Below, piece after piece: positions 1 through 64,000 of a stretch of DNA of 64,000 nucleotides. Both the position numbers and the translations under genes were made by a program. Position 1 is the first letter of the stretch. Each line of letters opens with the position of its first letter. This DNA is from Burkholderiales bacterium (GTDB lineage: Bacteria > Pseudomonadota > Gammaproteobacteria > Burkholderiales > Burkholderiaceae_C). The stretch covers positions 62,001 through 126,000 of the forward strand of contig JAGWLO010000001.1 in the NCBI GenBank assembly GCA_028872015.1, read 5' to 3'. Below the pieces are notes generated by a model. That model did no database searches. It was given only the letters and a program-made list of their open reading frames with translations, and was not told the origin of the DNA.

Positions 1-921
1 CGGCGCGACACCGCCGCGGCCTGGTTCGCGCGCTACTACGCCGAACGCGTGCTGGCGCTGGTGCGCCGCCAGCGCGACGAGGCCGTGCTGCAAGTCGATG
101 CCGCCGAGGCGGCCTACCGCGGCGGCCGCGGCGCGCAGGCCGACGTGTTCGCCGCGCGCTCGGCGGTGGCGCAGATCGACGACCGCATCCTGCAGGCGCA
201 GCAGCAGGCCGCCAGCGCGCAGACCACCCTCGCGCGCTGGGTGGGGGCGGCAGCGACGCAGCCGCTGGCCGAACCACCGCCGCTGGCCCTGGCGCAGGCC
301 GATGCTCAGGCCGGTGCGCCTGCCGCCGCTGCGCCGCCGGCGCTGGACCGCCACCCCGAGATCGTGCTGCTGCGGCGCCAGGAGCGCCAGGCCCAGGCCG
401 ATGCCGCGCTGGCGCGCGCCGACCGCGACCCCGACTGGAGCATCGCGCTGCGCTACAGCCAGCGCGGGCCGGCCTACTCCAACATGGTGTCGGTGAGCCT
501 GTCGGTCCCGCTGACGCTGGACCGCGCGAACCGGCAGGACCGCGAGCTCGCCGCCCGCCTGGCCACGGTGGAGCAGCTGCGCGACCAGCGCGAAGAGGCT
601 GCGCGGGCGCTGCAGGCCGAGATCGCGCGCTGGCAGCAGGCGTGGCAGAGCGACCGTGAGCGCCTGGCGCACTACGACCACGCGCTGATCCCGCTGGCGG
701 CCGAGCGCACGCAGGCGGCCACCGCGGCCTACCGCGGCGGCGGCGGCAGCCTGGCGGCCGTGCTCGACGCGCGCCGCGCCGAGATCGACGTCCGCATCGA
801 CCGCCTGCGCCTGCAGGCCGACGCCGCCGAGCGCTGGGCCGCGCTCGAGTACCTGGGGCCGGGCGCGATGGCCGGTGCCGACCCCTCCGCCGACCTGGCC
901 ACCACCCCCCGGGAGCGCTGA
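1..921 (+). CDS. TolC-family outer-membrane efflux channel (CusC/CzcC-like), 5' truncated
   Basis: The reading frame is open from the first base of the window, so the N-terminus lies outside; the ATG at 49 is internal to the frame. The 306 visible residues are Ala/Arg/Gln-rich long helices with heptad character, typical of the periplasmic alpha-barrel of TolC-family proteins. The repeated pattern AAYRGG (about residues 38 and 242) marks the two structural repeats of the family. Such proteins trimerise in the outer membrane and form the exit duct of tripartite metal efflux pumps. The stop lies 2 bp before the adaptor gene, so this is the first visible gene of a Cus/Czc-type operon. The Cu/Ag assignment comes from the downstream genes rather than from this protein. 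Confidence 0.9.
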   Translation, partial: RRDTAAAWFARYYAERVLALVRRQRDEAVLQVDAAEAAYRGGRGAQADVFAARSAVAQIDDRILQAQQQAASAQTTLARWVGAAATQPLAEPPPLALAQADAQAGAPAAAAPPALDRHPEIVLLRRQERQAQADAALARADRDPDWSIALRYSQRGPAYSNMVSVSLSVPLTLDRANRQDRELAARLATVEQLRDQREEAARALQAEIARWQQAWQSDRERLAHYDHALIPLAAERTQAATAAYRGGGGSLAAVLDARRAEIDVRIDRLRLQADAAERWAALEYLGPGAMAGADPSADLATTPRER

Positions 922-923
922 GC

Positions 924-2273
924 ATGACCTCCCGACGCCTGACTTTCATCGCGGCGGCCCTGCTCGCCGCCGTCCTGCTCGGTACCGCCGGCTGGGGCCT
1001 GTACACCGCCGGCGTGCAGCACGGCCGCGGCGCCGCCACCTCCGCCGCCTCCGTCACCTCCGGAGGGCTCGTGGCGGGCGACATCGACCCCGCCAACGGC
1101 AAGCACATCCTGTACTACCACGACCCGATGGTGCCGGCGTCGCGGTTCGACAAGCCCGGCAAGTCGCCCTTCATGGACATGCCGCTGGTGCCGGTGTACG
1201 CCGATGACCGCGGCACAGACAGCGGCAACGGCAACCACAGCGGAGTGCGCGTGAGCCCGCGCATGCGGGAGAGCCTGGGCGTGCGCACCGCGCCGGTGGT
1301 GGAGGGCACGCTGGCGCCGGAAGTCGCGGCCGTGGGCAGCATCGCCTTCGACGAGCGCGAGCAGGCCGTGGTGCAGGCGCGTGCCGGCGGCTGGATCGAG
1401 CGGCTGTACGTGCGTGCCACGCTCGACCGCGTGGCCGCCGGCCAGCCGCTGGCGGATCTGTACGTGCCCGACTGGATCGCGGCGCAGGAGGACTACCTGG
1501 CGCTGCGGCGCATGCCGGGCCCCGACCTCGCGCCCCTGGTGGACGCGGCACGCCAGCGCATGCTGCAGGCGGGCATGAGCGCCGACCAGGTCGCGCTGGT
1601 GGAGCGCAGCGGCCGCACGCAGCCGCGCATCACGCTGCGCGCGCCCATCGGCGGCGTGGTGGTCGAGCTGCAGGCGCGCCAGGGCATGACCGTGATGCCG
1701 GGAACCCCGCTGTTCCGCATCAACGGCCTGGCCACCGTCTGGGCCGATGCGCAGGTGCCCGAGAGCCAGGCCGGGCTGCTGCGGCCGGGTGCACGCGTGC
1801 AGGCCACGAGCCCATCGGCGCCCGGCCGCACGTTCAGCGGCCGGGTGCAGGCCATCCTGCCCGCGGTAGACCCGCGCACCCGCACGCTCACCGCCCGCAT
1901 GGTGCTGGCCAACCCGGGCCATCAGCTCGCCCCGGGCATGTACGTGCAGATGCGGCTGGCCGGCGCCGGCACCGGCCCGGCCCTGCTGGTGCCCAGCGAG
2001 GCCGTCATCCGCACCGGCCGGCGCGCCGTGGTGGTGCTGGCCACGGGCGACGGCCACTTCCGCCCGGTGCAGGTGCAGACCGGGCTGGACAGCGGCGGCC
2101 GCACCCAGATCCTGAGCGGCCTGCAGGCGGGGCAGCGCGTGGTCGCGTCGGGCCAGTTCCTGATCGACTCCGAAGCCAGCCTGCGCGGCGTGGAGACCTG
2201 GATGCAGGGCGCCAGCGCCCCGGCCGACGCGAACGGCGCCGCCAGCAACGCCGGCGCCGGGGGCCGCCCGTGA
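924..2273 (+). CDS. cusB: CusB-like RND efflux periplasmic adaptor
   Basis: This is the membrane-fusion protein linking the RND pump to the outer-membrane channel (449 aa). An N-terminal hydrophobic segment (about residues 8-28) anchors or exports it. A metal-binding segment near residues 60-90 contains [14 protein letters not shown] and MDMPLVPVY. Its three methionines match the Cu(I)/Ag(I)-binding methionines known from E. coli CusB, and no CPxC motif is present. Barrel-sandwich, hairpin and beta-barrel segments follow. The gene starts 2 bp after the channel gene and its stop overlaps the pump start by 4 bp, indicating translational coupling. The Pro/Ala/Gly-rich C-terminus is short. CzcB for Co/Zn/Cd is the alternative, but the methionine signature favours copper or silver. 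Confidence 0.9.
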
Positions 2274-5200
2274 TCGCGCGCCTGATCCGCTGGTCCACGG
2301 CCAACCGCTTCCTGGTGCTGCTGGCCACCGCCCTGCTCACCGCCTGGGGGCTGGTGTCGGTGCAGGGCACGCCGCTGGACGCGCTGCCCGACCTGTCGGA
2401 CGTGCAGGTGATCATCCGCACCACCTACCCCGGCCAGGCGCCGCGCATCGTCGAGAACCAGGTCACCTACCCGCTGACCACCACGATGCTGTCGGTGCCC
2501 GGGGCGCGCACGGTGCGCGGGTATTCCTTCTTCGGCGACTCGTTCGTGTACGTGCTGTTCGCCGACGGCACCGACCCGTACTGGGCGCGCTCGCGCGTGC
2601 TGGAGTACCTGAACCAGGTGCAGTCGCGCCTGCCGCCCGGCGCCCGCGCCACGCTCGGGCCCGATGCCACCGGCGTGGGCTGGATCTACCAGTACGCGCT
2701 GGTCGACCGCAGCGGCACGCACGACCTCGGCCAGCTGCGCGCCTTGCAGGACTGGTTCCTGAAGTACGAGCTGAAGACCGTGCCCGACGTGGCCGAGGTG
2801 GCCACCATCGGCGGCATGGTGCGGCAGTACCAGGTGGTGGTGGACCCCGACAAGCTGGCCGCCTACCGCCTGCCGCTGACGACGGTGGAAGACGCGATCC
2901 GGCGCGCCAACCAGGAAGGCGGCGGCTCGGTGCTCGAGCTGGGCGAGGCCGAGTACATGGTGCGGGCCTCGGGCTACCTGCACACGCTGGACGACTTCCG
3001 CGCCATCCCGCTGGCCACCGACGACGCCGGCGTGCCGGTGCGCCTGGGCGATGTGGCCCATATCCAGATCGGGCCCGAGATGCGACGCGGCATCGGCGAG
3101 CTCGACGGCCAGGGCGAGGCCGTGGGCGGCGTGATCGTGATGCGCTCGGGCAAGAACGCGCTGCACACCATCGCCGCGGTCAAGGCCAAGCTGCAATCGC
3201 TGCAGGCGGGACTGCCCCGGGGCGTGGAGATCGTGCCCACCTACGACCGCTCGGGCCTGATCGAGCGCGCGGTGCACAACCTGGGCGAGAAGCTGCTGGA
3301 GGAGTTCATCGTCGTGGCCGTCGTCTGCGCGCTGTTCCTGTTCCACCTGCGCTCGGCCGGCGTGGCCATCGTCTCGCTGCCGGTGGGGGTGCTGTGCGCC
3401 TTCATCGTGATGCGCTGGCAGGGCGTCAACGCCAACATCATGTCGCTGGGCGGCATCGCCATCGCGATCGGCGCCATGGTCGACGCGGCGGTGGTGATGA
3501 TCGAGAACGCACACAAGCACCTCGAACGCTGGGCCCACGCGCACCCGGGCCGGCGGCTCGAGGGCGAGGCGCGCTGGGCCGTGGTGGCCGATGCCGCGGC
3601 CGAGGTGGGGCCGGCCCTGTTCTTCTCGCTGCTGATCATCACGCTGAGCTTCATCCCGGTGTTCACGCTCCAGGCCCAGGAGGGGCGACTGTTCGCGCCG
3701 CTGGCCTTCACCAAGACCTACGCGATGGCGGCCGCGGCCGGCCTGTCGGTGACGCTCATCCCGGTGCTGATGGGCTACCTGATCCGCGGCCCCATCCCGC
3801 CCGAGCAGGCCAACCCGCTGAACCGGGGGCTGATCGCGCTGTACCGGCCGCTGCTGGACGCCGTGCTGCGCTGGCCCAAGGCCACGCTGGCCGGCGCCCT
3901 GCTGCTGCTGGCGCTCAGCCTGTGGCCGCTGCAGCACATCGGCGCCGAGTTCATGCCGCCGCTGTACGAGGGCGACCTGCTGTACATGCCCACGGCGCTG
4001 CCCGGCCTGTCGGCGGGCAAGGCGGCCGAGCTGCTGCAGCAGACCGACCGCCTGATCAAGACCGTGCCCGAGGTGCTCAGCGTCTACGGCAAGGCCGGCC
4101 GCGCCGACAGCGCCACCGACCCGGCGCCGATGGAGATGTTCGAGACGACGATCCAGTTCAAGCCGCGCGCCCAGTGGCGGCCCGGCATGACGCCCGAGAA
4201 GCTGGTGGCCGAACTCGACCGCACCGTGCACGTGCCGGGCCTGTCCAACATCTGGGTGCCGCCGATCCGCAACCGCATCGACATGCTGGCCACCGGCATC
4301 AAGAGCCCGGTGGGGGTGAAGGTGGCCGGCCCCGACCTGGCCACGATCGACCGCCTCACGCGCCAGATCGCCGCGGCGCTGCAGCCGGTGCCGGGGGTCA
4401 CCAGCGCACTGGCCGAGCGAGTGACGGGCGGCCGCTACATCGACATCGACATCCACCGCGAGCAGGCCGCGCGCTACGGCATGAACATCGCCGACGTCCA
4501 GGCCATCGTCGGCTCGGCCATCGGCGGCGACAACGTCGGCGAGGTCGTGGACGGGCTGCAGCGCTTCCCGATCAACCTGCGCTACCCGCGGGCGCTGCGC
4601 GACACGCCCGAGCGCCTGCGCGAGCTGCCCATCGTCACCCCGCGCGGCGCACGCGTGCTGCTGTCCGACCTGGCCGACGTGCGCGTGGCCGACGGCCCGC
4701 CGATGCTGCGCAGCGAGAACGCGCGGCTGTCGGGCTGGGTCTACGTCGACATCCACGGTCGCGACCTGCGCTCGGCGGTGGACGACATGCAGCGCGCAGT
4801 GGCGCGCCGGGTGGTGCTGCCGCCGGGCTACTCGGTGGCCTGGTCGGGGCAGTTCGAGTACCTCGAGCGGGCGACCGCGCGGCTGAAGGTCGTCGTGCCG
4901 TTCACGCTCATGATCATCTTCGTGCTGCTGTACCTCACCTTCCGGCGCTTCGGCGAGGCGCTCTTGATCATGGGCACGCTGCCGTTCGCATTGGTCGGCG
5001 GCATCTGGCTGCTGTACCTGCTGGGCTACAACCTGTCGGTGGCCGGCGCGGTGGGCTTCATCGCGCTGGCCGGCGTATCGGCCGAGTTCGGCGTGATCAT
5101 GCTGCTCTACCTGAAGCAGGCCTGGCAGGCCCGGCTCGACCAGGGGCGCGACAGCCCGGACGACCTGCTCGAGGCCATCCGCGAAGGTGCCGTGCTGCGC

Positions 5201-5422
5201 GTGCGGCCCAAGGCGATGACGGTGGCCGTGATCCTGGCCGGCCTGCTGCCGATCCTGCTCGGCGGCGGCACCGGCTCCGAGGTCATGAAGCGCATCGCCG
5301 CGCCCATGGTCGGCGGCATGGTCACGGCGCCGCTGCTGTCGATGTTCGTCGTCCCGGCCGTCTACCTGCTGATGCGACGCCGCCGCCCGGGCCCCGGCGC
5401 CAACGTTTCCACCACCCCCTGA
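2270..5422 (+). CDS. cusA: CusA-type heavy-metal efflux RND pump
   Basis: A full-length (1050 aa) inner-membrane proton-driven RND transporter of the HAE-2/HME family. The duplicated architecture is clear: TM1 near residues 12-30, a large periplasmic porter loop, TM2-6, a second loop, and TM8-12. The TM4 motif [15 protein letters not shown] carries the conserved proton-relay Asp. Methionines in [10 protein letters not shown] and in [14 protein letters not shown] fall where CusA uses methionines to bind Cu(I)/Ag(I). The GTG start overlaps the adaptor stop. Co/Zn/Cd-specific CzcA proteins lack this methionine arrangement, so I favour Cu/Ag, though specificity is an inference. Confidence 0.94.
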
Positions 5423-5436
5423 AACAGGAGATCTGC

Positions 5437-5790
5437 ATGCACCCCCAAAAGCTCGGTACCCGCACGGCTGCCGGCCTGGCCGCAGCCCTGGCCCTGGCCA
5501 CGACCACGGCCCAGGCCCAGCAGCCCATGGACAAGATGCCCGGCATGGCCGCGGCCCAGCCTGGCACCGCCCAGCCCGCCAGCGCCACCGGGCTGGTGAA
5601 GGCCGTCGACGCCGCCGCCGGCAAGGTGACGCTGTCGCACGGCCCGATCAAGGCCTTCCACTGGCCGCCGATGACGATGACGTTCCAGGTGCGCGACAAG
5701 GCGCTCTTCGACAGGCTCGTCGTGGGCAAGACGGTGGACTTCGACGTCGTCCACGAGGGCGGCGCCTACATCGTCACCGCGGTGCACTGA
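5437..5790 (+). CDS. cusF: CusF-like periplasmic Cu(I)/Ag(I)-binding protein
   Basis: A small secreted metallochaperone (117 aa). The first 28 or so residues form a signal peptide ending in AQA. The OB-fold domain contains SHGPIKAFHWPPMTMTF, which preserves the CusF ligand set: one His upstream, then Trp, Met and Met in WPPMTM, where the tryptophan makes a cation-pi contact with the metal. A methionine-rich stretch (MDKMPGM) after the signal peptide may bind metal too. The start has a good ribosome site (ACAGGAG) and lies 14 bp after the pump gene, making it the last gene of the efflux operon. It would deliver copper or silver to the adaptor and pump. Confidence 0.9.
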   Translation: MHPQKLGTRTAAGLAAALALATTTAQAQQPMDKMPGMAAAQPGTAQPASATGLVKAVDAAAGKVTLSHGPIKAFHWPPMTMTFQVRDKALFDRLVVGKTVDFDVVHEGGAYIVTAVH

Positions 5791-5804
5791 CCTCGGTCCT
5801 GGGG

Positions 5805-5827
5805 GGCCGCGCCCCTGGCGCGCGGCC
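5805..5827 (+). terminator. Hairpin after the cus operon
   Basis: A perfect 8-bp stem (GGCCGCGC / GCGCGGCC) with a 7-nt loop begins 15 bp after the cusF stop. No T-run follows, so it may act as a Rho-assisted terminator or an mRNA-stabilising hairpin. Assignment rests on position and stem only. Confidence 0.4.
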
Positions 5828-5907
5828 TGCACGCCCCGCTACGATGGACGGCGCGGCGCGGTGATCCGGCAGCGCCGCGGCCCAGAACGCAACGGGAGAG
5901 AACGACC

Positions 5908-6447
5908 ATGCAAGTGCACCAGGGAAGGTATCTGCGAATCCTCACCTCGTCGGCCCTCGCCGCCAGCCTGAGCCTGCTGGCCGGCTGCAGCATGATGCCG
6001 GGCTCCAAGTCCGACCGCGGCACCGCAGCGCCCGCGGCGGCACCGGCGGCCACGCCGTCGGCACCCAAGATCGGCCCGGGCATGAACGCCGCCGGCGAGG
6101 TGATCGACTCGAAGAAGGTCGAATCGGGCTACGGCCGCCACGTCAAGGGCCTGGACGACTGGGAGGGCGAGATCACCGGCAAACCCGCACCCGGCAGCAA
6201 GTTCACGCAGCTGCAGATCGGCATGAGCGCGGCCAAGGCGATGAAGCTGCTGGGCCAGCCCGACGACCAGGGCTCGTACATCACCGGCAAGGCCTTCATC
6301 CCGTTCTTCTTCGGCTCCGACCGCTACCGCTACGAGCTGGTCTACAAGGGCCAGGGGCGCCTGATCTTCGCCGGCGCCAGCGGCTTCGACGGCAGCCAGC
6401 ACCTGATCTGGATCATCCACAGCGCCAACGAGGGCGACACCCGCTGA
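5908..6447 (+). CDS. BamE/SmpA-like lipoprotein
   Basis: A 179-aa lipoprotein. Residues 12-30 form a type II signal peptide with lipobox LAGC, so Cys31 would be acylated. After an Ala/Pro linker, the C-terminal half (FTQLQIGMSAAKAMKLLGQP, then a Tyr/Phe-rich strand region) has the pattern of the BamE/SmpA fold: a short helix pair with LxxGMS followed by a G-Q-P turn. An AGAGAA ribosome site precedes the ATG. Its stop overlaps the next start (TGATG), so it is the first gene of a coupled operon with the lipoprotein hydrolase, ketosynthase, chain-length factor and flavin enzyme. The role is unknown; outer-membrane localisation is likely because residue 2 after the Cys is not Asp. Confidence 0.7.
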   Translation: MQVHQGRYLRILTSSALAASLSLLAGCSMMPGSKSDRGTAAPAAAPAATPSAPKIGPGMNAAGEVIDSKKVESGYGRHVKGLDDWEGEITGKPAPGSKFTQLQIGMSAAKAMKLLGQPDDQGSYITGKAFIPFFFGSDRYRYELVYKGQGRLIFAGASGFDGSQHLIWIIHSANEGDTR

Positions 6448-7220
6448 TGCCGCCGCGCCGCGCAGTCCTGGCGGCCCTGGGAGCTGCCGCCGGCCTGGGC
6501 GGCTGCGCCGCGTGGCGCGCGCACCGCGCGCTGCCCCTGGACACCTGGGTCGACGACGGCGGCTGCCCCGCCACGCTGGCCCCGGTACTGCTGGTGCTGC
6601 TGACCGGCGCCCACATGGCACCGCAAGAGATGGTGCAGCAGGGCTTCATCGCCGCCGTGCGGCAGCGCCACCTGGCGGTGGACGTGACGGTGGCCGACGC
6701 CAACCTGCGCTATGCGTACGACGGGACCCTGCTCGAGCGCCTGCACGACGACGTGATGGCGCCGGCGCGCGCCGCGGGCTGGCGCCGCATCTGGCTCGGC
6801 GGCATCTCCCTGGGCGGCTACGCGGCCCTGCTCTACGCCATGCGCCACCCCGGCGCCATCGAGGGCCTGACGCTGATCGCGCCCTACCTCGGCCGGCCGC
6901 CGTTGCTGCGGGCCATCGCCGCGGCGGGCGGGCCGGCGGCGTGGCAGCGCACGGCCGGGCCGGCCCCGGCGGGCGACATCGACCACGCGCTGTGGCACTG
7001 GCTGGCCGCGCCGCCGGCGGTCATGCGACCGATCGCGCCCCCGATCTGGCTCGGGTACGGCACCGAGGACCGCCTGATCGAGGGCGACCGGCTGCTGGCG
7101 ACGCTGCTGCCCGCCGACCGCGTGGCCACCGCACCCGGCGGCCACGACTGGCCGCCCTGGCGCGCGCTGTGGGCGCGCTGGCTCGACCGCGGCCTGCTGC
7201 CCGGCCACTGCCCCGCATGA
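6447..7220 (+). CDS. Alpha/beta-hydrolase lipoprotein
   Basis: A 257-aa serine hydrolase. The N-terminus (residues 5-20) ends in a lipobox-like LGGC, suggesting membrane anchoring. The nucleophile elbow GISLGGY places the catalytic Ser at about 121. Asp in YGTEDRL (about 208) and His in PGGHDW (about 233) complete a plausible triad. It overlaps the upstream lipoprotein by 1 bp and the ketosynthase by 4 bp, so it is expressed with them. A hydrolase in a KS/CLF operon could act as a thioesterase or as an ester hydrolase releasing or trimming a lipid-like product, but this is inference. Its substrate cannot be read from sequence. Confidence 0.75.
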   Translation: MPPRRAVLAALGAAAGLGGCAAWRAHRALPLDTWVDDGGCPATLAPVLLVLLTGAHMAPQEMVQQGFIAAVRQRHLAVDVTVADANLRYAYDGTLLERLHDDVMAPARAAGWRRIWLGGISLGGYAALLYAMRHPGAIEGLTLIAPYLGRPPLLRAIAAAGGPAAWQRTAGPAPAGDIDHALWHWLAAPPAVMRPIAPPIWLGYGTEDRLIEGDRLLATLLPADRVATAPGGHDWPPWRALWARWLDRGLLPGHCPA

Positions 7221-8416
7221 GGCCCGGGCGCATCACGCCCGTGGCCGTGACGGCGCACGGCCTGGCCTGCGCCGCCGGCGTCGGCCTGCCTGCGCTGGCG
7301 CGGGCCCTGCGCGAAGCGCGCAGCGCGCTCACGCCCAACGACTGGAGCCGCGTGCCGCTGCCGAGCTGGATCGGCCGCGTGCCCGGTGTCGAGGCCGTCG
7401 CGCTGCCGCCGGCGCTGGCGGGCTGGGACGACCGCGCCACGCGCCTGGCCTGGCTCGGGCTGCAGGCCGACGGCTTCATCGAGGCCGTGGGCCGGGCCCG
7501 GGCCCGGCATGGCGCCGCGCGCGTGGGTCTGGTGCTGGGCACCTCGGCGTCGACCATCGGTGCCTCCGAGCGGGCCTACCGCCAGCCGGCGGCCGACGGC
7601 GGATTCCCGCCCACCCTGCGCCACCCGCGCCTGAACACCGTGCATGCGCTGACGATGTTCGTGCAGGAGGCGCTGGCGCTGCAGGGGCCGTGCCTGACGG
7701 TCTCCACCGCCTGCTCGTCGAGCGCGAAGGCCTTCGCGGTGGCCGAGCGCTGGCTGCGGCTGGACCTGGCCGACGCGGTGGTGGTGGCCGGCGTGGACGC
7801 GCTGTGCGAGAGCATCCTGTTCGGCTTCGCCGCCCTGCAGCTGGTGGCGGCCGCACCCTGCCGGCCCTTCGATGCCGCGCGTGCCGGCATCAGCATCGGC
7901 GAGGCGGCGGGCTACGTGCTGCTCGAGCGCGGCCCGTCCGCGTTCCTGCTGCTGGGGCATGGCGAGTCGAACGATGCGCACCACATGTCGAGCCCGCATC
8001 CGCAGGGCCTGGGTGCCGAGCGTGCGCTGGACGCCGCGCTGGCGCGCGCCGGCCTGGCCGCCGAGGCGGTGGACCATCTCAGCCTGCACGGCACCGCCAG
8101 CGCACGCAACGACGAGGTCGAGGCGGCGCTGGTGGCACGCCGCTACCGGGCCGACGTGCATGCCAGCGCCACCAAGGGCACCACCGGCCATGCGATGGGC
8201 GCGGCCGGCATCGTCGGGGCCCTGGTCTGCCGCCTGGCGCTGTGCGATGGCCTGCAGGCCGGCACCGCGGGCTGCGACGCACCCGATCCGGCGCTGGGCC
8301 GCGCCTTCGGCGCGCAGCTGCAGCGCGCGCCACGCCTGGCGCCGGCGCGGCTGGCGGCCAGCCATGCGTTCGGCTTCGGCGGCAACAATGCCGTGCTCGT
8401 CTTCGGCCGGGGTTGA
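7217..8416 (+). CDS. Beta-ketoacyl-ACP synthase (FabF/ApeO-like)
   Basis: A complete condensing enzyme (399 aa). The thiolase-fold catalytic triad is present: Cys166 in VSTACSSS, His291 in SLHGTAS, and His325 in KGTTGHAMGAAG with its neighbouring Lys320. The glycine-rich C-terminal FGFGGNNA is also conserved. Shorter and more divergent than housekeeping FabF, it is paired with a chain-length-factor gene 17 bp downstream, as in aryl polyene, xanthomonadin and type II polyketide loci. The start overlaps the hydrolase stop (ATGA). It would elongate an acyl-ACP by two carbons per round; no acyl carrier protein is encoded in the window, so the partner must be elsewhere. A role in ordinary fatty acid synthesis is less likely given the context. 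Confidence 0.88.
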   Translation: MRPGRITPVAVTAHGLACAAGVGLPALARALREARSALTPNDWSRVPLPSWIGRVPGVEAVALPPALAGWDDRATRLAWLGLQADGFIEAVGRARARHGAARVGLVLGTSASTIGASERAYRQPAADGGFPPTLRHPRLNTVHALTMFVQEALALQGPCLTVSTACSSSAKAFAVAERWLRLDLADAVVVAGVDALCESILFGFAALQLVAAAPCRPFDAARAGISIGEAAGYVLLERGPSAFLLLGHGESNDAHHMSSPHPQGLGAERALDAALARAGLAAEAVDHLSLHGTASARNDEVEAALVARRYRADVHASATKGTTGHAMGAAGIVGALVCRLALCDGLQAGTAGCDAPDPALGRAFGAQLQRAPRLAPARLAASHAFGFGGNNAVLVFGRG

Positions 8417-8433
8417 GCGCGACCGGCACCGGC

Positions 8434-9285
8434 ATGGAACGCACCCTGTACATCGACGGCCTGGGCCTGTGGACGCCCGCGCTGCCCGGCTGGGCAACGG
8501 CCCGGGCGGCGCTGCGCGGCGAGACGCCGGCGGCCGCGGACCCGGCGCCCGGCCCCGGCACGCCGGTGCGGCGCCCCGCCCCGGCCTTGCTGGGCGCGAA
8601 CGAACGCCGCCGCGCCCCCGACACCGTGCTGCTGGCGCTGGAGGTGGCGTCGCAGGCGCTGGCCGGCTCGGGCCACGACGCGGCAGGCCTGGCCAGCGTG
8701 TTCGCCTCGGCCCACGGCGATCTGCCCACCACCGACGCGCTGTGCCGCACGCTGGCGGCCGACCCGCAGGCGCTGTCGCCCACGCGCTTCCACCACTCGG
8801 TGCACAACGCCGCCTCGGGCTACTGGGCCATCGCCAGCGGCAGCCACGCCGCGAGCACGGCGCTGGCGGCGGGCGAACACAGCTTCGGTGCCGGCCTGCT
8901 GGAGGCCGCCACGCAATGCGCCGCCGATGGCGCTCCGGTGCTGCTGGTGGCGCTGGACACCGAGGCCTGCGGCGCGCTCGCCTCGGCCAACCGCAGCCGC
9001 GGCCAGCTGGCGCTGGCACTGTTGCTGGCGCCGCGGCGCAGCGGCGCTTCGCACTGGGCGCTGCGCTGGTGGCTGCAGCCGGCGGCGGACCGGCACGAGG
9101 AGCCGCCGGCCTCGGCGGCCGCGCGGGCTCTGGCGGCCAACGCCATGGCCCCGGCGCTGCCGCTGTTCGAGGCGCTGGCAGGCGGGCGGCCGGCGCGGCG
9201 CACGCTGCCGCTGTCGGCCTCGACGCGGCTCGAACTTCAGCTCGAGCCCCTGGCCGCGGCGCTGGCGCCCGCGGCTGCGGCATGA
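8434..9285 (+). CDS. Ketosynthase chain-length factor (ApeC-like, ketoacyl-synt_2 family)
   Basis: A 283-aa shortened ketosynthase-like protein. It has the conserved SVHNAASGYWAI segment of the ketoacyl-synt_2 family, where the catalytic Cys of a true ketosynthase would be expected a little earlier and is absent. Such proteins pair with an active KS and set product length. A TTG at 8413, overlapping the KS stop, is an alternative start and would add 7 residues; the ATG is preferred. It lies between the KS and the flavin enzyme on the same strand. In E. coli aryl polyene synthesis a KS/CLF heterodimer of this kind builds the polyene chain. Confidence 0.82.
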   Translation: MERTLYIDGLGLWTPALPGWATARAALRGETPAAADPAPGPGTPVRRPAPALLGANERRRAPDTVLLALEVASQALAGSGHDAAGLASVFASAHGDLPTTDALCRTLAADPQALSPTRFHHSVHNAASGYWAIASGSHAASTALAAGEHSFGAGLLEAATQCAADGAPVLLVALDTEACGALASANRSRGQLALALLLAPRRSGASHWALRWWLQPAADRHEEPPASAAARALAANAMAPALPLFEALAGGRPARRTLPLSASTRLELQLEPLAAALAPAAAA

Positions 9286-9319
9286 TGCGCCGTTCGCCCC
9301 AGCTCCGGAAGGACGCGCC

Positions 9320-10987
9320 ATGAGCCCGAGCACTGCCCCGACGCCGCGCGCCGCCGACCCCGATGTCGTGATCCTGGGCGGCGGCCTGGCCGGCCTGACA
9401 CTGGCCCTGCAGCTGCGCCAGCGCCTGCCCGATCTCGAGGTGCTGGTGCTCGAGCGCCGCACCCACCCCGTGCCCGAGGCCTGCCACAAGGTGGGCGAAT
9501 CCAGCGTCGAGATCGGCGGCCACTACTTCCAGCACGTGCTGGGCCTGGAGCCGCACCTGGTGGCGCGGCAGCTCAAGAAGTTCGGCTTCCGCTTCTTCTT
9601 CAGCGACGGCCGGCGCGACATCGACGCCGTCACCGAGCTCGGCGCGAGCCGGCCGCTGGCGGTGCCGAGCTGGCAGATCGACCGCGGCATCTTCGAGAAC
9701 TTTCTCGGCCACGAGGTGCAGCGCCGCGGCATCCGCTTCGCCGACACCGCGCTGATCCGCGAGGTGACGCTGGCCACCGACAAGGGCGCGCGGCACCGGG
9801 TGCACTGGCAACGGCCCGACGAGGCGATGCACACCACGCACGCGCGCTGGGTCGTCGACGCCAGCGGCCGCGCCGGGCTGCTGAAGCGTCAGCTGGGACT
9901 GGCGCGCGAGAACGCGCACGCCGCGCACGCGGTGTGGTTCCGCATCGGCGCAAGGATCGAGATCGACGGCTGGTCGCAGGACCCGGGCTGGCAAGCGCGC
10001 TGCATCACGCCCACGCGCTGGCTGTCCACCAACCACCTGGTGGGCGCGGGCTACTGGGTGTGGCTGATCCCGCTCGCCTCGGGCTCGCATTCGGTGGGCA
10101 TCGTGGCCGATCCGGACTACCACCCGCTGGAGCGGATGAACACCTTCGAGCGCGCCATGGACTGGCTGCAGCAGCACCAGCCGCGCCTGTTCGACGAGCT
10201 CGACGGCCAGCGCACGAAGCTGCAGGATTTCGCCTTCTTCCGCCGCTTCTCGTACGACTGCGCGCAGACCTTCTCGGCCCAGCGCTGGGCGCTCACCGGC
10301 GAGGCCGGGCGCTTCCTCGACCCGTTCTACTCGCCGGGCAGCGACTTCATCGCCATCGGCAACACCTACATCACCGAGTTGGTGGCACGCGACCGGGCCG
10401 GCCTGCCGCTGGGCGCCCACACGGCCATCTACGACCAGATCTTCCGCTCGTTCTACGACAGCACGCTCACGCTCTACCAGGGCCAGTACGGCCTGTTCGG
10501 CGACCCCGAGGTGCTGCCGGTGAAGGTGCTGTGGGACTACACGTACTACTGGAGCGTGCTGGCGCCGATGTTCTTCCAGCAGCGGCTGACCGACCTGGCT
10601 TCGCTGTCGCACCTGCGTGCCGAGCTCGCCGCCTGCCAGGGCCTGAACGGCGCGGTGCAGCGCTTCCTGCGCGCCTGGGGCGCCGTCAGCGCCAGGCGCA
10701 ACCCGGCGGTGATGCTCGACCAGGCGTCGATCCCCTGGTTCGCCGAACTCAACCGCAGCCTGCTCGACCGCTGCGACGACGCCACCTTCCGCGCGCGCCT
10801 GCGGGAGGCTGCCGTGCGGCTGCAGGTGCTGGCGCTGGAGATCGGCGAGCGGGCCAGCCACGACCATCCGGCGCTGGACACGGCGCCGCTGCTCGAAGCG
10901 GTGGCGGCACTCGGGATGCCGGCGCGGCCGGCGCAGCGGATGCTGTTTGCGGCGCCGTCGGGGGCCGGGGTCCTGCAGCCGGCTTGA
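9320..10987 (+). CDS. FAD-dependent oxidoreductase, flavin-halogenase family
   Basis: A 555-aa flavoprotein. It has the FAD-binding GxGxxG (ILGGGLAGLTLAL, about residue 18), the KVGESSVE segment typical of the halogenase-like subfamily, and the flavin-dependent-halogenase signature WxWxIP as WVWLIP (residues 246-251). A Lys pair at about 86-87 (LKKFGFRFFF) sits where the family has its catalytic Lys. The C-terminal 200 residues are longer than in phenolic halogenases. A ribosome site (GGAAGGA) precedes the ATG, 34 bp after the chain-length factor. It may halogenate or oxidise the aryl head of a polyene-like product. Members of this family also occur as non-halogenating oxidoreductases, so the reaction is unproven. 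Confidence 0.8.
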   Translation: MSPSTAPTPRAADPDVVILGGGLAGLTLALQLRQRLPDLEVLVLERRTHPVPEACHKVGESSVEIGGHYFQHVLGLEPHLVARQLKKFGFRFFFSDGRRDIDAVTELGASRPLAVPSWQIDRGIFENFLGHEVQRRGIRFADTALIREVTLATDKGARHRVHWQRPDEAMHTTHARWVVDASGRAGLLKRQLGLARENAHAAHAVWFRIGARIEIDGWSQDPGWQARCITPTRWLSTNHLVGAGYWVWLIPLASGSHSVGIVADPDYHPLERMNTFERAMDWLQQHQPRLFDELDGQRTKLQDFAFFRRFSYDCAQTFSAQRWALTGEAGRFLDPFYSPGSDFIAIGNTYITELVARDRAGLPLGAHTAIYDQIFRSFYDSTLTLYQGQYGLFGDPEVLPVKVLWDYTYYWSVLAPMFFQQRLTDLASLSHLRAELAACQGLNGAVQRFLRAWGAVSARRNPAVMLDQASIPWFAELNRSLLDRCDDATFRARLREAAVRLQVLALEIGERASHDHPALDTAPLLEAVAALGMPARPAQRMLFAAPSGAGVLQPA

Positions 10988-10989
10988 AG

Positions 10990-11006
10990 GCGGGGTGGGG
11001 CCCCGC
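10990..11006. terminator. Shared hairpin between convergent operons
   Basis: A perfect 6-bp stem (GCGGGG / CCCCGC) with a 5-nt loop lies just after the flavin enzyme stop and before the convergent GT2 stop. It could terminate both transcripts. No T-run is present, so confidence is moderate at best. Confidence 0.4.
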
Positions 11007-11036
11007 GGCGAAGGCGCGCGCGGGCAGCCGGCACCC

Positions 11037-11828
11037 CTACGCCTGGAACGGCGGCAAGCCCCGCCAGCGCCGCCACAACAAGCCCGGCAGCCGCAACCCG
11101 AACCCCACCATCAACCGCAGGTGCATCCAGCTCAGCAGCGCGTTGTCGCGTCCGTAGCGGAAGTGCGAGACGCCACCTTCCTCGGACGTCAGATACCGCA
11201 CCGGCGCGTCGAGGTTCAGCGGCTTGACGCCGCGCCAGGCCAGGCGCACCACGGCCTCGGTGTCGAAGTCGAAGCGGCGCATCCAGCGCTGGCGCTGCAT
11301 CACGGCGATCAGCGCCGGCACCGGGTAGACGCGAAAGCCGTACAGCGAGTCGGCCACGCCGGCGCCCAGCGTCTCGAGGTTGGTCCACCAGTTCGAGACG
11401 CGACGGCCGCGTACGCGCAGCATCGGGGCGCTGGCGTCGAACACCGGGCGGCCCAGCACCATCGCCTCGGGCCGCGCCTGCGAGGCCTGCATGAAGGCCG
11501 GGATCAGCGCCGCCGGGTGCTGACCGTCGGCATCCATCGTCAGCGCGTGCGTGTAGCCGGCGGCGGCGGCCTGCTGCAGGCCGTGCAGCACCGCCGCGCC
11601 CTTGCCTCGGTTGCGGGGCAGCACCCACACGCGCAGGCCCGCGTCGGCGGCGGCCATCCGCTGCAGGCCCTGCGCCGTGCCGTCGCGGCTGCCGTCCACC
11701 ACCACCCACACGGGGCACCACTGCGCGCGGGCAGCGGCCACGGTGGCGTAGACCTGGGCCCCGGTGTCGTAGCTCGGGATCAGGACCAGGTGCGTGCCCG
11801 ATGCCGCCTGCGGGCCGGGTGGCGTCAT
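11037..11828 (-). CDS. Family 2 glycosyltransferase
   Basis: A 263-aa GT-A glycosyltransferase without transmembrane segments. HLVLIPSYD opens the nucleotide-binding fold, VVVDGSRDGT and LPRNRGKGAAV are typical GT2 motifs, and MDADGQHP carries the metal-binding DxD. The start is set at the Met whose codon overlaps the upstream acyltransferase stop (ATGA), rather than 43 residues earlier. GT2 and acyltransferase modules are adjacent or fused in aryl polyene loci, where they are thought to attach the polyene to a lipid-like carrier. Last gene of the four-gene minus-strand operon. Confidence 0.85.
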   Translation of the reverse strand: MTPPGPQAASGTHLVLIPSYDTGAQVYATVAAARAQWCPVWVVVDGSRDGTAQGLQRMAAADAGLRVWVLPRNRGKGAAVLHGLQQAAAAGYTHALTMDADGQHPAALIPAFMQASQARPEAMVLGRPVFDASAPMLRVRGRRVSNWWTNLETLGAGVADSLYGFRVYPVPALIAVMQRQRWMRRFDFDTEAVVRLAWRGVKPLNLDAPVRYLTSEEGGVSHFRYGRDNALLSWMHLRLMVGFGLRLPGLLWRRWRGLPPFQA

Positions 11829-12655
11829 GCGCGGTGCTGCACGCCGGCGGCGAAGTAGGCCTCGATCTCGGCCCGCTGTGCCTCGACATCGGTGGCCGGC
11901 GCGAAGCGCCGGCCCAGCCGCACCGCGAACCGGATCGGCAGCGGCGGCAGCCGCCACAGCGGCCAGCCCTTGCCCAGGTAGGGCGAGTCGGTGTCGATGA
12001 AGACGGCCTGGATCGGCGCGTTCGCGCGCTGCGCGATCAGCGCGAAGCTGGCGTGGAAGGGGTTCACCGCGCCCTGCGTGGTGCGCGTGCCCTCGGGGAA
12101 GAGCACCAGCTGGCCGCCCTCGGCCAGGTCGGCGACGGCGCAGCGGATCATGCCGTAGGCCGAATCGTTGCGGATGTAGCGCGCCAGGCGCGCCCCGGGG
12201 CCGAGCAGCGGGTTGCGCATCAGCCCGGCCTTCATGACGCAGGCGCTGCGCGGCAGCCGCGCCACCAGCATCAGCGCATCGAGCATGCTCGGGTGGTTGG
12301 CCACGACGATCAGGCCGGGCTCGTCGCGCAGGGCCTCCAGTGCCTGCGCCTGCAGGCGCAACATGCCGGTGGCGGCGGCGATGCGCCAGAACAGGCCGTA
12401 GCCCCAGGCGATGGCGGCACGGCCGATGCGCCGCCCCGCGGCACGCGGCAGCAGCGGATACAGCACCAGCGCCAGCGCATTCCAGGCCGCCGACATCAGG
12501 CCCAGCAGCAGCAGGTGCAGCTGCAGCGCCAGCCAGGCCAGCGGCCAGAGCAGACGCAGCCCGACCCCGGGGCGCGGGCGGGCCGGCGGCGGCGGGGGTT
12601 CAGCGGCGGTCGGCAACACGCTGGTCCGAGGCCACGAGGGTGCGGCTGACGGCAA
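11825..12655 (-). CDS. Lysophospholipid acyltransferase-family protein
   Basis: A 276-aa PlsC-like acyltransferase. The catalytic HX4D is seen as NHPSMLD, and the acceptor-binding motif as FPEGTRT. A hydrophobic segment (about residues 32-60) would anchor it in the inner membrane. The ATG at 12655 lies 56 bp inside the upstream barrel gene; a GTG at 12619 is an alternative start closer to that gene's stop. Its own stop overlaps the GT2 start by 4 bp. In aryl polyene loci such enzymes are proposed to transfer the acyl product to a membrane-bound acceptor. Housekeeping PlsC is less likely because of the operon context. Confidence 0.82.
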   Translation of the reverse strand: MPSAAPSWPRTSVLPTAAEPPPPPARPRPGVGLRLLWPLAWLALQLHLLLLGLMSAAWNALALVLYPLLPRAAGRRIGRAAIAWGYGLFWRIAAATGMLRLQAQALEALRDEPGLIVVANHPSMLDALMLVARLPRSACVMKAGLMRNPLLGPGARLARYIRNDSAYGMIRCAVADLAEGGQLVLFPEGTRTTQGAVNPFHASFALIAQRANAPIQAVFIDTDSPYLGKGWPLWRLPPLPIRFAVRLGRRFAPATDVEAQRAEIEAYFAAGVQHRA

Positions 12656-13418
12656 GGCCGAAGCTCAGGTTGCTGCGCTGGCGCACCAGCGGGCTGGGCT
12701 CGAAGGCGGCGCCGGCCACGCTGTCCACGCGCACGTAGCTGCCTACCCACCAGGCGCCCAGGCGCCGCGAGGCGCTCGCACCCAGGTGCCAGCCGGCGGC
12801 ACCGCCGCCGGCGCGGTAGGCGGGGCGGTCGGCCGTGGCGTAGGCCGGCGCCACGTCGTAGAAGTAGGCGTGGTAGGCGCGCGTGGCCGCCTGCGGGCCG
12901 CCTTGCAGGCCGAGGTTCCAGCCCTCGAGCTGCCAGTCGAGATTGAGCACCGGGCTGAAGGTGGCGCCGATGGCCCGCGGCGAGCGCTGCGCCGTGAACA
13001 CCGCGCGCACCGGCAGCCGCAGCTGCACCTGCCAGCGCTCGCCCTGCGCCAGCGTCAGGTCGAGGTTGGGACCGAGCTCGAGCGTAGGCGCCAGATCGGG
13101 CATGCCGGTGCGCGCCCGGTCGTCACGGCTGCGGGTGGGCGCGGTGGCGGCGGCGCTGAGGTCGAGGTCGACGCCGGGGCGGTCGAGCAGCACGGCGCGC
13201 GCGCCGTTGCGGTCGGCGCGGAAGATGTCGCCGCGGTAGACGGCATAGGGCAGCGGCAGCAGCCAGCCGTGGTTCTGGTCGCTGCCGCGGTAGTGCGGCA
13301 GGCGCACGCCGGCCAGGCCGGCGCCCAGCTCCCACAGCGGCTCGTCGGCGCGCGCCGGCCCCGGTCCCAGGGCGCAGGCGGTGGCCAGCAGCGCCGCCGC
13401 GGCGGCGTTCGCCTTCAT
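12600..13418 (-). CDS. MipA/OmpV-family outer-membrane protein
   Basis: A 272-aa secreted beta-barrel. The signal peptide is residues 1-21, ending ARA. WELGAGLAGVRLPHYRGSDQ right after it is the MipA/OmpV N-terminal pattern, and the rest alternates polar and aromatic residues as in a barrel. The C-terminus ends in Arg rather than the usual aromatic residue. Its start overlaps the upstream flavin enzyme stop by 4 bp, so it is made with the biosynthetic enzymes. In other bacteria the family includes scaffold or small-solute proteins of the outer membrane. Here it may help place or expose the product at the cell surface, which is inference. Confidence 0.8.
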   Translation of the reverse strand: MKANAAAAALLATACALGPGPARADEPLWELGAGLAGVRLPHYRGSDQNHGWLLPLPYAVYRGDIFRADRNGARAVLLDRPGVDLDLSAAATAPTRSRDDRARTGMPDLAPTLELGPNLDLTLAQGERWQVQLRLPVRAVFTAQRSPRAIGATFSPVLNLDWQLEGWNLGLQGGPQAATRAYHAYFYDVAPAYATADRPAYRAGGGAAGWHLGASASRRLGAWWVGSYVRVDSVAGAAFEPSPLVRQRSNLSFGLAVSRTLVASDQRVADRR

Positions 13419-14779
13419 CGCGGCGGCGGGACCAGCACGTTCTCGCCCGGGATCGTGCCCACGTCGCGGATGTTCAGGCGACGGTGCCGCCAGGCCGCGA
13501 GGCTCGCGCGCCAGCGGCCCAGCGTGCCCAGCAGGTAGACGGCCTTGAAGAACAGCAGCGACGGCCCGATGGGCGAGCCGCCGTAGACATCGCCGGCCAG
13601 CACCGACAGCACCGCCTCCTTGCTGCGCAGCACGTTCCTCGGGTGCATGAACAGCTCGCGCATGACCGGGTTGGTCATGCGGAAGATGAACCACGAGAAG
13701 GCGCGCGGCCCGCGCTGCACGTGGGCGGTGTAGCGACGCCGGGCGGCCGCCGCGGCGCGGGCCGGCCGGTCGAGCGTGGCGGCCACGAGCCCGGCGCCGG
13801 CGAAGGCGTTGGCCATGGCCAGGTAGACCCCGGACGAGAACACCGGGTCGATGAAGGCGTACGCGTCGCCCAGCATCAGCCAGCGCTCGCCGCAGGCCCG
13901 GGTGGCCGAGTACGAGAAGTTGCCGGTGGCGTGCACCCGGTCGTCCACCAGTTCGGCATCGCGCAGGCGGTCGGCCAGGGCCGGGGCCAGGGCGATGGTG
14001 TCGAGGAAGAACGCCTTCAGCGGCTTGTCGCGCGACTTCAGGTAGGGCGGCCAGCAGGTGGCGCCGACGCTGGTGGTGCCATCGGCCAGCGGGATGAACC
14101 AGAACCAGCCGTGCGCGAACCAGAAGATGCTGATGTTGCCCTCGAGCTTGGCGCCAGGCAGCCGGCGCGCACCCCGGAAGTGGCCGAAGATCGCCGCGCT
14201 GTTGTGGCGGGGGTGACGGCGTTTGTCGCCGAACTGGTGCGCCAGCAAGGTGTCGCGGCCCGAGGCATCGACCACGTAGCGCGCGCGCCAGCGCCGCGGC
14301 GCGCCGTCGTCGAGCGTGGCCTGCACGGTGGCGCCGTCGGCGTCGAAGACCACCGCGTGCGCCTGGCAGCCTTCCACGGTGACCGCGCCGCGCGCGGCGG
14401 CGTTGCGGAACAGGAGCTCGTCCAGCGCCGAGCGTCTCACCTGCCAGGCCATCGGCATGCGCTTGTCCCAGGCGTCGCCGAACTCGACGAACGAGCGGTG
14501 CCGGTGCTGCGGCGAAACGAACTCCACCCCCCACTTGGGCAGGCCGATGCGGTCCACCGCCTCGCGCACGCCGAGCCGCTCGAACAACTCGACGTTGGCC
14601 GGCAGCAGCGACTCCCCGATGTGGAAGCGCGGGTGGCGCGCCTTCTCCAGCAACACCACGCGCCGCCCCTGCTGCGCCAGCAAAGCGGCCATCGTGCTGC
14701 CGCCGGGGCCACCGCCGACGACGAGCACGTCGCAGTCAGGGGCACCGGCGCCGGCATCGGGGGGCTCGACCTGGGGCAT
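13415..14779 (-). CDS. FAD-dependent oxidoreductase / putative phenolic halogenase
   Basis: A 454-aa flavoprotein starting the minus-strand operon. It has GxGxxG in VVGGGPGGST, GESLLP at about residue 56, Lys82 in LPKWGVEF at the position of the family's catalytic Lys, the halogenase signature WxWxIP as WFWFIP (225-230), and GDAYAFIDPVFSSGV for FAD. The length and the PKWGVEF context are closer to phenol/pyrrole halogenases than to tryptophan halogenases. It is the second halogenase-family enzyme of this locus, on the opposite strand and only distantly similar to the first. Halogenation of a phenolic ring, as in xanthomonadin, is possible; an oxygenase or dehydrogenase role is the alternative. 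Confidence 0.82.
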   Translation of the reverse strand: MPQVEPPDAGAGAPDCDVLVVGGGPGGSTMAALLAQQGRRVVLLEKARHPRFHIGESLLPANVELFERLGVREAVDRIGLPKWGVEFVSPQHRHRSFVEFGDAWDKRMPMAWQVRRSALDELLFRNAAARGAVTVEGCQAHAVVFDADGATVQATLDDGAPRRWRARYVVDASGRDTLLAHQFGDKRRHPRHNSAAIFGHFRGARRLPGAKLEGNISIFWFAHGWFWFIPLADGTTSVGATCWPPYLKSRDKPLKAFFLDTIALAPALADRLRDAELVDDRVHATGNFSYSATRACGERWLMLGDAYAFIDPVFSSGVYLAMANAFAGAGLVAATLDRPARAAAAARRRYTAHVQRGPRAFSWFIFRMTNPVMRELFMHPRNVLRSKEAVLSVLAGDVYGGSPIGPSLLFFKAVYLLGTLGRWRASLAAWRHRRLNIRDVGTIPGENVLVPPPR

Positions 14780-14885
14780 GAAAGGGGCTCACCGCGGTAG
14801 AGGAGACAAGGCATCGGATGGTAATCTGCGCCGCCGCCGGCCCTTCGGGGATCCTTCGCGGGCCGTTCCCGGGCCTTTCGCGGCC

Positions 14886-15710
14886 GTGACGCGGGCCCTC
14901 GGCGGGCCACCCCTTTCGGCCTTGCGCCGCGCCACCTTGCCAACATCACCGCCCACCCCCGTGCCGCCCACCGCTGCTGCGGCCGCCACCCCGGCCCCGG
15001 GGCACGGCCTCGGTGGCTCCGCGCAGTCCGGCTGGCGCGCCGACCTGGGCCGGCGCATCCGGCACCGGCCGGTGCTGAAGGCGCTGGGCATCTCGGCCTT
15101 CATGTGGGTGTTCTTCGTCGGCTACTTCTACCTGCTGCGGCATCCGGCGCGGCCGGTGCTGACGATGCCGCTGACGGCGCTGGACCGCGCCATCCCGTTC
15201 CAGCCCGGCCTGCTGGCGGCCTACGTCTCGCTGTGGCTGTACGTGGGCATTCCGCCCGGGCTGATGCTGGGCCTGCGCGAGATGCTGACGTATGGCGCCT
15301 GGATGGCCGCGCTGTGCGCCGTGGGGCTGGCCTGCTTCTACTTCTGGCCCACCGCCGTACCGCCGCTGTCGATGGCCGTCGACCCGGGCCGCTACCCGGG
15401 CTTCGCCATGCTGCAGGGCGTGGACGCGGCGGGCAACGCCTGCCCTTCGCTGCACGTGGCCTGCGCGGCGTTCACCGCGGTGTGGGTGCACCGCCTGCTG
15501 GGCCGCATCGGCACGCCGCGCTGGCCGAAGGGGCTCAACCTGCTGTGGCTGGCGCTGATCGTCTACTCGACCCTGGCCGTCAAGCAGCACGTGGCGCTGG
15601 ACGCGCTGGCGGGTCTGGCGCTGGCCGGCGTGTTCGCGCTGGCGTCGCTGCGCCGGGGCGCGCCGGTGCGGCCGTCGCGCAGCCCCGGTGAGGCAACCGC
15701 CCGCCGATAG
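14886..15710 (+). CDS. PAP2-family membrane phosphatase or transferase
   Basis: The core has about six transmembrane helices. Two PAP2 motifs are visible: NACPSLHVACA (the PSxH motif) and VKQHVALDALAG (the HxxxD motif); the first motif (KxxxxxxRP) is not obvious, as in inositol-phosphoceramide-synthase-like members. The frame is open far upstream. GTG 14886 is chosen, TTG 14937 is possible, and the Ala/Pro-rich first 40 residues look weakly coding. The gene is divergent from the flavin enzyme at 14779. It might dephosphorylate or exchange a lipid head group, consistent with a membrane-bound product from the neighbouring locus. Confidence 0.65.
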   Translation: MTRALGGPPLSALRRATLPTSPPTPVPPTAAAAATPAPGHGLGGSAQSGWRADLGRRIRHRPVLKALGISAFMWVFFVGYFYLLRHPARPVLTMPLTALDRAIPFQPGLLAAYVSLWLYVGIPPGLMLGLREMLTYGAWMAALCAVGLACFYFWPTAVPPLSMAVDPGRYPGFAMLQGVDAAGNACPSLHVACAAFTAVWVHRLLGRIGTPRWPKGLNLLWLALIVYSTLAVKQHVALDALAGLALAGVFALASLRRGAPVRPSRSPGEATARR

Positions 15711-15740
15711 AATCCGCGCTCACTTCGATGCCGCGAGCGC

Positions 15741-17528
15741 ATGGCCAGCGAACCCTCCTCGACCGCCGTCCCCAAGCCGGGCAACTTCCTGCGCGGCATC
15801 ATCGAACGCGATCTCGAGGCCGGCAGCTGGGCCGGCCGGCATTTCGGCGGCAGCCCGGGTGATGCCGCCCACCACGCCGCCGGCGGCCCCGACCCGGCGC
15901 GCATCCGCACCCGTTTCCCGCCCGAGCCCAACGGCTACCTGCATATCGGCCACGCCAAGAGCATCTGCCTGAACTTCGGCCTGGCGCAGGACTACGGCGG
16001 CGTGTGCCACCTGCGCTTCGACGACACGAACCCCGAGCAGGAAGAGCAGGAGTACGTCGACGCCATCGTCGAGGCGGTGCACTGGCTGGGCTTCGACTGG
16101 AACGCCCACGGCACCAGCCACCTGTACTACGCCAGCCACTACTTCGACTTCATGTACCGCGCCGCCGAGGCGCTGGTGCAGGCCGGCCTGGCCTACGTGG
16201 ACGAGCAGACGCCCGAGCAGATGCATGCCACGCGCGGCGATTTCCACACGCCGGGCACGGCCAGCCCGTTTCGCAGCCGCACGCCGGCCGAGAACCTGGC
16301 GCGGCTGCGCGAGATGCGCGATGGCCGGCTGGCCGACGGCGCCGCCGTGCTGCGCGCCAGGATCGACATGGCCTCGCCCAACATCAACCTGCGCGACCCC
16401 ACGCTTTACCGCATCAAGCGCGCCACCCACCACAACACCGGCGACCGCTGGTGCATCTACCCGATGTACACCTACGCGCACCCGATCGAGGATGCGCTGG
16501 AGAACATCACCCACAGCATCTGCACGCTCGAGTTCGAGGACCAGCGGCCGTTCTACGACTGGCTGCTCGAAAGCCTGGCCGACCTCGGCCTGCTGGCGCG
16601 GCCGCTGCCCAGGCAGTACGAGTTCGGACGCCTGAACCTCAGCTACGTGATCACCAGCAAGCGCCGGCTGCGCGAGCTGGTGACCGAGGGCCATGTGCAG
16701 GGCTGGGACGACCCGCGCATGCCCACGATCTTCGGCCTGCGCCGACGCGGCTACACGCCGGCCAGCATCCGCGCCCTGGCCGACGGCAGCGGCGCGTCCA
16801 AGACCAACATCTGGCTCGACTACAGCGTGCTCGACGGCTGCCTGCGCACCGACCTCGAGGGCCACGCACCGCGCGCGATGGCGGTGCTCGATCCGGTGCG
16901 GCTGGAGCTGACGAACTGGGCCGAGGTCTACGGCAGCCCGGCCCATGTCGAACCCTGCCACGCACCGGTGCACCCGCAGCGGCCCGAGCTGGGGCAGCGC
17001 CGGTTCGGCCTGTCGCACGAGGTGTGGATCGAGCGCGACGATTTCGCCGAGGCGCCGGCCAAGGGCTTCTTCCGCCTCTTCCCGGGCAACAAGGTGCGGC
17101 TGAAGTACGGTCTGGTGGTGGAGTGCACCGGCTGCGAGAAGGACGCCGCCGGCACCGTGACGCGGGTGCTGGCGCGCGTGGTGCCCGACACCCGCAGCGG
17201 CACGCCCGGCGCCGACGCGGTGAAGGTCAAGGGCACCATCACCTGGGTCGGCGTGCACGATGCGGTGGCCGCCACCGTGAACCTGTACGACCGCCTGTTC
17301 ACCGCAGCCCAGCCCGAAGCCGGCGGGCGCGACTGGCGCACCGTGCTCAACCCGGACAGCCTGCGCGTGGCGACGGCCTGGGTCGAGCCGGCGCTGGCCG
17401 GCGCCGAGCGCGAACAGCGTTTCCAGTTCGAGCGACACGGCTATTTCGTCGCCGACCGCGAAGCGCATGCACCGGAGCGTCCGGTGTTCAATCGCATCAC
17501 CACGCTCAGGGACGGCTGGGCGGCGTAG
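15741..17528 (+). CDS. glnS: Glutamine--tRNA ligase
   Basis: A 595-aa class I synthetase that charges tRNA(Gln) with glutamine. The HIGH motif is seen in PNGYLHIGHAKS and the KMSKS equivalent in VITSKRRLREL. LRFDDTNPEQEE is the conserved acceptor-binding segment of GlnRS. The C-terminal half holds the anticodon-binding beta barrels and matches the family length. It begins 30 bp after the PAP2 gene. The N-terminus (about 50 residues with an Ala/Gly-rich stretch) is slightly longer than in E. coli. No doubt about function. Confidence 0.97.
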   Translation: MASEPSSTAVPKPGNFLRGIIERDLEAGSWAGRHFGGSPGDAAHHAAGGPDPARIRTRFPPEPNGYLHIGHAKSICLNFGLAQDYGGVCHLRFDDTNPEQEEQEYVDAIVEAVHWLGFDWNAHGTSHLYYASHYFDFMYRAAEALVQAGLAYVDEQTPEQMHATRGDFHTPGTASPFRSRTPAENLARLREMRDGRLADGAAVLRARIDMASPNINLRDPTLYRIKRATHHNTGDRWCIYPMYTYAHPIEDALENITHSICTLEFEDQRPFYDWLLESLADLGLLARPLPRQYEFGRLNLSYVITSKRRLRELVTEGHVQGWDDPRMPTIFGLRRRGYTPASIRALADGSGASKTNIWLDYSVLDGCLRTDLEGHAPRAMAVLDPVRLELTNWAEVYGSPAHVEPCHAPVHPQRPELGQRRFGLSHEVWIERDDFAEAPAKGFFRLFPGNKVRLKYGLVVECTGCEKDAAGTVTRVLARVVPDTRSGTPGADAVKVKGTITWVGVHDAVAATVNLYDRLFTAAQPEAGGRDWRTVLNPDSLRVATAWVEPALAGAEREQRFQFERHGYFVADREAHAPERPVFNRITTLRDGWAA

Positions 17529-17569
17529 AGTCGTCGCCCTCGGGGCTGCCTGGCCCCCAGGAGGGTTCC

Positions 17570-18082
17570 ATGCGCCGCACCCACCGCCACGCCATCCGCA
17601 CCTCCACCTGGGCACTGCTGCTGGTCGCCTTCGGTTCGCTCGCCGCCCTGCCCGTGCCGGCCGCCGCCGGCGGTGCCGAGGTCAGCGACCACCAGCCCGA
17701 TCGCTTCACCGACATCGGTCTGACCCCGCACGAGCGCGACCAGGCCCTGGCTACGCTGACGGCGTTCGTGCAGAAGCTGGCGCGACAGTTGCCCGCCGGC
17801 CAGACCCTGCAGCTGCAGTTCACCGACATCGACCTCGCCGGCCGGCTGCTGCCGTTTCGTGCCCGCGAGGTGCGCGTGCTCACCGGCCAGGCCGATTGGC
17901 CGCGCATCGACCTGCGCTACACGCTGCGTGCCGGCGACCGCACGCTGGCCAGCGGCACGGCCGACCTGGCCGACCTGAACTACCTGGCCGACACCGCCTT
18001 CCTCGACCCGCGCCTGGGCGAGCTGCCCTACGAGAAGCGCCTGCTGCAGCAGTGGTTCACCCGCACCTTCGTGCGTTCGTGA
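17570..18082 (+). CDS. DUF3016 secreted protein
   Basis: A 170-aa protein with a signal peptide (about residues 1-37, ending in AAAGG). The mature part contains DRFTDIGLTPHERDQ, LPAGQTLQLQFTDIDLAGR and ADWPRIDLRYTLR, the pattern of DUF3016 proteins common in proteobacteria. No catalytic motif is visible. GAGGG before the ATG is a reasonable ribosome site. It follows glnS by 41 bp and precedes an FKBP gene by 45 bp, so the three may be co-transcribed. Function unknown; periplasmic. Confidence 0.8.
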   Translation: MRRTHRHAIRTSTWALLLVAFGSLAALPVPAAAGGAEVSDHQPDRFTDIGLTPHERDQALATLTAFVQKLARQLPAGQTLQLQFTDIDLAGRLLPFRAREVRVLTGQADWPRIDLRYTLRAGDRTLASGTADLADLNYLADTAFLDPRLGELPYEKRLLQQWFTRTFVRS

Positions 18083-18127
18083 GTTCGTGAGCCGCCCACC
18101 CACCACCCCCGCCTGGAGAGGCCCGTC

Positions 18128-18595
18128 TTGCAACGCCTGCAACGTCTGAAGTCCGCTGCCCTGCACCGTGCCGTGCCGGCCCTGGCCTGCGCCTGGTTCG
18201 CAGCCTCGGCCTGCGCCGCCCCCGACCCGCTGGCCCGCGCCGCGGCCGAGCCGGGCGCCATCACCACGCCCAGCGGCCTGGTCTACCGCAGCCTGCGCAC
18301 AGGCCGGGGCCCCAGCCCCACGGCCACCGACACCGTGCGCGTCAACTACCGCGGCACCTTCCCCGATGGCCGCGAGTTCGACAGCTCGTACGCCCGGCAC
18401 GAGCCGGCCAGCTTTCCCCTGAACCGCGTCATCAAGTGCTGGACCGAAGGCCTGCAGCGCATGAAGGTGGGCGGCAAGGCCAAGCTCACCTGCCCCGCCG
18501 CCATCGCCTATGGCGACCAAGGCGCCGGCGGCGGCGAGATCCCGCCCGGTGCCGTGCTGCAGTTCGAGGTCGAGCTGCTGGGCATCGGCCGCTAG
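18128..18595 (+). CDS. Secreted FKBP-type peptidyl-prolyl isomerase
   Basis: A 155-aa protein starting at TTG with ribosome site TGGAGAGG 5 bases before. The first 30 residues are a signal peptide ending in ACA. The FKBP core follows: TPSGLVYRSLRTG, DTVRVNYRGTFPDGREFDSSY, NRVIKCWTEGLQRMKVGG and GGGEIPPGAVLQFEVELL. It catalyses cis-trans isomerisation of X-Pro bonds and probably assists protein folding in the periplasm. No upstream ATG fits. Its end overlaps the convergent small gene by 4 bp. Confidence 0.92.
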   Translation: MQRLQRLKSAALHRAVPALACAWFAASACAAPDPLARAAAEPGAITTPSGLVYRSLRTGRGPSPTATDTVRVNYRGTFPDGREFDSSYARHEPASFPLNRVIKCWTEGLQRMKVGGKAKLTCPAAIAYGDQGAGGGEIPPGAVLQFEVELLGIGR

Positions 18596-18864
18596 CAGCC
18601 GTCCGCGGACGTTTGCGCCCGGCGCTGCGGGCAGACCACGGCCGGCACCGCGAATTCGCGCCCGACCACCGCGCGGGCGTAGTAGTAGTTCAGGCGCGCG
18701 CGCTCGCTGAGGGCGTCGATCTCGACCCGGCCACGCGGGTCGCAGGGAAAGGCCAGCGCGCGACCCGCGTTGAACAGCGACTCGAAGCGCAACTCGAAGC
18801 CTGTGGCTGGCTGTGGCGTGGCGATCATGGCGGGCGACCCTTCTGCGTCTGTGGTGGATGCCAT
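18592..18864 (-). CDS. Conserved small hypothetical protein
   Basis: A 90-aa soluble protein with no signal peptide. The central part, FESLFNAGRALAFPCD and IDALSERARLNYYYARAVVG, resembles a family of small uncharacterised proteins found in Burkholderiales (recognised from memory, not from a search). Two Cys occur in the C-terminal part. It is divergent from the aminotransferase-fold gene and overlaps the FKBP gene tail by 4 bp. No function can be assigned. Confidence 0.65.
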   Translation of the reverse strand: MASTTDAEGSPAMIATPQPATGFELRFESLFNAGRALAFPCDPRGRVEIDALSERARLNYYYARAVVGREFAVPAVVCPQRRAQTSADGC

Positions 18865-18982
18865 GCCTTCAAGGTAGGTCAGCCGGCCCCCGCTTGCCGC
18901 GGGACGGGCGCCAAGCCGGGTGTCGGCGCGCGCCTGGGACGGCTGTCGGAAAGCGGCCTACAGCGCCGTGCCGGATGCGAAG

Positions 18983-20191
18983 ATGCACCCGACCATGCGT
19001 GATCTCTTCCTGCTCGATCCCGACACCGTGTTCCTCAACCACGGCTCGTTCGGCGCCTGCCCGATCGAGGTCTTCGACGCCTTCCAGGCCTGGCAGCGCG
19101 AGATGGAGCGCAACCCGGTCGCGTTTCTCGGCCGGCGATCGGGCACGCTGCTGCACCACGCCCGCCAGCGCCTGGCGGAGGCGCTGGGCGCCGATGCCGA
19201 CGATCTGGCCTTCGTGCCCAACGCCACCACCGGCGTCAACATCGTGGCGCGCTCGCTCGGGCTGCAAGCCGGTGACGAGGTGCTGACCACCGACCACGAG
19301 TACGGTGCCTGCGATGCCACCTGGCGCGTGGTCTGCGGCCGGGTCGGCGCGCACTACCGCGCCGTCCAGGTGCCGCTGCCTTTCGATGCCGGCACCTTCG
19401 TGGCGCAGCTGCTGGCGGCCGTGACACCGCGCACCCGGCTGATCTTCGTCAGCCACATCACGTCGACGACGGCGCTGACGTTTCCGGTCGCCGCGCTGTG
19501 CGCCGCGGCGCGCGAACGCGGCATCGCCACCTTGATCGACGGCGCCCACGCGCCCGGCCAGCTGGCGCTCGACCTGGCCGCGGTGGGCGCCGATTTCTAC
19601 ACCGGCAACTGCCACAAGTGGCTGTGCGCGCCCAAGGGTGCCGCGTTCCTGCACGTGCGGCCCGGCCTGGGCCAGGAGCTCGAGGGCCCGGTGGTGAGCT
19701 GGGGCCATGTGGCGGCCGAGCTGGCCGCCTCGGCCGACACGGCCCCCGGCACAGGCCGGCGCGAGGTGCTCCAGGCGCTCCAGGCCTACACCGGCCGCAC
19801 GCCGCTCGAGCAGCGGCTGCAATGGCAGGGCACGCGCGACATCGCGGCGTTTCTGGCCGTGCCGGCGGCGATCGACTTCCAGGTGCGGCACGGCTGGCCG
19901 GCCCGGCGCGCGCACTGCCACGCGATGGCCGCCGCGCTGCAGCGCCGCGTGCTGGCGCGCAACGGCCTGGTGGCGATGGCGCGCGAGACGGACTTCGCCC
20001 AGATGGTGGCGATCCCTGTGCGCTGCGACGACCCCGAGGGGCTGCGCCGCCGGCTCTACGACCGGCACCGCATCGAGGTGCCGGTGACGCAGCATGGCCA
20101 GGCCCGCTTCGTGCGCGTCTCGGTGCAGGCCTACAACACCGAAGCCGATCTGGCGCGCCTGGAGCAGGCGCTGGCCGAAGCCGGGGTCTAG
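18983..20191 (+). CDS. Class V aminotransferase-fold PLP enzyme (isopenicillin N epimerase-like)
   Basis: A 402-aa PLP enzyme of the class V aminotransferase / NifS fold. FLNHGSFGACP is the N-terminal signature of the isopenicillin-N-epimerase-like subgroup. NATTGVNIVARS binds the cofactor phosphate, LIDGAHAPGQLALD holds the PLP-ring Asp, and GNCHKWLCAPKG contains the Schiff-base Lys. Met at 18983 is chosen over a GTG at 18920, because the family starts just before the FLNHGS segment; Met at 18995 is also possible. It is monocistronic, and its TAG stop is shared on the other strand with the next gene. Substrate unknown; cysteine desulfurase is unlikely because no active-site Cys loop is seen. 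Confidence 0.82.
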   Translation: MHPTMRDLFLLDPDTVFLNHGSFGACPIEVFDAFQAWQREMERNPVAFLGRRSGTLLHHARQRLAEALGADADDLAFVPNATTGVNIVARSLGLQAGDEVLTTDHEYGACDATWRVVCGRVGAHYRAVQVPLPFDAGTFVAQLLAAVTPRTRLIFVSHITSTTALTFPVAALCAAARERGIATLIDGAHAPGQLALDLAAVGADFYTGNCHKWLCAPKGAAFLHVRPGLGQELEGPVVSWGHVAAELAASADTAPGTGRREVLQALQAYTGRTPLEQRLQWQGTRDIAAFLAVPAAIDFQVRHGWPARRAHCHAMAAALQRRVLARNGLVAMARETDFAQMVAIPVRCDDPEGLRRRLYDRHRIEVPVTQHGQARFVRVSVQAYNTEADLARLEQALAEAGV

Positions 20192-20673
20192 GCGGCCGAG
20201 GCGGCCTTCGCCTTCTTCGAAGGCTTGGCAGGTGCGCTGGCCGCCGCGGCGGTGGCCTTCAATTCCTTCGCCTGCTTGTGCTTCGAAGCCTTGGCCGGCG
20301 AGGCCGTGGGCGCAGGCGCCGGCAGGGCTGCCGGGGCCGGGGCGGCGGTCGCGGGCGCCGTCGCCTGCTTGGCCGACTTGCCAGCCTTGGCCGCCGGGGC
20401 CGCAGCGCCGTTGAAGGTCTGGCCGTTGACCGTGAGACCGGCGGCCGACAGCTTGGCCGCCGACTTCTCGCCGATGCCGCTGGTGCGCGAGATCAGGTCT
20501 TGCCAATCCTTGAACGGGCCCTTGGCGCGCTCGGCGACGATGTGGCCGGCGATCGCCGGGCCGATGCCCTTGACGGCGTCCAGATCGGCCTGCGTGGCCT
20601 GGTTGACATCGACGGCGGCAAACACCGACATCGCCAGGAAGGCGAGCAGTGCCGCCAGGAATTTTCTGAACAT
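20188..20673 (-). CDS. ComEA-like helix-hairpin-helix protein with Ala/Lys-rich tail
   Basis: A 161-aa secreted protein. The signal peptide covers about residues 1-20 (FAA end). AAVDVNQATQADLDAVKGIG opens the helix-hairpin-helix unit typical of ComEA, with IGPAIAGHI and GIGEKSAAKL as the two hairpins that contact DNA. The last 70 residues are Ala/Pro/Lys-rich, with AKASKHK and KPSKKAKA stretches resembling histone H1 tails. Canonical short ComEA proteins end soon after the HhH. It may bind transforming DNA in the periplasm or at the outer face. Convergent with the PLP enzyme; the stop codons overlap in CTAG. Confidence 0.82.
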   Translation of the reverse strand: MFRKFLAALLAFLAMSVFAAVDVNQATQADLDAVKGIGPAIAGHIVAERAKGPFKDWQDLISRTSGIGEKSAAKLSAAGLTVNGQTFNGAAAPAAKAGKSAKQATAPATAAPAPAALPAPAPTASPAKASKHKQAKELKATAAAASAPAKPSKKAKAASAA

Positions 20674-20737
20674 GGATCGCTCCCGTGGGTAGTGGCTGGC
20701 TGCTAACGCCGCTGCGCCTGGTGGCGTTGACTCGGCA

Positions 20738-20783
20738 GGGACCCGGCGGTGATGCGGATCTGCCTGTGCAGGCGCCGGGTCCC
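20738..20783 (-). terminator. Strong hairpin after the YgiQ gene
   Basis: A perfect 11-bp stem (GGGACCCGGCG / CGCCGGGTCCC) encloses a 24-nt loop that itself contains CCTG/CAGG. It begins 6 bp beyond the YgiQ stop on the minus strand. No clear U-tract follows, but the stem is very stable and position fits transcript termination. Confidence 0.55.
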
Positions 20784-20788
20784 GGCGC

Positions 20789-23089
<2,301 letters not shown>

Positions 23090-23209
23090 GGGAGCGTCGG
23101 TCGGCGGGCCGGGCAACGCCGGCGAAGTCCGGATTGTCGGGGTTTCCCCGCCGCGCTGCTGCGCGGCGGCCGGCCGCGGCGCCCTCAAGCCCGGGCCCGA
23201 CGCGCCGAT

Positions 23210-23590
23210 ATGCCCCGCATGCAGGCCGTATTGCAATGGGTCTTGGCGGGCGGCGCCGCGCTGCTGGCGATGGCCGTGCTGATCGCTTCGTGGGAACAGC
23301 TGCGGGGCCGCCGCGCCCCCGAGGGCGATGTTGCGCCCGGCACCGCCGCGCCAACCCGGCCGTCCAGCGTGGACATCGAGCTCGAACCGGCGCCGGCGCT
23401 GCGCGGTGCCGCTGCGGGCGGCGGAGACCTGCGGGCCCGCCGCCAGGCGCTCGGCGGCGCCCTCGACCGGATGGCACAGCCCGCGCCACGCCCGCCGGCC
23501 GGCTGGACCGACACGGAGCCGATGGTGGGCCCGGGAGCGCGCGAGCCGGCACCGGTGCCCTCGCGGCCGAAGTCGGCCGCGACACACTGA
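23210..23590 (+). CDS. Small single-pass membrane protein ending in a repeat
   Basis: A 126-aa predicted protein. Residues 8-28 ([18 protein letters not shown]) form one transmembrane helix, followed by Arg/Pro/Ala-rich low-complexity sequence and a conserved-looking VDIELEP. The last residues (SRPKSAATH) and the stop codon are supplied by the first copy of a tandem palindromic repeat, so the original C-terminus may have been replaced. Start ATG is preceded by a weak ribosome site. It is divergent from the YgiQ gene. Could be a real small gene or a decaying one; I have no family match. Confidence 0.45.
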
Positions 23591-23656
23591 GCCTCGGCCG
23601 AAGTCGGCCGCGACACACTGAGCTTCGGCCGCAGTCGGCCGCGACACGCCCAGGCT
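23564..23656. repeat. Three tandem 31-bp palindromic repeats
   Basis: Three head-to-tail copies of a 31-bp unit start at 23564, 23595 and 23626. Each contains an inverted repeat, CGGCCGA-AG-TCGGCCG (third copy with one base change), then CGACACAC and a TGAGC-like tail. The unit supplies a TGA stop to the preceding small gene. The structure resembles REP/BIME-type extragenic palindromes. Confidence 0.8.
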
Positions 23657-23698
23657 GGCGGCCAGGGTCCGACGCACCCGGCGATCGGCAGCCCTCGC

Positions 23699-25576
23699 TC
23701 AGGCCGGCACCGCGGTGCCCGGCGCCGCGGCCCGGCCGCCTTCGACTTCCGGCTCTTCGCCCAGGAAGCCGCCGCTCTGGTGCGCCCACAGCCGCGCGTA
23801 GAGTCCGCCGGCCGCCAGCAGGCTGGCATGGTCGCCCATCTCGACGATGCGGCCGCGGTCCATCACCACCAGCCGGTCCATCGCGGCGATGGTGGACAGC
23901 CGGTGCGCGATGGCGACCACGGTCTTGCCTTCCATCAACCGGTACAGGCTTTGCTGGATCGCTGCCTCGACTTCGCTGTCGAGCGCGCTGGTGGCTTCGT
24001 CCAGCAGCAGGATCGGCGCGTCCTTCAGCATCACGCGGGCGATCGCGATGCGCTGGCGCTGGCCGCCGCTGAGCTTGACGCCGCGCTCGCCCACATGGGC
24101 CTCGTAGCCGCGGCGGCCCTTGGCGTCGCTGAGGCCCACGATGAAGTCATGCGCCTCGGCGCGCTCGGCCGCGCGCAGCACCTCGGCATCGGTGGCATCG
24201 GGCCGGCCGTAGGCGATGTTGTCGCGCACCGAGCGGTGCAGCAGCGAGGTGTCCTGCGTGACCATGCCGACCTGGCGGCGCAGGCTCTCCTGCGTCACGC
24301 CAGCGATGTCCTGGTCGTCGATCAGCACCCGGCCCGACTCGAGGTCGTACAAGCGCAGCAGCAGGTTGACGATGGTGCTCTTGCCGGCGCCCGACCGACC
24401 CACCAGCCCGATCTTCTCGCCCGGACGCACGACCAGCGAGAAGCCGTCGACCACCTTGCGCGGGCCGCCGTAGGCGAAGACGACATCGTCGAAGCGCAGT
24501 TCGCCGCGCGGCACGGCCAGCGTGGCGGCCCCCGGGCGGTCGAGCACGCTGCGCGCACGCGACAGCGTGGCCATGCCGTCGTGCACCGTGCCGATGTGCT
24601 CGAACAGCGTGGCCAGCTCCCACATCACCCAGTGCGAGATGCCGTTCAGGCGGAAGGCCATCGCGGTGGCCGCGGCCACCGCGCCCACGCCCACCGCGCC
24701 CTGCGTCCACAGCAGCAGGCTCAGGCCGGCGGTGCTGGCGATGAGCAGCACGCTCAGCGTCTGGTTGATGATCTCGAAGCCGGTCACCAGGCGCATCTGG
24801 CCATAGGCCGTGGTCATGAACTCCTGCATGGCGCCGCGCGCGAACTGCGCCTCGCGCTGGGAGTGCGAGAACAGCTTGACCGTGGCGATGTTGGTGTAGG
24901 CATCGGTGATGCGCCCGGTCATGAGCGAGCGCGCATCGGCCTGCGCCTGCCCCACCCGGCCCAGGCGCGGCACGAACACCCACAGCGTCACCGCGTACAG
25001 CGCCAGCCAGCCCAGGAACGGCGCGACGAGCCAGGTGTCGAAGCCGCCCACCACCGCGATCAGCGTGACGAAGTAGATGACCACGTAGACCAGGATGTCG
25101 GTGAAGATGAGCCAGGTGTCGCGCACCGCCAGCGCCGTCTGCATCACCTTCGTGGCGATGCGGCCGGCGAACTCGTCCTGGTAGAAGCCCAGGCTCTGCT
25201 CGAGCATCAGGCGGTGGAAGTTCCAGCGCAGCCGCATCGGAAAGTTGCTGAACAGGCCCTGGTACTTGTACAGCGCCTGCAGGGCGGCGAAGACGATGCT
25301 GGCCACCAGCACCGCGGCCAGCAGCGCCAGCACATGGCCCTGCTCGTGCCACAGCCCGGCCGGGCGCACGCGGCCCAGCACGTCCACCACATGCGCCATC
25401 ATGCTGAACAGCAGTGCCTCGAACGCGCCGATGCCGGCGGTGAACAGCATCACCAGCGCCAGGTAGCGCCGCAGCCCCTTCGAGCACAACCACAGGAAGG
25501 CGAAGAAGCGGCGCGGCAGCAGCGGCGGCGGCTCGGGCGGATAGGGCGGCACGAGCCGCTCGAAGGTCTTGAACAA
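23699..25576 (-). CDS. ABC exporter, fused permease and ATPase
   Basis: A 625-aa half-transporter. Six transmembrane helices lie in residues about 35-330 (type IV exporter fold), then an ATPase with Walker A GRSGAGKST, Q-loop MVTQDTS, signature LSGGQRQRIAIAR, Walker B ILLLDEATSALD and the H-loop AHRLSTI. It probably works as a homodimer exporting a lipid or hydrophobic compound, like MsbA/MdlB relatives. TTG 25576 (preceded by GGGAGCC) is chosen, because FKTFERLV is the usual N-terminus; an ATG at 25678 would add 34 atypical residues. Monocistronic and divergent from the GMC gene. Confidence 0.92.
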   Translation of the reverse strand: MFKTFERLVPPYPPEPPPLLPRRFFAFLWLCSKGLRRYLALVMLFTAGIGAFEALLFSMMAHVVDVLGRVRPAGLWHEQGHVLALLAAVLVASIVFAALQALYKYQGLFSNFPMRLRWNFHRLMLEQSLGFYQDEFAGRIATKVMQTALAVRDTWLIFTDILVYVVIYFVTLIAVVGGFDTWLVAPFLGWLALYAVTLWVFVPRLGRVGQAQADARSLMTGRITDAYTNIATVKLFSHSQREAQFARGAMQEFMTTAYGQMRLVTGFEIINQTLSVLLIASTAGLSLLLWTQGAVGVGAVAAATAMAFRLNGISHWVMWELATLFEHIGTVHDGMATLSRARSVLDRPGAATLAVPRGELRFDDVVFAYGGPRKVVDGFSLVVRPGEKIGLVGRSGAGKSTIVNLLLRLYDLESGRVLIDDQDIAGVTQESLRRQVGMVTQDTSLLHRSVRDNIAYGRPDATDAEVLRAAERAEAHDFIVGLSDAKGRRGYEAHVGERGVKLSGGQRQRIAIARVMLKDAPILLLDEATSALDSEVEAAIQQSLYRLMEGKTVVAIAHRLSTIAAMDRLVVMDRGRIVEMGDHASLLAAGGLYARLWAHQSGGFLGEEPEVEGGRAAAPGTAVPA

Positions 25577-25758
25577 GAGGGCTCCCGGCGCACTGGCGGC
25601 CGATGCGAAACTGCGATGCCGCGCAGGCGGGCGCGGATTATCGGTGCACGGTCCGTGCCGCCTGCCGCGTAGAGGCATCCCCCCAATCGCGGCGCAGCAC
25701 CGATCACTATGATGCGGCGCGTTCCGGGCACCACCGGTGCCCCGCTAGACGGGCGGCG

Positions 25759-27402
25759 ATGTTCGACTATCTGATCGTGGGCGGCGGCTCGGCCGGCGCG
25801 GTGCTGGCGGCGCGGCTCAGTGAAGACCGGGCGCTGCGCGTGGGGCTGCTCGAGGCCGGTCCGCCCGACCGCAGCGTGCTGATCCACTGCCCCGCCGGGC
25901 TGGCCTTGCTGGCACAGACCGGGCAGGCGAACTGGGGCTTCCAGACCGTGCCACAGCCGGGGCTGAACGGCCGCCGTGGCTACCAGCCTCGGGGCAAGGT
26001 GCTGGGCGGCTCGAGCTCGGTGAACGCGATGATCTACCTGCGCGGCCAGCCGGCCGACTACGACCACTGGGCGGCGCAGGGCAACCCCGGCTGGGGCTGG
26101 AACGAGGTGCTGCCGTACTTCAAGCGCGCCGAGCACAACGAGCGTGGCGCCGACGCCTGGCACGGCAGCGGCGGGCCACTGAACGTGATGGACCTGCGCA
26201 GCCCGAGCCGCTTCGGGGGCCTGTTCGTGCAGGCCGCACAGCAGGCGGGCCACGCCCTCAACCCCGACTTCAACGGCGCCACCCAGGAAGGCGTGGGGCC
26301 GTACCAGGTCACGCACCGCAACGGCGAGCGCCACAGCGCCGCCAAGGCCTACCTGACGCCGATCCTTGCCCAGCGCAGCAACCTGCAGGTGCTGACGGGC
26401 GCGCAGGCCGTGCGGCTGCTGTTCGAGCGCGAGGGCGAGCCGCGGCGCGTGACCGGGGTCGAGATGCGCCAGGGCGGCGCGCTGCACCGGCTGCAGGCCA
26501 GGCGCGAGGTGCTGCTGTGCGCCGGCGCGCTGCAGTCACCGCAGCTGCTGATGCTGTCGGGCATCGGCGACGGCGCGCAGCTGCAACGGCACGGCATCCC
26601 GTTGCGTCACCACCTGCCTGGCGTGGGCCTGCAGCTGCACGACCATGTCGACGTCGTCCAGGTCGTCGACACGCCCGGCCTCACGGAACTGTTCGGCCTG
26701 TCGGCCGCCGGGGCCTGGCATGTGCTGCAGGGCATCGTCGAATGGCGGCGCCGGCGCAGCGGCCTGCTGACGACCAACTTCGCCGAGGCGGGCGGCTTCA
26801 TCCGCAGCAGCGACGACCAGCCGGCGCCCGACCTGCAACTGCACTTCGTCATCGGCAAGCTCGTGGACCACGGCCGCAAGACCGTCTTCGGCCACGGCTA
26901 CTCCTGCCATGTCTGCCTGCTGCAGCCCCGCAGCCGGGGCCGGATCGACCTGGCCGGGCCCGACCCGGACGCCGCGCCGCTCGTCGACCCGGCGTTCCTG
27001 AGCGAACAGGACGACCTGGCACGGCTGGTGCGCGGATTCAGGCGCATGCGCCACATCCTGCAGCAGCCGGCACTGGCGGCGCTGGGCGGGCGCGAGCTGC
27101 CGGCTTCGGCGGCCGCGCAGACCGACGCCCAGATCGAGCGCTTCGTGCGCGACCACGCCGACACCATCTACCACCCCGTGGGCAGCTGCCGCATGGGCCC
27201 CGGGCCGCAGGACGTGGTGGATGCCCGCTTGCGCGTGCACGGGCTGCAGGGGCTGCGCGTGGTGGACGCGTCGATCATGCCGCGCATCGTCTCGGGCAAC
27301 ACCAACGCGCCCACGATCATGATCGCCGAGAAGGCCGCGGCGATGATCCAGGCCGACGCGCGCATGCAAGCCGATGCGGTTGCAGTGACCGGCCACCCCT
27401 GA
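25759..27402 (+). CDS. GMC-family FAD oxidoreductase (choline dehydrogenase-like)
   Basis: A 547-aa flavoprotein. [17 protein letters not shown] is the N-terminal FAD site, [19 protein letters not shown] the first GMC signature, and [15 protein letters not shown] the second. The active-site His is in [10 protein letters not shown] and the C-terminal [14 protein letters not shown] closes the FAD site with Asn at the second catalytic position. The family oxidises primary or secondary alcohols; BetA, alkyl-alcohol and PEG dehydrogenases are members. No betaine aldehyde dehydrogenase or BetI lies nearby, so a choline role is not supported. Monocistronic. Confidence 0.92.
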
Positions 27403-27411
27403 AACGACAAA

Positions 27412-27439
27412 CCCCTCCGGCCCGTGAAGGCCGAAGGGG
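27412..27439 (-). terminator. Terminator of the PEP-CTERM gene
   Basis: Read on the minus strand, the stem CCCCTTCGGCC / GGCCGGAGGGG with a 6-nt loop is followed by TTTGTCGTTT, a fair U-rich tail. It lies about 155 bp beyond the PEP-CTERM stop, after four other hairpins. The plus-strand side has no such tail, so direction is minus. Confidence 0.6.
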
Positions 27440-27534
27440 CGGGTGGCCAAGCCACCATTGGAGCTCCGGAGGATTGAGGTCCGGGGCTCCTGACGCGCAG
27501 AGTCTGCGCCGTCTCGGATTGCCTGCGAGCAGGC
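27412..27534. other. Five consecutive hairpins in an intergenic region (possible structured RNA)
   Basis: Between the GMC gene and the PEP-CTERM gene, five stem-loops follow one another: 27412-27439 (11 bp, one mismatch), 27442-27456 (6 bp), 27460-27490 (11 bp with one G-U), 27495-27509 (6 bp) and 27521-27534 (6 bp, 2-nt loop). No open reading frame or tRNA-like fold accounts for them. On the minus strand, they lie in the 3' UTR of the PEP-CTERM gene and end in a T-rich tail. Confidence 0.5.
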
Positions 27535-27593
27535 GCTGCAACCTTAGATCAATGCGCCGAAGCTGGCAAGCTGGATTGCAGGGCGGTGGACCC

Positions 27594-28253
27594 TCAGCCC
27601 ATCCGGCGGCGACGGCTCGCGCCCCAGGCTGCCATCAATCCGAGGCCGGCCAGCGCCATCGAGCCGGGCTCGGGCACCGTGCCGCCCGTCGGGCCCTGCA
27701 GATCGAAGCTGATGTTGTCGAGGAACAGCGAGTTGGAGCCGCCAGCGAAGGTGACCCTGGTCACCAACATGCTGCCGGTGGACAGGCTGGCCGTAGTCCA
27801 GGCCGAGAAGGCACCCGAGGACACACCACTCGGAGCGAAGCTTTGACTAAGTGTGTTGGCTCCATCGAACAGGGAAACGGTGAACGAATCGCGCGCGCTC
27901 CATGAGAAATCGAAGGGGCCCAAAAACCCAGGCGCGACAGTCAACGAGATGCTCTGCGGGCTACCTTGCACGACCGAACGGTTCTGCAACCAGAGCACAC
28001 CGGCGGTTCCGTTGTCGGCGGCCGAACCTGAAGCCGGAGCCAGAGCCAGAGCGTAAGAGCCGAACGTCGCCCCATAGCTTGGCCCGGTAATGCCCGCGAC
28101 GGTGCCCCCGGCATAAAAGTTCGCAACGGCCGGAGACGTGCTCGCAGCCGATGCCAAACCAGATTCATCAAACGTCAACGTCACGGGCGCCGCCAGCGCC
28201 GGCCCCGCCATCGTCCCCGCCAGCAACCAACCCAACGCGCTTTTCAACTTCAT
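27594..28253 (-). CDS. PEP-CTERM sorting-domain protein
   Basis: A 219-aa exported protein. The signal peptide is residues 1-22 (ALA end). The middle is Ser/Ala/Gly-rich with beta-strand character and no known enzyme motif. The C-terminus has the full PEP-CTERM signal: VPEPGSMALAGLGLMAAW followed by RRRR, that is, the PEP box, a transmembrane helix and a basic tail. Exosortase cleaves such proteins and places them at the cell surface or in the exopolysaccharide matrix. AGGAGAA is the ribosome site. A sigma-54-type promoter lies about 95 bp upstream. No exosortase or EPS gene is in the window. Confidence 0.92.
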   Translation of the reverse strand: MKLKSALGWLLAGTMAGPALAAPVTLTFDESGLASAASTSPAVANFYAGGTVAGITGPSYGATFGSYALALAPASGSAADNGTAGVLWLQNRSVVQGSPQSISLTVAPGFLGPFDFSWSARDSFTVSLFDGANTLSQSFAPSGVSSGAFSAWTTASLSTGSMLVTRVTFAGGSNSLFLDNISFDLQGPTGGTVPEPGSMALAGLGLMAAWGASRRRRMG

Positions 28254-28346
28254 GAAGTTCTCCTGTTCTTGTGGCCTGCGGCGACGATGCTCGTCCTGGT
28301 GCCGGGCGGGTGGTGGCAGCGAGGTAACTGCGCTGACGATCTAGAA

Positions 28347-28362
28347 AGCACCCAACGTGCCA
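28347..28362 (-). promoter_or_regulatory. Sigma-54 (RpoN) promoter of the PEP-CTERM gene
   Basis: On the minus strand the sequence reads TGGCACGTTGGGTGCT. It matches the -24/-12 consensus TGGCACG-N4-TTGC with a single change, and the GG and GC doublets are correctly spaced. The predicted start leaves a 5' UTR of about 80 nt before the ATG. RpoN/PrsK-PrsR control of PEP-CTERM genes is known in floc-forming betaproteobacteria. Confidence 0.75.
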
Positions 28363-28456
28363 CAACTTCGTCAAGCCCCAAATTTGAAGCGATATCAAGG
28401 GCTTAGGTCATCCCCGCGAATGCAGGTGCGGGGCCGGCGACCGACGTGGCAGCAGC

Positions 28457-28481
28457 GGACTGTCAGCCAGGTCGACAGTCC
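28457..28481 (-). terminator. Hairpin after ubiD
   Basis: A perfect 8-bp stem (GGACTGTC / GACAGTCC) with a 9-nt loop lies 15 bp past the ubiD stop on the minus strand. A T-run is lacking. A second weak stem (CCCCGC / GCGGGG) lies just beyond at about 28413-28434. Confidence 0.45.
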
Positions 28482-28496
28482 AGCACCTGGCGATCG

Positions 28497-30047
28497 TTAC
28501 GCCAGCAGCCGAGCCAGCACATCGGCCGCCCGGCGCTCCACCGCGGCATCCATGCGGATCGCACGCCCCCACTCGCGCTGCGTCTCGCCGGGCCACTTGT
28601 GGGTCGCGTCCAGGCCCATCTTGCCGCCCAGGCCGCTCACGGGCGAGGCGAAGTCCAGGTAGTCGATCGGGGTGTTCTCGACCAGCGTGGTGTCGCGCAC
28701 GGGATCCATGCGCGTGGTCAGCGCCCACACCACCTGCTTCCAGTCGCGGATGTCGACGTCGTCGTCGGTGACGACGATGAACTTGGTGTACATGAACTGG
28801 CGCAGAAAGCTCCACAGCCCGAACATCAGGCGCTTGGCGTGGCCCGGGTAGGCCTTGCGGATGGAGATCACCGCCAGGCGATAGCTGCAGCCTTCGGGCG
28901 GCAGGTAGAAGTCGACGATCTCGGGAAACTGCTTCTGCAGGATGGGCACGAACACCTCGTTCAGCGCCTGCCCCAGCACGGCCGGCTCATCGGGGGGCTG
29001 GCCGGTGTAAGTGGAGTGGTAGATCGGGTCGCGCCGGTGCGTCAGGCGCTCGATCTCGAACACCGGGAACCAGTCCTGCTCGTTGTAGTAACCCGTGTGG
29101 TCGCCGAACGGTCCTTCCAGCGCATGCAGCCAGCCCCCCTGCTCGCGCAGCCGCACGCCATGCGCCGACTCGCCGGCGTAGCCCGGGGCGGCGGGCGGGA
29201 TATGCCCCTCCAGCACGAACTCGGCGCTCGCCGGCACCTGCAGCCGCAGGCCGCCCTCGCCGACCCCGGTCGCCACCACCTCGGTACGGCTGCCGCGCAG
29301 CAAACCTGCGAACTGGTACTCCGACAAGGTGTCGGGCACGGGCGTCACGGCGCCCAGGATCGTTGCCGGGTCGGCCCCCAGCGCCACCGCCAGCGGGAAT
29401 GGCTGGCCGGGGTTGGCGCGCGCGAATTCGCGAAAGTCGAGGGCTCCGCCGCGGTGGGCCAGCCAGCGCATGATCACCGAACGCGGCCCGATCACCTGCT
29501 GGCGGTAGATGCCCAGGTTCTGTCGCTGCCGGGGATTGGCCACACCCTGCGGGCCCCGGGTGACGACCAGGCCCCAGGTGATCAGCGGCCCGGCGTCCCC
29601 CGGCCAGCAGGTCTGCACCGGCAGCTGGGCCAGGTCGATCTCCGACCCTTCGATCACCACCTCCTGGCAACGGCCGCTGCGCTGCAGGGCCGGCTTCATG
29701 TCCCACAGGGCCTTGGCCATTTGCAGCAGCCGGCCGGCGTCCCTGACGCCTTTCGGCGGCTCCGGCTCCTTGAGGCTGGCCAGCAGGGCGCCGATGGCCC
29801 GCAGCTCGGCGGGATCCTCCGCACCCATGCCCAGCGCCACCCGCCGGGTGGTGCCGAACAGGTTGATCAGGCAGGGAATTTTGTAACCCGCAGGGTTGCT
29901 GCAAAGCAACGCCGGTCCGCCGGCGCGCAGCAGTTTGTCGCCGATTGCCGTCATTTCCAGGCGCGGGGACACCGGTTCAGCCAGGGTTCGCAGCTCGCCG
30001 ACACGTTCGAGCTGAGCCATGAAATCGCGCAAGTCCCGGTACTTCAT
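28497..30047 (-). CDS. ubiD: 4-hydroxy-3-polyprenylbenzoate decarboxylase
   Basis: A 516-aa UbiD-family decarboxylase that uses prenylated FMN to remove the carboxyl group of 4-hydroxy-3-polyprenylbenzoate in ubiquinone synthesis. It has [14 protein letters not shown] at the N-terminus, [12 protein letters not shown], the cofactor-binding [11 protein letters not shown] near residue 315, and [15 protein letters not shown]. Length equals that of E. coli UbiD. Monocistronic, with AT-rich upstream DNA shared with the divergent transglycosylase gene. Other UbiD-family decarboxylases act on aromatic acids, but the length and full-length match favour the ubiquinone enzyme. Confidence 0.93.
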
Positions 30048-30080
30048 ACCTTTAGATAATGAACTACTATTTTCATATTC

Positions 30081-30109
30081 TTGACCGGGTATGAAGCGCT
30101 TCCTAGAAT
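30081..30109 (+). promoter_or_regulatory. Sigma-70 promoter of the lytic transglycosylase gene
   Basis: TTGACC at 30081-30086 and TAGAAT at 30104-30109 are separated by exactly 17 bp, each 5/6 to consensus, within the most AT-rich stretch around. The spacer contains the palindrome GAAGCGCTTC (30093-30102), a possible operator; another inverted repeat (CCTGAA-A-TTCAGG) begins at 30119 near the predicted transcript start. Confidence 0.65.
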
Positions 30110-30297
30110 TTGGTCACGCCTGAAATTCAGGGTTTACCCGCTGCAGCGAGGACATCGGTCACGCGCAGCGAAGGAACGGGGTCTGCGGCCAGTGGCCCGC
30201 TTCGTTCAGGGCCGCAAGTCGGTCGGGGATTATTGCTGCGGCATCCACCGCGCCCTGTCGGGGTGCGCTGCGGCCGGTTGTTCTGAGGAGAGTCTTG

Positions 30298-31236
30298 ATG
30301 CGAGCCATCGCCTTGTTGCGCCGGGCCCAGCGCGAAACCGCGGGGTCGCTGCGCGTGTTCGCGCGCGATGTGGTCAGCGGCGTGTTCGAGGTCAGCCACA
30401 ACGCCCTGGCCCTGGTGGGCCTGCTGGCGGTGGGGCTGGTCGTGTTCGCCCTCGGCCGCGCCGACCTGCGCCACCAGGCCGAAGTGGCGGCGCTCGAATG
30501 GCTGCAGAACCGGCAGGAAGCGCGCGACCTGGCCTCCGGCAATGTGCTGGCGACCGTGGCCGACCCCAGCGGGGTGACCCGAGCCACCGCCACGAGCCTG
30601 GCCGACCTGCCGCGCCAGCAGGCCACCCTGGCGAACTGGATCGCCCGCCGTTATCGCGTTGCGCCCGAGCCCATCGGCGCCCTGGTGCGGGAAGCCTGGT
30701 CGGTGGGCCAGCGCGCCCACCTCGACCCCACCCTGATCCTGGCCATCATGGCCATCGAGTCCAGCTTCAACCCCTTCGCCCAGAGCACCGTCGGCGCACA
30801 GGGGCTGATGCAGGTGCTGACGCGCGTGCACGACGACAAGTACGAGGCCTTCGGCGGCGCGCGCGCGGCTTTCGACCCCATCAGCAACCTGCGCGTGGGG
30901 GTGCAGGTGCTGCACGACTGCATCGTGCAGGCCGGCAGCGTGCAGGAAGGACTGCGCTACTACGTCGGCGCGGCGCTGCTGGGCAACGACGGCGGCTACG
31001 TCAGCCGGGTGCTGGCCGAGCAGTCGCATATGCGCGCGGTGGCCGACGGCCAGCGCGTGCCGGTCAACGTGCCGATCGTGACGCCGGGGGCGCTGCCTGC
31101 GCCCACCGCGCAGACGCCCCAACCCGGCGGGCTGCAGCAGACCTCGGCCCCGGCGGCCGGGATCGCCGTGTCGCCGGCAGCCGCCGAGACCTCGTCGGCC
31201 GATGCCGGCTCGGAGCGCGTGGCGCTGGCTCACTGA
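30298..31236 (+). CDS. Membrane-anchored lytic transglycosylase
   Basis: A 312-aa protein. A transmembrane helix (about residues 36-56, [17 protein letters not shown]) anchors it with the rest in the periplasm. The SLT fold contains the catalytic Glu in [13 protein letters not shown], then GAQGLMQV, and [14 protein letters not shown]. It would cleave the MurNAc-GlcNAc bond of peptidoglycan with 1,6-anhydro ring formation. The C-terminal 60 residues are Pro/Ala/Thr-rich and probably disordered. ATG 30298 has ribosome site GAGGAG; a TTG one codon earlier is less likely. A 180-nt leader follows the predicted promoter. Confidence 0.88.
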
Positions 31237-31294
31237 TCAGCGGCCGCAGCCCGCGCCGGCCTCACCCGCCGCGGCAAAGCTACACTCTCGCCCT

Positions 31295-31400
31295 CTGTGC
31301 GACTGGCGATAGGGGCCTTGCGGCTCCGAGGTGGAGGACCACCGGGAAGCGCAGGCTGCCGCGGACTCGCGCGGCGGTTGTCAGCCGTGCGCCTGGGCAG
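31295..31400 (+). promoter_or_regulatory. ZTP (pfl-type) riboswitch upstream of glyA
   Basis: The 5' stem CTGTGC (31295-31300) pairs with GCGCAG (31349-31354). Inside are ACTGGCGA and the P2 hairpin GGTGG-AGGA-CCACC followed by CGGGAAGCG, the core of the ZTP aptamer. After a 30-nt linker comes the second conserved block CCGTGCGCCTGGGCAGC (31385-31401), which forms the pseudoknot. An extra small hairpin (GGGGCC/GGCTCC) is inserted in the J1/2 region. ZTP signals folate-limited purine synthesis and turns on one-carbon genes such as glyA. It lies 72 bp before the glyA ATG. Confidence 0.88.
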
Positions 31401-31472
31401 CCCTCGGATCTCCGGCCCTGCGAGACCGCGCTGGCCGGGGCGCGAAGGCCCTTCCACCCGAAGAGGACTGCC

Positions 31473-32723
31473 ATGTTCGACCGCAGCGTTTCCACCGTCG
31501 CCCAGGTGGACCCCGAGATCTGGGCCGCGATCCAGTCCGAGAACCGGCGCCAGGAAGATCACATCGAACTCATCGCCAGCGAGAACTACACCTCGCCGGC
31601 CGTGATGGCCGCCCAGGGCTCGCAGCTGACCAACAAGTACGCCGAGGGCTACCCGGGCAAGCGCTACTACGGCGGCTGCGAGAACGTCGACGTGGTCGAA
31701 CAGCTGGCCATCGACCGCTGCCGGCAGCTCTTCGGCGCCGCCCACGCCAACGTGCAGGCCAACTCGGGCTCGCAGGCCAACCAGGCGGTCTTCTTCGGCC
31801 TGCTGCAGCCGGGCGACACCGTCATGGGCATGAGCCTGGCCGAAGGCGGCCACCTGACCCACGGCATGCCGCTGAACATGAGTGGCAAGTGGTTCAAGGT
31901 GGTCAGCTACGGCCTGGACGCCCGAGAAGCCATCGACTACGAGGCGATGGAGCGGCTGGCGCACGAGACGCGGCCCAAGCTCATCATCGCCGGCGCCTCG
32001 GCCTACAGCCTGCGCATCGACTTCGAGCGCTTCGCGCGCGTGGCCCGCGCGGTGGGCGCCTACCTGATGGTCGACATGGCGCACTACGCCGGCCTCATCG
32101 CCGCCGGCGTGTACCCGAATCCGCTGCCGCACGCGGACGTGGTCACCTCGACCACGCACAAGAGCCTGCGCGGCCCGCGCGGCGGCATCATCGTGACCAA
32201 CGACGAGGCGATCGCCAAGAAGATCAACAGCGCGATCTTCCCCGGCATCCAGGGCGGTCCGCTGATGCACGTGATCGCGGCCAAGGCGGTGGCCTTCAAG
32301 GAGGCGCTGGCGCCCGAGTTCAAGGCCTACCAGCAGCAGGTGGTGGCCAACGCCCGCGTGCTGGCGAACACGCTGATCGAGCGCGGCCTGCGCATCGTCA
32401 GCGGCGGCACCGAGAGCCACGTGATGCTGGTCGACCTGCGCCCCAAGGGCCTGACCGGCAAGGACGCCGAGGCGATCCTGGGCCGGGCCCACATGACCTG
32501 CAACAAGAACGGCATCCCGAACGACCCGCAGAAGCCGATGGTGACCAGCGGCATCCGCCTGGGCACGCCGGCGCTGACCACGCGCGGCTTCCGCGAAGCG
32601 CAGGCGCGCCGCACGGCGCAGCTCATCGCCGACGTGCTGGACCGCCCGCACGATGACGCCGCCATCGCCGCCGTGCGGGCCGAAGTCGCGGCGCTGACGC
32701 GCGACTTTCCGGTCTACCGCTGA
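31473..32723 (+). CDS. glyA: Serine hydroxymethyltransferase
   Basis: A 416-aa PLP enzyme that converts serine and tetrahydrofolate to glycine and 5,10-methylene-THF. It has [45 protein letters not shown], the Schiff-base Lys in [14 protein letters not shown] and the C-terminal [10 protein letters not shown]. Length is standard. AGAGGA precedes the ATG. It is controlled by an upstream ZTP riboswitch. nrdR follows after 19 bp, so both are likely on one transcript. Confidence 0.97.
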
Positions 32724-32742
32724 GGCGGCAGCCTGGCTGCGC

Positions 32743-33186
32743 ATGCGCTGCCCTTACTGCACCCACGAAGAGACGCAGGTCGTCGAGACGCGCGAGTCCG
32801 ACGAAGGCGACGTCATCCGCCGGCGCCGCCGCTGCACCCACTGCGAGAAGCGCTTCACCACCTACGAACGCACCGAGATCGCACTGCCCGCGGTGGTGAA
32901 GAAGGACGGCGCACGGGTCGAGTTCGACCCCGCCAAGCTGCGCGCCTCGATGCTGCTGGCACTGCGCAAGCGGCCGGTGAGCGTGGAGCAGATCGACGCA
33001 GCGATCGAGCGCATCCAGGACAAGCTGATCGCCACCGCCGCGCGCGAGGTGCCCAGCACGCGCCTGGGTGAGCTGGTGATGCGCGAGTTGAAGCGCATCG
33101 ACAAGGTCGCCTACGTACGCTTCGCCTCGGTCTACCGCGAGTTCGAGGACGTGGATGCCTTCCGGCAGCTGATCCGGGACATTTGA
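32743..33186 (+). CDS. nrdR: Transcriptional repressor NrdR
   Basis: A 147-aa regulator of ribonucleotide reductase genes. The N-terminal zinc ribbon has MRCPYC and CTHCEKRF, four Cys ligands. The ATP-cone domain follows: [19 protein letters not shown] and the conserved ending [17 protein letters not shown] and dATP binding control its oligomeric state and DNA binding. Length and motifs are complete. It follows glyA, the common order in Burkholderiales. Confidence 0.96.
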
Positions 33187-33204
33187 GGCGCCACCCCCGC
33201 CGTG

Positions 33205-33224
33205 GGGCGCCCGGCCGGGCGCCC
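33205..33224. terminator. 20-bp perfect palindrome after nrdR
   Basis: GGGCGCCCGG is followed directly by CCGGGCGCCC, a perfect self-complementary 20-mer 18 bp past the nrdR stop. It may terminate glyA-nrdR, although there is no loop spacer or U-run. A DNA-binding site is the alternative. Confidence 0.4.
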
Positions 33225-33310
33225 TCCGCGGGCCGCCAGCGCGGGGGACGCGGGAACGCAGGCGGTTTCCTAGAGTGCAGGCCATGCCCCGCCTCGCCCA
33301 GGAGACCCCC

Positions 33311-33907
33311 ATGACCCGCACCCCCCTGCCGCGCCTTGCGCAGCTGCCACGCGCATCGCACCGGCGCCACCCGCCGCCCGGCCAGCCCGGCCAACGCGGC
33401 CTGACGCTGATCGAGTGTTGCGCCGCGCTGGCCGTCACCGCGCTCGGGCTGAGCGCAGCCGTGCCGGACCTGGGCTCGGCGCGCCAGCGGCATCAGCTGC
33501 AGGGCGCCTCGGCACAGATCGAGAGCGACCTGCACTACGCGCGCAGTCTGGCCGTGGCCCGCAACGCGCCGGTGCGGGTCAGCTTCACATCCGGCCCCGC
33601 GCTCACCTGCTACGTCATCCACACCGGCGCCGCCGACGCCTGCCCCTGCGACGCCCAGGGCCAGCCCGTCTGCAGGGCGGGCGCGGTCGCACTGCGCAGC
33701 ATGCCCTTCGCGGCCGACGCGCCGGTGTCGGTGCGTTCGAACTCGCGCTCGATGCTCTTCGACCCCCGCAACGGCACCGTCACGCCTACGGCCACGGTGC
33801 AGTTGCAGGGCCGCGACGGCAGCGGCGTCAGGCTCGTCGTCAACGTGCTCGGCCGGGTCCGCGGCTGCAGCACCGGCGCAGCGCTGACGGGCTACGCCGC
33901 CTGCTGA
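33311..33907 (+). CDS. GspH/FimT-family minor pseudopilin
   Basis: A 198-aa type IV pilin-like protein. After a 35-residue basic and Pro-rich leader comes the prepilin peptidase site RGLTLIECC (cut after Gly, Glu at +5) and a hydrophobic helix. The globular part has YARSLAVARNAPV and a C-terminal VVNVLGRVRGC, typical of GspH/FimT. Two or three Cys pairs suggest disulfides. ATG 33311 has the good site AGGAGA at 33300; ATG 33284 is an alternative. FimT-type pilins prime pilus assembly and can bind DNA during natural transformation. First of six pilin genes. Confidence 0.85.
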   Translation: MTRTPLPRLAQLPRASHRRHPPPGQPGQRGLTLIECCAALAVTALGLSAAVPDLGSARQRHQLQGASAQIESDLHYARSLAVARNAPVRVSFTSGPALTCYVIHTGAADACPCDAQGQPVCRAGAVALRSMPFAADAPVSVRSNSRSMLFDPRNGTVTPTATVQLQGRDGSGVRLVVNVLGRVRGCSTGAALTGYAAC

Positions 33908-34018
33908 GGGGGCCCGCGGGTTTCCCCGGGCACGGTCCCCGACCGACGGTCGCGTGGCGGCGACGGACGGCGGCTCCCGCGAGGAATTCGTCACGCTGTG
34001 CTGCGGATAATCGGGCCG

Positions 34019-34510
34019 ATGAACTGTCCGCCCACCCGGCTTCGCACGCGCCGCACCGGCTTCACGCTGGTCGAGCTGACGATCGCCATCGCCGTGCTGG
34101 CGGTGCTGGCCGCGGTGGCCTTCCCGAGCTACCTCAATGCCCTGCGCAAGGGCCGGCGGTCCGAGGCGGTGGCCGCGCTCAGCGCGGTGCAGCAGGGCCA
34201 GGAACGCTGGCGCGCCAACAACCAGCAGTACGCGGCCTCGCTCACCGACCTGAATGCCGGCATGCCGGCCTCCGGCGCCGTGACAGGGCCCGGCGGCTAC
34301 TACACGCTGAGCATCCAGCAAGCCGATGCCACCGGCTACGTGCTGGCCGCGCAGGCGGTCGCCGGCACGTCGCAGGCCGGCGACACCGGCTGCCAGACGA
34401 TGCAACTGCAATTGTTCAACGGCGCGATCTTCTATGGCGGCTGCGCTGCTGCCTGCAGCGCGCCGGCTGGTGCTGCCGTGCCCGACCCCAACCGCTGCTG
34501 GTCGAAGTGA
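34019..34510 (+). CDS. pilE: PilE-like type IV pilin
   Basis: A 163-aa pilin. The prepilin site is RRTGFTLVELTIAIAVLAVL with Glu at +5, followed by AFPSYLNALRKGRRSEAVAAL typical of PilE. The C-terminal D-region has the final Cys pair motif (CSAPAGAAVPDPNRCW). It shares the PilE family pattern of minor pilins found with PilV/W/X. A GTG at 33998 would add 7 residues. The stop overlaps the next start by 1 bp (TGATG). It is probably a minor rather than major pilin given its position. Confidence 0.85.
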   Translation: MNCPPTRLRTRRTGFTLVELTIAIAVLAVLAAVAFPSYLNALRKGRRSEAVAALSAVQQGQERWRANNQQYAASLTDLNAGMPASGAVTGPGGYYTLSIQQADATGYVLAAQAVAGTSQAGDTGCQTMQLQLFNGAIFYGGCAAACSAPAGAAVPDPNRCWSK

Positions 34511-35118
34511 TGGCAGCGCCGCGCCCGATCGCCGATCGCGCCGATCCCGTTGGCCGCGCCAGCCGCCACGCAGCCGGTGGCTTCACGCTGATCGAGATGC
34601 TGGTGGCGGTGGCGGTGCTGGTGATACTGGTCACGGTGGCCGCGCCGTCGTTCACCCAGCTCATCGCCCAGCAGCGGCTGAAGCGCATCAATGCCGAGCT
34701 GGTGACGGCGCTGCAGTACGCCCGCACCGAGGCCGTGGCGCGCAACACGTCGATCCAGTTCATGCTGATGCGGTCGTCGGCCATGACCTGCTACATGGTC
34801 TTCATCGAGGGCGGCGTGACCGACTGCGACTGCACGCGCACGCCTGGCAGCGCGTGCGTCCTAGGCCTGGGCGCCGAGCTGCAGACCACCCAGATCCCGA
34901 TCGGTACCGACGTACAGGTGCGTCGCCTCAGCGCCGGCGCCGCACCGCTGAGCTTTTCGTCGGATGGCCAGATGTCGGGCACCCCCGGCGCCAGCTTCAC
35001 GATCCGCACCAGCCGCATCAGCGGCGCACCCGGCACGCTGGTGACCACGGTCAACCCGATGGGCCGGCCCAGCGTGTGCACGCCCGACGGCTCGGTCTCG
35101 GGAGTGCCGACATGCTGA
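34510..35118 (+). CDS. Second GspH/FimT-family minor pseudopilin
   Basis: A 202-aa type IV pilin-like protein. AAGGFTLIEMLVAVAVLVIL is the prepilin site and helix; RTEAVARNTSIQFMLMRSS and SFSSDGQMSG belong to the GspH/FimT core. Four Cys cluster in CDCTRTPGSAC and near the end. It is the second FimT-like gene within 1.2 kb. Its end overlaps pilW by 7 bp, showing tight coupling. Confidence 0.84.
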   Translation: MAAPRPIADRADPVGRASRHAAGGFTLIEMLVAVAVLVILVTVAAPSFTQLIAQQRLKRINAELVTALQYARTEAVARNTSIQFMLMRSSAMTCYMVFIEGGVTDCDCTRTPGSACVLGLGAELQTTQIPIGTDVQVRRLSAGAAPLSFSSDGQMSGTPGASFTIRTSRISGAPGTLVTTVNPMGRPSVCTPDGSVSGVPTC

Positions 35119-35798
35119 CGCCGCGGTCCGCGATGCGGCCAGCCCAGGGCGGCCTGTCGCTGGTGGAGCTGATGGTGGGCGTGGCCATCGGCCTGTTCAT
35201 CGTGGCGGGTGCGGCCACCGTGGTGGCCACCCAGCTGGCCGACTCGCGCCGGCTCACGCTCGAGACGCAGATGCAGCAGGATCTGCGCGCCACGGCCGAC
35301 ATCATGGTGCGCCAGCTGCGCCGTGCCGGCTACTGGAGCGCGGCCAGCAGCACCGTGTGGTCGCCCGGGGCCCCCTGGTCGCTGAACCCCGGCGGCGCCG
35401 TCACGCTGGTCTCGCCCACCGAAGTCACCATCGCCCTGTCGGGTTCGGCCGTCACCGGCTACTACCTCAATCCGGGGCCACCCGGGGTGCTGATGCAGAA
35501 GTACGGCGCCAACCCGTCGCAGGCCCTCACCGACGGCACCACGATGAACGTGACCGGCTTCAACCTGCAGCTGGCCCCGATCGCCGCGGTGCCGATGAGC
35601 TGCCCCGCGCTATGCCCCGATGGCACCCAGGCCTGCTGGCCGACCTTGCAGCCGCAGGAGCTGCTGATCACGATCACCGGCCAGGCGGTCAGCGACCCGA
35701 GCGTGGTGCGCACCATCCAGAGCGCCGTGCGGCTGCGCAACGACCAGATCGTCAACCACAACGGCACCGGCCTGGGCGGGCCGCTGTGCCCGAGCTGA
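35112..35798 (+). CDS. pilW: PilW-family minor pilin
   Basis: A 228-aa protein. GGLSLVELMVGVAIGLFIV is the class III prepilin site with Glu at +5. QDLRATADIMVRQLRRAGYW is the hallmark PilW segment after the helix. Two Cys pairs are found in the C-terminal half (CPALCPDGTQACW). PilW, with PilX, PilV and PilE, forms the pilus tip-priming complex. Overlaps the previous gene by 7 bp and pilX begins 1 bp after its stop. Confidence 0.87.
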   Translation: MLTPRSAMRPAQGGLSLVELMVGVAIGLFIVAGAATVVATQLADSRRLTLETQMQQDLRATADIMVRQLRRAGYWSAASSTVWSPGAPWSLNPGGAVTLVSPTEVTIALSGSAVTGYYLNPGPPGVLMQKYGANPSQALTDGTTMNVTGFNLQLAPIAAVPMSCPALCPDGTQACWPTLQPQELLITITGQAVSDPSVVRTIQSAVRLRNDQIVNHNGTGLGGPLCPS

Positions 35799-35799
35799 G

Positions 35800-37188
35800 G
35801 TGGCCGTGAACCTGCCCCTGCGCCGCCTGCAGCTTGGCCGGCGGGCGCGACGCCACCCGGCCGCACCGCCGGCGCGCCAGCGCGGCGCCGGCGCGCTGAT
35901 CGTGGTGCTGGTGCTGTTCTTCGTCATCTCGCTGGTGGCGGCCTATGCCAACCGCAACATCATCTTCGAGCAGAAGATCTCGGCCAACCAGTACCGCTCC
36001 ACGCAGGCCTTCGAGGCCGCGGAGGCCGGCATCGAATGGGCGCTGGCCCTGCTCAACGGCGGCAAGGTCGACGACAACTGCCTGCCCAGCGCCACCGGCA
36101 CCAGCTTCCGCGCGCGCTACCTGAACATCGACACCGGCAGCGGCGTCGTCACCAGCCGGCTCTGGCCCAACCCGACCGGCGGCCCCAACCGCTACGCAGT
36201 GCAGTGCGTGGCCAACGGCGGCGGCTGGTCGTGCAGCTGCCCGACGAACGCCGCGCCCAGCCTGACCGCCCCCACCACCAGCGCCACCGCGCCGGCGTTC
36301 CAGGTCAGCTTCCTGCCTTCCACGGGCGGGCCGGGCTACGTGACGCTCCGAGCCCAGGGCTGCACGCGTCTGGACGCGGGCTGCCTGAGCTTTCCGCCCA
36401 ACGTCTCCGAAGGCGACGCCGCGGACATCATCACCGCCGTCGTCGCCTTGAAAGGCGCCCTCGCCACGCCGCCGGCCGCCGCCCTGACCACCGCCCCGTC
36501 GGCGGCCGGCACGCCGGGCCAGGTCGATTTCAGCGCCGGCGGCACACTGGCGGTGACGAATGCCGAGCCGCTGGTGAACGGCCTGACCATCGACGCCGCC
36601 GGCAGCGTCTCGACCGCCAACCTCACGCTCACCAGTACCCCCGGCTCGCCGGCGGCCAGTTCGTACCTGGCCGGTGACAGCACGATGCCGGCACCGCTGG
36701 CCACCACGCCGGCGCCGAGCGCCAACGACGCCCTGTTCGCGACCGTCTTCGGCATGTCGCGCACCGCCTACCAGCAGCAGCCGGCCACCATCACGCTGAA
36801 CTGCCCGCTCGATTGCAGCGCCTCCAACCTGGCCAGCGTGGCCGCCGCCAACCCCGGCCGCATCCTCTGGCTGGAAGGCGACGCCGCCCTGTCCGGCACC
36901 AGTCCCACCAGCATCGGCTCGCCCACCGCGCCGGTGGTGCTGGTGTCGCACGGCAACCTCACGGTCGCCGGCGCGCCGGTCACGCTCTACGGCCTGCTGT
37001 ACAGCTACGACGCGGCGGGCACCTGGGCCACCGGCGGGCCCCTGGCCGTCGTCGGCGCCGCCCTGGTCGAAGGCGATGCGCTGGGCACCGGCAGCCTGGC
37101 CGTGAGCTACGACCTGCCCACGCTGGCCCGGCTGCGCCTGGCCTCGGGCTCGTTCGTGCGCGTGCCCGGCAGCTGGCTGGACAACTGA
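35800..37188 (+). CDS. pilX: PilX-family protein with large C-terminal extension
   Basis: A 462-aa protein whose first 75 residues are clearly PilX: RGAGALIVVLVLFFVISLVAAY as the membrane helix and NQYRSTQAFEAAEAGIEWALA. The usual pilin Glu at +5 is replaced, as normal in PilX. Typical PilX is about 170-200 aa, so about 260 residues are extra: Ser/Thr/Ala/Gly-rich beta-type sequence with few Cys. A GTG start at 35800 (or 35806) is used. It may be a pilus-tip adhesive domain, which is inference. Confidence 0.8.
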   Translation: MAVNLPLRRLQLGRRARRHPAAPPARQRGAGALIVVLVLFFVISLVAAYANRNIIFEQKISANQYRSTQAFEAAEAGIEWALALLNGGKVDDNCLPSATGTSFRARYLNIDTGSGVVTSRLWPNPTGGPNRYAVQCVANGGGWSCSCPTNAAPSLTAPTTSATAPAFQVSFLPSTGGPGYVTLRAQGCTRLDAGCLSFPPNVSEGDAADIITAVVALKGALATPPAAALTTAPSAAGTPGQVDFSAGGTLAVTNAEPLVNGLTIDAAGSVSTANLTLTSTPGSPAASSYLAGDSTMPAPLATTPAPSANDALFATVFGMSRTAYQQQPATITLNCPLDCSASNLASVAAANPGRILWLEGDAALSGTSPTSIGSPTAPVVLVSHGNLTVAGAPVTLYGLLYSYDAAGTWATGGPLAVVGAALVEGDALGTGSLAVSYDLPTLARLRLASGSFVRVPGSWLDN

Positions 37189-37190
37189 CC

Positions 37191-38480
37191 ATGCCGCCCC
37201 GCCCCGCCCCACCCCGCCCCGGCCCGCAGCAGGGCGTCTCGCTGGTCGAGGCGCTGGTGGCCCTGGCCGTGATGGCCTTCGGCATGCTGGGCATCGTCGG
37301 CATCCAGGCCACGCTGCGCTTCAACGCCGACGTGGCCCGGCAGCGCTCCGAGGCGGTGCGGCTGGCGCAGCAGGCGATCGAGGACGCGCGATCGTTCGTG
37401 CAGGTGGCCCTGCCGGCCACCGCGGGCGTGCCCAACTACGCCAGTCTCGTGAACGACACCCAGGTCGTCGACGCCGGCCACGGCTACACCACCAACTACG
37501 GCGCCGTGCTGCCGGTATACGGCAGCAACACCAGCTACACCGTCAACCGCAACATCGTGGCCAGCGGCGACACCCCCGGCTCGACCGACCCGCGCATGAA
37601 GGCGCTGCAGGTCACCGTGAGCTGGACCGACCGCAGCGGCGGGCTGCAGAACGTGGTGCTGCGCACGACGCTGGAGCGCGCGGCCCCCGAGCTCGCGGGC
37701 AGCGTGGCCCTGGCCGGTGCCGTGGGTGCCGACGGCGTGCCCACGCGCTGGGCCCGGGCGCGCAACCCCAACATCCCGCGGCCGGCCGTGAATTTCGGCG
37801 ACGGCACGAGCGGCTACATCCCGCCCGGCCGAACGGTGGGCGACAGCACCGCCTTCCGCTTCGACAACCTCACCGCCATGATCACGCTGTGCTCGACCGC
37901 GGTGGCCAGCAACGAGTTGCTGAACGCACCCAGCCAGCTCAGCTGCACCGCCGCCAAGGCCTGGCCGCTGGCGGGCACGGTCAATTTCGCCAGCGCCGGC
38001 ACGGCGGCCCAGGCCGTCGCGCCCGCCGGGTCACCGCAGGCCGTGCAGGTGGGCCTGACCCAGACCTTCCCCGGCACGGGGGTCGGCGCCCCGGCCTGCT
38101 ACACGGCCCCGCCGTCGACCGCGGGCACTTCATCGCTCGGCTACCTGTGCGCCGTGCCGGTGTCCGCCAGCAGCCTGCCCGGTCTGGCCTGGTCGGGCTA
38201 CAGCTTCGTCAGCGGCACCCGCATCACCGGCGCCGCCGGCGGCTTCAGCGTCTGCCGCTACACCGCCGGCCCGCCCGCAGTCGCCTCGCGCTCCGACCTG
38301 GTGGTGCCCGCGATCGCCAACGTCCAGCACCCGCGCGCCTACCTGCGCGTCGCCGGGCCGCTGTCGGCGCAGAACTTCCTCGTCGTGCCGTATGACGATG
38401 GCGGGGTGGCCGACTGCCCCGACGGCTCGCCCCTGCCCTCGGGCAGCACGACCTACCCGCAGCCGGCCTCGGCCCCTTGA
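37191..38480 (+). CDS. pilV: PilV-family minor pilin with extended C-terminus
   Basis: A 429-aa protein. QQGVSLVEALVALAVMAFG is the prepilin site (Glu at +5) and helix, and QQAIEDARSF is typical PilV. Family members are normally about 150-200 aa; here roughly 250 further residues contain several Cys (ITLCST, LSCTAAK, PACYTAPP, YLCAVP, SVCRYT, VADCPD) that suggest a disulfide-rich ectodomain. It begins 2 bp after pilX and ends the pilin operon. No pilY1 adhesin gene follows; ribD does. Confidence 0.8.
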   Translation: MPPRPAPPRPGPQQGVSLVEALVALAVMAFGMLGIVGIQATLRFNADVARQRSEAVRLAQQAIEDARSFVQVALPATAGVPNYASLVNDTQVVDAGHGYTTNYGAVLPVYGSNTSYTVNRNIVASGDTPGSTDPRMKALQVTVSWTDRSGGLQNVVLRTTLERAAPELAGSVALAGAVGADGVPTRWARARNPNIPRPAVNFGDGTSGYIPPGRTVGDSTAFRFDNLTAMITLCSTAVASNELLNAPSQLSCTAAKAWPLAGTVNFASAGTAAQAVAPAGSPQAVQVGLTQTFPGTGVGAPACYTAPPSTAGTSSLGYLCAVPVSASSLPGLAWSGYSFVSGTRITGAAGGFSVCRYTAGPPAVASRSDLVVPAIANVQHPRAYLRVAGPLSAQNFLVVPYDDGGVADCPDGSPLPSGSTTYPQPASAP

Positions 38481-38520
38481 GGCCGCTGCCGCGGCAGGCG
38501 GCGCCTACACTGGGCGGGCC

Positions 38521-39678
38521 GTGCCCATCGACACCGATCTCCGCCTGGATTCCCCCCCCGATCCTGCACTCGACCTGACGCGGCTGGACCAGGCGCTGGC
38601 CCTGGCCGAATCCGCCATCGGCGTGACCGAGCCCAACCCGCGCGTGGGCTGCGTCATCGGCCGGGCGGACGGGCGCGTGCTGGGCACCGGCGCCACGCAG
38701 CAGGCGGGTGGCCCGCATGCCGAGGTGATGGCCCTGCGCGATGCTGCCGCGACCGGGCAATCGGTGCGCGGCGCCACCGCCTGGGTCACGCTCGAGCCCT
38801 GCGCCCACCATGGCCGCACGCCGCCCTGTTGCGACGCACTCGTCGCCGCCGGCATCGCGCGCGTCGTCGTCGCCGTCGGCGACCCCTTCCCGCAGGTGGA
38901 CGGCCAAGGCATCGCGCGCCTGCGCGCGGCCGGCATCGCGGTCGACATGGCCGGCCCTGCCATGGCCGCCGCCGCCCGCGAGCTCAACATCGGCTTCTTC
39001 TCGCGCGTGCGGCGCGGCCGGCCCTGGGTGCGGCTGAAGATCGCGGCCTCGCTCGACGGCCGCACCGCGCTGGCCAATGGCCTCAGCCAGTGGATCACAG
39101 GCGCGGCGGCCCGCGTCGACGGCCATGCCTGGCGCCGGCGCGCCTCGGCCGTGCTCACCGGCATCGGCACCGTGCGCGACGACGATCCGCGGCTGGACGT
39201 GCGCGCCGTGCCCACCGTGCTGCAGCCGCTGCGCGTGGTGGTCGACTCCAGGCTCGAGACGCCGGCCACGGCCCGCCTGCTCGACCCGCCCGGCCGCGGC
39301 GTGTGGATCTTCGCCGCCACCGACGACGCCGCGCGCCGGGCCGCGCTCGCCGCGCGCGGCGCCGAGGTGATCGTGCTGCCCGATCCGCGCGGCAAGGTCG
39401 ACCTGGCCGCCATGCTGCAGGCCCTGGCCGGACGCGGCGTCAACGAGCTGCATGTCGAGGCCGGCGAACGGCTCAACGCCTCGCTGCTGCGCGCCGGGCT
39501 GGTGGACGAGCTGCTGGTCTACCTGGCACCCAGACTCATCGGCCCCGGGCGCGACATGGCCGCACTGCCGGCGCTGCAGGCGCTGGAGGGTGCGCTGCCG
39601 TTCCGCTTCATCGAGATGCAGGCCGTGGGCGACGACATCCGCCTGCGGGCGCGACCACCCGACCGCGAGGTCTTCTAG
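38521..39678 (+). CDS. ribD: Bifunctional riboflavin deaminase/reductase RibD
   Basis: A 385-aa enzyme for two steps of riboflavin synthesis. The deaminase domain has the zinc ligands and catalytic Glu in GGPHAEVMAL and PCAHHGRTPPC. The reductase domain follows from about residue 160 (KIAASLDGRTAL, GIGTVRDDDPRL, ELHVEAGERLNASLL). Start is GTG 38521. It lies 40 bp after the pilin operon. A riboflavin synthase gene, often next in Burkholderiales, is absent. Confidence 0.95.
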   Translation: MPIDTDLRLDSPPDPALDLTRLDQALALAESAIGVTEPNPRVGCVIGRADGRVLGTGATQQAGGPHAEVMALRDAAATGQSVRGATAWVTLEPCAHHGRTPPCCDALVAAGIARVVVAVGDPFPQVDGQGIARLRAAGIAVDMAGPAMAAAARELNIGFFSRVRRGRPWVRLKIAASLDGRTALANGLSQWITGAAARVDGHAWRRRASAVLTGIGTVRDDDPRLDVRAVPTVLQPLRVVVDSRLETPATARLLDPPGRGVWIFAATDDAARRAALAARGAEVIVLPDPRGKVDLAAMLQALAGRGVNELHVEAGERLNASLLRAGLVDELLVYLAPRLIGPGRDMAALPALQALEGALPFRFIEMQAVGDDIRLRARPPDREVF

Positions 39679-39700
39679 CCGTGCCACCTACAATCGCGGC

Positions 39701-40801
39701 ATGTCGATGGCCCCCATTCCCGAGCTCGTCGCCGAGCTGGCAGCCGGCCGCATGGTCATCCTCGTCGACGAGGAAGACCGCGAGAACGAAGGCGATCTGG
39801 TCCTGGCCGCCGAGCACGTCACGCCCGAGGCCGTGAACTTCATGGCCCGCCACGCGCGCGGCCTGATCTGCCTCACGCTCACGCGCGAGCGCTGCGAGCG
39901 GCTGCAGCTGCCGCCGATGGCGGCCCGCAACGGCACCAAGCACGGCACCGCGTTCACGGTCTCGATCGAGGCCGCCACCGGCGTCACCACCGGCATCTCG
40001 GCCGCCGACCGCGCGCGCACCATCCAGGCCGCGGTGGCGCGCGAAGCCAGGCCCTCCGACCTGGTGCAGCCCGGCCACGTGTTCCCGCTGCAGGCGCAGG
40101 ACGGCGGCGTGCTCATGCGCGCCGGCCACACCGAGGCCGGCTGCGATCTCGCCGGCATGGCCGGCCTGCTGCCCGCGGCCGTGATCTGCGAGGTGATGAA
40201 GGACGACGGCACGATGGCGCGCCTGCCCGACCTGCAGGTCTTCGCGCGCGAGCACGGCCTGAAGATCGGCACCATCGCCGACCTCATCGGCTACCGCAGC
40301 CGCAACGAGACCCTGATCGAGGCCGGCGGCCAGCGCCTGCTGCGCACGCCGATGGGCGACTTCACCTGCCACGCCTTCCGCGACAAGGGCGGCGGCGTGC
40401 ACCTGGCGCTGACGCACGGCCGCTGGCAGCCGGGCGACGAAGTGCCGGTGCGCGTGCACGAGCCCTTCACCGCCTTCGACCTGCTCGACGCCGGCGGCAC
40501 CGGCCATTCGTGGCCCCTGCCGGCCGCGCTGCAGCGCCTGCGCAGCGGCCCCTGCGGCGTGGCCGTGCTGCTCAACTGCAGCGCCGATGCCACCATGCTG
40601 CTGGCCCAGGTGGCGCCGGCCCCGGCCGCCCCGGCCGCCGCGCCGCGGGCCCAGATGGACCTGCGCACCTACGGCGTGGGCGCCCAGATCCTGCGCGAGC
40701 TCGGCGTGCGCCGGATGCGCCTGCTGGGCAGCCCGCGCCGCATGCCCAGCATGGCCGGCTACGGCCTCGAGATCACCGGCTTCACGGCCGCGGCGGCCTG
40801 A
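39701..40801 (+). CDS. ribBA: RibBX: DHBP synthase with degenerate GTP-cyclohydrolase II domain
   Basis: A 366-aa protein. The N-terminal domain is complete 3,4-dihydroxy-2-butanone-4-phosphate synthase: [24 protein letters not shown] and GTMARLPDL. The C-terminal domain resembles GTP cyclohydrolase II ([29 protein letters not shown]), but the zinc-binding Cys cluster expected after VRVHEPFT is missing. It therefore should not have GCH II activity and matches the RibBX type. A separate RibA is then needed elsewhere. It overlaps ribH by 1 bp. Confidence 0.93.
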
Positions 40802-41265
40802 TGCAGACCCTCGACCAGGGCAGTGCCGGCGAGCTGAACGGCGAAGGCCTGCGCATCGCCATCGTGCGCGCCCGCTTCAACGATGCGCTGACCAGCCGCC
40901 TGGCCGCCGCCTGCCTGAGCGAGCTCGATCGCCTCGAAGTCGATGCCGGCGACATCAAGCACGTGGTGGTGCCGGGCGCGCTCGAGATCCCGGTGGTGCT
41001 GAAGGCGCTGGCCGAGTCGGGCGAGTTCGACGCCCTGATCGCGCTGGGCTGCGTCATCCGCGGCGAGACCTACCACTTCGAGCTGGTGGCCAACGAAAGC
41101 GGCGCCGGCATCACCCGCGTCGCGCTCGACCACCAGGTCCCGATCGCCAACGCCGTGCTCACGGTCGAGAACGAGGCCCAGGCCTGGGCCCGCGCCGACG
41201 ACAAGGGCCGCGACGCGGCGCGGGTCGCGGTGGAGATGGCCAACCTGCTGGACGACCTGGCGTGA
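40801..41265 (+). CDS. ribH: 6,7-dimethyl-8-ribityllumazine synthase
   Basis: A 154-aa lumazine synthase that condenses the RibD and RibB products. [14 protein letters not shown] binds substrate, [14 protein letters not shown] and [17 protein letters not shown] carry the phosphate-binding and catalytic residues, and the family length is exact. It starts within the stop of ribBX (TGATG) and its stop overlaps nusB (GTGA), so it is translationally coupled on both sides. Confidence 0.97.
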
Positions 41266-41780
41266 GCGCCCAGACCGAACCCGTGCCGGAGCCGGCCCCG
41301 GCGCCCTCCTCCGTCCCCGCCGCCACCGCCCCGGCCCGGCGCGCGCCGCCGAAATCGGCGCGCCGCCGCTCGCGCGAGCTGGCCATGCAGGGCCTGTACG
41401 AATGGCTGATCGGCGGCGGCGATGGCGCGGCGATCGAGGCCCACATCCACGAGATGGACGGCTTCGGCAAGGCCGACCGCGCCCATTTCGACGCCCTGCT
41501 GCACGGCAGCATCGCGCAGGCCGCGGCGCTGGACGCGGTGCTCGCGCGCCATGTCGACCGCAAGACCACGCTGCTGTCGCCCGTGGAGCACGCGGTGCTG
41601 ATGATCGGCGTCTACGAGCTGACCCATTGCATCGAGGTGCCCTGGCGCGTGGTCATCAACGAAGCGGTGGAACTGGCCAAGACCTTCGGCGGCACCGACG
41701 GCCACAAGTACGTCAACGGCGTGCTCGACAAGTGCGCCGCCGAGCTGCGCCCCGACGAGGCGCGGCCGGCGCGCCGATGA
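41262..41780 (+). CDS. nusB: Transcription antitermination factor NusB
   Basis: A 172-aa RNA-binding protein that works with NusE at boxA for rRNA antitermination. It has [16 protein letters not shown] near the start of the fold, [17 protein letters not shown], and [27 protein letters not shown], which is the family signature. The first 35 residues form a Pro/Ala-rich extension. GTG start overlaps the ribH stop. The downstream aminotransferase overlaps its stop by 4 bp. Confidence 0.96.
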
Positions 41781-42988
41781 TTCGCACCGCCGGCCGGCTC
41801 GAGCACATCGAGCCGTTCTACGTCATGGAGTGCGCCAAGGCGGCCGAGGCCATCGCGCACAGCCCGGCCTGCGACCCGGCGCAGGGCGGCGAGCGGATGA
41901 TCTTCCTGAACATCGGCGAGCCCGATTTCGGCGCCGCGCCGGCCGTGCTGCGGGCCGCCGAGCAGGCGCTGCAGCGCGGCCGGTTGCCCTACACCCCCGC
42001 CACCGGGCTGCCGGCGCTGCGCGAGCGCATCGCGGCCTGGTATGGCAGCCGCTTCGGGCTGCGCATCGCGCCCGAGCGCATCGTCGTCACGGCCGGCGCG
42101 TCGGCGGCGCTGCAGCTGGCCTGCCTGGCCCTGTTCGAGCCCGGCGACGAGGTGCTGATGCCCGACCCCAGCTACCCGTGCAACCGGCATTTCGTGGCCG
42201 CGGCGGGCGCGACGGCGCGATTGCTGCCGGCCGGCGCCGGGGCCCGCTTCCAGCTCGACGCAGCCTCGGTGGCGGCCCAGTGGCGGCCGGCCACGCGCGG
42301 CGTGCTGCTGGCGTCGCCCGGCAACCCCACGGGCACCTCGATCGCGACCGCCGAGATGGCGGCCATCGCCCGCGCCGTGCGCGACCGCGGTGGCGTGACG
42401 CTGGTCGACGAGATCTACCTGGGCCTCAGCTTCGACGCGGCCTACGGCCACAGCGCCCTGGGCCTGGCCGACGGCCTGGGCGAGGACATCGTCTGCATCA
42501 ACAGCTTCAGCAAGTATTTCGGCATGACGGGCTGGCGCCTGGGCTGGCTGGTGCTGCCGCCCGCCCTCGTGGGGCCCGTGGAGCGGCTGGCGCAGAACCT
42601 CTACATCTGCCCCAGCACGCTGGCGCAGCAGGCGGCGCTGGCCTGCTTCGAGCCCGCCTCGATCGCCGAGTGCGAGCGCCGCCGCGACGAGCTGCGGGCC
42701 CGCCGCGACGTGGTGGTGCCGGCCCTGCGCGCGCTGGGGCTGGACGTGCCGGTCGCGCCCGACGGCGCCTTCTACGCCTGGTTCGACTGCTCGCGCCACA
42801 GCCCCGACAGCTGGGATTTTTGTTTCGAGATGATGCGCCGCGCGCATGTGGCGCTGACGCCGGGGCGCGACTTCGGGCCGGCCCTGGCGCAGCGCTTCGT
42901 GCGGCTGTCGTACGCCAGCGCCCTGGACGACCTGCAGCAGGCCCTGGGGCGCCTGGCGCGCGAGCTGCCCGCGCCCGCCGGGCGTTAA
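41777..42988 (+). CDS. Class I/II PLP aminotransferase
   Basis: A 403-aa aminotransferase. [14 protein letters not shown] is the typical N-terminal segment, ASPGNPTGT binds the carboxylate, DEIYLGL holds the PLP-pyridine Asp/Tyr, and [15 protein letters not shown] the Schiff-base Lys. C-terminal FVRLSYA has the substrate-carboxylate Arg. Members at this position after nusB in Burkholderiales are annotated only as aminotransferases; alanine or aromatic amino acid transamination is likely. It overlaps nusB, so probably belongs to the rib-nusB operon. Confidence 0.9.
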
Positions 42989-43053
42989 CTCGGCCCCATT
43001 CGCCCCGCTTTTGCAACAGCAGCACGGACGGCACCGGCATAAGCTGCGCGACT

Positions 43054-44769
43054 GTGGGCTACAACCTCTTCCAGCGGCGTGGGCGCGCGCGCGGCGATGC
43101 GCCGATCACCGACTTCGCCGCCACCGTCGTGTCGGTGCCCGACGGCGCGGCCGACCGCACGAGCGAGGACGCGAACGACGGCCTGCACGAGCACACCGGC
43201 GGTAGCGCCAGCGACGCCGCGGCCCCGCCCAGCGACCTGGGCGAAAGCCTGCCCGGCCTGGCGGCCGAAGCCGCGCTCGAGCAGCAGCCCACGCTGTCGC
43301 ACATCGGACGCTACGCGCTGAAGGGCCTGCTCGGCCAAGGCGGGCTGGGACAGGTGCACGAGGCCTGGGATCCGCTGCTGTCGCGCACGGTGGCCGTCAA
43401 GACGCTGCAGCTCGACGCGGCGCTGCCCTCGCGCGTGGCCCTCGACGGGCTGTTCCTGAACGAAGCCCGTGCTGCCGCCGGGCTGTCGCACCCGCACATC
43501 GTCACCGTGCACGACGCCGGCCTGTCGGCGCAAGGCGTGTACATCGCGATGGAGCGGCTGCGCGGCTGCGACCTGCGCCAGCGCCTGGCTCTGGGCTGGA
43601 AACCCACCCCGGCCCAGGCGGCCCAGCTCGTGCGCCGGGTGGCCGACGCGCTGGCCTACGCCCACGCGCGCGGCGTGGTGCATTGCGACATCAAGCCGGC
43701 CAACATCTTTCTCGGCCGCCGCGACAAGCCCAAGGTGCTCGATTTCGGCATCGCACGCGTGGCGCGCCGCACCCCCCAGCCGAGCGAGGCCGGCCCCGAC
43801 CCCAGCCCGCTGGGCGGGCTGGTGGCGGGCTCGCCGCACTACCTGGCGCCCGAGCAGCTGCAGGGCGGCGAGGTCGATGCCCGCACCGACATCCATGCCC
43901 TGGGCGTCGTGTTCTACGAGCTGCTGACGCTGCGCAAGGCCTACAGCGGCGACAGCCTCGAGCAGATCACCACCGCCGTGCTGACCAACCACCCGGCGCC
44001 GGCGCACGAATTGCGCTCGGGCGTGCCGCGTCGGCTGTCGGCCATCGCCGCCAAGGCCATGGCACGCGAGCCCGCCGAACGCTATGCCAGCGCCGCCGAC
44101 ATGGCCGCGGACCTGCGCCAGTGGCTGGATCGCCACCCGCCCGAGCCGGCCGTCGATCCCGTCTCGTTGCCGGCCGGCAGCGACGACGCCGCTGCGCCCC
44201 CGGTCGCCCGGCGTGGCGTGCGCAGCCGCTTCCTGCAGCGGCGCCTGCTCTGGGGCGCCGTGGCCCTGGCCGGCGCCGGCAGCCTGGCCACCTTCGCGGT
44301 GGTGCTGAAGCCGGCAGCGCGGGTGGCCCGGCCGGCGCTGGCCAGCCCCGCCGCCGGACTGCCGCTGCCCGCGCCCGGACCGGCGCTGACCGCAGGCACA
44401 GCCGCTGCCCGGGCTTCGGCGGCAGCCTCGGCAGCCGCCGAAGCCGCCACCACCTTGGCCGCCGCAACGCCGCCGCCTGCGGCGAAGGCGGCGCGGCCGC
44501 TGCGGCATGTCAAGCGGCCCGTGACCGCGGCGTCGCACCCGGCGCCGCCGGCGCCGGCCCCGGGCAGCGTGCAGCTCGCGATCAGCCCCTGGGGCCAGAT
44601 CGAGGTCGACGGCGCCCCCGCCGGCACCACCCCGCCGCTGGCCCGCCTGACGCTGGCCCCGGGCGCGCACCGGATCACCGTGCGCAACGCCGACTTCGCG
44701 CCCTACACGGTCACGGTGCAGGTGGGGGCCGACAAGCCGGTGACCGTGCGCCACCAGTTCGGCTCATGA
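43054..44769 (+). CDS. Membrane Ser/Thr protein kinase with PEGA domain
   Basis: A 571-aa Hanks-type kinase. After an 80-residue flexible N-terminus: Gly loop [15 protein letters not shown] Lys, catalytic [11 protein letters not shown] (Cys instead of Arg before Asp, so a non-RD kinase), LDFGIAR and [11 protein letters not shown] transmembrane helix (about 400-420) separates it from an Ala/Pro-rich linker and a C-terminal periplasmic PEGA domain (about 508-571, [19 protein letters not shown]). GTG 43054 is used as start, without a strong ribosome site. It overlaps the downstream lipoprotein by 4 bp. PEGA kinases (PpkA-like) occur in type VI secretion control, but no T6SS core genes are here. 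Confidence 0.9.
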
Positions 44770-45182
44770 CACGCCCGCCCGGCAGCCGCACCCGCCGGCT
44801 CGCCCTGGCCGCGGCACTGGCGCTGCTGGCGGCCGGCTGCGCCACGCCGCCGCCGCCACCGCCACCGCCACCGGGCCTGACCGAGCTGATCGAACGTCCG
44901 GCCGAGCGCGCGCTGTTCGACGGCATGCGCGCCTACGACGACGGCCAGTACCGGCAGGCCGAGACCGCGCTGCGGCAGGCGCTCGCTGCGGGCCTGCGCA
45001 ACGGCCGCGACCGTGCCAGCGCACACAAGCTGCTGGCCTTCATCACCTGCACCAGCGACCGGCTGGCCGAATGCGAGGCCGAGTTCCGCGCCGCGCGCGC
45101 GGCCGACCCCGGCTTCACGCTCAGCCGCTCCGAGGCCGGCCATCCGGTCTGGGGGCCGGTTTACCGCAAGGTCCTGCCGTAG
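44766..45182 (+). CDS. TssQ-like TPR lipoprotein
   Basis: A 138-aa lipoprotein with lipobox AAGC (Cys about 26) followed by a poly-Pro run. The mature part has a TPR-like pair ([30 protein letters not shown]) and the conserved ending [16 protein letters not shown]. This matches my recollection of the TssQ-family lipoproteins found with T6SS genes of Burkholderiales. The start overlaps the kinase stop (ATGA). It may be an outer-membrane sensor or partner of the PEGA kinase. Confidence 0.65.
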
Positions 45183-45223
45183 CGCGGGGCCGCCTGGATG
45201 CGGGCGGCATAATCAGGCCGCCG

Positions 45224-45661
45224 ATGCCGCCCACTGCACCCTCCCCCGCACCGTCCGCCGCACCGCCCACCGCCTACCGCCACGCCATGCGGGTGTACTG
45301 GGAAGATACCGACGCCGGCGGCGTCGTCTTCTACGCCAATTTCCTGAAATTCTTCGAGCGTGCGCGCACCGAGTGGCTGCGCGCACTCGGCGTGGGCCAG
45401 CAGCGCCTGCGCGAGCAGACCGGGGCCATCTTCGTCGTCACCGACACCGCCGTGCGCTACCGCGCCCCGGCGCGGCTGGACGACCTGCTCGAGGTGACGG
45501 TGGCGCTGCGCCACCGAGGAGCGGCCTCGATGACCATCGCCCAGCAGGCCTGGCGCGGCCCCACGCTGGTGGCCGACGGCGAGATCCGCATCGGCTGCGT
45601 GGACGGCGGAACCTTCAAGCCGCGCCGCATCCCGAACGAAGTCGCTTCGACCCTGACATGA
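45224..45661 (+). CDS. ybgC: Tol-Pal system acyl-CoA thioesterase YbgC
   Basis: A 145-aa hotdog thioesterase. MRVYWEDTDAGGVVFYANFLKFFERARTEWL-type core (here seen as YWEDTDAGGVVFYANFLKFF) contains the catalytic Asp of the YbgC/4-HBT family. The first 20 residues are a Pro/Ala-rich extension. Its stop overlaps tolQ by 4 bp. YbgC is the usual first gene of tol-pal operons. Confidence 0.93.
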   Translation: MPPTAPSPAPSAAPPTAYRHAMRVYWEDTDAGGVVFYANFLKFFERARTEWLRALGVGQQRLREQTGAIFVVTDTAVRYRAPARLDDLLEVTVALRHRGAASMTIAQQAWRGPTLVADGEIRIGCVDGGTFKPRRIPNEVASTLT

Positions 45662-46359
45662 CCCAAGACCTCTCCATCACCGCCCTCATCCTGCAGGCCA
45701 GCCTGGTGGTGCAGATCGTCATGGCCGGGCTGGCCCTGACCTCGCTCACCAGCTGGACGGTGATCTTCGGCAAGGTGTTCGGTCTGCGCAAGGTGCGCGC
45801 CAGCAACGAGGAGTTCGAGCGCGAGTTCTGGTCCGGCCGCAGCCTCACCGACCTCAACCAGGCGGTCGGCCAGAAGCCCCAGACCGCACCCATGGAACGC
45901 ATCTTCGCCAGCGGCATGCGCGAGTTCCTGAAGCTGCGCGAGAAGCGGCTGGACGGCGGGGCCCAGCTCGATGGCGCGCGGCGCGCCATGCGGGCCAGCT
46001 TCCAGCGCGAGATGGACGTGATCGAGAGCCACCTCAGCTTCCTGGCCAGCGTCGGCTCGGTGAGCCCGTACGTGGGCCTGTTCGGCACCGTCTGGGGCAT
46101 CATGCACGCGTTCGTCGGCCTGTCGAACATGACCCAGGTGACGCTGGCCACCGTGGCCCCCGGCATCGCCGAGGCGCTGGTGGCCACCGCGATCGGCCTG
46201 TTCGCGGCCATCCCGGCGGTGGTGGCCTACAACCGCTTCGCGCGCGACATCGACCGCATCGCGATCCAGCTCGAGACCTTCATCGAGGAGTTCAGCAACA
46301 TCCTGCAGCGCAACGCCGGCCAGCCGGCCGGCGCCGCGGTGGGTGCCGGGAGCCGCTGA
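45658..46359 (+). CDS. tolQ: Tol-Pal proton channel subunit TolQ
   Basis: A 233-aa inner-membrane protein of the MotA/TolQ/ExbB family. Three transmembrane helices are visible at about 15-37, 130-152 and 165-190. GSVSPYVGLFGTVWGIM and PGIAEALVATAIGLFAAIPAVVAY are the signature segments with the proton-path Thr and Glu. With TolR it uses proton-motive force to energise TolA at the division septum. Coupled to ybgC and tolR by overlaps. Confidence 0.96.
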   Translation: MTQDLSITALILQASLVVQIVMAGLALTSLTSWTVIFGKVFGLRKVRASNEEFEREFWSGRSLTDLNQAVGQKPQTAPMERIFASGMREFLKLREKRLDGGAQLDGARRAMRASFQREMDVIESHLSFLASVGSVSPYVGLFGTVWGIMHAFVGLSNMTQVTLATVAPGIAEALVATAIGLFAAIPAVVAYNRFARDIDRIAIQLETFIEEFSNILQRNAGQPAGAAVGAGSR

Positions 46360-46793
46360 TGCCGGCCGTCGCTGCACGTGGCTCGGGCGGGCGCGGCCGG
46401 CGCTCGATGAACGAGATCAACATGGTGCCGTTCATCGACGTGATGCTGGTGCTGCTGATCATCTTCATGGTGACGGCGCCGCTGATCACCACCGGGGTGG
46501 TCGACCTGCCCTCGGTGGGCCAGAGCGCGCAGCGGCCGGCGCGGGTGATCGAGGTCATCGTGGGCACCGACACCCCGCTGCGCATCCGCGTCGACCAGCA
46601 GAGCCCGGCCCCGGTGACGCTGCAGCAGCTGGGCCTGCAGGTGCGCGCGCTGCAGGCCGGCGACGCGCAAGTGCCGGTGGTCATCAGCGCCGACCGCAGC
46701 GTGCGCTACGAGCGCGTGGTCGACGTGATGAACCTGCTGCAGAAGGCGCACGTGGCGCGCATCGGGCTGTCGGTCAAGCAGGGCGCGGGTTGA
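46359..46793 (+). CDS. tolR: Tol-Pal proton channel subunit TolR
   Basis: A 144-aa ExbD/TolR-family protein. NEINMVPFIDVMLVLLIIF is the single transmembrane helix with the proton-carrying Asp. The periplasmic domain ends in VVDVMNLLQKAHVARIGL. Overlaps tolQ by 1 bp (TGATG). No anomalies. Confidence 0.95.
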   Translation: MPAVAARGSGGRGRRSMNEINMVPFIDVMLVLLIIFMVTAPLITTGVVDLPSVGQSAQRPARVIEVIVGTDTPLRIRVDQQSPAPVTLQQLGLQVRALQAGDAQVPVVISADRSVRYERVVDVMNLLQKAHVARIGLSVKQGAG

Positions 46794-46824
46794 ACGGTTG
46801 AGAGGCCGGGCGACCCAGGCAACC

Positions 46825-47730
46825 ATGACCACGGCCGACGCACGGGTGCACGACGCGCTGCTGCCGCGCCCGCCCGGCGGCAACGGCGTCGGCGCCGCGC
46901 TGTCGGTGGCGGTGCACGCATTGCTGCTGCTGGCGCTGACGAGCGCCGTGAACTGGCACGCCGACGCGCCCTCGGTGGTGACCGCCGAGCTCTGGTCCAG
47001 CGTGCCCCAGGTGGCGGGCACTGCCCCACCGCCGGCACCCACGCCGACCCCCGCGCCAGCGCCTCCGGCACCGCCACCGCCACCGCCCCCAACGCCAGCG
47101 CCAGCGCCGGCGCCGGCGCCGGCCCCCGCGCCCCCGCCGCCCAAGCCCGCCGAGGCCGAGCCCGACATCGCGCTCGAGCGCGCGGCGCGCCGCAAGGCGC
47201 AGGCGCAGAAGGCGGCGCAAGAGCAGGCGCTGCAGGAGAAGGCGGCCCAAGCGAAGGCGCTGCAGGAAAGGCGGCAGCAGGAGCAGGCGGCGCAGGCGAA
47301 GAAGGCCGAGCAGCTCAAGCAGCAACAGCAGCAGGCCAAGGCCGAAGCCGCGCGCCTGGCCCAGCTGCGCGAACAGACGCTGGCCCGCATGATGGGCGAG
47401 GCCGGCCAGGCCACCAGCAGCAGCACCCACAACGGCCGCGACGCGCGTGACGCCGGCCCGTCGGCCGCCTACGCGGCGCGGCTGGCGGGGCTGATCCGCC
47501 GCAACTCCACCTTCGCCGGCAGCCTGCCCGACAACAACGCCACCGAGGTCGAGGTCAACACGGCCCCGGGCGGCACCATCATCTCGCGCCGCATCGTCAA
47601 GAGCAGCGGCCACCCCGAGTGGGACGCGGCCGTGCTGCGCGCGATCGACCGCACCGGCCGCCTGCCGCCGGACGAGCGCGGCATCGTGCCGTCGCCGATG
47701 ACGATCGACTTCCGGCCCAACGACAAATAG
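46825..47730 (+). CDS. tolA: TolA-like energy-transducing protein
   Basis: A 301-aa protein with the three-part TolA layout: membrane helix at about 18-36 (ALSVAVHALLLLALTSAVNW), a Pro/Ala-rich segment then a long Gln/Ala/Lys-rich coiled coil (about 120-195), and a C-terminal TonB/TolA-type domain (AARLAGLIRRNSTFAGSLPD, GTIISRRIVKSSGHPEWDAAVLRAI). ATG 46825 is preferred to TTG 46798. The usual next genes, tolB and pal, are missing; a convergent gene follows 12 bp later. Confidence 0.9.
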   Translation: MTTADARVHDALLPRPPGGNGVGAALSVAVHALLLLALTSAVNWHADAPSVVTAELWSSVPQVAGTAPPPAPTPTPAPAPPAPPPPPPPTPAPAPAPAPAPAPPPPKPAEAEPDIALERAARRKAQAQKAAQEQALQEKAAQAKALQERRQQEQAAQAKKAEQLKQQQQQAKAEAARLAQLREQTLARMMGEAGQATSSSTHNGRDARDAGPSAAYAARLAGLIRRNSTFAGSLPDNNATEVEVNTAPGGTIISRRIVKSSGHPEWDAAVLRAIDRTGRLPPDERGIVPSPMTIDFRPNDK

Positions 47731-47742
47731 GCCGCCGCGGAC

Positions 47743-51510
<3,768 letters not shown>

Positions 51511-51517
51511 GGCGGGG

Positions 51518-51533
51518 GCAGACGCGCGTCTGC
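51518..51533. repeat. 16-bp perfect palindrome before the oxoprolinase gene
   Basis: GCAGACGC is followed by GCGTCTGC, fully self-complementary, 8 bp upstream of the oxoprolinase GTG. It may be an operator, or form a hairpin covering the ribosome site. The rest of the gap to 51809 holds GGTGGC-type simple repeats and no gene. Confidence 0.4.
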
Positions 51534-51809
51534 GGTGGTGGCGGTGGTGGCGGTGCTTGCAGCGGGGATCGCAAGCCGTGGGCACAGATTCTCGGCAACG
51601 CGGCCGCCCGCGTCCAACCCGGACACCTTCTATCACGCCGCCGGCGACCCGGTGGCCGGTGCGCGATGCCGGGTACAAGCCAAGAACAATCCGCTCCCGA
51701 CCGCGCTATTCCGGCCCTGGCTGCGGCGCCGGCTGCCTAGCATCGGCCCCAGCACCGCGGCGTGCGCCTGCGCCGGGCGCGGCGCGGCGTTGCCGAAAGG
51801 ATGTGCGCG

Positions 51810-54320
51810 ATGTCCGACCTGTCCCAGCCTGCGCTCGCGGTCCTGCCCGACGAGGCGGCGACCTTCGCCTGGCCCACGCCCGACCTGGCCGGCTACCCGG
51901 CACCCGGCCCGCTGGGCCGCCATCCGGCCTGCCGCATCGAAGGCCTGAACGGCCGCACGATCGAAGGCCAGCTGCTGCGCTTCGATCCCGTGCCCGGACT
52001 GCTGCAGGTGCGCACCGCGGGCGTGGCGAAGCCGGTATCGCTGCGCTTCGACCAGTTCCGCCGCCTGTGCCTGCTCGATCCGGTGCCGGCGCTGGAAGCC
52101 CCGGGCGACGCGCGCGACCTGGCCGGCGAGCGGCCGCAGATGCCGTTCCGGGTCGAGTTCGGCAACGGCAACCTGTGGGAAGGCCGCACCGTGGGCCGGC
52201 GCGAGGAACCCTCGGGCCTGTTCCTGTTCGAGCCGCTGGACGAGCGCGGCACGGTGCGGCGCTGGTTCGTGCCCCGGCCGGCCTACGTGGAGGCCGAGGT
52301 GGGCTTGCGCATCGGCGAGGCGCTGATCGCCCAGCGCTCCGCCACGCCCGATCAGATCGCCTCGGCGCTGGCCGAGCAGGACGCGTTGCGCACGCGCAAG
52401 CTGGGCGACCTGCTGCTCGAGCGTCACATCATCACGGCGGCCGAGCTGGGCCTGGCGATCGACCACCAGGCCCGGATGCCGATGGTGCGCATCGGCGAGG
52501 CGCTCACGGGCCTGGGCCTGATCACCGAGGCGCAGCTGCAGGAGGCGCTGGCATTGCAGCGGCAGGACCGCGGCGTGCCGCTGGGCGAGCTGCTGGTGCG
52601 CCGGGGCGCCGTCACGCAGGCCGACCTGCAGACCGCCCTGGCCCGCAAGATGGGCTACCCGCTGGTGGACGTGCTGCAGTTTCCGGCCGATGCCGAGGCC
52701 GTGGCGCGGCTGCCCTACGCCGTGGCCAGCCGACTGCCCGCGCTGCCGCTGCTGCTGCGCGGCGGGCGCCTGGTGGTGGCGGTGGAAGACCCGTCCAACC
52801 GCGCCCGGCTGGACGAACTCGAGTTCGCCGCCCAGTGCAAGGTGGTGCCGGTGCTGGCGCGCAGCGGCGTGCTGCAGGCGGCCGTGGACCGGGCTTACGA
52901 GAAGATCGGCGCCGCCAGCTTCGCGCTGCGCCTGCCGGGCGATCCGGCCACGCCGATCGACTACGAGATGGGCAACGCCAGCAAGCTGCTGGCCAGCATG
53001 GAAAGCGGCGCCGACCCGCGCCCCGACGAGGACGACGGCAGCGTCATCGAGCAGAGCGACAACACGCTGGTGCGGCTGATCAACTCGATGATCGTCGAGG
53101 CCCACACGCAGGGCGTCTCCGACATCCACATCGAATGCACCGGCGGGCGGGAGAAGGTGCGCATCCGCTTCCGCAAGGACGGACAGCTGCGCCCCTACCT
53201 CGAGCTGCCGCCCAGCTACCGCAGCGCCATCATCGCGCGGCTGAAGATCATGTGCGACCTCGACATCAGCGAGCGCCGCAAGCCGCAGGACGGCAAGATC
53301 AACTTCGCCAAGTTCGTGCAGGGCGTGCGGCTGGAGCTGCGCGTGGCCACCATCCCCACGCAGAACAACCTCGAGGACGCGGTGCTGCGCCTGCTGGCCT
53401 CGAACCGGCCCATCCCGCTGGACCAGCTGGGGCTGGCGCCGGCCATCCTGGAGCGCGTGCGCGAAGCGGCGCAGCGCCCGCACGGCCTGTTGCTGTGCGT
53501 GGGCCCCACGGGCTCGGGGAAGACCACCACGCTGCACTCGGTGCTGAGCAGCATCAACACCGCCGAGCGCAAGCTGTGGACGGCCGAGGACCCGATCGAG
53601 ATCACGCAGCAGGGGCTGCGCCAGGTGCAGGTGAACCCGCGCATCGACTGGACCTTCGCCAAGGCGCTGCGCGCCTTCCTGCGTGCCGACCCGGACGTGA
53701 TCATGGTCGGCGAGATCCGCGACCAGGAGACGGCGCAGGTGGCGATCGAAGCCTCGCTCACCGGCCACCTGGTGCTGTCCACGCTGCACACCAACAGCGC
53801 GCCCGAGACCGTCACGCGGCTGCTCGACATGGGCATGGACCCGTTCAACTTCGCCGATGCGCTGCTGGGCGTGCTGGCGCAGCGCCTGGTGCGCCGCCTG
53901 TGCAAGCAGTGCCGCAGCGAGACCGACGCCAGTCCGGAGGAAGAGGACGAGCTGCTGCAGGACTACCTGCACGCGATGAGCGGCGCCGACAACCCGCCCG
54001 GTGCCGACGCGGTGCGGGCCGACTGGCGCGCCCGCTTCGGCCGCCAGGTGGCCGCCGACGGCACCCGCAGCGGGCCGCTCGCGCGCTACCGCTGCGCCGG
54101 CTGCGAGCAGTGCGGCGGCAGCGGCTACCGCGGCCGCGCCGCCATCCACGAGCTGATGATGGTGTCGCGCGGGCTGCGCCACCTGATCCAGACCAACAGC
54201 CGCGCCGACGACCTGGAACGTCACGCCCTGGGCGAAGGGCTGCGCACGCTGCGCCAGGACGGCATCGAGAAGGTGCTGGCCGGGGTGACTTCGATCGAGG
54301 AAGTGCGGGCCAACTCCTAG
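51810..54320 (+). CDS. GspE/PilB-family secretion or pilus ATPase
   Basis: An 836-aa hexameric ATPase. After a 160-residue N-terminal region with no family I recognise come MshEN-type repeats (about 165-330: RIGEALIAQRSATPDQIASA, KLGDLLLERHIIT) and the ATPase: Walker A GPTGSGKTTTLHS, Asp box, Walker B VGEIRDQETAQVA and His box TLHTNSAPET. A zinc site uses CKQC and CAGCEQC, separated by a 70-residue insert. ATG 51810 has AAAGGA 8 nt before; ATG 51801 is an alternative. The usual GspE/PilB is about 570 aa. No platform, secretin or pilin gene is adjacent. Confidence 0.87.
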   Translation: MSDLSQPALAVLPDEAATFAWPTPDLAGYPAPGPLGRHPACRIEGLNGRTIEGQLLRFDPVPGLLQVRTAGVAKPVSLRFDQFRRLCLLDPVPALEAPGDARDLAGERPQMPFRVEFGNGNLWEGRTVGRREEPSGLFLFEPLDERGTVRRWFVPRPAYVEAEVGLRIGEALIAQRSATPDQIASALAEQDALRTRKLGDLLLERHIITAAELGLAIDHQARMPMVRIGEALTGLGLITEAQLQEALALQRQDRGVPLGELLVRRGAVTQADLQTALARKMGYPLVDVLQFPADAEAVARLPYAVASRLPALPLLLRGGRLVVAVEDPSNRARLDELEFAAQCKVVPVLARSGVLQAAVDRAYEKIGAASFALRLPGDPATPIDYEMGNASKLLASMESGADPRPDEDDGSVIEQSDNTLVRLINSMIVEAHTQGVSDIHIECTGGREKVRIRFRKDGQLRPYLELPPSYRSAIIARLKIMCDLDISERRKPQDGKINFAKFVQGVRLELRVATIPTQNNLEDAVLRLLASNRPIPLDQLGLAPAILERVREAAQRPHGLLLCVGPTGSGKTTTLHSVLSSINTAERKLWTAEDPIEITQQGLRQVQVNPRIDWTFAKALRAFLRADPDVIMVGEIRDQETAQVAIEASLTGHLVLSTLHTNSAPETVTRLLDMGMDPFNFADALLGVLAQRLVRRLCKQCRSETDASPEEEDELLQDYLHAMSGADNPPGADAVRADWRARFGRQVAADGTRSGPLARYRCAGCEQCGGSGYRGRAAIHELMMVSRGLRHLIQTNSRADDLERHALGEGLRTLRQDGIEKVLAGVTSIEEVRANS

Positions 54321-54329
54321 GCCCGGGCG

Positions 54330-56279
54330 TCAGGGTCGGGGCGTCAGCACCGCATCCAGCAGGTCGGGCGTGCCCGGCACGCGCTCGAGGTGCGGGTAGC
54401 GCAGGCCGCCGTGGTAGTCCACCGACACCGTGCGGTAGCGGTTGTCGGCCTTCACCAGCAGCGCGATGGCGCCCGCGCCGGGCGCGGCAGCGTCGCGGAT
54501 GGCCTGCTGCAGCACGTCGGCGTCGTACGGCACGCCATTGACGGCCACCAGCGTGGCGCCGGTGGGCAGGCCGGCGGCGAAGGCCGGGCCATCCCAGCGC
54601 ACGTCGCTCAAGCGGTCGTCCTTGCCCACCGCCAGGCCGATGGAATAGTTGAAGTCGGTGTACTTGTACAGCGCCTCCTGCGCCTTGGCCAGGGCGCTGG
54701 GCTGGTCGGTGTAGACCAGCCGCCAGCCGCCGCGCGCGATGCCGTCCAGCGGCGCGCCCGGGCCATGCCCGTCCAGGCGCCGGCGCAGGAAGCCGGCCCA
54801 GTCGTGCGGCAGCACGGCGTTCAGCGCCGCCACCACGTCGCCGAAGGTGTAGGTGACCGGCACATAGCTGCCGTCGTCGATGCCGAAGAAGGCGCGCGCG
54901 AAGTCGTCCAGCGATTTCTTGCCGCCGGTCTGCTGGCGGATCAGCGTGTCGGCGTCGAGCCAGATCAGGGCGCCTTCGGCGTAGTAGTCCAGGCCGCGCG
55001 TCCAGCTGCGGTAGCCGCTGGCGGCGTTGCGCGTGTTCACGATCTCGCCGTTGGTGGTGTCCTGCAGCGAGCGCCAGCGGCGGCCCGGCTCGTGGTCGAG
55101 ACGGGCCGCCATCAGCGCGATGCTGTCCCGCACCTGCTGGCGCGTCAGCAGGCCGCTGCGCGCGGCCAGCACCTGGCCCCAGAACTGGGTCTGGCCCTCG
55201 TACACCCACAGCAGGCTGTCGCGCATGGGCGTGGTGTAGTCGGGCGTCCACAGGTCGGCCGGGCGACGGAACTTGCCGTTCCAGGAATGCGCGTACTCGT
55301 GCGGCAGCAGGTCGCGGTCGGGCGCGGTGGCATCCCAGTCGGTGAAATACCTCGGTCCGGTGCCGTTCTCGCTGCTGCGGTGGTGCTCGATGCCGACGCC
55401 GCCGATCTCGTCGTCCAGCGTGAGCAGGAAGTCGTAGTGGTCGTAGTGCTGGCTGCCGAACAGCCTGGTGGCCTGCTGCACCAGCCGGCGGTGGGCGTCG
55501 AGCTGCGCCGGCGTGGCCGCCAGGTGCGCCTCGTCGTCGGCGAACACGTTCAGGTGCACCGGCACCGGCGCGCCCGGGGCGAGGTCGTAGCGGCGCATGT
55601 GGCTGCCGGCGTAGAGCGGCGAATCCACCAGCGTCTCGTAGGTGGTGGGCGCGAAGCGGGTGACGTCGCCTCCGGCCTGCGGGGTGGTGGCGGCGCCGTC
55701 CAGCGCGCTGGCAAAGCGCCAGCCCGCGGGCAGCCGCACGCTGGGCTGGATGCGGATGCCGCTGACGGCATAGCCGGCCGGCACCAGCGAGACGCCGCCC
55801 CACTTCAGCACCAGCATCTCGGGCGTGACGGCGGCACCGCTGAACGAGCCCGAGCCGGGCGCGGTCTGGGCCAGCTCCAGCTCGATCTGCTCGGCGCCCG
55901 GCGGCACGACGATGTGGAAGGCCGTCATCTCCACCGTGTCGCGCACCCAGGCCAGGCGCTGGCCGTTGGCGCTGATCACGAGCCCGGCCAGCAGGTTGAT
56001 CGGCCCGGTGGGCGCGTGCTCGCCGGGTATCCATTTCGGCAGCGACAGCGTCATCGGCCCCGGCCCGGCCACCGGGATGGTCTCGCGCACGCGGTAGATG
56101 TGGCGCGCCACGTCGGTGGCATCCACCTGCAGCGTGAGCAGGCCCGGGTAGGGCACGGCGCGGCCGGCCGGGATGGCCGGCGGCAGCGGCGCGCCCACCG
56201 GCTGCGCGAAGGTGGCGGGAAGCAGGGGCGCGCAGAGGCCGGCGCCGATCAGCGCCAGCCCGGACAACAGCGACTTCAT
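54330..56279 (-). CDS. M61-family metallopeptidase with PDZ domain
   Basis: A 649-aa secreted zinc aminopeptidase-like protein. The signal peptide is residues 1-26 (FAQ end). The zinc motif is LLPHEYAHSWNGK (HExxH near 320), followed by LWVYEGQTQFWG with the third ligand Glu. A PDZ domain lies near the C-terminus (DGPAFAAGLPTGATLVAVNG). Members cleave Gly/Ala-rich peptides. It begins inside the stop of the PlcP-like gene (ATGA), so it belongs to the PHO-box-controlled operon, a context not expected for this family. Confidence 0.9.
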   Translation of the reverse strand: MKSLLSGLALIGAGLCAPLLPATFAQPVGAPLPPAIPAGRAVPYPGLLTLQVDATDVARHIYRVRETIPVAGPGPMTLSLPKWIPGEHAPTGPINLLAGLVISANGQRLAWVRDTVEMTAFHIVVPPGAEQIELELAQTAPGSGSFSGAAVTPEMLVLKWGGVSLVPAGYAVSGIRIQPSVRLPAGWRFASALDGAATTPQAGGDVTRFAPTTYETLVDSPLYAGSHMRRYDLAPGAPVPVHLNVFADDEAHLAATPAQLDAHRRLVQQATRLFGSQHYDHYDFLLTLDDEIGGVGIEHHRSSENGTGPRYFTDWDATAPDRDLLPHEYAHSWNGKFRRPADLWTPDYTTPMRDSLLWVYEGQTQFWGQVLAARSGLLTRQQVRDSIALMAARLDHEPGRRWRSLQDTTNGEIVNTRNAASGYRSWTRGLDYYAEGALIWLDADTLIRQQTGGKKSLDDFARAFFGIDDGSYVPVTYTFGDVVAALNAVLPHDWAGFLRRRLDGHGPGAPLDGIARGGWRLVYTDQPSALAKAQEALYKYTDFNYSIGLAVGKDDRLSDVRWDGPAFAAGLPTGATLVAVNGVPYDADVLQQAIRDAAAPGAGAIALLVKADNRYRTVSVDYHGGLRYPHLERVPGTPDLLDAVLTPRP

Positions 56280-57217
56280 GGGGTAACGGGAAGCGGAAGC
56301 GGGCGCCGAGTATCACCCAGGCCCGGCGCGGCGGCGGTGCCGGCGGCGGCCGGCAGGCCGGTGCCGCCCGCGCGCTGCGTCCAGTCGAGGATCTCGAGCC
56401 GGCCGTCGGCGTGCTCGACCAGCGCGGTCAGGCTCTCGACCCAGTCGCCGTCGTTGCAGTACAGCACGCCGCCGATGGTGCGGATCTCGGCGTGGTGGAT
56501 GTGGCCGCAGACGACGCCGTGCAGGCCCCGCTGGCGCGCCTCGCGCGCGACCGCGGCCTCGAAATCGGCCAGGTAGCTCACGGCGCGCTTGACCTTGAGC
56601 TTGAGGTAGCGCGACAGGCTCCAGTACGGCAGCCCGACCCGCGCCCGCACCGAATTCAGGTGCCGGTTCAGCCGCAGCGTGAACTCGTAGGCCGAGTCGC
56701 CCAGGTACGCCAGCCACTTGGCGCACTGCACGACGCCGTCGAACAGGTCGCCGTGCGTGACCCACAGGCGGCGGCCGTCGGCCGTGACGTGCACGCAATG
56801 TTCCAGCACGTCGACGCCGCCGAAGTTGTGGCCCAGGTACTTGCGCGCGAACTCGTCGTGGTTGCCGGGCACGAAGATCACGCGCGTGCCCTTGCGCGCC
56901 TTGCGCAGCAGCTTCTGCACCACGTCGTTGTGCGCCTGCGGCCAGTACCACTGCCGCCGCAGCTGCCAGCCGTCGATGATGTCGCCCACCAGGTAGAGCG
57001 TCTCGCACTCGACGCTGCGCAGGAAGTCGAGCAGCGCCGCCGCCTGGCAGCCCGGCGTGCCCAGGTGCAGGTCGGAGATCCACACGGTGCGCACCTGCAG
57101 CCCGGCCGGGCCGGCCTCGGGCGGGTCGGGGTGGTGCGGAGCCGGTCCGGGCGGGGCAGGCAGTTCGTCGCGGCGCATGACGCGGGCGATCGTGGCGGCG
57201 GCGCGCGACGCCGTCAT
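56276..57217 (-). CDS. PlcP-like metallophosphoesterase (phospholipid remodelling candidate)
   Basis: A 313-aa calcineurin-like phosphoesterase. Metal ligands are in SDLHLGTPGC, GDIIDGW, GNHDEFAR, THGDLFDG and GHIHHAE. The segments ISDLHLGTPGCQAAALLDFL and WYWPQAHNDVVQKLLRKARK match the family that includes rhizobial PlcP, a phospholipase C that turns phosphatidylcholine and similar lipids into diacylglycerol under phosphate limitation. Automatic annotation often names it UDP-2,3-diacylglucosamine diphosphatase. It is flanked by an MGDG-type glycosyltransferase and controlled by a PHO-box-like site. The first 40 residues are a Pro-rich extension; an internal Met14 start is possible. Confidence 0.85.
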   Translation of the reverse strand: MTASRAAATIARVMRRDELPAPPGPAPHHPDPPEAGPAGLQVRTVWISDLHLGTPGCQAAALLDFLRSVECETLYLVGDIIDGWQLRRQWYWPQAHNDVVQKLLRKARKGTRVIFVPGNHDEFARKYLGHNFGGVDVLEHCVHVTADGRRLWVTHGDLFDGVVQCAKWLAYLGDSAYEFTLRLNRHLNSVRARVGLPYWSLSRYLKLKVKRAVSYLADFEAAVAREARQRGLHGVVCGHIHHAEIRTIGGVLYCNDGDWVESLTALVEHADGRLEILDWTQRAGGTGLPAAAGTAAAPGLGDTRRPLPLPVTP

Positions 57218-58389
57218 GACGCCACGGCGTCAGCGCGGTGACGCGCGTGCGCCGACGACAGCGGCGGCGCCGCCTGCCCGGCCAGCACCCGCGCCAGCAC
57301 CTCGGGCACTTCGAACACCGCCCGGTTGTCGACGGCGGCCACGCGGGCGCCGAACTCGGGCAGCCGCTGCGTCAGCGTCTGCACCGCGGCCCCCACCTGG
57401 CCGAAGCTGCGCAGCACCACGCCCAGGCCCTGCGCGCGCACCCACTCGGTGTTGTAGCGCTCCTGCGGCATGGTCCAGGCGTTGCGCGTGACGATCACCG
57501 GCAGCCCCAGCTGCACCGCCTCGCTCAGGCTGCCGGGCCCGGGCTTGCCGATGAAGAAGTCGGCCAGGCGCATCCAGCGCGCCACCTCGGGCGTGTAGCC
57601 CACCACCACGCGCGGCGCCGGCGCCGGCAGCGCACGCAACGCCTGCGCCAGCGCCTCGTTGCGGCCGCACATCAGGATCAGCGGCGTGGCCGGCAGCGCC
57701 TGCGCGATGCGCTTCATCACGCCCGAGCCGGTGCCACCGAACAGCACCAGGCCGGTGGGGGTGGCCGCATCCAGGCCGGCGCGCAGGCGCTCGGCGGCGC
57801 GGTCGATCGGCGGGCCGAGGTGGAACTCGGGCCGCAGCACCATGCCGCTGACGCGGTGCACCCGCGCCGGGTCGCAGCCGGCGGCCAGCGCCTGCTGCAC
57901 GGCGTGCTCGCTGCCGCACACCAGGTGCTGCGCCAGGCCGGGCTCGATCCAGAAATGCGGCGGGTGGTCGGCCAGGTCGGTGAGCACGGTGACGAAGGGC
58001 ACGCCGGGCCGCGCCAGCGCCAGGCTGTCGTGCAGCGCGCGGTTGAAGTTGGGGATCAGCGAGACCACCAGGTCGGGCCGCGTGGCCTGCCAGTGCCGCG
58101 CCAGGCGCTGCACCAGCGCACCGTGGCCGAGCCGGATCAGCCCCTGCAGCAGCTTCAGCTCCTGCGCCAGGCCGAGCGTGAAGCCGCTGGCCAGGCGCTT
58201 GTTGTACAGGTCCTCGGGCTCGATGCCGGTGAGGCGGCGGAAGCGCGCCGTCGGGTCGAGCACCTCGGTCAGGTTGACCTTGCGCACGCGCCACGGCCGG
58301 CCCTGGGCCTGCATCACCTGGGCCAGCGCCTGGGCCGCGGCGCGGTGGCCGCCGCCGGCGTTGAACCACACCAGATCGATGGTCGTCAT
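57214..58389 (-). CDS. MGDG-synthase-type glycosyltransferase (GT28-like)
   Basis: A 391-aa GT-B enzyme. The N-terminal WFNAGGGHRAAAQAL is the MGDG-synthase/MurG-like acceptor motif, LFGGTGSGVM and GKPGPGSLSEA are the nucleotide-sugar binding segments, and VLTDLADHPPHFW is conserved. Such enzymes add a sugar to diacylglycerol. It overlaps the PlcP-like gene by 4 bp, whose product would supply the diacylglycerol. Three PHO-box half-sites lie 24 bp upstream of its start. MurG itself is excluded by context and length of the acceptor domain. Confidence 0.85.
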   Translation of the reverse strand: MTTIDLVWFNAGGGHRAAAQALAQVMQAQGRPWRVRKVNLTEVLDPTARFRRLTGIEPEDLYNKRLASGFTLGLAQELKLLQGLIRLGHGALVQRLARHWQATRPDLVVSLIPNFNRALHDSLALARPGVPFVTVLTDLADHPPHFWIEPGLAQHLVCGSEHAVQQALAAGCDPARVHRVSGMVLRPEFHLGPPIDRAAERLRAGLDAATPTGLVLFGGTGSGVMKRIAQALPATPLILMCGRNEALAQALRALPAPAPRVVVGYTPEVARWMRLADFFIGKPGPGSLSEAVQLGLPVIVTRNAWTMPQERYNTEWVRAQGLGVVLRSFGQVGAAVQTLTQRLPEFGARVAAVDNRAVFEVPEVLARVLAGQAAPPLSSAHARHRADAVAS

Positions 58390-58412
58390 GGCGCCGATGG
58401 TTGGGCCGGCGC

Positions 58413-58441
58413 ATGACGCTCGCATGAACGCGGCATGACAC
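58413..58441 (-). promoter_or_regulatory. Triple PHO-box-like element of the GT-PlcP-M61 operon
   Basis: On the minus strand three 7-mers, GTGTCAT (58441-58435), CGTTCAT (58430-58424) and GCGTCAT (58419-58413), are spaced exactly 11 bp start to start. PhoB binds direct repeats of CTGTCAT with 4-bp spacers. Matches to consensus are 6/7, 5/7 and 5/7. The element ends 24 bp before the glycosyltransferase ATG. Confidence 0.7.
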
Positions 58442-58484
58442 CGCGGTGGCGTGGACCCGGGGCGGCCCGCCGGCCGCGCTGGTC

Positions 58485-59543
58485 TCAGGCGCCGCCGTGC
58501 TCCAGCGCGTAGGGCCACTCGGCGATGCCGCCGGCCAGCGACATGGCGTGGATGCCGCGCTCGCGCAGCAAGAAGGTGGCGGCGCGGCTGCGCCGGCCGT
58601 TGCGGCAGTAGACGACGTAGGCGCTGTCGACGTCGATGGCGTACACGCCCTCGTGGCGCAGCCGCTCCAGCGGCAGCAGCCGCGCGCCGGGGATGCGCCC
58701 CTCGGCATGCTCGGCCGGATGGCGGCAGTCCAGCAGTTGCACCGCGCCGCGCGCCAGCAGCGCGTGCGCGCGGCGGGCGTCGATCTCCTCGACCATCGGC
58801 GGTCGCAGCAAGGCGTCGAAGTCGTCCTTGCCCAGCGTCAGCAGCTGGCCGGGTGTGGTCATGGTCACGGTGGCGGTGCGCTCGCCGCCGACCAGCAGCG
58901 CTTCTTCGCCGAAGCTGTCGCCGTCGCTGAGCCGGTTCACCAGCACCGGGCGGCCGCTGTCGGGGTCGGTCTCCCAGACCTCGGCATCGCCGGCGAGGAT
59001 GACGTAGTAGCGGTCGCCCGCCTCGCCCTGGGTGACGATGGTCTCGCCCGCCGCCACCGGCCGCTCGACCAGGCGGTTGATGGCCTTGGCCACGTTCTCC
59101 AGCGGCAGGCCGTGGAAGACCTTCAGGTGCGACTCGGGCAGCACGAAGGCGCCCAGGAAATCCCAGCCCAGCAACTCGTCGAGGTCGTCGCTGTCGATGC
59201 TCAGCACCTCGGCGTCGGTGGTGGCGCGCACGCGCAGCTGGCTGCTGGCGGCGCTGACGAGCGCGAAGCCCGGGCCCTGGGCATCGACGACGACGCGGCG
59301 CGCATGCGCGCGCTCGCTGCCGTCGGGGTCGCGCCAGCGCCGCCGCGCCTCGAGCTCGCCGGCCAGCAGCACCACGTGGTGCTGCAGCCCTTCGGGCGAG
59401 TCGTCGATCCAAGCACCGGCCGGCACCAGCCGCCGCGGGCTGCGTTCCAGCAGCGCCAGCAGTTGCGCCTTGGGCAGCGGCGAGAACATCGTCGTCGCGG
59501 CCAGGCGCCGGGCGAGATCGGCAAGGGTCAGGTCGGCTCGCAT
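58485..59543 (-). CDS. Cyclic-nucleotide-binding and rhodanese fusion protein
   Basis: A 352-aa cytoplasmic protein. Residues about 15-115 look like a degenerate cNMP-binding domain, residues about 130-245 a better one (GETIVTQGEAGDRYYVILAG, DGDSFGEEALL with ERTATVTM as phosphate-binding cassette), and the C-terminus a rhodanese (QLLDCRHPAEHAEGRIPGA, active-site Cys in YCRNGRRSR). There is no DNA-binding HTH, so it is not a CRP-type activator. It follows psd with a 16-bp overlap. It may sense a nucleotide and carry sulfur or redox chemistry; role unknown. Confidence 0.83.
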   Translation of the reverse strand: MRADLTLADLARRLAATTMFSPLPKAQLLALLERSPRRLVPAGAWIDDSPEGLQHHVVLLAGELEARRRWRDPDGSERAHARRVVVDAQGPGFALVSAASSQLRVRATTDAEVLSIDSDDLDELLGWDFLGAFVLPESHLKVFHGLPLENVAKAINRLVERPVAAGETIVTQGEAGDRYYVILAGDAEVWETDPDSGRPVLVNRLSDGDSFGEEALLVGGERTATVTMTTPGQLLTLGKDDFDALLRPPMVEEIDARRAHALLARGAVQLLDCRHPAEHAEGRIPGARLLPLERLRHEGVYAIDVDSAYVVYCRNGRRSRAATFLLRERGIHAMSLAGGIAEWPYALEHGGA

Positions 59544-60505
59544 GGCGGGCGTTCAGGGCTGGCAACGCCCTGATTCTGCCCGGCGTGTCGATCGCGCGCC
59601 GCGCCGGGCGCCTGCGCGGCCGCCGGCAGGTGCAGCAGCGCCTGCCCCATGCGCACGCGCTGCCCGGTGGCCAGGCCGGGGGCGGGCGCGAAGCCCGGCG
59701 GCGCGAAGACGATGATGGTCGAGCCGTGTTCGAACCAGCCCAGCTCCTGGCCCTTGGCCACGGCGGCATCGCAGGGCATCTCGTTCGGCCCCGGCCAGCG
59801 CAGATGCAGCAGCACGTCCAGGAAGTGCAGCCGGATGCTGGCCACCAGGATCGCCGCCACCGGCACCAGCGCGATCGGGTGGCCGCCCTGCGCCGCCGAC
59901 AGCCGCATCCGTATCAGTGCCCGCTCGTTGCGGCAGAACAGGCGCTCGACCCGCTTCAGCGCGATCGGGTTCACGTTCCAGGTGTCGCCGCCCAGGTAGC
60001 TCACATGCTCGATGCGGCCGTCGTGCGGCGCGTGGAAGCGGTGGTACATGCTGGAGGTCAGGCGCAGCGTGACGTAGCAGCCGCCCTCGAACGGCGCGGC
60101 ACGCTCGGCCGTGCCGAACAGGTCGGCGATGCGGTACGGGAAACCCTTGGCCTGCAGCAGCACGCCGGCCTGCACCGTGCCGGTTTCGCCCACGATGCCG
60201 TCGCAGGGGCTGGCCAGCACCCCGGGCCGCGCGTCCACCGTGCGCGCGCCGGGCCTGAGTTCGCGCGTGAAGCATTCATGCAGGCTGGCGTAGCGCCGGG
60301 GCTGGGCTTCGCGCAGGTCGAGGTCGGTGAACAGCCGCCACACCGCGATCGAGGCGGCGCACACCCAGGGGTGGCGGATGCGGCTGAACCAGCCCATGAA
60401 GCGCGTGAGCGCGATCCGCGGCACGCGGTTGGTGAGCAGGAAGTTCAGGTCTTCCTGCAGCAGCAGGCGGTCGCGCCAGTCGGCAAGTCGGAGCTTGGGT
60501 TTCAT
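59528..60505 (-). CDS. psd: Phosphatidylserine decarboxylase
   Basis: A 325-aa membrane-associated decarboxylase that makes phosphatidylethanolamine. It has RYASLHECFTRELRPGAR, LASPCDGIVGETG, YHRFHAPHDGRI, and the self-cleavage site FEHGSTIIVF, in which the GST Ser becomes the pyruvoyl group (the common LGST appears here as HGST). The N-terminus carries a hydrophobic segment. The C-terminal 40 residues are a low-complexity tail. It is divergent from the class III aminotransferase with 53 bp between and overlaps the cNMP/rhodanese gene. Whether this is the only psd in the genome cannot be told. Confidence 0.88.
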   Translation of the reverse strand: MKPKLRLADWRDRLLLQEDLNFLLTNRVPRIALTRFMGWFSRIRHPWVCAASIAVWRLFTDLDLREAQPRRYASLHECFTRELRPGARTVDARPGVLASPCDGIVGETGTVQAGVLLQAKGFPYRIADLFGTAERAAPFEGGCYVTLRLTSSMYHRFHAPHDGRIEHVSYLGGDTWNVNPIALKRVERLFCRNERALIRMRLSAAQGGHPIALVPVAAILVASIRLHFLDVLLHLRWPGPNEMPCDAAVAKGQELGWFEHGSTIIVFAPPGFAPAPGLATGQRVRMGQALLHLPAAAQAPGAARDRHAGQNQGVASPERPPCEPT

Positions 60506-60509
60506 AGGC

Positions 60510-60527
60510 CTGTCAACACGCAGACAT
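60510..60527 (+). promoter_or_regulatory. PHO-box-like site upstream of the class III aminotransferase
   Basis: CTGTCAA, a 4-bp spacer CACG, and CAGACAT: 11 of 14 positions agree with the double CTGTCAT PhoB site. It ends 31 bp before the aminotransferase ATG, in the 53-bp divergent gap with psd. A single pair is weaker than the triple element at 58413. Confidence 0.5.
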
Positions 60528-60558
60528 ACAACCGGGCTTCCACCACCGGGAATCCCGC

Positions 60559-62220
60559 ATGAACGACGTCTTCGACCTCGGCACCCTGGCCGGGGCCTGC
60601 GCCCTGGCCGCCCTGGGCCTGGCCTGGCCGCGGCTGAGCCGGCGGCTGGCGCTGTCGCGCGCCAAGCACCCGTCGCTGACCGGCCACGCGCGCATCGCCA
60701 AGCGCGTGGCCGCGCTGGTGCCGGGCTACGCCTACGACGAGGCGCGCTTCTTCGGTGCCGACGGGGCGCCACCCGAGGTGCTGGCCCGCCGGCGCGCGGG
60801 CTTCGTGCGCCTGGCCGCGCACCTGAACACGCGCCACGCGAAGTCGATCGCGCTGACGCAGAGCGCACGCGCGGGCATCTCGGATCTGCAGTTCACCGGC
60901 GCCTACCGGGTGCCCTTCCAGTTCAGCCGCTACCTGCGCCAGCAGGTCGGCATCGGTGCGTTCGTGCAGCGCACCGACGGCGTCCTGGTCACCGACCTCG
61001 ACGGCCAGCGCTTCTACGATCTGACGGGCTCGTACGGCGTGAACGTGTTCGGCCACGATTTCTACAAGGCCTGCATCGCCGAGGGCGCTGCGCGCGCGGC
61101 CGAGCTGGGCCCGCTGCTGGGCAGCTACCACCCTGCCGTGGCCTGGAACGTGGAGCAGCTGCAGCGCCTGTCGGGCCTGGACGAGGTGAGCTTCCACATG
61201 AGCGGCACCGAGGCCGTGATGCAGGCCGTGCGCCTGGCCCGCTACCACACGCGGCGGCCGTACCTGGTGCGCTTCAGCGGCGCCTACCACGGCTGGTGGG
61301 AAGACGTGCAGCCCGGCCCCGGCAACCCGCTGCCGCCGGGCCGCACCTACACGCTGAAGGAGATGGACGCGCGCACGCTGAAGGTGCTGCGCCAGCGCCG
61401 CGACATCGCCTGCGTGCTGGTCAACCCGCTGCAGGCGCTGCACCCCAATGCCGCCGCCCCGGGCGACAGCGCGCTCATCGACAGCTCGCGCCGCGCCGGC
61501 TTCGACCGCGCGGCCTACGCCGCCTGGCTGCAGCAGTTGCGCCAGGTGTGCACCGAGCGCGGCATCGTGCTGATCTTCGACGAGGTGTTCGTCGGCTTCC
61601 GCCTGGGCATCGGCGGTGCGCAGCAGTACTTCGGCGTCCAGGCCGACCTGGTGACCTACGGCAAGACGCTGGGTGGCGGCCTGCCGGTGGGCGTGGTCTG
61701 CGGCAAGGCGGCGCTGATGAAGCGTTACCGCGAAGAGCGCCCGGCCGACATCTGCTTCGCCCGCGGCACCTTCAACGCCCACCCCTACGTGATGGCGGCG
61801 ATGCAGGTGTTCCTGGAGCGGCTGCACAGCGAGCCGGTGCGCGTCATGCTGCAGGGCGCCGACGAGCGCTGGAACCGCCGTGCCGAGCAGCTGAACCTGC
61901 GGCTGCGCGAGGCCGGCCTGCCGGTGCAGGTGGCCAACCTGGGCAGCATCTGGACGGTCTACTACACCCAGCCCAGCCGCTACAACTGGATGCTGCAGTT
62001 CTACCTGCGCGAGCAGGGCCTGCTGCTGAGCTGGGTGGGCACCGGGCGCCTGATCTTCAGCCTGAACTACGGCGACGAAGAGTTCGAGGCGGTGCTGCAG
62101 CGCTTCGTGGCCGGGGCGCGCGCGATGCAGGCCGACGGGTGGTGGTGGGCCGGCCCAGGGCTGACGAACAAGGCCATCCGGGGCTCGGTGTTGCGGGAGA
62201 TGCTGCGGCATCGGTTTTGA
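60559..62220 (+). CDS. Membrane-anchored class III aminotransferase
   Basis: A 553-aa PLP enzyme. Residues 8-30 (LGTLAGACALAALGLAWP) make an N-terminal hydrophobic segment, not seen in ordinary family members. The fold type I core resembles glutamate-1-semialdehyde aminomutase: SGTEAVMQAVRLAR, FSGAYHGWW, DEVFVGFR and the Schiff-base Lys in TYGKTLGGGLPVG. HemL is excluded by the 110-residue N-terminal extension and the context. It could transaminate a lipid head group or a sugar, but no evidence fixes the substrate. PHO-box-like site upstream. Confidence 0.85.
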   Translation: MNDVFDLGTLAGACALAALGLAWPRLSRRLALSRAKHPSLTGHARIAKRVAALVPGYAYDEARFFGADGAPPEVLARRRAGFVRLAAHLNTRHAKSIALTQSARAGISDLQFTGAYRVPFQFSRYLRQQVGIGAFVQRTDGVLVTDLDGQRFYDLTGSYGVNVFGHDFYKACIAEGAARAAELGPLLGSYHPAVAWNVEQLQRLSGLDEVSFHMSGTEAVMQAVRLARYHTRRPYLVRFSGAYHGWWEDVQPGPGNPLPPGRTYTLKEMDARTLKVLRQRRDIACVLVNPLQALHPNAAAPGDSALIDSSRRAGFDRAAYAAWLQQLRQVCTERGIVLIFDEVFVGFRLGIGGAQQYFGVQADLVTYGKTLGGGLPVGVVCGKAALMKRYREERPADICFARGTFNAHPYVMAAMQVFLERLHSEPVRVMLQGADERWNRRAEQLNLRLREAGLPVQVANLGSIWTVYYTQPSRYNWMLQFYLREQGLLLSWVGTGRLIFSLNYGDEEFEAVLQRFVAGARAMQADGWWWAGPGLTNKAIRGSVLREMLRHRF

Positions 62221-62366
62221 GCAGGTCGTCGCATGCCTGACGGTGCCGACGTGGCGGCTGGCGGGCTCGCGACGCAGCCGCCTGCGCGTAGCCGGTGCAG
62301 GCCGATGCCGGGGCTTGCGTGCTTGCAGACCGACGGCGCTGCGGCCCGCGCCGCGAGGCGCATCCC

Positions 62367-62984
62367 TCACCCGCCGGAAGCCCCCCGGGCATGGTGCATC
62401 GGATCGATCAACTCGCCCCGAAGCAGGTGCCCCGGAGCGCGCCGATACAGCCACGCATCGTGGAACGGGTCGGTCACGATCTTGGTCGCCCACACGAGCC
62501 CGGTCTGCAGGTCGCGCAGGAAGAACAGGTGCACGGTGCGGAACAGCAGGCCGCCCACGCCCAGCGCCAGCCAGGCCATGCCGACGTTGTGCAGGTAACC
62601 CGAGAAGTCCGGCGCCGGCGCGATCAGGCCGAACACGGAGGGCGACCCCCACAGCAGCACCGGCGCCAGCGCCCAGGCCGTCATCAGCACCACCTTGCGG
62701 CGCAGGTTGTAGCCGACCTTGATCGCTTCCTTGTGCTCGTGGGTGGCGAGGTTGACGTCGTCCCAGCCGCGCGGCTCGAAGAAGAAGTGGCCGGCCTGGC
62801 GCGTGGTCATCGACACACCCCAGGCCAGCAGCGCCGCGCTCGCCGGGTCGACGAACAACAGCGCGTACGCGGCCAGGAAGCTGAGCGCGCTCACGAAGTG
62901 CAGCGCCTGGTTGATGCGGCTGTGGTGGTAGTAGCGGTGGTCGTCCCAGCGCTGGGTGGCCAGGGCTTGCAGAAAATTCTTCAC
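62367..62984 (-). CDS. Multi-pass membrane protein, His-rich
   Basis: A 205-aa protein starting at GTG with ribosome site CAGGAG 7 nt before. About four hydrophobic helices (near 28-50, 52-66, 98-115, 130-150) are interrupted by His-rich loops: HRYYHHSRINQALHF, RQAGHFFFEP and THEHKEAIKVG. The spacing of His-containing segments resembles the Mpo1/DUF962 lipid-metabolism dioxygenases or fatty-acid hydroxylases, but the match is weak. It is divergent from the GT4 gene, with PHO-box-like repeats in the gap. No function assigned. Confidence 0.65.
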   Translation of the reverse strand: MKNFLQALATQRWDDHRYYHHSRINQALHFVSALSFLAAYALLFVDPASAALLAWGVSMTTRQAGHFFFEPRGWDDVNLATHEHKEAIKVGYNLRRKVVLMTAWALAPVLLWGSPSVFGLIAPAPDFSGYLHNVGMAWLALGVGGLLFRTVHLFFLRDLQTGLVWATKIVTDPFHDAWLYRRAPGHLLRGELIDPMHHARGASGG

Positions 62985-63023
62985 CGAAGGGCTCCTGATC
63001 GCAGCGGCGGTGCCGGTTGCACC

Positions 63024-63076
63024 GTGACGGGATCGTGACCGGGCGCGATGAACGGGCCATGAACCGACGGTGACGG
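63024..63076 (-). promoter_or_regulatory. PHO-box-like direct repeats upstream of the membrane protein gene
   Basis: On the minus strand, CCGTCAC, GGTTCAT and CGTTCAT (ends at 63070, 63059, 63048) are 11 bp apart, and CGGTCAC and CCGTCAC (63035, 63024) form a second 11-bp pair. Each shares 4-5 of 7 bases with CTGTCAT. They lie 40-92 bp before the GTG at 62984. Confidence 0.45.
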
Positions 63077-63093
63077 TTGCGTGTCGGTGCGCC

Positions 63094-63111
63094 CTGTCAT
63101 CGCCCTGTTGC
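63094..63111 (+). promoter_or_regulatory. PHO-box-like site upstream of the GT4 gene
   Basis: CTGTCAT (perfect), 4-bp spacer CGCC, then CTGTTGC (4/7). It ends 14 bp before the ATG at 63126. If the gene starts at the GTG 63081, the site would lie inside the coding region, so the ATG start is favoured. Confidence 0.5.
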
Positions 63112-63125
63112 GCAAGCCGCCGACC

Positions 63126-64000
63126 ATGGTCGCCATGCTGCAAGCGCCAGACGAATCGATCCGGGTCGACGAGCTGCTGCCGCCACGCCGCTCGCTGCGC
63201 GTGGCGGTGGTGACCGAGACCTACCCGCCCGAGGTCAACGGCGTGGCGGCCACGGTGTGGCAGGTGGTCGAAGGGCTGCGCCGGCAGGGGCACGCGCTGC
63301 AGCTCATCCGGCCGCGCCAGGACGGCGCCGATGCCGCCAGCCGCGAGCCCGGCTTTGCCGAGCTGCTGATGCGCGGGCTGCCCATCCCGCGCTACCCGGC
63401 GCTGCGCATGGGCCTGCCCGCGCGGCGCGCGCTGGTGCGGCACTGGGCCCTGCACCGGCCCGACGTGGTGCACGTGGTCACCGAAGGGCCGCTGGGCTGG
63501 TCGGCCCTGCAGGCGGCGCGGCAGCTGCGGCTGCCGGTGGTGAGCGACTTCCGCACCAATTTCCATGCCTACAGCCGGCACTACGGCGTCGGCTGGCTGC
63601 GCCTGCCGGTGATGGCCTACCTGCGCAAGTTCCACAACCAGTGCGCCTGCACGATGGTGCCCACCGAGGACCTGCGGCGCGAGCTGCAGGCGGCCGGCTT
63701 CCAGGGCCTGCGCGTGGTGGCGCGCGGGGTCGATGCGCAGCACTTCGACCCCGCGCGGCGCAGCCCGGCCCTGCGCGCCACCTGGGGCGCCGGGCCCGAC
63801 ACGCTGGTGGCGCTGTGCGTGGGCCGGCTGGCGCCGGAGAAGAACCTGGGCCTGCTGCTGGACGCGGTGGCCGCCATGCAGGCGATCCACCCGCCCCTGC
63901 GCCTGGTGCTGGTGGGCGACGGCCCCGAGCGCACGCGGCTGCAGCAGCGCTGCCCGCAGGCGCTGTTCGCCGGCACGCAGCGCGGCCCGGCGCTGGCGGC
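63126..64000 (+). CDS. Agt-like family 4 glycosyltransferase, 3' truncated
   Basis: The first 291 residues of a GT-B enzyme; the frame is open to the end of the window. RVAVVTETYPPEVNGVAATV is the N-terminal nucleotide-fold start of GT4 enzymes acting on diacylglycerol or mannolipids. DVVHVVTEGPLGWSAL, the acceptor-side SDFRTNFHAYSRHYG, and VGRLAPEKNLGLLL (start of the donor domain) follow. In alphaproteobacteria plcP is adjacent to agt, a GT4 that makes glucosyl- and glucuronosyl-diacylglycerol under low phosphate. ATG 63126 is chosen; GTG 63081 is an alternative. Confidence 0.85.
   Translation, partial: MVAMLQAPDESIRVDELLPPRRSLRVAVVTETYPPEVNGVAATVWQVVEGLRRQGHALQLIRPRQDGADAASREPGFAELLMRGLPIPRYPALRMGLPARRALVRHWALHRPDVVHVVTEGPLGWSALQAARQLRLPVVSDFRTNFHAYSRHYGVGWLRLPVMAYLRKFHNQCACTMVPTEDLRRELQAAGFQGLRVVARGVDAQHFDPARRSPALRATWGAGPDTLVALCVGRLAPEKNLGLLLDAVAAMQAIHPPLRLVLVGDGPERTRLQQRCPQALFAGTQRGPALA

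Follow-up and report, generated by a model that had tools for sequence, protein, structure and literature searches.

The gene trio psd2-AT3-mpo1 travels with the phosphate-starvation response, as is evident from its conservation. In the 64-kb stretch of DNA from a Rubrivivax-like bacterium analyzed here (the window), the trio lies among genes whose products very probably replace membrane phospholipids with sugar lipids once phosphate is exhausted (Table 1). It seems to be a new membrane-lipid module under Pho control, with the putative chemistry outlined below. We consider it probable, from sequence comparisons, that the whole is a PhoB-controlled membrane-remodeling locus that includes the trio and would act by the mechanism proposed here.

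Lipid genes of the window

Table 1. Genes and PHO-box arrays of the locus, in window coordinates
Feature	Position	Strand	Remarks
M61 peptidase	54330-56279	-	PF05299; last gene, by position, of the GT28-plcP unit
PlcP-type phospholipase C (metallophosphoesterase)	56276-57217	-	PF12850/PF00149
GT28, MGDG-synthase-type diacylglycerol glycosyltransferase	57214-58389	-	PF06925; 4-bp overlap with plcP
PHO-box array, 4 tandem 11-bp units	58413-58452	-	precedes GT28-plcP-M61
cNMP-binding and rhodanese protein	58485-59543	-	PF00027, PF00581; overlaps psd2 end
psd2, second Psd-family decarboxylase	59528-60505	-	TIGR00163; HGST motif
PHO-box array, 3 units, psd2/AT3 gap	60499-60527	+	reads toward AT3
AT3, class III PLP aminotransferase	60559-62220	+	PF00202
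Mpo1/DUF962-like His-rich membrane protein	62367-62984	-	PF06127, below cutoff
PHO-box arrays, Mpo1/GT4 gap	63024-63087 (63024-63041 and 63048-63087)	-	weight matrix
GT4, Agt2-type (predicted)	63081-64000, running past the window end	+	L002:1082-2386

The original prediction had named a PlcP-like phosphoesterase, an MGDG-synthase-type glycosyltransferase, a psd gene, and a GT4 enzyme, and all are present where it placed them; the GT4 gene ends 385 bases past the window end (L002:2386). The PlcP identity is backed by 59% identity over 236 aa to a Pseudomonas aeruginosa protein encoded beside an Agt-type glycosyltransferase, a neighbor that suggests this protein is PA3219. The metal-site motifs of the window's PlcP are intact. 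Identity with LpxH is rejected, as two LpxH models score far under their cutoffs (44.1 bits, cutoff 134; 38.6 bits, cutoff 190). Public annotation of PlcP homologs reads UDP-2,3-diacylglucosamine diphosphatase.

GT28 matches PF06925 with 26.7 bits, just above the cutoff of 25; its closest solved structure is MGDG synthase 1 (4wyi; 2.9e-20), and it is present in 17 of 80 plcP loci. The last gene, predicted to be an Agt-like GT4, does encode a GT4 enzyme but not an Agt1 ortholog, which is ruled out by the placement of the two in separate clades (support 100/100) in a tree of 60 sequences. It is nearer to a second P. aeruginosa glycosyltransferase, WP_003116486.1 (52% identity; not among the tree's sequences), probably Agt2 (PA0842), which makes glucuronosyl-diacylglycerol. 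An Agt1 query at E 1e-10 retrieved the window's GT4 as the only match in this genome. This genome has a UDP-glucose dehydrogenase gene, and such genes also occur in 8 of the 80 stretches around plcP and in 4 of the 8 AT3 stretches from the same genus.

Lipid renovation by PlcP and Agt1/Agt2 is described for P. aeruginosa (PA3219, PA3218, and PA0842; PMC8528852). The likeness lies in PlcP (59%), the Pho boxes, and two predicted diacylglycerol glycosyltransferases, including the GT4 with 52% identity to the probable Agt2; here, however, GT28 accompanies plcP instead, and the psd2-AT3-Mpo1 trio is added. In marine heterotrophs, plcP lies beside glycosyltransferases and Pho boxes in six arrangements (PMC4796936), and plcP adjoining glycosyltransferases together with Pho boxes is common to those neighborhoods and ours. 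The main text of PMC8528852 makes no mention of an aminotransferase, a decarboxylase, DUF962, or Mpo1; neither does the main text of PMC4796936, which is likewise silent on Betaproteobacteria and Burkholderi- names. Among the papers listed, none linked an aminotransferase, psd, or Mpo1 to phosphate; a study of the proteome of Burkholderia cenocepacia under phosphorus stress, to which PMC8528852 refers, could already include some of the genes described here.

PHO boxes in the window and in related loci

The repeats that had been predicted before three transcription units proved to be the strongest tandem 11-bp arrays of the 64 kb. They were scored with a hand-set matrix of two heptamers, whose inputs (the E. 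coli consensus and pst loci from this genome and its relatives) exclude the window's own sequence; its background differs among the window scan, the relatives scan, and the null test, and scores of the same site vary slightly. Sixteen matches score at least 9 in 64 kb, and nine of them, including the best three, fall within the arrays of Table 1. Relative to 20 simulated 64-kb sequences (first-order Markov), the four-unit arrays scored 23.8 (before GT28), 23.8 (Mpo1/GT4), and 14.5 (psd/AT3, a small margin) versus a null maximum of 14.1, and three-unit arrays scored 23.2, 19.8, and 21.5 versus a null maximum of 22.8 and a null mean of 12.7. The best single pair (17.0) lay below the maximum of the same simulations (19.3); it is thus the long arrays, not the pairs, that exceed chance in the window. 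The 3.80-Mb genome contains the strict pattern CNGTCAYNNNNCNGTCAY at two sites, one of them in this locus; the reversed control contains none. The PHO unit at 63070 and the annotated GTG start of GT4 overlap, and translation of GT4 probably begins further inside. PhoB is encoded in the genome (profile match, 332 bits; cutoff, 296).

Conservation of the repeats in related genomes had been set beforehand as a test, and they were found there with the correct 4-bp spacer. Sites scoring at least 15 were counted for this spacer and nine others, and psd/AT3 (n = 42) and Mpo1/GT4 (n = 34) promoters were counted only for divergent gene pairs with a gap shorter than 600 bp; locus counts rest on tblastn, since some genes (Mpo1 of the window itself and plcP of L004) escaped the gene caller. 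With the 4-bp spacer, such sites occur in 19 of 42 psd/AT3 gaps (other spacers, at most 3), 15 of 34 Mpo1/GT4 gaps (at most 1), and 18 of 95 regions upstream of plcP (at most 2), counts that are not independent because the loci are mutually related. Only the 4-bp spacer exceeds the others, and random segments from the same loci reach a score of 15 in 0.8 to 2.2%. Conservation of the psd/AT3 box is inflated, since the first half-site of that array overlaps the psd2 start codon. A site of this score is absent from 23 of 42 psd/AT3, 19 of 34 Mpo1/GT4, and 77 of 95 plcP promoters, the last set including intra-operon genes; the window's own sites score 14.7 (psd/AT3) and 16.3 (Mpo1/GT4).

The P. 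aeruginosa plcP locus carries a box scoring 15.7 upstream of plcP. Within 21.6 kb of a Sphingomonas plasmid, the two top-scoring boxes are found at AT3 and ahead of a methyltransferase-Mpo1 unit, and in locus L112, where plcP is not beside the trio, the trio's box scores 20.1. Of the 80 related loci, 24 have a Pho gene near plcP, namely ppk (20 loci), ppx (15), pstS (9), or phoX (7). Among the 20 AT3 loci of this set, just one (L006) has such a gene within its stretch. Genes of this type or sixA are also nearby in L108, L118, L136, L140, L144, and L145; the last, from the same genus, forms a single island, ppk-sixA-GT4-Mpo1-AT3-psd2-GT28-ugd-ppx-phoX-plcP.

The psd2-AT3-mpo1 trio

The psd gene predicted between the lipid genes is indeed there, but it is a second, distinct Psd rather than the housekeeping copy. 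Its product exceeds the TIGR00163 cutoff (148.7 bits; cutoff, 111.75), as housekeeping Psd does, and shares with it the conserved GST, part of the Psd cleavage motif. The window protein has HGST, not the housekeeping LGST found in a separate Psd on contig C3 of this genome. More widely, HGST occurs in 46 of 47 psd2 versus LGST in 15 of 15 psd1 sequences; identity between the groups has a median of 32%, and 36 columns, one of them a gap, are group specific. The psd1 set comprises the 15 of 19 housekeeping psd stretches that were matched and compared, the other 4, from more distant genomes, being left out. Among 21 genomes, all 10 with AT3 have two psd genes and all 11 lacking it have one.

AT3 is closest, by both sequence and fold, to the aminotransferase domain of mycosubtilin synthase, and it groups with the branch of that domain and GSA aminomutase (class III). 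It differs from these in being free-standing, in its N-terminal extension and predicted helix (a region of low model confidence), and in its lipid-gene context. The Mpo1-like protein scores 21.2 bits with PF06127, under the cutoff of 24; all 19 aligned members of its family match that model at E ≤0.1 (best, 1.8e-5). Alignment of the family with a P. aeruginosa Mpo1-like protein by hhalign gave a probability of 3%, and a fold search with a model of the window's Mpo1-like protein returned zero matches at E 0.001 or better.

The trio ranges across Burkholderiales and also occurs in other Gammaproteobacteria (as GTDB defines the class) and on the Sphingomonas plasmid. With orthologs defined by at least 54% identity (six matches at 30 to 51% were left uncounted), AT3 is present in 15 of 120 genomes of the order, this one included. 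All 15 have plcP (E 1e-50), versus 43 of the 105 others (p 6e-6, not corrected for kinship); plcP lies within about 10 kb of AT3 in 9 of 15 and farther away or on another contig in 6. In each of the 14 other genomes retrieved, the trio genes lie side by side; of six class-level genomes, four either lack psd2 in the stretch or have it about 3 kb away from AT3. Two of the new members that had been proposed, the class III aminotransferase and the His-rich membrane protein, are conserved, but the M61 peptidase and the cNMP/rhodanese protein are not and are rejected as cluster members (0/80, 0/14, 0/6, and 0/8 loci at threshold). Two M61 matches (26 to 28% identity; L020 and L052) are separated from plcP by over 5 kb.

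Proposed mechanism and alternatives

By homology, PhoB would bind the three tandem PHO arrays at low phosphate, PlcP would cleave phospholipids to diacylglycerol, and GT28 would convert this to monoglycosyl-diacylglycerol, filling the role that Agt1 has elsewhere; the Agt2-type GT4 would yield an anionic, probably glucuronosyl, diacylglycerol. The psd2 product may act as a decarboxylase on a lipid head group of the serine type, and AT3, anchored in the membrane, may transaminate a membrane-bound carbonyl or amine. Through such reactions, the trio would build or break down an amino-group lipid that replaces, or is salvaged from, phosphatidylethanolamine (PE). We tentatively propose that the trio is an undescribed PhoB-controlled pathway, leading either to a new amino-group membrane lipid or through a new route of PE dismantling in phosphate starvation.

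The mycosubtilin synthase aminotransferase domain acts on beta-ketoacyl chains, and its position as the nearest relative of AT3 raises the alternative that the substrate transaminated by AT3 is a beta-keto acyl group and that a 2-hydroxy chain is shortened by Mpo1, which would lead to an aminolipid with a nitrogen-bearing fatty tail. Acetyltransf_5 genes, which we take to be OlsB-type, occur in 18 of 80 plcP stretches and would fit this scheme; no carrier protein happened to be noted beside AT3, however, and the scheme leaves psd2 without explanation, leans on a weak Mpo1 membership, and seems to us unlikely. Phospho-lyases of the class III fold exist, and the trio might instead salvage phosphate, with psd2 feeding PE, PlcP freeing phosphoethanolamine, and AT3 splitting it into Pi, ammonia, and acetaldehyde. 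A Pho locus with Psd beside PlcP would suit such salvage; against it, AT3 belongs to the mycosubtilin/GSA branch, no phospho-lyase appears by name among the 34 solved sequences that it matches at E 1e-20, a soluble substrate requires no membrane anchor, and Mpo1 is left unexplained, all of which makes salvage rather improbable. We give similarly little credence to Pho control limited to PlcP and the glycosyltransferases, with the trio an older neighbor that serves the membrane in general and does no more than share promoters: the 6 of 15 AT3 genomes with distant plcP agree with it, but the boxes at trio promoters lacking an adjoining plcP (Sphingomonas plasmid; L112) and the presence of plcP in all 15 AT3 genomes speak against it. 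An ordinary LpxH-type lipid A gene, in line with the public annotation of the homologs, beside unrelated housekeeping genes and chance repeats is hardly credible given the LpxH model scores, the PHO statistics, and the Pho neighbors.

The idea that the PlcP-Agt strategy operates in Burkholderiales holds in outline (PlcP, a glycosyltransferase partner, a PhoB gene, conserved PHO boxes, and Pho neighbors), but not as to Agt1 orthology. Among the matches listed, the PlcP literature mainly concerns marine bacteria, Agrobacterium, a methanotroph, and Pseudomonas; our results set out the same strategy in Burkholderiales, where another glycosyltransferase accompanies plcP and a conserved trio sits at PHO-box promoters. 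The trio provides a short, testable gene list for a putative phosphate-starvation lipid step, and because psd2 and AT3 co-occur exactly, mutant lipidomics would test it directly.

Composition of the locus

The window spans positions 62001-126000 on contig C121 of a genome of 3.80 Mb in 147 contigs. Gene calls and profile searches recovered from it every gene that the original prediction had listed. Their positions suggest five transcription units (GT28-plcP-M61, psd2-cNMP/rhodanese, AT3, the Mpo1-like gene, and GT4), and PHO arrays occupy three of the gaps between them. Among the proposed new members, the class III aminotransferase (AT3) and the His-rich (Mpo1-like) membrane protein proved to be conserved with psd2, whereas, at the loci examined, the M61 peptidase and the cNMP/rhodanese protein were confined to the window's genome, with two distant M61 matches as the exception. 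Adjoining the M61 gene is one for a GspE/PilB-type ATPase with a long N-terminal region, an MshEN domain, and a c-di-GMP-binding motif.

Positions of genes, repeat arrays, and neighboring features (window positions unless another sequence is named)
Feature	Position	Strand
GspE/PilB-type ATPase	51762-54320	
M61 peptidase	54330-56279	-
plcP	56276-57217	-
GT28, MGDG-synthase type	57214-58389	-
PHO array before GT28	58413-58452	
psd2, second Psd-family decarboxylase	59528-60505	-
PHO array, psd2/AT3 gap	60499-60527	
AT3	60559-62220	+
Mpo1-like gene	62367-62984	-
PHO array, Mpo1/GT4 gap	63024-63087	
GT4	from 63081, past window end	+
Second strict PHO-box match (L167)	G000:C104:5390-5407	
Trio with SAM methyltransferase gene, Sphingomonas plasmid	L169:9015-13107	
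True Mpo1-like gene, P. aeruginosa record	L123:6926-7243	
MFS transporter gene	L055:4102-5376	

The psd2, AT3, and Mpo1-like genes

A scan of relatives gave its best plcP matches in Rubrivivax and other Burkholderiales; counts out of 80 refer to the best 80 matches of a longer list. AT3 was present in 20 of these 80 loci, accompanied by psd2 in all 20 and by the Mpo1-like gene in 18, the other two being ended by a contig boundary; at one of the loci (L008), AT3 and psd2 are 1.1 kb further apart. The trio was adjacent in all 14 other genomes of the order with AT3 that were fetched. In a sample of the class, AT3 occurred in 8 of 232 genomes, and the six beyond the window's family carried the Mpo1-like gene in every case (once at 26% identity), psd2 within the stretch in four (in two, about 3 kb from AT3), plcP in three, and an Agt-type glycosyltransferase in three. 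A Sphingomonas plasmid has the trio at 53%, 62%, and 62% identity together with a methyltransferase gene. Of the two top-scoring PHO boxes on it, one is between psd2 and AT3, again in contact with the start of psd2, and the other precedes the methyltransferase-Mpo1 unit. The SAM methyltransferase gene there overlaps the Mpo1-like gene, suggesting a methylated product in this lineage.

Across 21 genomes, some of them incomplete, psd number tracked AT3 exactly (10 with two psd genes and 11 with one; Fisher P = 3e-6, with genomes treated as independent despite kinship), and one of two copies was always on the AT3 contig. Psd2 formed a distinct group in a comparison of 47 psd2 and 15 psd1 sequences. 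The nearest relative of AT3, by sequence and by modeled fold (mean pLDDT, 77), is the aminotransferase domain of mycosubtilin synthase. The Mpo1-like protein scored under the Pfam cut-off, and a fold search with its model (pLDDT, 82) gave no match at an E value of 0.001. In a P. aeruginosa record, a true Mpo1-like gene (PF06127, 145 bits) is found two genes away from plcP-agt. Judged by title and abstract opening, no paper among the matches listed, in a collection with few subscription journals, connected PlcP remodeling with an Mpo1-like protein, a second Psd, or an aminotransferase of class III; a word search of PMC8528852, PMC4796936, and PMC9239053 (main text) likewise gave no occurrence of aminotransferase, decarboxylase, DUF962, or Mpo1.

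PHO boxes

A matrix of two heptamers was set by hand from the E. coli PHO-box consensus and from pst loci of the window's genome and relatives, with the window itself kept out. Sites scoring at least 15 were found in 11 of 12 high-scoring pstS stretches, a test that is not independent because those stretches had already been inspected. The genome encodes PhoB near pstS on contig C83, and the pstS stretch beside it has a site scoring 17.7. In the window, the top three matches, and 9 of 16 in total, fell inside the three gaps. Against 20 simulated windows, four-unit arrays with an 11-bp step scored 23.8, 23.8, and 14.5 (null maximum, 14.1) and three-unit arrays scored 23.2, 21.5, and 19.8 (null maximum, 22.8; mean, 12.7), while no lone pair scored above the null; the best triples at steps of 9, 10, 12, and 13 reached 14.1, 7.3, 15.6, and 11.9.

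The repeats are also conserved in related genomes: in each of the three promoter sets, the 4-bp spacer stood out against nine alternative spacings, although the loci share ancestry and many of the promoters have no strong site. In many loci, the psd2/AT3 site runs into the start codon of psd2, so that the sites at Mpo1/GT4 and GT28/plcP give the cleaner evidence. A strict PHO-box pattern occurs twice genome-wide, and its second match lies between genes that read as ExbB/MotA-like and XseA-like.

PlcP, glycosyltransferases, and their neighbors

The window PlcP shares 59% identity with a P. aeruginosa protein whose gene adjoins an Agt-type glycosyltransferase gene; from this adjacency and PMC8528852, we infer that the pair is PA3219/PA3218. 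GT28 was found within 17 of the 80 plcP stretches and an Agt-type glycosyltransferase within 20 (22 at a looser threshold), the two together in none (P = 0.004, with loci treated as independent despite kinship).

Pho-type genes, present in 24 of the 80 stretches, support the phosphate link independently of the PHO motif, mostly through plcP: the 20 AT3 loci account for just one of the 24. Several loci, including L068, L071, and L079, have the order GNAT-plcP-Agt-ppk-sixA followed by ppx and pst genes, and a locus of the same genus (L145) holds the block together with ppk, sixA, ppx, and phoX, its GT28 match split in two pieces. In one group of genomes, most of them Variovorax (L014, L020, L022, L028, L029, L036, L037, L038, L040, and L043), plcP lies near another conserved set, which may be a further phosphate-linked lipid set; its members, as read from the sequences, include a putative CDP-alcohol phosphatidyltransferase and a hydrolase-like protein of 588 amino acids. 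An MFS transporter (PF07690), presumably LplT-like, occurs in 12 of the 80 stretches (L055; also L013, L025, L026, L032, and L049, among others), frequently near GT4, hinting at lysophospholipid recycling.

The description of GT4 as Agt-like held for homology and not for membership of the Agt1 clade. With P. aeruginosa Agt1 as the query, GT4 was the sole match in the genome at an E-value threshold of 1e-10 (41% identity, or 36% over 361 aligned columns), but in a tree of 60 sequences it and its relatives (37) stood apart from the Agt1/Agt group (23) with 100/100 support. A second P. aeruginosa glycosyltransferase, WP_003116486.1, is 52% identical to GT4 and 35% identical to Agt1. PMC8528852 describes two P. 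aeruginosa enzymes of this type, Agt1 producing MGDG and Agt2 producing GADG, and WP_003116486.1 is probably Agt2. UDP-glucose dehydrogenase genes, found in 8 of the 80 plcP stretches and in 4 of 8 same-genus AT3 stretches, fit the use of glucuronate.
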